Source of the DNA: a virus
Strand: one strand, 5' to 3'
IMG/VR virus record: IMGVR_UViG_3300025127_000332
Span: 1 to 21,682 of that record
Length of the DNA stretch: 21,682 nucleotides
The translations under genes were made by a program, and so were the position numbers. Positions 1 to 21,682 of this stretch are shown here, piece after piece (position 1 is the first letter of the stretch; every line of letters begins with the position of its first letter). Under the pieces are notes generated by a model. It saw only the letters and a list, made by a program, of their open reading frames with translations. It did no database searches and had not been told where the DNA came from.

Positions 1-1
1 A

Positions 2-679
2 ATGGGTGATATTAAAATGTATACTTACACATATACACCCAAAGCGTTTACTAATCCTTCTAATGCTCAATTTTCTATCTCTGCTGTATCTTTTCCAAAA
101 GAAAGAAACTTTTTGATGGGATTACGTCACGGTAATTTCTCAGGATATAGTGTTGGATTTGATCCTACGTTTGTTACTAGGTCTAGATTTGGAAGTAGTA
201 CTGACTTATCTGCAGATTCTTACAAATATAGAGTAAAGGATTTATGGGGTAAGATGTCACATTTAGCGGGTAGCGGATCTAAAAATCCCCATTCATTTAT
301 TGATGAGGAGTTAAAGGAGTATATCAATCAACCTAAACGTGTTAGATTCCAAATGCTTCCCAATCAAATATTTGATCCTAAGTTCCAAAATAATCCTCAA
401 AGAAACTATGAGCAAATTGTGGAACTACAGGCATATCAATGGATGCGTATAGAATCATTGAAAAATATTCAACTTGTTGTTGAGGTTCCTGGCAATCTTG
501 ATCTATATGCTGGTGCAGGTGTTAATATTGTCATTCCCTCAAATACAAAGACTACAGGTGGAGTTAAGGTTGACAGAAAGTATAGTGGACGTTATATTAT
601 AGGAGCAGTTTCGCATAAAACTGCGGGACTTTCTCTAGTAACAGAGTTAAATCTCCTAAAAGACAGTATGCAATTATAA
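2..679 (+). CDS. Baseplate hub protein, gp27-like (C-terminal part, probably cut by window start)
   Basis: In T4-like phages gp27 forms the trimeric hub ring that carries the gp5 spike and connects it to the tail tube. The reading frame is open from the first bases, and the Met at position 2 may be internal, so I treat the gene as 5'-partial with 225 residues visible. The C-terminal part resembles the last domain of gp27/late-control-D hub proteins: a hydrophobic strand (IQLVVEVPGN, about residues 157-166), a segment with GAGVNIVIPS, then a basic SGRYIIGAVSHK strand and a final TELNLLKDS strand. The next structural gene downstream encodes the gp5 partner, which supports the assignment. Its TAA stop lies inside a late promoter. 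The call rests on motif pattern and synteny; the N-terminal half seen here is not itself diagnostic. Confidence 0.72.
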   Translation: MGDIKMYTYTYTPKAFTNPSNAQFSISAVSFPKERNFLMGLRHGNFSGYSVGFDPTFVTRSRFGSSTDLSADSYKYRVKDLWGKMSHLAGSGSKNPHSFIDEELKEYINQPKRVRFQMLPNQIFDPKFQNNPQRNYEQIVELQAYQWMRIESLKNIQLVVEVPGNLDLYAGAGVNIVIPSNTKTTGGVKVDRKYSGRYIIGAVSHKTAGLSLVTELNLLKDSMQL

Positions 680-682
680 ATA
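675..682 (+). promoter_or_regulatory. T4-type late promoter (TATAAATA)
   Basis: This is an exact match to the T4 late promoter octamer recognised by the gp55-type sigma factor. It lies 24 bases before the CP12 start codon. The TAA at its positions 3-5 is also the stop codon of the upstream hub gene. It predicts late transcription of CP12, cpeT and gp5. Confidence 0.75.
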
Positions 683-705
683 GTTCTGTATCACGAGGTA
701 CGAAT

Positions 706-918
706 ATGAAAACAATCGAAGAACACATCCAAGCAGATCAAACAATCTTAGACAATCCGATGTCATCACCTGCAGCACGCAGACATGCAAAAGTGGAATT
801 GGAAGAACTAGAAGTTTATCATGCTAATCATCCAGAAGATCATCATGATCCAAACGCACTCGAACTTTTCTGCGAAATGCATCCAGATGAACCAGAGTGT
901 TTAGTTTATGACGATTAG
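706..918 (+). CDS. cp12: CP12 family Calvin-cycle inhibitor (auxiliary metabolic gene)
   Basis: CP12 is a small, largely disordered redox protein that bridges GAPDH and phosphoribulokinase and inactivates them, shutting down the Calvin cycle. Phage copies are thought to steer host carbon to the pentose phosphate pathway and nucleotide synthesis. The 70-residue protein ends in the CP12 C-terminal signature: Cys56 and Cys65 eight residues apart, preceded by DPNALELF and ending in ECLVYDD, the tail that inserts into GAPDH. The N-terminal cysteine pair of plant CP12 is absent, as in many marine picocyanobacterial and phage forms. The central AWDxVEEL motif is only loosely kept (KVELEELEVY). A GAGGT ribosome-binding-like sequence precedes the ATG. 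Its last codons overlap the start of cpeT by 11 bases, so the two are probably coupled. Confidence 0.92.
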   Translation: MKTIEEHIQADQTILDNPMSSPAARRHAKVELEELEVYHANHPEDHHDPNALELFCEMHPDEPECLVYDD

Positions 919-1384
919 TTTTGATGATGCACTTTTAGGTCACTGGACAAATAGACATCAAGCACAATCTAATCCTTTAGGGTTTGCTTCGGTAGAACTG
1001 ATATGGGATATAGATTACAGTGACGTAGATCAGATTTGGTATACATCAAAAAATTTTTATAGAAAAGAGGGTCCTGACAAACCTTATCGAAGTGGGAGAC
1101 ATAAAATGTCTCTTATAAGGGGGGACTCTTTTTTAATGGAAAATTATAGTGAAGATGGAACTAAAAGACAAGGATGCGACATGTTATTTGTTGATGTTAA
1201 TGGCAGATGGGAAGGTAGATTATTTGCAGAAGGACAATGTGTCATAGGTGATGCAATAATTAGTTCACATATGGTATTATATGGAGATAAGTTACATAGT
1301 GCAGATCAAGGAAGAGACAAGGAAGGTAATCTAATTTGGGGTACTGACCATTTCTACGAGTTCACTAGACTTGCTAAATACTAA
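908..1384 (+). CDS. cpeT: CpeT/CpcT-family phycobiliprotein lyase-like protein
   Basis: T-type lyases attach or chaperone bilin chromophores on phycobiliproteins, and a cyanophage homologue has been described as a bilin-binding protein. The 158-residue protein follows the family layout: an N-terminal GHWTNRHQAQSNP segment (residues 11-23), a YR.G..H stretch near residues 60-65, a GCDMLF strand with Cys90, a second cysteine (Cys111), and the family-like C-terminal pattern L.SADQGRD...NLIWG (about 129-145) followed by an aromatic YEFTR strand. The start overlaps CP12 by 11 bases and gp5 follows after 17 bases, so it belongs to the late hub operon. Membership of the family is fairly secure. Which phycobiliprotein or bilin it acts on, and whether it is a true lyase or only a chaperone, cannot be read from the sequence. 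Confidence 0.85.
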   Translation: MTISFDDALLGHWTNRHQAQSNPLGFASVELIWDIDYSDVDQIWYTSKNFYRKEGPDKPYRSGRHKMSLIRGDSFLMENYSEDGTKRQGCDMLFVDVNGRWEGRLFAEGQCVIGDAIISSHMVLYGDKLHSADQGRDKEGNLIWGTDHFYEFTRLAKY

Positions 1385-1401
1385 GAAACATCGTGTGAAG
1401 A

Positions 1402-3951
1402 ATGGCAGCGACTATTGATGGTATTATTAATGAACCCACGATTAATTTCGTAGGTAAAGACGGTTTTTTCTGGTGGGTTGGTGAAGTAGAAGACAACGAA
1501 GATCCTATGGAACTTGGTCGAGTAAAGACTAGGATTCTAGGATACTATACTAATGTACAGGGAGGAACAACTGCTGATCTTCCTACAGATAAACTTCCTT
1601 GGGCAACTGTATTACAACACACATGTCAACCAGGTAATGACGGACAAGGTGAGAGTTCTGGACAACTTCAACCTGGTGCTATTGTCATGGGTTTCTTCAT
1701 GGATGGAGAAAACGCACAGATGCCTATTGTTATTGGTGTTTTGCGTGTAACTAAATCTTCAGATACTAGAACTAAACAACAGTTTACTTTTACAGGTGAA
1801 AAGTTTGAAGATGGTGTTGGAGTCAATCATGCTGCTAAACATCCTGCAAACGTAAATGATTCATTAGCAACATCACAAGGTGAAGGTTATTTACGACAAG
1901 GTAATACTAACGCAGTTGCATTGCCAGGTATGTTGACTACAGAACCTGGTGGTAATGGTTCTCCCGACAATATTGGTAATGCCACTGGTATTGCAGGTGG
2001 TAAACATAACCCAGTTAAACCAAAAGATCCTAGTCTACCAATCCCTGTAGCAAATGGTGTTGGCGGACCTTTTAAATCAATGGAGTATAAGTTATCTTAT
2101 CTCGTTGAAGAAATTGCAGAGACTGCTGCTGTCTTAGTAAAGACTGAGAAGGAAGGTGAATTTATTGATATGGTTACAGGTAAACTTGTAACTGTTAAAG
2201 AACTTACAGCAAAACTACAAAATTTCTTGAGTGCTATATTTACACAGGTAATTGGTGCTATCAGACAGTCACTAGCAAATCTAGCAGAGCAGTTAGATGT
2301 CGTAAATTTATTAGCAAGTGCTACTGGTATCCCATTTGTTGTTTTTACTACAATTCAAACAGCAGTTACACAGATACTAAGTCAGTTATGTATTATTGAT
2401 AGTCAGTTACTAGGTTATATTACTAATCCTCTTGCATCTGTAACAAACGTCTTAAACAGTTTCTTAGATGGAATTATAAGTAAAGCAGAGATGATTTTAC
2501 AGAGTGTTCAGAAAGTAATTGATGATGTTGTATGTAATGTTGAGAAGATTGTTAATCAAGCATTGGGAATTGTAAACAGCGTCAAATCTCTTGTAAGTGG
2601 TATTGGTAAAGCACAAGAAATTCTTGATGCTTGGGAAAAAGCAACAGAAATTTTTGAGGTCGCAACTGATCTGTTCAAGAAGAATCTAAACTTGACTGGA
2701 TTGATGGCAATCTTCCTTAAATTTGCAGCAGGTAATTGTAATAGACCTGTTGATGGAGGTAAAGATATTAAAGGTTTCTATCCTTTATTCGGTGTGACAA
2801 GTTGTACTGAAAGTGAGTTAGACAAGATTAATAAAATTAGAGGACGTAGTTCTGGTAAGTGTGGTGAAAATGATGCTGGTGGTGGTTTAATTGATAATAT
2901 TTTTAATAAAGCAGATCCTTATATACAATCTGCTACCACATATATTAATGGTGCATATGATTTATTCATAGGAACACCTGGTAGAGAAGGAACTCAAAGA
3001 AAGAATGAAAACGGAACTACACATACCTCAATAAAACTTAACAACAAAGAACATGCTAAGTGGAAATGGTTGCAGGCGAAGAGAAAAGAAAAACCAAATA
3101 TGTCTGAAGAGGCATTAAATGTTGCATATACAGAATACATAAAGGGTCAAACTGGAGACAATAATGATGATGCAGTTTTAGTTGCAGATCATTCTTCTTA
3201 TGCAGGTAATTATACCTGTGAAGTACATGGGGACGATTGTAAACAAGTTGATAATGATTATGTTCGCACTATTGATGGAGATTATCACCTAAAAGTTACT
3301 GGTGATTGTCATATTGAAGTGGGTGGTGGTTTCTTCCTTGATGCAGAAGGTGCTCCTAAAGTTGTTGACAAGCATGGTGAAAAGAAGAACGAAAAAGTTC
3401 AAAAGCATACAATCAAATTTGGATCTGATGTTGATATGAGTGTCGTTGGTGCTAAGTTTGAGTTACAAGGTGCTGAGGCAAACATTGCATCTACATCAAC
3501 TAAAATTACTGGTAGTATTTTTGAGAACTCTTCAACTCAACAAACATGTAGTGCAGGTGAAATGATTTTATCAGCAGATAACTCTATTACTATTGCTACA
3601 ACTACATTATTTGAAACTATTAACTTCCCACCATCACCAATTCCTAAGATAAAAGCAGGTATCATTAGAAAAATTGGTGGTTCTTGTGAGACTGTCATGA
3701 CACCCGCAGGTTCTGCTGCTGATGCTATTCCCAGATATATTGTTGCGAATCCTGCAGGTCCAATATCTGTTACCTCTGGTGCTACTGGATATAACAATAA
3801 TGTTCTTACAGGTCTCTTTAATGTCAATGTCGCTGCGGGTGCCATTACAATGAATTCTTCTACTGCTGCATCTATTATTGCTGGTGGTGCAATGAACCTC
3901 ACAGCAGGTGCAGTTATGAAACTGACAGCAGCAAGCATATTCCTAAACTGA
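1402..3951 (+). CDS. Baseplate hub/spike protein, gp5-like, without a recognisable lysozyme domain
   Basis: In T4, gp5 forms the central spike with an N-terminal OB-fold, a lysozyme domain and a C-terminal triple beta-helix. Residues about 23-115 match the OB-fold: FFWWVGEVEDNEDPMELGRVK, then a TDKLPWATVLQ strand, a GAIVMGFFMDGE strand and PIVIGVL. The centre (about 225-450) is a long hydrophobic helical stretch with repeated VVNL/IVNQ/VTNV-type heptads, in the place where lysozyme would be, with no visible lysozyme Glu...Asp/Thr pattern. Residues about 590-655 (VLVADHSSYAGNYTCEVHGDD, then GDCHIEVGGG) and the Ala/Thr/Gly-rich C-terminus ending in AASIFLN look like the beta-helical needle. At 849 residues it is much longer than T4 gp5 (575 residues). 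A perfect sigma70 promoter starts 3 bases after its stop. Confidence 0.85.
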   Translation: MAATIDGIINEPTINFVGKDGFFWWVGEVEDNEDPMELGRVKTRILGYYTNVQGGTTADLPTDKLPWATVLQHTCQPGNDGQGESSGQLQPGAIVMGFFMDGENAQMPIVIGVLRVTKSSDTRTKQQFTFTGEKFEDGVGVNHAAKHPANVNDSLATSQGEGYLRQGNTNAVALPGMLTTEPGGNGSPDNIGNATGIAGGKHNPVKPKDPSLPIPVANGVGGPFKSMEYKLSYLVEEIAETAAVLVKTEKEGEFIDMVTGKLVTVKELTAKLQNFLSAIFTQVIGAIRQSLANLAEQLDVVNLLASATGIPFVVFTTIQTAVTQILSQLCIIDSQLLGYITNPLASVTNVLNSFLDGIISKAEMILQSVQKVIDDVVCNVEKIVNQALGIVNSVKSLVSGIGKAQEILDAWEKATEIFEVATDLFKKNLNLTGLMAIFLKFAAGNCNRPVDGGKDIKGFYPLFGVTSCTESELDKINKIRGRSSGKCGENDAGGGLIDNIFNKADPYIQSATTYINGAYDLFIGTPGREGTQRKNENGTTHTSIKLNNKEHAKWKWLQAKRKEKPNMSEEALNVAYTEYIKGQTGDNNDDAVLVADHSSYAGNYTCEVHGDDCKQVDNDYVRTIDGDYHLKVTGDCHIEVGGGFFLDAEGAPKVVDKHGEKKNEKVQKHTIKFGSDVDMSVVGAKFELQGAEANIASTSTKITGSIFENSSTQQTCSAGEMILSADNSITIATTTLFETINFPPSPIPKIKAGIIRKIGGSCETVMTPAGSAADAIPRYIVANPAGPISVTSGATGYNNNVLTGLFNVNVAAGAITMNSSTAASIIAGGAMNLTAGAVMKLTAASIFLN

Positions 3952-3954
3952 TCC

Positions 3955-3983
3955 TTGACACTTGACCTCCGATCCCTTATAAT
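3955..3983 (+). promoter_or_regulatory. Perfect consensus sigma70 promoter (TTGACA - 17 bp - TATAAT)
   Basis: The -35 box TTGACA is at 3955-3960 and the -10 box TATAAT at 3978-3983, with exactly 17 bases between. Both hexamers and the spacing are the bacterial consensus. It sits between gp5 and the first of four small ORFs and begins 3 bases after the gp5 stop codon. In T4-like cyanophages, host-sigma-type promoters mark early genes, so the small-ORF/tRNA cassette is probably expressed early while its neighbours are late. Confidence 0.8.
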
Positions 3984-4004
3984 ATTAAGGTAAACGAGAA
4001 TCAA

Positions 4005-4226
4005 ATGACAGACGATTTTGCGAAAGATCTAACCCAGATTTACATTGATCAGGTATTCATTAACTTTTCTCGTAGATCTGTAAAGATCGTAGATAGTGAT
4101 GGTTATGATGACACTATCGAATGGAAATGGAATGAAGAGGGTGCTAATGGATTTTTGGAAACAGTGACCAATATCCAAAATAGTGTACCTTCAGAAATAG
4201 TAACCTATTGTTTTTCTGAAAAATGA
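4005..4226 (+). CDS. Small hypothetical protein, first gene of the early-type cassette
   Basis: I do not recognise this 73-residue protein. It is acidic, with a DSDGYDDTIEWKWNEEG stretch (about 30-46) and no signal peptide, membrane segment or cysteine motif (one Cys near the end). It starts about 20 bases after the -10 box of the consensus promoter, behind a weak purine-rich GAGA sequence. Its stop overlaps the next start in an ATGA junction, which argues that it is a translated gene in a coupled operon and not a chance ORF. Confidence 0.7.
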   Translation: MTDDFAKDLTQIYIDQVFINFSRRSVKIVDSDGYDDTIEWKWNEEGANGFLETVTNIQNSVPSEIVTYCFSEK

Positions 4227-4447
4227 ACCCACCTATCAACTGCACCGAACAAGAAGCTCAAGATCATCTTGACTTTTTGATAAGTATGTGCGAACGTAAT
4301 AGAGTTATCTGGAGAATTGAACGTGAAGATGGTAAGGCAGTATTAATGTCACCTATCTTACAATCTTCTCTTCCTGTATCAGATGATGTAGTAACTCAAG
4401 TTGAAGAGTTTCGCAAACAGTATCTGGAAAAGGAGGACGCTGCATGA
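4223..4447 (+). CDS. Small hypothetical protein, second gene of the cassette
   Basis: This is an unrecognised 74-residue protein. It begins at the ATG of an ATGA overlap with the preceding gene and ends in another ATGA overlap with the next one. The sequence is mainly helical in character, with CTEQEAQDHLDFLISMCERNR (about 7-27), a basic WRIERED segment and a charged end (VEEFRKQYLEKEDAA). No enzyme motif is visible. The tight overlaps on both sides support translation. Confidence 0.7.
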   Translation: MNPPINCTEQEAQDHLDFLISMCERNRVIWRIEREDGKAVLMSPILQSSLPVSDDVVTQVEEFRKQYLEKEDAA

Positions 4448-4530
4448 ACAACATCGGATTAGAAGTTGTATTTTGGACTATACTATCTGTATATCTTCTT
4501 GCAAAAATAGGAGTATTCAAAAAGAAATGA
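4444..4530 (+). CDS. 28-residue single-pass membrane peptide
   Basis: The ATG at 4444 opens a 28-codon frame ending in TGA at 4528-4530. The peptide has a short polar start (MNNIGLE), a hydrophobic segment VVFWTILSVYLLAKIGVF (residues 8-25) and a positive tail KKK, the layout of a small single-pass membrane protein. An exact AAGGAGG ribosome-binding site lies at 4430-4436, seven bases before the start. Both ends overlap the neighbouring genes by ATGA junctions. The strong Shine-Dalgarno sequence and the overlaps make it credible despite its size. Its function is unknown. Confidence 0.62.
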   Translation: MNNIGLEVVFWTILSVYLLAKIGVFKKK

Positions 4531-4790
4531 AACTAACTCAAGAACTAATTGACCAAATCCAAGAAGCAATGCTTCATACTAAGAAGGATGGCACTATCAA
4601 CTGGAAAGATACTGATGAGATTGAGGTGCAATTAGCAGGAACATTTGCTGCTGATAGATTTATTGTCATTAAGAACAGGACAAAAGATCCAGTAGTCTCT
4701 GCTGCACCACATCCTTACTTTGATTATGAGAAAGGTGTCTTTACTAAAGATGGTAGAGAAGAATATATGAAAGAACAAAAGAAAAAGTGA
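4527..4790 (+). CDS. Small hypothetical protein, last gene of the cassette
   Basis: The 87-residue protein starts at the ATG overlapping the stop of the 28-residue membrane peptide (ATGA). I prefer this start to the in-frame ATG at 4401, because the upstream extension would run through the preceding two genes. The visible sequence begins MKLTQELIDQIQEAML, has a KDGTINWKDTDEIE segment and a basic end (YMKEQKKK). I do not recognise a family. The gene ends two bases before the tRNA. Confidence 0.68.
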   Translation: MKLTQELIDQIQEAMLHTKKDGTINWKDTDEIEVQLAGTFAADRFIVIKNRTKDPVVSAAPHPYFDYEKGVFTKDGREEYMKEQKKK

Positions 4791-4792
4791 TT

Positions 4793-4876
4793 GGGAGTGT
4801 GGCGAAATAGGTAGACGCACCAGACTTAAAATCTGTTGACCATGTGGTCGTAAGAGTTCAAATCTCTTCACTCCTA
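4793..4876 (+). tRNA. tRNA-Leu (anticodon UAA)
   Basis: The acceptor stem GGGAGTG (4793-4799) pairs with CACTCCT (4869-4875), with A4876 as discriminator. The D-arm contains GGTAGACGC, typical of tRNA-Leu. The anticodon loop CTTAAAA (4825-4831) presents TAA at 4827-4829. The long class II variable arm pairs GACC (4838-4841) with GGTC (4846-4849), and the T-arm pairs AAGAG (4852-4856) with CTCTT (4864-4868) around a TTCAAAT loop. The outermost anticodon-stem pair is a C-T mismatch. CCA is not encoded. It reads the TTA leucine codon that is common in AT-rich phage genes. Confidence 0.95.
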
Positions 4877-4879
4877 TGC

Positions 4880-4907
4880 TTGACAATCTTTGAAAATGTG
4901 TTATAGT
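4880..4907 (+). promoter_or_regulatory. sigma70-like promoter behind the tRNA (TTGACA - 16 bp - TATAGT)
   Basis: The -35 box TTGACA is at 4880-4885, four bases after the tRNA, and the -10 box TATAGT at 4902-4907, one base off consensus. Transcription would start near 4914. No ORF with a start follows before the terminator at 4982-5015, so the expected product is a short RNA. Confidence 0.6.
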
Positions 4908-4913
4908 TATCTG

Positions 4914-5013
4914 GGGGGAGTACAAAAGATCTCTATTTAGAAAGAGTGCCCTCCTTGTTTAAAGTAAGTGTTTGTTTAAAGAGAGAGGTGCGTGGGAAAC
5001 ACCTCTCTTTTTT
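4914..5013 (+). ncRNA. Candidate small RNA of about 100 nt
   Basis: The segment between a sigma70-like promoter (4880-4907) and an intrinsic terminator (4982-5015) contains no gene. The predicted RNA begins with a run of six G followed by AG (4913-4920), includes a possible small hairpin (CTCT ... AGAG around 4930-4946), and ends in the terminator stem. I know of no RNA family it matches. The same terminator could instead simply end the upstream tRNA/early transcript, in which case no separate RNA exists. The 5' end is estimated from the promoter only. Confidence 0.42.
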
Positions 5014-5015
5014 TT
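4982..5015 (+). terminator. Strong rho-independent terminator
   Basis: AGAGAGGTG (4982-4990) pairs perfectly with CACCTCTCT (5000-5008) around a nine-base loop, and is followed by an uninterrupted run of T to 5015. It would end transcription from the early-type cassette and isolate it from the late fibre genes downstream. Confidence 0.9.
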
Positions 5016-5022
5016 CTAAATA
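5015..5022 (+). promoter_or_regulatory. Late-promoter variant (TCTAAATA)
   Basis: This differs by one base from the T4 late octamer TATAAATA and lies 21 bases upstream of the gene at 5044, right after the terminator T-run. The same variant occurs at 12542-12549 before another fibre-region gene. The gene downstream would otherwise lack a promoter, since the terminator blocks read-through. Confidence 0.5.
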
Positions 5023-5043
5023 AAATTAAGTAATTTATTCATT

Positions 5044-5706
5044 ATGGCATACCTAGTTCATCCTTTACCTCCAAGAAAAGTATGGGTAAAGAAAGAATAC
5101 TTATATGATCTAGAAAAAGGTCATGGAGAACTCACACCTGGCATTTGGATCTCAGTAAGGAGTATTCAAGCAAAGGCATTATATTTTGAGACATTGCTAA
5201 CTGATTATGGTGCATTGTTTGATAAGTTACCACTCAGTGCATTTGTCTGGAAACCAGATATAGATTGGGATGATCAGTTACCGTTAGATGTATTGGAACT
5301 GTGGGATTGCTTTGACTATAATATCACCGTTGTGGAGAAACCTATACTAGGTAGATGTCAGTTCTTTGGTAAGGACAAGAAGATGCACGCAGGTGAGTAT
5401 GAGTTTACTATTGACACAGCACATCCTGACTTCTCTGTATTAGATGTAAACTTCTCAGAGCATGATCCAGAACATAAGACATTTAATATTATTGCACTAG
5501 ACAATGGACAATTTGCAGCACAACCAAATAATAGATGTCAGTTCTTTGATAATAGTTTAGTTGATAATGATAACCTCAAGAAACCTGACTTTAAAGTATG
5601 CACACAAAACTATGCAGTAGAAACTCTACCAAAGTGGTGGTCTGTAGGACATACAGATGAATGGGCATACAAAACAGGAGAAGAAGAGGCAGATGAATCT
5701 GTATAA
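5044..5706 (+). CDS. Hypothetical protein, first gene of the fibre/structural block
   Basis: I do not recognise a functional family for this 220-residue protein. It has no signal peptide or membrane segment, is rich in aromatic and acidic residues, and contains a repeated RCQFF motif (about residues 103-107 and 164-168) encoded by an identical 15-base stretch. That suggests two copies of a small beta-type domain. The end is acidic (GEEEADESV). The ATG at 5044 follows the terminator and a late-promoter-like octamer, without a clear Shine-Dalgarno sequence. Its TAA stop lies inside the next late promoter. Because it precedes three virion-type genes under late control, a structural or assembly role is plausible but not shown. 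Confidence 0.75.
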   Translation: MAYLVHPLPPRKVWVKKEYLYDLEKGHGELTPGIWISVRSIQAKALYFETLLTDYGALFDKLPLSAFVWKPDIDWDDQLPLDVLELWDCFDYNITVVEKPILGRCQFFGKDKKMHAGEYEFTIDTAHPDFSVLDVNFSEHDPEHKTFNIIALDNGQFAAQPNNRCQFFDNSLVDNDNLKKPDFKVCTQNYAVETLPKWWSVGHTDEWAYKTGEEEADESV

Positions 5707-5709
5707 ATA
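5702..5709 (+). promoter_or_regulatory. T4-type late promoter (TATAAATA)
   Basis: Exact late octamer, 27 bases before the GTG start at 5737. The TAA within it (5704-5706) is the stop of the preceding gene. Confidence 0.75.
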
Positions 5710-5736
5710 GACCTGTAGGAAATAGTGTGATTATTC

Positions 5737-7068
5737 GTGGGAACTAAGAAGATTTCTCAGTTGGAAACAATTTCAGACTCTAACCTGTCTGGAGAAGCAA
5801 TTCTTCCAGTGGTTGTATCTGACCCTTTGATTCCCAACAGAAAGGCAAAAGTAAATCAACTCTTTAAAGGAGTAGCTCAAGGTACTAAAGATGCACCTGG
5901 TTTGTGCTTCGATTTGGACAGAGATAGTGGTCTCTACCAATCAGCATATGACCAACTGGGAATGTCTTTTGGAGATGGTGGTTTGTATATGTCTCGCATT
6001 GTCAATAGTTCGACAAGTGCTTCTTTATATGTGACTGCGGTTGATGACACTAGAGATAATTCTGATATTGTTTTTTCACCGAAAGGAACGGGATCTGTAA
6101 AAGTAACGGGTCAATTTGTTATTGATGATGGTTCTTTTATTCTTGAAGATGCTCAAGGACCGAAAGCAAGATTTGAAATCAGTAACATTGGAACAGGAAC
6201 TAATACTAGAATTATGACATTACCTACTATTACCTCTGGTAATGGTACGGTTTTAGTTGGTGATGATACACAACAGACGTTAAGAAACAAAACTATTCTT
6301 ATTGATGAGGATAATCTTGTTCTTACTGATGGTAACGAAGAAGCAATCTTCCAAATCAACTGGCCAACTTCTCTAGATACTCGTAGATCTTATTTTCTAC
6401 CAGACGCAGGTACAGTTACTACAACTGCTGAACCTACTGCTACTGCATCTACTTTACTAGATACTAAGTCAGAACAAATTGTTCTATCAAAACAGTTCGT
6501 TGATGTAAAATTTGCACCTACAGCAGAAGCAAATGCTTTCTATGCACAGGTCAATACTTCAGCATTAACAGCGAATAGAACTATCACAGTCCCTGATTTG
6601 AATGTTACACTTGTAGGTACTGGTGCAACTCAGGTTTTATCTAACAAATCTATTCAAGGTTTGATTCTTGCAGATACAACAGACGTTACTAAGAAACTTA
6701 CATTTAGCCTTGATAACATCAATACAGGAACTAACGAAACTGTTGAATTCCCACCTACAGATAACCTAAATAATGGTGGTGCTGAAAATGTTATTGTTCT
6801 TGAGAGAGCAATACAGACAATGCGAGGTAAAACTCTTATTGATGCAAAATTCGACCGAGTTGACTCAGGCGGTGGAGCAACATTCACAGTCCAAGTAGAC
6901 ACAACTAACATTACTGGTAACAGGACTGTTAAGTTCCCAGACGCAGATGCAACTTTGCTTTCTACTCAAAACGTTACGCTAGAAGATGTTAGTTTTGGTG
7001 CAGGTATTGGAGCACAAAACTTGACAGGACAAACTAGACAACAACAATTCTTTTACGCAGGATTCTAA
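5737..7068 (+). CDS. Fibre-type virion structural protein with internal repeats
   Basis: This 443-residue protein has the repeat grammar of phage tail-fibre shafts. A strand of the type R-T-I-T-V-P-D, a short turn ending in TLVG, and a Q-x-L-x-N-K-T/S-I strand recur. Clear copies begin near residues 158 (MTLPTITSGNGTVLVGDDTQ), 216 (SYFLPDAGTV), 282 (TITVPDLNVTLVGTGATQ), 334 (TVEFPP) and 396 (TVKFPDADATL). The N-terminus (KKISQLETISDSNLSGEAILPVV) resembles attachment domains that open many phage fibre proteins. The start is GTG at 5737, behind a TAGGA sequence. The end (QQQFFYAGF) is short and aromatic. The gene lies 6 bases before the next one and is probably co-transcribed with it. Homology to a particular T4 wedge or fibre gene cannot be claimed from sight alone. 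Confidence 0.78.
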   Translation: MGTKKISQLETISDSNLSGEAILPVVVSDPLIPNRKAKVNQLFKGVAQGTKDAPGLCFDLDRDSGLYQSAYDQLGMSFGDGGLYMSRIVNSSTSASLYVTAVDDTRDNSDIVFSPKGTGSVKVTGQFVIDDGSFILEDAQGPKARFEISNIGTGTNTRIMTLPTITSGNGTVLVGDDTQQTLRNKTILIDEDNLVLTDGNEEAIFQINWPTSLDTRRSYFLPDAGTVTTTAEPTATASTLLDTKSEQIVLSKQFVDVKFAPTAEANAFYAQVNTSALTANRTITVPDLNVTLVGTGATQVLSNKSIQGLILADTTDVTKKLTFSLDNINTGTNETVEFPPTDNLNNGGAENVIVLERAIQTMRGKTLIDAKFDRVDSGGGATFTVQVDTTNITGNRTVKFPDADATLLSTQNVTLEDVSFGAGIGAQNLTGQTRQQQFFYAGF

Positions 7069-7074
7069 ATTAAA

Positions 7075-8556
7075 ATGGCAGACCAAGGACTCTTAGGACA
7101 ATCAAAACCTGCAGGAACAACTAACACGTTACTGTATGGTGCACCTATCACTCAATCGGCAAGTGCAGTATTAACTATTGCCAATGATGGGACAGGAGCA
7201 GCATATGATGTTGCTATTAAAGATTACGACCAAAAATTAACTGTTGATGGTTCGGCAAACGCATATAAGTTACACAAAGGTGATATTGTAACAGGTTATA
7301 GATTTGCTCTTGGAACACCATTTCCATTAGCAGCAGCACTACCTGTAGGAAGTACTATTACATCTACAGATGGTGAGAAGAAAGCAAAATTTGAATCATA
7401 TTATATTCCTCCATTTACATCCATCGCAGTTAAGAGTAGAGCAATAAGACAGATTACAGTTGAATCTACTACAGGAACTTTTGCTGTAGGTGAGACTGTA
7501 GTTAAAGGAAGTGGTGGTAATACAGCAACAGCAACAGTATTTGGGGTATTATCTGGACAAGGAAGTGTAGCACTATATGTTGGTCCTACAACTCTTGCGG
7601 GTTCTGGATCAGAGATTGTTGCAGGTGATTCACTTACTGCATCTGGTGGTGCAACTGCAACTGTATCATCTGGTGGTGTTGGAGCTGCATCAAATGACTT
7701 CACCTTCACTACTTCTGGTGGAACTGAAAGCATGTATATTGATGACGACGTTGCAGGTAGTGGTGGACAAGATATTACAGTATTTGGTGATAGATCATAT
7801 AGATTTGATGTATCAGACTCATCTATGAGTGGTCTAGTATTTGCACTATCTACAACTGTCAACGGACAGTGGGGTCCTGATGGAACTGCTGGCAACTCTG
7901 ATGATGGAACTGAATATACTACAGGTAAAACAAGTAGTGGAACTGCTGGTTCTGGTGGTGCATATATTCAGTATGACTTTAGTGCAAACACAAGTTTACC
8001 TGCACAGTTCTATTATTATGAAACAACAGTTGGAACTGCTGCTAACTCTAGTTACGGTGGTTCAAATAGATTAATTCTTACATCTACTGCATACACATAT
8101 GATGAAATTTATGTGTATGATGTTGAAGGAACATGGGTAAACTCTACTGATGGATTTATCTTTAGTGGAGTAACTTACACAGTAACTGGTCAAACTTCTG
8201 AACCTTATGGTGTTGTTAGAAGTTACAGTGGTAACACTGTCTATATGATTAAGGGTCTGAATTCAGCAAACTTTGCTGGTTCTGATACTTTCCAAGATGT
8301 ACCTGCAAGTAATACCGCAACTAGATCTACTGTAACTGTCAGTAGTGTTGATGTTGGATCAACTGCAGTTGAAGGTAGTAATTATCTTGCAAAAGATGTT
8401 GCTAATGGCAACAACGAGATCGATAAGATCACCTCCCTTGTTATTGGTCCTGGTGAGAGACTTATTGTTGAGAGTGCAACTCAAAACAATGTCTTCAGTC
8501 TGATTGGATTTGAGGATAATTCAACAGCTCTTACGACTCGTGTATTCGGTTCGTAA
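7075..8556 (+). CDS. Virion structural protein (cyanophage type)
   Basis: The 493-residue protein is Gly/Ser/Thr/Val-rich with few charged residues and no membrane segment, the composition of beta-rich virion proteins. The N-terminus (MADQGLLGQSKPAGTTNTLL) and the segment around SAVLTIANDGTGAAYDVAI look like the conserved opening of a structural protein found in T4-like cyanophages. Residues about 125-210 contain repeated turns such as VESTTGTFAVGETV and GDSLTASGGATATV, which read as two related beta modules. The C-terminus (SLVIGPGERLIVES...GFEDNS) has the form of a jelly-roll strand pair. It sits 6 bases after the fibre-type gene and is followed by a late promoter. Assignment to a named T4 gene is not possible from the sequence alone. 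Confidence 0.75.
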   Translation: MADQGLLGQSKPAGTTNTLLYGAPITQSASAVLTIANDGTGAAYDVAIKDYDQKLTVDGSANAYKLHKGDIVTGYRFALGTPFPLAAALPVGSTITSTDGEKKAKFESYYIPPFTSIAVKSRAIRQITVESTTGTFAVGETVVKGSGGNTATATVFGVLSGQGSVALYVGPTTLAGSGSEIVAGDSLTASGGATATVSSGGVGAASNDFTFTTSGGTESMYIDDDVAGSGGQDITVFGDRSYRFDVSDSSMSGLVFALSTTVNGQWGPDGTAGNSDDGTEYTTGKTSSGTAGSGGAYIQYDFSANTSLPAQFYYYETTVGTAANSSYGGSNRLILTSTAYTYDEIYVYDVEGTWVNSTDGFIFSGVTYTVTGQTSEPYGVVRSYSGNTVYMIKGLNSANFAGSDTFQDVPASNTATRSTVTVSSVDVGSTAVEGSNYLAKDVANGNNEIDKITSLVIGPGERLIVESATQNNVFSLIGFEDNSTALTTRVFGS

Positions 8557-8560
8557 TCCC

Positions 8561-8568
8561 AATAAATA
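8561..8568 (+). promoter_or_regulatory. T4-type late promoter (AATAAATA)
   Basis: This matches the relaxed late consensus NATAAATA, lies 5 bases after the stop at 8554-8556 and 18 bases before the start of the 1319-residue structural gene at 8587. Confidence 0.6.
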
Positions 8569-8586
8569 CTACAAAGCAGATAGGTA

Positions 8587-11500
8587 ATGTCACTAACTAG
8601 ACTGAAAAATATTATTACGTCCAGAACTGGACGTATTATATACGTTAACCCTGATGATTTCGATGCATCGGATGCTATCGATAACAGAGGTAACTCTGCT
8701 TTGCGACCATTTAAAAGTTTACAAAGAGCATTCTTAGAAGTAGCAAGATTTTCATATAGAGTTGGTTTAAGTAATGACGAGTTTGATGCTTTTAGTATCA
8801 TGCTATATCCTGCTGAGTATGTGGTAGATAATAGACCAGGTGATATTTTATATACAAACGTTGCACCTATTGATGCAAACTCAAACTTAGATCTAACTTC
8901 TCCTAACAATGTTCTCTACAAATATAACTCTTGCGAGGGTGGTATTATTGTTCCAAGAGGTTGTTCACTGGTTGGAACTGATCTTAGAAGAACTAAGATT
9001 ATACCTAAGTATGTTCCTTATCCTACTACATATGCTGCTAAAGGAATCAATAATGAAGCTCAAGTCCCACCAAGAACAGCGATCTTTAAAGTAACTGGTG
9101 GAACATATTTCTGGCAGTTCTCATTCTTTGATGGTGCAGAAGAAGGTGTATATTTCAAACCTGATAGTACAGAAACTATCCCTCCTAAGTTTTCTCATCA
9201 CAGACTAACTTGTTTTGAGTTTGCTGATGGTCTTAATACTTTATCAACTCTAATCACAAATGGAACAGTTCCTAACGCAGACTACTCTGCAGTTCCAAAT
9301 ATTCTTGAAAGAACTGACTTAGAGATTTACTATCAAAAAGTATCAAAAGCATTTGCAACTATTCCTGATACATCTGGTGATCCTGCAACTGACCAAATAC
9401 AGGTAAGGGTAGAAGAAAATAGAATTGTTGGTCCGATTTCTGATGAATACAGAGTTCTACAGATCACAAGAAATGGACAGACTGCAACTGCTGTTACTGT
9501 TGATGAATTTGATAACCCAAGAGATCATGGATTCTCTGTTGGTGTAAACATCAACGTTAGTGGTGTCACAGGTTCAACAGGACCTCAGTCTGAGGCAGAC
9601 GCAGGTTTATATAATGGTTCATTTACAGTTACGTCTGCATCTGGTAACGTGTTTACGTACCAAATGACCTCAGAACCCTCTGGTAACGCTGTAGGTTCAA
9701 ACATCACGGTGAAAACTGAGATTGATACTGTTGACTCAGCATCACCATACGCATTCAACTTGTCACTAAGAAGTGTGTGGGGTATGAATGGTATGCACGC
9801 AAACGGTGCAAAAGCAACTGGTTTCAAATCAATGGTTGTGGCACAGTTTACGGGTCTATCACTACAAAAAGATGACAGAGCATTTGTAAGATATAACGCA
9901 TCAACTGGTAACTATGATGTAGCAACAGCAGGTGATGGTGCACACTTAGATGGTTTCGCTGAATATAGAAAAGGATGGGGTCATGAACATATCAAGTGTA
10001 GTAACGACTCATTCATACAGGCAGTTTCTGTGTTCGCTGTGGGATATCAAGGTCACTTCACTGCACTAAGCGGTGGTGACATGTCAATCACCAACTCTAA
10101 CTCTAACTTTGGTAACACTGCTCTTAGATCAGCAGGTTTCAAAGCAAAAGCATTCTCGAAAGATAAAGCAGGTGCATTGACTCACATCATTCCACCGAAA
10201 GCACTCAACGTTATCTCCACGACTGCAACTGGAACAAGTGGTGCAAATACTATTACACTAGCAAACGACGGGTCAGTCAACGGGGTCATTCAAGGAATGA
10301 CAATTTCTGGAACTAACATTGCTACTGGTGCAACTGTAGGTTCAGTCAATACAAATACAAGAGTTATTACTTTAAGTGCAAACAATACAGGAACAGTCAA
10401 CGGGAACGTAATCTTTGGTGAAGAGACTTCTGTTAACTGGGTGAACATTGATATTCAAAGAACTAAAGTAATCAACGCTGCTCTAGCAGGTCAAGGTGGA
10501 ACACCAGGCACAAGACTATACTTATATGGTTATACTGTTGAGGCATCACCACCAACAACACGAGTACAGGGTTTCACAGTTGGTGCAAGACAAGACGGAA
10601 CTGGTGCAAGTGCAGTCGCAGATAAGTTAAATTGTTTATTGGTTGCTAATGGTGCAACTGAAGCAACTGTTCAGACTGCAAGCATCACACCTTTTGGACC
10701 TAGTGTATCTGGTGTAGCAGCAGGTGTAGCAGGATCTCCTATCCAGTATGACAGCACAACATATACAATCGGTGGTGTACCTAATACAGTCGGTGGATGG
10801 TATCTATCAGTCAGTTCAACTAGCAATGAAATCTATACTACATTATCAACTAACACACAATATAACACTGTAAACTTCACACCTACAACATTCTTGAAGA
10901 GGATCCCCGATCCAAGAGACTTACAAGATAGAACTTATCGTGTAAGACTTGTAATTGATAAGGACAAATCTAATCCTCTACCTAGAGATCCTATCTCTGG
11001 TTTCGTGATGCAACCTTTGAATAGTGATACTACATCATATAACTTAGGAAAATGTTTCTACATTTATGATATTGAAGTTGTTCAAGCATTTGAAAGAGGT
11101 GTTAATGATGGTATATACTACTTAACTCTTTTATGTGGATCTATTACACCTTCAACTTCTAACTTTAATGATAGAAAGTTCAGTCAGAATGTAAACGAAG
11201 TTTATCCTACATTTGATAGAGATAATCCAGTTGCTGATCCTCTTGCTGCTATATCTGTTGCTGATAATGTTACTATCGGTCTTGTAAATGCAACTGATGG
11301 AGCAACTCCAACACCTGCAAAAGATCCAAAGAGATCTATTACTAAAGAAGGAATACAATTCTTACTGACTGATACTGGATGGACACAACCAGGTACAACT
11401 CCAAACTATGATTCTATCAACAATAGACTATCTGGTGTTGAATTGACAGCACGAGCAGGTGATGAAGAGACAAGAAAGATTAATATTAGAGAGACTAATG

Positions 11501-12546
11501 ATGGAAATGTAGCACCTATCAATGTAGAGTTTAGACGACACTCTATTCTAAGATCTGGTAACCATACGTTTGAATATCTTGGTTTTGGTCCAGGTAACTA
11601 CTCAACTGCATTCCCTCAAACACAGGTAGAGACTTTAAGTCAAGAGCAGATTAGATTCTCACAGTCTATTAAAGAAGAAGGAGGAGTTTCTTTCTACTCA
11701 GGTCTTAACTCAAATGGTGACCTGTTCATTGGTAACCAAGTCATCAACCCTGTTACAGGTCAGATTACTAACGAAGATATTGCACAGTTAAATGTTATTG
11801 GTGAAGAAAATACAACCATTGAAACTTTCTCTGAGGTTGTTCTGACTGATAAGTTGACTGTAATTGGTGGTGCATCAAACCAGTTAGAATCTATCTTTGC
11901 AGGTCCTGTTACATTCCAAGGACTGACAACCTTCACTAATAATCTTCAAGCGAAGAAGATTACATACTTCAACCAAGATGGTACTGTTCTAAAACAAACA
12001 TTACTAGCACCCGAAGATGCGAGTGGACTACCAAGTTTCGCAGGTATTACAGGATATGATACACCTGGCGATGGAGATATTGTTTACAATATTAACTGGA
12101 CACCTGGTAAATCTCTTGGTTGGATATATTATGGTGGAAACTGGAAAGAGTTTGGTCTAACAGATACAGGTGAAATTAATGTTGCGACAGATGGCACAGG
12201 ACATATCGGTCTTGGTGTTGCACCTGATTCAAGTTATAGAATTAAAACTAATGGATCTGCATATATTGATGGTGACTTAGTTGTAACTGGACGTGGTGGT
12301 GTATCTGCTGCTAAGTATATAACTAAAACATATACAGGTGATGGTTCAACACTCACCTTTGCAGTGTCAACTTACTCTGGTGGTATTCAGCACACTGATG
12401 ATTCACTTCTAGTATTCTTAAATGGTGTTGCACAAATTGCTGGCACCAACTACACAGTCGATTCTGGTGGTGCTAACGTAGTATTCTCTTCTGGAGATGC
12501 TCCACAATCTACAGATACGATTCATATCCTTGAATTACCTATCTAA
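8587..12546 (+). CDS. Giant virion structural protein / tail fibre-like protein (1319 aa)
   Basis: This is the largest gene of the window. The N-terminal part (about residues 14-60) contains TGRIIYVNPDDFDASDAIDNRG and then ALRPFKSLQRAFLEVARFSY, an arrangement used by phage beta-helical tailspike and fibre proteins at the start of the helix. A long beta-rich body with GCSLVGTDLRRTKI (about 123-136), AVSVFAVGYQGHF and SGGDMSITNSNSNFG (around 480-505) supports a right-handed beta-helix in the first third. The last 70 residues (from about 1248: TYTGDGSTLTFAVST, then LLVFLNGVAQIAG, NYTVDSGG and IHILELPI) form a small beta domain found at the end of many marine phage fibres. It is preceded by a late promoter and followed by another. 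The call as a virion protein is firm; its position in the particle is inferred. Confidence 0.8.
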   Translation: MSLTRLKNIITSRTGRIIYVNPDDFDASDAIDNRGNSALRPFKSLQRAFLEVARFSYRVGLSNDEFDAFSIMLYPAEYVVDNRPGDILYTNVAPIDANSNLDLTSPNNVLYKYNSCEGGIIVPRGCSLVGTDLRRTKIIPKYVPYPTTYAAKGINNEAQVPPRTAIFKVTGGTYFWQFSFFDGAEEGVYFKPDSTETIPPKFSHHRLTCFEFADGLNTLSTLITNGTVPNADYSAVPNILERTDLEIYYQKVSKAFATIPDTSGDPATDQIQVRVEENRIVGPISDEYRVLQITRNGQTATAVTVDEFDNPRDHGFSVGVNINVSGVTGSTGPQSEADAGLYNGSFTVTSASGNVFTYQMTSEPSGNAVGSNITVKTEIDTVDSASPYAFNLSLRSVWGMNGMHANGAKATGFKSMVVAQFTGLSLQKDDRAFVRYNASTGNYDVATAGDGAHLDGFAEYRKGWGHEHIKCSNDSFIQAVSVFAVGYQGHFTALSGGDMSITNSNSNFGNTALRSAGFKAKAFSKDKAGALTHIIPPKALNVISTTATGTSGANTITLANDGSVNGVIQGMTISGTNIATGATVGSVNTNTRVITLSANNTGTVNGNVIFGEETSVNWVNIDIQRTKVINAALAGQGGTPGTRLYLYGYTVEASPPTTRVQGFTVGARQDGTGASAVADKLNCLLVANGATEATVQTASITPFGPSVSGVAAGVAGSPIQYDSTTYTIGGVPNTVGGWYLSVSSTSNEIYTTLSTNTQYNTVNFTPTTFLKRIPDPRDLQDRTYRVRLVIDKDKSNPLPRDPISGFVMQPLNSDTTSYNLGKCFYIYDIEVVQAFERGVNDGIYYLTLLCGSITPSTSNFNDRKFSQNVNEVYPTFDRDNPVADPLAAISVADNVTIGLVNATDGATPTPAKDPKRSITKEGIQFLLTDTGWTQPGTTPNYDSINNRLSGVELTARAGDEETRKINIRETNDGNVAPINVEFRRHSILRSGNHTFEYLGFGPGNYSTAFPQTQVETLSQEQIRFSQSIKEEGGVSFYSGLNSNGDLFIGNQVINPVTGQITNEDIAQLNVIGEENTTIETFSEVVLTDKLTVIGGASNQLESIFAGPVTFQGLTTFTNNLQAKKITYFNQDGTVLKQTLLAPEDASGLPSFAGITGYDTPGDGDIVYNINWTPGKSLGWIYYGGNWKEFGLTDTGEINVATDGTGHIGLGVAPDSSYRIKTNGSAYIDGDLVVTGRGGVSAAKYITKTYTGDGSTLTFAVSTYSGGIQHTDDSLLVFLNGVAQIAGTNYTVDSGGANVVFSSGDAPQSTDTIHILELPI

Positions 12547-12549
12547 ATA
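12542..12549 (+). promoter_or_regulatory. Late-promoter variant (TCTAAATA) with strong ribosome-binding site downstream
   Basis: TCTAAATA differs by one base from the late octamer, and its TAA (12544-12546) is the stop of the giant structural gene. A GGAGG sequence follows at 12554-12558, before the ATG at 12572. Confidence 0.5.
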
Positions 12550-12571
12550 ATACGGAGGATTGTATTAACCA

Positions 12572-12988
12572 ATGGCAATTACTAAGATTAGTGGCAATCA
12601 GATTGCCGACTCTACTCAAGCAATTATAACAACATTAAATTTCCTCAATACGAACAGTGTATTGAGGATACCTTCAGGTACGACAGCACAAAGACCTACT
12701 GGTGTTTCTGTTGGAACTCTAAGATTTAACACATCTCTAGATTCTGCTGAAATCTACAAGGCAGATGATGGAACTGGATCTGCAGGTTGGGCAAACGTCG
12801 CAGGTGGAGGACCAGCACTGGGAGAAAATAGTGTTATAAGAACAAACCAAACTACAATTTCTGAAAATATTACAATAGGAACTACTGCTGGTGCTGAATT
12901 TGCTAATGGTATGAGTTCAGGTCCTATTACTATCGCGAATGGATATACAATAACTATCGAGTCCACTGGGAGTTGGAGTGTTGTATAA
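12572..12988 (+). CDS. Short fibre-region protein carrying the QRP/FNT module
   Basis: A 138-residue protein. After a start of the type MAITKISGNQIADSTQ it contains the module that recurs in this region: LRIPSGTTAQRP (about 31-42), GTLRFNT (48-54), then AEIYKADDG...GWANVAGG (58-79). The last 30 residues (EFANGMSSGPITIANGYTI, then a TIESTGSWSVV ending) make a small beta-strand domain that I associate with short cyanophage fibre-type proteins. No catalytic motif is present. It is the first of a row of short fibre-like genes and shares its stop base with the next start (TAATG). It is probably a virion decoration or fibre-tip component. Confidence 0.72.
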   Translation: MAITKISGNQIADSTQAIITTLNFLNTNSVLRIPSGTTAQRPTGVSVGTLRFNTSLDSAEIYKADDGTGSAGWANVAGGGPALGENSVIRTNQTTISENITIGTTAGAEFANGMSSGPITIANGYTITIESTGSWSVV

Positions 12989-13221
12989 TGGAACTCAGAG
13001 TCGCAAATTTAGTAGGTAATTCTCCAAACTTCAGAGTTACTATAGAGGACACTTTGGTTGTCAGAGGTTTATTTAATATAAGTCAGCAGTCATATATGCC
13101 AACTCCTTCAGGTACATCAGCACAGAGACCTATAAAATCTGCTGAAGCGTCCTTATATTTCAATACAGAAGAGAATAAAATGCAAATGTATGCTAATGGT
13201 GAGTGGAGGAATCTTAATTAA
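12988..13221 (+). CDS. Small stand-alone QRP/FNT module protein
   Basis: A 77-residue protein. I choose the ATG at 12988, in the TAATG overlap with the preceding stop, over the in-frame TTG 15 bases upstream. It consists almost entirely of one module: MELRVANLVGNSPNF at the start, then PTPSGTSAQRP (about 37-47), ASLYFNTEENKMQMYANGEW and a short end. It looks like a minimal version of the N-terminal half of the two larger proteins that follow. Its TAA stop (13219-13221) overlaps the next ATG by one base. Function is unknown; a fibre adaptor or decoration role is inferred from position. Confidence 0.68.
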   Translation: MELRVANLVGNSPNFRVTIEDTLVVRGLFNISQQSYMPTPSGTSAQRPIKSAEASLYFNTEENKMQMYANGEWRNLN

Positions 13222-14192
13222 TGAGTCAACTTAAAGTCGGTAAGTTAAAAGGAATTGGTGCTTCTCTTAATCAGGTAAGCGTCCCACCTGGTAATGATCT
13301 TAGGATCGGGACAGAGGGTTGTATTGATATGAGGTCAACGGGTGCACTACAATTACCAACGGGAAATACTGCTGGCAGACCTGCATCACCTCAAGCAGGT
13401 TACATGAGATATAATACACAGACAAACAAACTTGAATTCTATAGTGGAAGTGAATGGATACAACTTGGTGGTCCTCCATTTAGTTTATATGAAAATGCTG
13501 ATCTCGCTTCTTTTGCTAGTTATATGTCAGCACGAAAAACTAATTGGGCTGGAAGCGGTACTAACTACGCATATGAAACAGATTCTAGTGATGATAGAAT
13601 TGGCGATGCTCAGTCTGATATGTATGACAATGGTAACTTCACACAGGTCAGAGAAAATGGGAGTGGAAGTAGTAATATTGGATATAGTAGCACTTCGGTC
13701 AGTTCTTATGGTAGTATTAGATATATTCCACTTGGATATTCTTGGCCACTGGTTGCAATCGCAGTTGCTCCTAGTGATACAAGCACTAGATATGGTTGGT
13801 CAAGAAGTGGTAACTTAGGTGCTGACGGTGGTGGAGGATCACCAAATGCTATAACGGTGTATTCCAATGCAACAGTCAGTGGATTCAGTCCAGTTTATGC
13901 ATGGTTGGTAAACAAAGCATATAATCAAAATAGTGACCCAGGTGTTATGCACTTATATTGCACTGTTGGTGCTAGTGCTTGGCAGAGTGTTGTTTCTAAT
14001 GGATCTACAGTCCAGAGTTTCTCTAGTTCATCTGACAATGATTACTCTCAATATGAAACAACATCAACAAACTGTTTTGTTTGGACAGCTCTAGTATCTA
14101 ATGGTCAGACTGTAGGACAAATCACCGTCAGTCAGGCACAAACTTTTGTAAATAATTTCTTGAATGATGCAAGAACACATTTCGGATTGTAA
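13221..14192 (+). CDS. Fibre-type protein, paralogue A (323 aa)
   Basis: Residues 1-85 carry an N-terminal module: MSQLKVGKLKGIGASLNQV, then LQLPTGNTAGRP, GYMRYNTQTNKLEFYSGSEW. The remaining 235 residues are a separate domain shared with the next gene, with matched blocks such as ISDAQSDMYD-type (here IGDAQSDMYDNGNFTQVR), YSWPLVAIAVAP, SRSGNLGAD, WLVNKAYNQNSDPGVMHLYC and CFVWTALVSNGQTVGQI. I do not recognise that domain. Its composition (Ser, Asn, Tyr, Trp-rich, uncharged) suits a surface-exposed, possibly receptor-binding, head. The gene overlaps its predecessor by one base and precedes paralogue B by two bases. Confidence 0.75.
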   Translation: MSQLKVGKLKGIGASLNQVSVPPGNDLRIGTEGCIDMRSTGALQLPTGNTAGRPASPQAGYMRYNTQTNKLEFYSGSEWIQLGGPPFSLYENADLASFASYMSARKTNWAGSGTNYAYETDSSDDRIGDAQSDMYDNGNFTQVRENGSGSSNIGYSSTSVSSYGSIRYIPLGYSWPLVAIAVAPSDTSTRYGWSRSGNLGADGGGGSPNAITVYSNATVSGFSPVYAWLVNKAYNQNSDPGVMHLYCTVGASAWQSVVSNGSTVQSFSSSSDNDYSQYETTSTNCFVWTALVSNGQTVGQITVSQAQTFVNNFLNDARTHFGL

Positions 14193-14194
14193 CT

Positions 14195-15184
14195 ATGAGT
14201 AATGTTAAAGTAGATTCAATTAAAGGACACGATCCCACATTTGAGATCGAAATGGATACGAACGCTAACTTAAATGTTAATGGTTCATTGTCTGTTAGTG
14301 GTTTTGATTCTCAAATAGCAATTCCAAAAGGCACAACAGGACAGAGACCCTCTAGTCCTAGTGCAGGTATGATTAGATTTAATACTACTGATGATCTTTT
14401 TGAAGTATATAATGGTTCTGGATGGGAACAATTTGGAATAGCTACTGGAACATCTGGTTCTGATCTTAAGGACTTTAATTTATACAATAACAGTGAGTTT
14501 GATGCGTTTATTAGTCACATGTCAAGTCAAAAAACTTCTTGGGCAGCAGGTGGCACGAACTACCAATATGCAACAGATGCCAGTGACACCTATATTAGTG
14601 ATGCTCAGTCTGACATGTATGACGGTGGTAACTACACTCAGGTAAGAAAAAATGGAAGTGCAAGTGGAGATATAGGATACAACAGTGGTCGTAGTACATA
14701 TTCAGATATTAAATATCAAGGACTTGGATATTCTTGGCCACTGGTTGCGATTGCAGTTGCTCCAAAAGATACGGATACTACATATGGTTTCTCAAGAAGT
14801 GGTAACTTAGGTGCTGACAATGGTGGAGGAACACCGAACGCACTTACAGTATATGCTAATGCTAGTGTTGCAGGTTTTGATAAGGTTTCCGCATGGTTAG
14901 TAAACAAAGCATGGAATCAGAACTCAGATCCAGGTGTTATGCACTTATATTGTTCTGTTAGCAGTAGTAAATGGAGTGGAGATATTACTGATGGTTTTGC
15001 AACTGTTGACTATGCTTCTAATTCCGATAATGATTACTCTCAATACCAAGCAACATTAAAGAATGGTTTTGTTTGGACAGCTCTAGTATCTAACGGTCAA
15101 ACTGTAGGTACTATCAGTGTTGCTCAAGCACAAGTATTTGTAGAAAATTTCTTAACTTCTGCAGCAGCACACTTAGGTTTCTAA
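14195..15184 (+). CDS. Fibre-type protein, paralogue B (329 aa)
   Basis: This is a tandem paralogue of the preceding gene. The N-terminal module (MSNVKVDSIKGHDPTFEIE, IAIPKGTTGQRP, GMIRFNTTDDLFEVYNGSGW) is of the same type but quite different in sequence. The C-terminal 235-residue domain is closely similar: SDAQSDMYDGGNYTQVRK, YSWPLVAIAVAP, SRSGNLGADNGGG, WLVNKAWNQNSDPGVMHLYC, FVWTALVSNGQTVGTI. DNA identity is high in patches, for example 26 identical bases at 14723-14748 against 13731-13756. A duplication followed by divergence is the simplest reading. The role is probably fibre tip or receptor binding, inferred from context. Confidence 0.75.
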   Translation: MSNVKVDSIKGHDPTFEIEMDTNANLNVNGSLSVSGFDSQIAIPKGTTGQRPSSPSAGMIRFNTTDDLFEVYNGSGWEQFGIATGTSGSDLKDFNLYNNSEFDAFISHMSSQKTSWAAGGTNYQYATDASDTYISDAQSDMYDGGNYTQVRKNGSASGDIGYNSGRSTYSDIKYQGLGYSWPLVAIAVAPKDTDTTYGFSRSGNLGADNGGGTPNALTVYANASVAGFDKVSAWLVNKAWNQNSDPGVMHLYCSVSSSKWSGDITDGFATVDYASNSDNDYSQYQATLKNGFVWTALVSNGQTVGTISVAQAQVFVENFLTSAAAHLGF

Positions 15185-15186
15185 TT

Positions 15187-15744
15187 TTGTTTTATCATGA
15201 AAATGTGTTGCCCGAATTTAGGGCAACTGAACTATACAAATATCTCCTAGACTCCTCTTGGACATGGGGGTATCGCAGTCATAAATCTCAGATGAGAAGA
15301 AGCATACCTAAGTGGTCTATCTTTTTTGGGGGACCTACTAAGGAAAAGCAACCTTGTTATGACTGTGAGGGTGAACTTAGTGGAGTAATACTTGATGTAT
15401 GGAAAGACATCAAACCTTACTTAGATTCAGAAGATGTTTTAGTTCGTTGTTATGCAAATGCTCAAACGTGTGGTCAAGATCAAAGATTACATACTGATGA
15501 CTCTATAGAGTCAAGTAAAACTATAATTGTATATGTGAATGAATCTTGGAACGCTGATTGGGGAGGAGAAACTATTATTTGGGATAGTGAAAAGAGATTG
15601 ATAACTCATTCAGTATTACCTAAATTTAGATCTGTCTTAGGTTTTCCTGGTAATGTTTGGCACGGAGTTAGATCAGTCAGTCAATACTGCGATTCTCTCA
15701 GAATGACTTTAATGTTTAAAACTAGACATAACAAAGATATATAA
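15187..15744 (+). CDS. 2OG-Fe(II) oxygenase family protein embedded among the fibre genes
   Basis: These enzymes use Fe(II), O2 and 2-oxoglutarate to hydroxylate proteins, nucleic acids or small molecules. The 185-residue protein has the double-stranded beta-helix ligand set: His102 and Asp104 (LHTDD), His159 (VWHGV) as the distal iron ligand, and Arg172 (SLRMTLMFK) in the 2OG-binding position. A GGETIIW strand (126-132) and a PG turn before His159 fit the fold. The start is a TTG at 15187, three bases after the previous stop, giving FYHENVLPEF, the usual opening of this family; an in-frame GTG at 15205 would cut into it. Substrate unknown. Its isolated place between two fibre genes suggests a virion protein target. 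Confidence 0.85.
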   Translation: MFYHENVLPEFRATELYKYLLDSSWTWGYRSHKSQMRRSIPKWSIFFGGPTKEKQPCYDCEGELSGVILDVWKDIKPYLDSEDVLVRCYANAQTCGQDQRLHTDDSIESSKTIIVYVNESWNADWGGETIIWDSEKRLITHSVLPKFRSVLGFPGNVWHGVRSVSQYCDSLRMTLMFKTRHNKDI

Positions 15745-15747
15745 ATA
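15740..15747 (+). promoter_or_regulatory. T4-type late promoter (TATAAATA)
   Basis: Exact late octamer 21 bases before the small gene at 15769. Its TAA (15742-15744) is the stop of the embedded oxygenase gene. Confidence 0.72.
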
Positions 15748-15768
15748 AAACAGGATTACTTATCTAAA

Positions 15769-15951
15769 ATGGCATCTGGAAGATTAAACGTAGAAACTTG
15801 TGAACCAACGGTTCAAATTAACTTACCAGTATTTCCTCAATGGGATTTACCGAAAGGTGAGGTAGGTGCTGTAATCTATGTTCTCGACCGCATAAATAGA
15901 GGAGGACTAAGATTTTATGGTCCTAAAGATGGTGTCAATCAATGGAATTAA
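15769..15951 (+). CDS. Small fibre-region module protein (60 aa)
   Basis: A 60-residue protein starting MASGRLNVETCEP. Its second half (LPKGEVGAVIYVLDRINRG, then GLRFYGPKDGVNQW) aligns by pattern with the G-x-x-R-F-N-T ... Y-x-G-x-x-W part of the neighbouring module proteins, but it lacks the QRP element. It lies just behind a late promoter and 6 bases before the glycine-rich gene. I read it as a minimal fibre adaptor or decoration; function not shown. Confidence 0.6.
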   Translation: MASGRLNVETCEPTVQINLPVFPQWDLPKGEVGAVIYVLDRINRGGLRFYGPKDGVNQWN

Positions 15952-15957
15952 TTTAAC

Positions 15958-17010
15958 ATGTCACAACTCAATGCTGGTACACTCAATGTTACCAACACAT
16001 TAAAACTTCCTAATTACACTACGTCAGGTCGTAACGCATTAAGTCCTTCAGTTGGAACTATGATTTTCAACACAACGGACTCGATAGTTGAGATTTGGAA
16101 TGGTTCAGAGTGGGCACCTGCAGGTGGAGCAAGTGAAACATTTATTGTTGCATCTGGAGGATCGATCACAGAATCAGGTAATTATAAGATTCATACATTC
16201 AACAGTAGTGGTGCAAACTTTACGGTATCGCAGATTGCATCTGACTCTGCTAATAATAATGTTGAGTATCTCATTGTCGCTGGTGGCGGTGGTGGCGGTG
16301 GATTTGGAAGTGGTCTAAATGGAAACTTCGGATCTGCTGGTGGAGGAGGAGCAGGTGGTTTAGTTCACTCTGGTGGATATAACTTCCCTGTTGCTGTTCA
16401 AACATATACAGTTAATGTCGGTGGTGGTGGAACTGGCGGTACTGGAAATGGTATGGGTGCTGACGGAGGTGGAAGTCAGTTCGGTTCTATAACTGCAACA
16501 GGTGGTGGAGGTGGAGCTCAGCAAGACCAAAACGGAAGACCTGGTGGGTCAGGTGGAGGAAACGGAACTGATGGAGAGGGTTGGAATGAACCTGCAGGAT
16601 CTGGTGTACCAGGTCAAGGATATCCTGGCGGTAAAGGTGGTTCATCTCAAAACGCAACCTCTGGTGGAGGTGGTGGTGCAAACCAAGCAGGAGAAAACGG
16701 ATATAACAGACCAAACAGTAGACCTGCACAGGGAGGAGACGGAAAATCTATTGATATCACTGGTTCTCCTACAACATATGCAGGTGGTGGCGGTGGAGCG
16801 AACTATCCAGGTGGTCCTCATAACCCAGAGGGCGGTGCTGGTGGCGGTGGTCCTGGTGCTACTAACCCTAATGGTAATGGAACCAATGGCACTGACGGTT
16901 TAGGCGGTGGTGGAGGAGGTTCTGCTGACCAAGATCCTCGTAACTATCCAGAACCTAAAGGTGGTAATGGTGGATCTGGTGTTGTAATCATTAAGTATAA
17001 ATTCCAGTAA
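15958..17010 (+). CDS. Glycine-rich tail fibre / adhesin-like protein
   Basis: Residues 1-60 repeat the local module (MSQLNAGTLNVTNTLKLP, TTSGRNALSP, GTMIFNTTDSIVEIWNGSEW). Residues about 61-102 form a beta segment ending in NVEYLIVAGGGGGGG. Residues about 104-335 are extremely glycine-rich with many GGGG, GGAGG and PGG turns, and the protein closes with GGSGVVIIKYKFQ, a common ending of glycine-rich phage tail proteins. Such domains build polyglycine-helix adhesins at fibre tips, as in the T4-like phage S16 adhesin, and bind host surface structures. Function as host-binding adhesin is inferred from that family type and from the position. Glycine-X-proline turns (about GQGYPGGKGG, GAGGGGPGA) are of interest next to prolyl-hydroxylase-like genes. 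Confidence 0.82.
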   Translation: MSQLNAGTLNVTNTLKLPNYTTSGRNALSPSVGTMIFNTTDSIVEIWNGSEWAPAGGASETFIVASGGSITESGNYKIHTFNSSGANFTVSQIASDSANNNVEYLIVAGGGGGGGFGSGLNGNFGSAGGGGAGGLVHSGGYNFPVAVQTYTVNVGGGGTGGTGNGMGADGGGSQFGSITATGGGGGAQQDQNGRPGGSGGGNGTDGEGWNEPAGSGVPGQGYPGGKGGSSQNATSGGGGGANQAGENGYNRPNSRPAQGGDGKSIDITGSPTTYAGGGGGANYPGGPHNPEGGAGGGGPGATNPNGNGTNGTDGLGGGGGGSADQDPRNYPEPKGGNGGSGVVIIKYKFQ

Positions 17011-17014
17011 AATT

Positions 17015-17542
17015 ATGGCACATTTCGCAAGATTAGACAAAGACAACACTGTAGTTGACATTCTCAAAGTGGATAATGAACTTATCCTTGATGATAATGG
17101 TGTAGAGCAAGAAAGTATCGGGATACAAAAACTTCAAGTAGGTAATCCTGGTGGTATATTTGTAAAAACATCATACAATACAGAAGCGAACGAGCATAGA
17201 GCAGGAGGAACTCCTTTTAGAAAAAACTATGCAATGATAGGTGGTAAGTACGATGCTGTTCGTGATGCTTTCGTTGGAGAACGACTGTATCCAGAACAGA
17301 CAGTGCTTGACACAGACACAATGCAATGGTATACTCCTTTTATAGGTAAGCAAGCATCTGACAATGCTGGCAATCCAATGCCCTATGATGACAATAGTGA
17401 TTATGACACTAAAGCAAAAGTCATCTTAAAAGATTGGGCATGGGATAGTAAAAACAAAACCTATGTAGGAACTGCCATTACTAAAAAAGTTGCTGTAAAC
17501 TATGCATTCAATAGCTCCACTGGTAAATGGGAGGAACAGTAA
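17015..17542 (+). CDS. Conserved fibre-adjacent hypothetical protein
   Basis: The 175-residue protein begins MAHFARLDKDNTVVDILKVDNE, followed by LDDNGVEQESIGIQKL and a TSYNTEANEHRAGGTPFRKNYAMIGGKYDAVRDAF segment. This opening and the R.NYA.IG..YD...D.F pattern are ones I associate with a small protein common near tail fibres in marine phages. No enzymatic residues stand out. It lies 4 bases after the glycine-rich gene, so it is probably its partner or chaperone, or another virion part. A sigma70-like promoter pattern lies inside it at 17307-17335. Confidence 0.7.
   Translation: MAHFARLDKDNTVVDILKVDNELILDDNGVEQESIGIQKLQVGNPGGIFVKTSYNTEANEHRAGGTPFRKNYAMIGGKYDAVRDAFVGERLYPEQTVLDTDTMQWYTPFIGKQASDNAGNPMPYDDNSDYDTKAKVILKDWAWDSKNKTYVGTAITKKVAVNYAFNSSTGKWEEQ
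17307..17335 (+). promoter_or_regulatory. Candidate intragenic sigma70-like promoter upstream of the oxygenase operon
   Basis: TTGACA at 17307-17312 and TATACT at 17330-17335, 17 bases apart, lie inside the coding region of the gene at 17015. They are about 220 bases before the first gene of the oxygenase string, which has no late octamer in front of it. A chance match within coding sequence is possible. Confidence 0.33.
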
Positions 17543-17558
17543 TTATTGATTCTTCATT

Positions 17559-18122
17559 ATGCTTTTTGCGTGTTTTCCAAGACCGATTTTATTTGAACCA
17601 AATATTCTAAACGAAAACCTAGAAACTTATGAGACAGATGTCAAACATGCTGTCTCTAAGGTCGGTTCAATGAGAGATTCTATGTTAAACGTAGATTCTA
17701 CTCATAAACTTAGAGAAAATATTTTTGAGGTTGCTCGACTAAAAGATTTACGTCAAGCGATCTTTTTTCATGCAACAAATTTTTTACAAGAGATAGGATA
17801 TAAAAATACAGACTCATTACATTTTGAAAATGTATGGGCAAACATAAGTCATAAAGGTGACTATCTATTTCCTCATGTACACAATGGTTCTTTACTATCT
17901 GGTGTTTACTATGTAAAATGTGACATGAAAGATAAACTTAAATTTTTTAACACACCTAGTATGTTGCCAGAACCTACAGAATATAATCAATATAATGCAC
18001 AGTTCGCAGAGTATGCATGTATTCCTGGTGCATTAATGATGTTTACAAGTGATCTACTACACGGAACTGATAAACAAATTGGTGAAGAAAAAATTGCAAT
18101 TTCATTTAACATGAATTTATGA
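17559..18122 (+). CDS. 2OG-Fe(II) oxygenase-like protein (type with HVHNGSLLSGVYY)
   Basis: A 187-residue protein with the pattern of the small phage/bacterial 2OG oxygenase group. An N(I)SHKGDYLFPHVH segment (about 95-108) is followed by NGSLLSGVYYVK (109-120) and LKFFNTP. Near the end come GALMMFTSDLLHGT with His168 and the strand IAISFNMNL. His106 or His108 and His168 are the expected iron ligands. The usual 2OG-binding Arg near residue 178 is Lys, so activity or cosubstrate binding may be altered. The ATG at 17559 is the first gene of the coupled string, and its stop overlaps the next start (ATGA). Family call good; catalytic competence uncertain. Confidence 0.75.
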   Translation: MLFACFPRPILFEPNILNENLETYETDVKHAVSKVGSMRDSMLNVDSTHKLRENIFEVARLKDLRQAIFFHATNFLQEIGYKNTDSLHFENVWANISHKGDYLFPHVHNGSLLSGVYYVKCDMKDKLKFFNTPSMLPEPTEYNQYNAQFAEYACIPGALMMFTSDLLHGTDKQIGEEKIAISFNMNL

Positions 18123-18715
18123 ATAGGATAGGTTTCATTGCTGGTTGGAAGATCTCAGACGAAGCATGTGATGGTCTGATTGATTTCTTTGAAGAGTCAC
18201 CTGATAAGAAAGCAGGTGAAGTTGGTAAAGGTCTTGACCCAGAGTCAAAAGTATCTACAGATATTACAGTTTGCCCTAATATACCTGATAATAGAATACA
18301 AAATTACCTAGATGAATTAGGAAAGGTATGCAATGAATATACAAATCTATTTGAATGGTCATCAAAGTCTCATGCTTTATGGGGATTGAATACTAATTTC
18401 AATATTCAAAAATATAAACCTAACGAAGGTTTTTACTCATGGCATATGGAGAGAGCATCTTATAAAGATCTTAATTCATATAGACATCTAGTCTTTATGA
18501 CATATCTAAATGATGTAACAGATGGTGGACAAACAGAGTGGTATCATCAACAGGTGAAGATTCAACCAGAAAAAGGAATGACATACATTTGGCCATGTGA
18601 TTGGACACATACTCATCGTGGAATACCCTCACCTACTCAAACTAAATATATTACTACTGGTTGGTACACATATCATCTACCAGATTTTGATTATACAGAG
18701 TGGAATGGAGGTTAG
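18119..18715 (+). CDS. 2OG-Fe(II) oxygenase, prolyl-hydroxylase-like
   Basis: A 198-residue protein. FNIQKYKPNEGFYSWHMERAS (about 94-114) supplies His109 and Glu111 in place of the usual His-x-Asp pair. TYLNDVTDGGQTEWYHQQVKI (128-148) is the typical core, followed by PEKGMTYIWPCDWTHTHRG (150-168) with His164 or His166 as distal ligand and KYITTGWYTY (176-185) as the last strand with Lys for Arg. This pattern is close to the phage prolyl-4-hydroxylase-like group. It overlaps the preceding gene by ATGA and ends directly against the next ATG, with a GGAGG ribosome-binding site (18707-18711) inside its last codons. Confidence 0.82.
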   Translation: MNRIGFIAGWKISDEACDGLIDFFEESPDKKAGEVGKGLDPESKVSTDITVCPNIPDNRIQNYLDELGKVCNEYTNLFEWSSKSHALWGLNTNFNIQKYKPNEGFYSWHMERASYKDLNSYRHLVFMTYLNDVTDGGQTEWYHQQVKIQPEKGMTYIWPCDWTHTHRGIPSPTQTKYITTGWYTYHLPDFDYTEWNGG

Positions 18716-19324
18716 ATGAATTTAAAAAATTCCTATTGGTATTTTAAAGGTGTAATTAGACCAGAGATATGTGATCGTATCATTGCTATGGGTAAGAGAA
18801 GGTGTAATAAATTAGGACAGGTGAATAAAGAATCACCTAAGGAAGTAGAAGAGTATAGTCAAGAAGAACTTGATAATCTGTTAAAGGTTAGAAACTCTCA
18901 TGTCGCTTGGTTAGATGAACCTTGGATTTATAACATACTAAAACCTTTGGTAGATGAAGCAAACAAAAATGCTGAGTGGAACTTTCAATGGGATACAACA
19001 GAGTCAGCACAGTTCACAGAATACAAACCAGGTCAATTTTATGATTGGCACCCCGACATGGGAACTGACCCATATTCAGAGGGTAAGTGGCAAGGTAAGT
19101 ATAGAAAATTATCTACCACATTATTGTTAAATGACCCTAGCGAATTTGATGGAGGTACGCTAGAATTTCATCATCACAGAGATAAACTCACAATATGTGA
19201 GGAACTAGATATGCAAGGGTCATTGGTCGTATTTCCCTCATTTGTATATCATAGAGTAAACCCAGTAACTAGGGGTGTTAGATACTCTCTAGTCACATGG
19301 AATTGTGGATTTCCTTTCGTATGA
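18716..19324 (+). CDS. 2OG-Fe(II) oxygenase, PKHD/PiuC-like
   Basis: A 202-residue protein with a complete ligand set: His112 and Asp114 (FYDWHPDMG), His179 (FPSFVYHRVNPV) and Arg189 (RGVRYSLVTW). The core strands KLSTTLLLNDP and FDGGTLEF (131-151) match the PKHD-type hydroxylase pattern. N-terminal residues 8-30 (WYFKGVIRPEICDRIIAMG) are the usual opening. This is the most canonical oxygenase of the string. The start directly follows the preceding stop, with TGGAGG four bases upstream. The stop overlaps the following small ORF (ATGA). Substrate unknown. Confidence 0.88.
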   Translation: MNLKNSYWYFKGVIRPEICDRIIAMGKRRCNKLGQVNKESPKEVEEYSQEELDNLLKVRNSHVAWLDEPWIYNILKPLVDEANKNAEWNFQWDTTESAQFTEYKPGQFYDWHPDMGTDPYSEGKWQGKYRKLSTTLLLNDPSEFDGGTLEFHHHRDKLTICEELDMQGSLVVFPSFVYHRVNPVTRGVRYSLVTWNCGFPFV

Positions 19325-19425
19325 AAACAGAACTACTACTAAAAATTTACAAGGCGGTCAAGGTAAAACCTAAACCAAAGATCAAACCTGTTCGCACACA
19401 TTACAACGCACATTTATTCGGGTGA
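19321..19425 (+). CDS. 34-residue basic ORF between oxygenase genes
   Basis: ATG at 19321 overlaps the preceding stop (ATGA), and its TGA at 19423-19425 overlaps the GTG start of the next oxygenase (GTGA). The peptide is basic, with a KVKPKPKIKP stretch in the middle and HYNAHLFG at the end. The two coupling overlaps are the only evidence that it is translated. It fills what would otherwise be a gap of nearly 100 bases in a gapless operon. Confidence 0.45.
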   Translation: MKTELLLKIYKAVKVKPKPKIKPVRTHYNAHLFG

Positions 19426-19946
19426 TTTACGTTTCTCAAACAAATATAACACCAGAGTTATCAAAGGAACTCATAGAGTTCTTTAACTCTAATATACTTA
19501 AGACATATGTCTGGGACGAAACCAGAGTCTTAAGTATGGACGCTGGTGGCATGGGAAATAAAGAATTACCTGACACATATTATAAGTTAGTAGAACTTAC
19601 TAAGACTATCAAATCATTTGTAGATCATGATTCTAAATTTAAGATACTACAAAATGTAGAGATAGTTAAGTATCCTTGTGGAGCAGCAAAGGGATACCAT
19701 TATGATGTAACTAGAAAGACAACAACAGGTGCATCTATTACATATCTAAATGATGATTATATTGGTGGTAATACTATTATTGGAGGTGTTGATGTTCAAC
19801 CTATGATGGGTCGGACAGTATATTTTGATGGGTGTGAGTTTAGACACGCTGTATCAAATGTTCTCAAAGGAGATAGATACACAATATCATCATGGTATGG
19901 TGAAGATGTATCATTACCACTCAACAAAGATTTCACCAACTTATGA
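19422..19946 (+). CDS. 2OG-Fe(II) oxygenase family protein
   Basis: A 174-residue protein. Ligands are His93 and Asp95 (KGYHYDVTR), His142 (FDGCEFRHAV) and Arg152 (GDRYTISSWYG). The core SITYLNDDYIGGNTII (105-120) and GVDVQPMMGRTVYF fit the double-stranded beta-helix. The start is GTG at 19422, overlapping the small ORF, and gives IYVSQTNITPELSKELIEFF, a normal family opening. The end overlaps the next gene by ATGA. All catalytic positions appear intact. Confidence 0.85.
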   Translation: MIYVSQTNITPELSKELIEFFNSNILKTYVWDETRVLSMDAGGMGNKELPDTYYKLVELTKTIKSFVDHDSKFKILQNVEIVKYPCGAAKGYHYDVTRKTTTGASITYLNDDYIGGNTIIGGVDVQPMMGRTVYFDGCEFRHAVSNVLKGDRYTISSWYGEDVSLPLNKDFTNL

Positions 19947-20419
19947 AAATTATTGACAAAGCATTAGATGTAGAATTATTTTCTATCATTAGAAAATTAG
20001 GTTGTGACTCTCAAAGTTTACCTTGGTATTTGGAGACCGATATATCTGGTATGGGTGAAGAAGAAAATTGTTATTTCACCCATTTGTTTTACAATAATGA
20101 TACTGTTTGTAGTGACTATATGAAGTGGGGTCAAGCATTAAAAAATTATCTGGGAGCAAAAGCATTCATCAGAATCAAAGCAAATTTATATCCAAGAACC
20201 GACACTATTGTGCATCATACAGATCATGTTGACTATGATTTTGATCATAATGCTGCTATACTATACTTAAATACAAATGATGGATTTACTGTAATTGGTG
20301 ACGAAAAAATTGAATCAGTAGCAAATAGAATGTTATTGTTTAATCCTCAGATACCACACCATAGCACAACTTGTACTGATACTCAATTCAGATCAAACAT
20401 CAATTTTAATTATTTCTGA
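19943..20419 (+). CDS. 2OG-Fe(II) oxygenase family protein (short, 158 aa)
   Basis: A compact member of the fold. RIKANLYPRTDTIVHHTD (77-94) supplies His92 and Asp94, AAILYLNTNDGFTVIGD (104-120) is the core, MLLFNPQIPHHST (130-142) gives His139 or His140, and QFRSNINFNYF (148-158) has Arg150 in the 2OG position. The N-terminus is short (about 75 residues before the core strands). Coupling is by ATGA with the previous gene and by a TGATG junction with the next. Confidence 0.8.
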   Translation: MKIIDKALDVELFSIIRKLGCDSQSLPWYLETDISGMGEEENCYFTHLFYNNDTVCSDYMKWGQALKNYLGAKAFIRIKANLYPRTDTIVHHTDHVDYDFDHNAAILYLNTNDGFTVIGDEKIESVANRMLLFNPQIPHHSTTCTDTQFRSNINFNYF

Positions 20420-20775
20420 TGACTAGAATCTTAAACCCAAGAGAAACATATATTTTTCCAGAGTATGTCAATGTTCCATACACAGGAGACTATGAGCAAC
20501 TTTGTAAAGGTATTGAAGAAGTATTGAAAAATGAATTCAATGCTAAGATTGATTATGCAGAAGTCAGAGAACTAGAAGATGAAGATGTATGTTCTGATGG
20601 ACAGTTCACTGCTGTAGTATCTACAGTTACAGGAACTTTATACATCTATTGTTGGGAGGTTCATGGTTGTTCACATGAATTCAAATTAAAACCTGTCACG
20701 AAACATATTCAAAGAGGAATCATGTATCGTCTTATAAATGTGAGGGATATAGAGAATGCAAAACATTATTTTTAA
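20419..20775 (+). CDS. Hypothetical protein inside the oxygenase operon
   Basis: An unrecognised 118-residue protein that lacks the His-x-Asp...His...Arg oxygenase pattern. It starts MTRILNPRETYIFPEYVNVP, has a helical acidic middle (LCKGIEEVLKNEFNAKIDYAEVRELEDEDV, about 28-57, cysteines at 29 and 58), and strand-like FTAVVSTVTGTLYIYCW and HGCSHEFKL segments. The next gene starts 20 bases before its stop. It could be a partner or substrate-binding protein of the neighbouring enzymes, but nothing in it proves that. Confidence 0.65.
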   Translation: MTRILNPRETYIFPEYVNVPYTGDYEQLCKGIEEVLKNEFNAKIDYAEVRELEDEDVCSDGQFTAVVSTVTGTLYIYCWEVHGCSHEFKLKPVTKHIQRGIMYRLINVRDIENAKHYF

Positions 20776-21352
20776 GATCGTATCTAATCTACCAGTAGTT
20801 TTTATTCAAGACTTTTATGATAAAGAAGAACTTGAATTGATTATGAAAGAACTACATTATTTTAGAGACGAAAATATATTTAAGAAACCAGGTGACCCAT
20901 TTGGACCTGGTACTGCTATTCGTGATGGTGTTGAATTGAAAGATGGTTTAGGGTTACACTTAGATAGTTTCTATGATAAGAGAAGGGATGAGTCAAATAT
21001 ATTGAGAGTCAATAGAAAATTATTTTCAACAGAAGTTGTGACTCTACTGGAAGGACTGCATACATTTTTTAGATATATCTCAGAATCATCTGAAGATAAT
21101 ACTAAAATACATTATTTTAATCAAGGTAATCATTACAAACAACATATAGACTCAACAACCATAACTGCTATCTCATACTTTCATAACATACCTAAAACAT
21201 TTACTGGTGGAGATTTGATTGTAGAATCACGACTTCACATTCCTTGCCTAAATAATTCACTTGTAATATTTCCCTCGATCTTATGGCATGAAGTGACACC
21301 CGTAGAAGGAACGGGTAGATATGCTATGAGTCAATTTATATCAATGGCATGA
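20756..21352 (+). CDS. 2OG-Fe(II) oxygenase family protein
   Basis: A 198-residue protein. KIHYFNQGNHYKQHIDST (117-134) provides His130 and Asp132, TAISYFHNIPKTFTGGDLIV (137-156) is the core, SLVIFPSILWHEVTPV (168-183) gives His178, and GTGRYAMSQF (185-194) gives Arg188. This is a complete, canonical set close to the small phage 2OG oxygenases. The start at 20756 overlaps the preceding gene by 20 bases. The stop overlaps the next gene (ATGA). Confidence 0.87.
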   Translation: MQNIIFKIVSNLPVVFIQDFYDKEELELIMKELHYFRDENIFKKPGDPFGPGTAIRDGVELKDGLGLHLDSFYDKRRDESNILRVNRKLFSTEVVTLLEGLHTFFRYISESSEDNTKIHYFNQGNHYKQHIDSTTITAISYFHNIPKTFTGGDLIVESRLHIPCLNNSLVIFPSILWHEVTPVEGTGRYAMSQFISMA

Positions 21353-21682
21353 AACTAACTCAATTTGAAAGCGATCCACCAAAGACTAAGTTTGCACCAG
21401 TATTTGATTATTGGGTGTATGAAAACTTTGTAGATATTGGTGATTTAAAATCAATTATCTTATCAAAAGAAAAAGAAATTATAGAAGGTAATCCATACAC
21501 ACATGATTGGAATACAGGATTGGGTAAGGATAGTTTAACATCTCGATCTGATTGCTACAATATATTGAAGTGGGGTGAAGCACATTTTTTAAAAGAGATT
21601 ATCAGATCATCACATGATAATATGATTACCGAGTTAGGATATAATTGGGAGAATAGAATCTATGTTCAATGTTGGGCAAACG
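21349..21682 (+). CDS. 2OG-Fe(II) oxygenase-like protein, N-terminal part (cut by window end)
   Basis: The first 111 codons are visible, starting at the ATG that overlaps the previous stop. The visible part (FAPVFDYWVYENFVDIGDLK at 15-34, and NRIYVQCWAN at the end) has the pattern that in this oxygenase group leads into the iron-binding His strand, which would lie just beyond the edge. The catalytic residues are therefore not visible and the family call is inferred from the N-terminal pattern and the operon. The gene continues past 21682. Confidence 0.6.
   Translation, partial: MKLTQFESDPPKTKFAPVFDYWVYENFVDIGDLKSIILSKEKEIIEGNPYTHDWNTGLGKDSLTSRSDCYNILKWGEAHFLKEIIRSSHDNMITELGYNWENRIYVQCWAN

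Follow-up and report, generated by a model that had tools for sequence, protein, structure and literature searches.

The window analysed here, a marine, cyanomyovirus-like contig of 21,682 nt (IMGVR_UViG_3300025127_000332), ends inside a cassette of oxygenase-like genes that follows a T4-type late-promoter motif and a gene for a Gly-rich protein, gly. The existence of this module is well supported. The near-constant row of oxygenase genes behind a Gly-rich, tail-like gene suggests the chemical finishing of part of the virus tail, and we hold as an evenly balanced proposal that this is an oxygenase module of T4-like cyanophages that is late and linked to the tail, and whose enzymes hydroxylate gly or a partner. 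The choice of the Gly-rich protein or a partner as substrate is the least secure step of this proposal.

Organisation of the module

Seven differing oxygenase-like genes (ox1 to ox7) lie in tandem between positions 17559 and 21682, all on the plus strand like the other features described below. The first-pass annotation had counted these seven, and both their ORFs and their Pfam or PHROG matches bear it out, but it missed an eighth gene, ox0 (15187..15744). This extra 2OG-Fe(II) oxygenase, with a TTG start, was found solely in the nearest relatives of the window (orthologues at 87–96% in L001, L002, L009 and repeats of those contigs), and its end falls at the late-promoter motif TATAAATA (15740..15747) that heads the module. 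A 60-aa ORF (15769..15951), whose place is taken by small ORFs of weak similarity in S-SM1 (65 aa) and S-RSM4 (63 aa), separates the motif from gly (15958..17010), the first large gene of the unit, which encodes 350 aa including 104 Gly, 7 Lys and 5 Arg and belongs to phrog_2295 (no function listed). The 175-aa protein encoded by mahfa (17015..17542; phrog_7759) stands between gly and the oxygenases.

The row then comprises ox1 (17559..18122), ox2 (18119..18715), ox3 (18716..19324), a basic, Lys/Pro-rich 34-codon ORF (19321..19425), ox4 (19422..19946), ox5 (19943..20419), unk118 (20419..20775), ox6 (20756..21352) and ox7 (21349..21682). The ATGA (−4, at 18119, 19943 and 21349), GTGA (19422) and abutting (18716) junctions described earlier are present, and overlaps of −1 (20419) and −20 (20756) were also measured. 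The 34-codon ORF is kept in the clade of the window; it is present in 8 of 10 loci, window counted, is longer in one, and is absent from L036 and L012. Among the core genes, unk118 has the lowest conservation. The predicted model of its product (pLDDT 86) gave no clear match in the PDB and, among viral models, E 0.001 was reached by a near-copy and by the S-SM1 and S-RSM4 orthologues only.

The last gene had rightly been taken for a partial one: the array is cut at 21682 and does not end there, and the near-identical contig L028 carries the whole of ox7 (213 aa) and, beyond it, a QueG/reductive-dehalogenase-like 4Fe-4S protein together with five further oxygenase-like genes. The string reads gly, mahfa and ox1 to ox8, with unk118 and the QueG-like gene among them, followed by a variable end with more oxygenase-like genes. 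The upstream gly and mahfa and the downstream QueG-like protein are parts of the module beyond the earlier description. Among 50 records with the QueG-like gene, ox7 lies directly upstream of it in 49; ox8 comes next in 40 of these, and in the remaining 9 the contig runs out inside 165 nt. The gene is located away from the cassette in L071, where the gene after it resembles a sugar epimerase by eye.

The QueG-like protein matched PDB entry 5d6s at 3.3e-5 (5.7e-5 by profile). A Foldseek search with its weak model (pLDDT 53) returned QueG in all of the best ten rows, at E 0.006–0.044 and none below 0.001, and the VIA aligner, which gave it no Z above 6.8 and so none reaching 8, scored QueG much like dehalogenases, B12 chaperones, nitroreductases and certain phage neck proteins. 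All three proteins compared with the NCBIfam QueG model TIGR00276 remained under its cut-off (14.5–19.1 bits vs 200). The two-cluster cysteine pattern is common to QueG, the reductive dehalogenases and the cassette protein, in which 25 rows show no variation at C162, C165, C169, C173, C189, C206, C209 and C213, or at C59 and C177. By analogy, the first eight of these would be the cluster ligands, and an Asp aligns with the VD motif of QueG. In contrast to QueG chains of about 370–400 aa, the cassette protein has 237 aa; the match ends near QueG residue 277 and the C-terminal part is missing. A QueG-family alignment run against genome_contigs gave 43 pattern matches and no relative; since the search was crudely seeded with two short patterns, the gene may yet have a distant cellular source.

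Oxygenase families and their predicted iron ligands

Five of the six complete oxygenase genes between 17559 and 21352, as well as ox0 and the L028 ox7 and ox10, passed the superfamily cut-off (PF13640/PF13759). Oxy_3 was matched over its curated cut-off by ox2 (6.2e-12), ox3 (1.7e-15), ox4 (4e-8) and ox6 (3.9e-11), all of PF13640 type, and Oxy_5 by ox1 (4.9e-14), of PF13759/TIGR02466 type, and by the complete PF13759-type ox7 of L028 (3.9e-11); ox0 matched PF13640 (6.2e-8) and PF13661 (1.2e-6). Among the window's oxygenases, ox5 lacked a Pfam match of its own. It matches phrog_274 at 8.2e-39, and 7 of the 22 members of its alignment match PF13640 (best 3.2e-7). Below the Pfam cut-off were ox5, ox8 (25.1 bits vs 27) and ox9, and ox11 and ox12 of L028 gave no Pfam match.

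The His-x-Asp/Glu pair and distal His noted earlier for the genes at 18119, 18716, 19422, 19943 and 20756 are as described: ox2 (HxE...H...K) and ox3 to ox6 (HxD...H...R) have the triad and a distal Arg or Lys in all rows counted. All ligands were retained in 48/48 (ox2), 62/62 (ox3), 47/47 (ox4), 50/50 (ox5), 51/51 (ox6) and 49/49 (ox7) rows. Altogether the predicted iron ligands are kept in every counted row of 11 of the 12 families, with 39–62 rows each for ox2 to ox8 and 6–8 rows for ox9 to ox12. For these counts, relatives below 38% identity (except for unk118) and proteins below 85% of the reference length were dropped, the rows counted include near-copies and a few duplicates, and the ox11 and ox12 figures leave out ferrochelatase-labelled orthologues carrying other working names. 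The gene at 17559 had been called a variant, and ox1 indeed has HxH...H, a pattern found in three more of the longer cassette's families (ox7, as HxH...H...R, ox8 and ox10); 33 of 38 rows keep all three ligands of ox1, and the remaining 5 have lost them. These four families depart from HxD/E...H, but ox1, ox7 and ox10 are still over the PF13759 cut-off, and 2OG chemistry is putative for all four.

The best solved relative of ox3 is the PKHD hydroxylase PiuC (9.3e-10), prolyl 4-hydroxylases appearing at E 0.22 only. This similarity to the PiuC/YbiX PKHD hydroxylases stops short of membership, as ox3 matches the NCBIfam PKHD/YbiX models far under their cut-offs. The profiles of ox5/9 and ox7/8 retrieved no oxygenase from the PDB. 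Profile-profile comparison linked ox2-ox3, ox2-ox4, ox3-ox6, ox7-ox8, ox1-ox7, ox1-ox10 and ox8-ox10 at 91–100%, and ox5/ox9 best to ox4 (69%); the method is insensitive here, because some pairs of the same Pfam family, such as ox2-ox6, score near zero.

Conservation, late-promoter motif and tail linkage

The string recurs in related phages beside tail genes: S-RSM4 carries it in the same order, S-SM1 carries it minus ox1, and the order is found again in IMG/VR contigs. Since it recurs in two isolates and dozens of contigs, the cassette is not a product of chance. Window genes are under purifying selection (dN/dS 0.04–0.27, from a set that left out L014–L026 and short pieces and in which several dS values exceed 1.5), and distance correlations, computed among module genes only, were 0.60–0.94. 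In agreement with the earlier view that no recent tandem duplication is involved, the proteins are old paralogues: a tree that left out ox1, ox7 and others recovered a single clade for each of ox2, ox3, ox4, ox6 and ox9 (bootstrap 98–100, SH-aLRT 97–100), but not for ox5, because ox9 falls within it.

Of 34 loci, 28 have the motif TATAAATA no more than 300 nt ahead of gly, as against 4 copies across 236,015 nt inside the module, three of which lie about 1040 nt after the gly start. Five of the six loci without a near motif have it about 1284 nt upstream, past a second gly-like gene. These 34 loci are distinct only over the first 401 nt of gly, and near-copies remain among them. A shuffle test found the motif in 12/12 representatives (mean 0.33, maximum 3), which were picked after the motif was seen; 28/34 is the fairer figure. 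The weight of the motif lies in its position and not in its number, because the window has 3 copies against a shuffle mean of 2.03.

Among the twelve core genes, gly has the top median pairwise identity (71%). It had no match in the PDB and is called tail-like from its neighbouring genes only. Among the loci retrieved with gly, those with a strong orthologue have mahfa next (37/37) and then an oxygenase (36/37; L128 ends first). Loci with a weak gly relative only have an ox3 relative near in 10 of 23 cases; no oxygenase is visible in the other 13, and many of these loci are cut short. A relative of mahfa is present in phage Bellamy, with no oxygenase annotated in 12 kb, and in the Melnitz phages, where no oxygenase adjoins it and an ox3 relative lies far off.

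Like these mahfa loci, the scattered position of relatives of the cassette oxygenases in other cyanophages, some beside a helicase gene, speaks against the tail-linked reading. 2OG-Fe(II) oxygenases are common in marine phages, and ox3 relatives alone occur in 345 of 50,697 phage records. Such phages have an estimated 4–23 oxygenase-like genes, a number at which some proximity to tail genes may be due to chance; the estimates are rough, being based on profile hits that were merged, S-SCSM1 giving 22 against the 24 2OG-Fe(II) oxygenase genes reported in the available portion of its description (PMC9602691).

Taken together, fixed order, purifying selection and the late-promoter motif argue for one module over scattered housekeeping enzymes. 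This part of the earlier proposal of a multi-enzyme pathway stands; the enzymes may act successively on one substrate, but many site-specific enzymes acting on one or few proteins fit the data equally well.

Candidate substrates and gene labels

In the proposed tail-linked module, the genes would be expressed late, along with the tail genes, and each oxygenase, using Fe(II), O2 and 2-oxoglutarate, would have a residue of its own to hydroxylate on gly, or on a co-assembled fibre or partner, so that the virion would leave the cell carrying an oxidised receptor-contact structure. The QueG-like protein might contribute a single reduction or have a cofactor as its target. More tentatively, and with some doubt, the cassette could be a finishing line for a tail adhesin, in which about 8–13 position-specific oxygenases and a cobalamin-type reductase pattern oxidised residues densely on a polyglycine-rich receptor-contact protein. 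We know of no multi-site post-translational modification of this kind for any phage tail; Iyer and colleagues have reportedly worked on peptide-modifying dioxygenases. Against the tail-linked proposal, no column of the gly alignment splits the loci by presence of a working ox1; six mahfa columns do so, the ox1-less loci possibly being one lineage.

Counting against the protein-substrate reading, the QueG-like protein gives a hint of chemistry on a small molecule or nucleoside, and in L071 its gene lies away from the cassette. The place of this protein in the string is among the arguments for an unlikely alternative, in which a small molecule, sugar or lipid group (a cofactor, siderophore-like compound or surface glycan) is built or tailored by the cassette through a series of oxidations and a single reduction, the tail genes merely sharing the late promoter. 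The epimerase-like neighbour in L071 points the same way, as do the PiuC-type relatives of ox3, which belong to iron-uptake loci. However, Pfam and PHROGs revealed no ligase, carrier protein or glycosyltransferase in the cassette, and gly, mahfa and an ox3 relative occur together in further phage contigs.

We consider it more doubtful still that the enzymes act on DNA or RNA, modifying or repairing it in an AlkB/TET-like manner, as a published suggestion and the PHROG labels 'DNA endonuclease' (phrog_2297, ox4) and 'DNA endonuclease V' (phrog_274, ox5) would have it. Relatives adjoin a helicase gene in several cyanophages, and the ox11/ox12 family gave two insignificant Tet-like rows (E 0.22 and 0.31, with unrelated rows at similar E). 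Against this, ox4 and ox5 relatives match PF13640, the module has a late-promoter motif and tail neighbours, and the QueG-like protein falls well short of QueG in length and extent of match.

A very improbable role is the one put forward in print from gene content by Sullivan et al. 2010, in the part of PMC3037559 available to us, whereby the enzymes would shift the level of 2-oxoglutarate and, through NtcA, the nitrogen regulation of the host: consuming one metabolite needs no series of distinct, ligand-keeping families in fixed order, and the late-promoter motif precedes a tail-like gene. Neutral accumulation of singly arrived, partly redundant genes in a variable tail region has equally little to recommend it, for the variable downstream end and the absent or ligand-less ox1 of some loci are met by an order kept in 49/50 records, invariant ligands in eleven families and dN/dS of 0.04–0.27.

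That oxygenase genes abound in cyanophages is already published, the accessible text of PMC3037559 giving them as numerous in 14 of 16 genomes. The published enzymes share the superfamily, PF13640 and PF13759 with the cassette, and relatives of its single members occur in other cyanophages. In contrast, the portions seen of PMC9602691 and PMC3037559 deal with gene counts and with host-metabolism or DNA-repair roles, which this literature, as far as available, mostly proposes for marine phages, and do not describe a late fixed-order unit with a Gly-rich, tail-like gene at its start or a QueG-like partner. Searches of the partly accessible literature turned up neither this unit nor its promoter, its tail linkage or its reductase, and nothing on a cyanophage epoxyqueuosine reductase or on a prolyl hydroxylase with a cyanophage tail fiber. 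With a late-promoter motif and a tail-like gene at its head, a fixed-order unit makes the purpose of phage oxygenases directly testable on tail proteins.

The analysis also calls two phage gene labels into question, as both 'DNA endonuclease V' (phrog_274) and 'ferrochelatase' (phrog_2954) look doubtful for such genes. The phrog_2954 family has an invariant HxD...HWR, none of its 8 members matched Pfam ferrochelatase (E up to 1), and single members gave weak Pfam rows for PhyH (0.011), Oxy_2 (0.02), LamB_YcsF (0.045) and Asp_Arg_Hydrox (0.11). Profile-profile comparison left it unlinked to all oxygenases (≤3%). We offer as a suggestion, from the HxD...H pattern and the weak Pfam rows, that it may be an oxygenase. 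The pelagiphage papers, in the parts available (PMC9599517, PMC11561400), take this gene as a ferrochelatase, and PMC11561400 uses the label in an ecological argument on seasonal phages. Both report it co-located with a 2OG oxygenase gene, and HTVC008M and HTVC023P have a phrog_2954 gene in one short run with a relative of ox3.

Oxygenase genes of the window and of a longer cassette

From 17559 to the window end at 21682, the oxygenase-like genes named here ox1 to ox7, the last cut by the contig end, are all read in the same direction; a 34-codon ORF and a 118-aa ORF (unk118) lie among them. This confirmed the seven-gene array described in the first-pass annotation: five of the six complete genes matched Pfam oxygenase models over cut-off, and the sixth, ox5 at 19943, matched phrog_274, PF13640 being matched by 7 of its 22 aligned relatives. 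An additional Pfam-supported oxygenase gene (ox0) starts at 15187. The window is a 21,682-base virus record whose tail genes, encoding a baseplate hub and tail lysozyme and a tail fibre protein, are of the T4-like cyanophage type, and cyanophages were the nearest phages in the collection compared. The 34-codon ORF (19321-19425) encodes a basic Lys/Pro-rich peptide; it is retained in the window's clade, being present in 8/10 loci compared, window included, and is missing from loci with overlapping ox3 and ox4. Conservation among the core genes is lowest in unk118 (20419-20775; median identity 38%), whose product has 78 aa in the cyanophage S-RSM4, 118 in the window and 123 in S-SM1, and a confident predicted fold without clear PDB match.

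Contig L028 is 99-100% identical to the window over ox1-ox5 and 92% over ox6, and it contains a complete ox7 (213 aa). Downstream of ox7 come a 240-aa Fe-S protein and five further genes: ox8 (205 aa, phrog_81), ox9 (162 aa, phrog_274), ox10 (158 aa, phrog_81, PF13759 over cut-off), ox11 (193 aa, phrog_2954) and ox12 (210 aa, phrog_2954). Sequence matches thus predict twelve oxygenase or oxygenase-like genes behind the Gly-rich gene gly (15958-17010), tail-like by its neighbours, and mahfa (17015-17542); the assignment is least certain for the two from phrog_2954. In phrog_2954 ('ferrochelatase'), HxD...HWR is invariant and the Pfam ferrochelatase match is absent in 8/8 members; profile-profile comparison did not join this family to the oxygenases. 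Oxygenase-like proteins are also contained in phrog_274 ('DNA endonuclease V') and phrog_2297 ('DNA endonuclease'), and for the members examined all three labels look wrong or doubtful.

Gene order, late-promoter motif and QueG-like member

The isolates S-RSM4 (Gibbetvirus) and S-SM1 (Thetisvirus) share the order gly, mahfa, ox1, ox2-ox5, unk118, ox6, ox7, QueG-like gene, ox8, with ox1 present in S-RSM4 only. Of 50,697 phage records, 4 encode the QueG-like Fe-S protein (queg), and these are S-RSM4 and S-SM1, each twice; it was also found in 49 IMG/VR loci. Neighbours were counted in 50 records (48 IMG/VR contigs and the two isolates, some near-identical): ox7 lies directly upstream and ox8 next in 40, while in 9 ox7 is upstream and the contig ends within 165 nt downstream. 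The sole exception is L071, whose QueG-like gene (3910-4665) is the one case located outside the cassette; as judged by eye, it lies between the gene for a recombination-nuclease ATPase and that for a sugar epimerase. The contig carries one distant ox1 relative (26%).

PDB QueG was matched by queg at 3.3e-5 as a single sequence and 5.7e-5 by profile. The NCBIfam QueG model was matched weakly, far below cut-off, as were reductive dehalogenase models by one of three queg proteins. All 25 aligned rows have the QueG-like cysteine spacing and an Asp aligned with the VD motif, whose Asp is catalytic in QueG. With phmmer, PsaC ferredoxin chains appeared from 3.6e-4, through cluster motifs only. The structure model was poor (pLDDT 53); its ten best Foldseek rows were QueG (E 0.006-0.044), whereas a second aligner listed a number of fold relatives with Z of 5-7, scores that the aligner itself describes as possibly reflecting no more than a common arrangement.

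In 28 of 34 loci the T4 late-promoter motif TATAAATA stands no more than 300 nt upstream of gly, which heads the unit; its position is -218 to -250 or -42 to -52. Inside the module body there are 4 copies in 236,015 nt, three of them about 1040 nt after the gly start, near the gly-mahfa junction. Since the whole window has 3 copies against a shuffle mean of 2.03, placement of the motif is informative and its number is not. PMC3037559 gives the motif as the seven-base TATAAAT. All six loci that lack the exact motif within 300 nt have AATAAATA at -33. Five of them (L049, L052, L061, L119, L125) have the exact motif 1284-1285 nt upstream and a second gly-like gene ahead of gly, as if inserted behind the promoter; the upstream sequence of the sixth is too short.

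That cyanophages carry many 2OG oxygenase genes is already known. Such genes are numerous in 14/16 cyanophage genomes, where a part in setting 2OG levels or in repairing DNA has been proposed for them (PMC3037559), number 24 in S-SCSM1 (PMC9602691), occur in pelagiphages as eight distinct oxygenases co-located with 'ferrochelatases' (PMC9599517) and are, together with 'ferrochelatases', seasonally enriched (PMC11561400). In the literature searched, as far as its text was accessible, we found no description of the fixed-order unit, promoter, gly partner or QueG-like member.

Functional constraint and ancestry

Ligand counts included near-copies and a few duplicates, relatives below 38% identity and short pieces having been removed. 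The predicted iron ligands were HxE...H in ox2 (48/48 rows), HxD...H in ox3 (62/62), ox9 (8/8), ox11 (6/6) and ox12 (7/7), and HxH...H in ox7 (49/49), ox8 (39/39) and ox10 (6/6); they were likewise kept in ox4 (47/47), ox5 (50/50) and ox6 (51/51). In ox1 all three were present in 33/38 rows and all three lost in 5/38 (L047, L048, L055, L056, L066; H to R, H to F, H to Y) with the frame intact, so that ox1 of these five loci, some of them near-copies, is possibly a pseudoenzyme.

Comparison of the window's genes with five relatives gave dN/dS of 0.04-0.27, one mahfa comparison being undefined and some dS saturated. Inter-locus distances correlate at 0.60-0.94 across twelve core genes, which could come from common descent alone because the comparison was confined to module genes. 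In a tree of 76 proteins, for which the program warns of long branches, ox2, ox3, ox4, ox6 and ox9 each form one clade (98-100 bootstrap, 97-100 SH-aLRT); ox5 does not, as ox9 is nested inside it. Genes of P-SSM7, P-SSM4, HTVC008M and HTVC023P fall into particular ox families, as do 3/4 from S-TIM4, the fourth (TIM4_o50) lying near ox4 and ox5 without resolved placement. The earlier view that the array is not a recent tandem duplication was borne out by these separate supported clades; these cassette oxygenases are old, distinct enzymes kept together.

Possible late hydroxylation and wider distribution

As the most likely reading, we infer that the cassette would serve late hydroxylation of gly or a tail partner. 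Gly, mahfa and the oxygenases would be co-produced late in infection, and the oxygenases would hydroxylate defined residues on gly (104 Gly in 350 aa; median pairwise identity 71%) or a tail partner before assembly, each enzyme having its own site or type of residue. The ox3 protein is PKHD/PiuC-like, and folds of this kind include protein hydroxylases. In the rows counted for ox2-ox12, Asp, Glu or His occupies the second ligand position and neither Ala nor Gly occurs there, which favours hydroxylation over halogenation.

A search seeded with gly instead of the oxygenases returned 63 loci, of which 61 with new ids were scanned. Strong gly was present in 37/61, many on contigs known from the earlier comparison, with mahfa next in 37/37 and an oxygenase after mahfa in 36/37, L128 ending first; L135 contains the gly end only. 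Among 23 loci with a weak gly relative, an ox3 relative was nearby in 10, seven of them ordered gly, mahfa, oxygenase, and was not found nearby in 13, many of whose contigs end early. Phage Bellamy has a mahfa relative without annotated oxygenase beside it, and in Melnitz phages mahfa relatives are distant from the ox3 relative; both count against the gly-mahfa-oxygenase pairing.

In 17 hand-picked phage records (15 cyanophages, 2 pelagiphages) we estimated 4-23 oxygenase-like genes each, with a run of at least four in 7/17, two of the seven being one species. Pelagibacter phages have runs of three (HTVC023P) and five (HTVC008M), phrog_2954 gene counted. A few kilobases from the five-gene run of HTVC008M, genes for a tryptophan halogenase (PrnA) and a 2OG oxygenase overlap (L082, 2525-4484). 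In the lake phage DSL-LC04 (L156, 5324-6284), overlapping genes for a 2OG oxygenase and a mahfa-like protein precede a lectin-like gene, which repeats the mahfa-oxygenase pairing of the cassette outside marine cyanophages.
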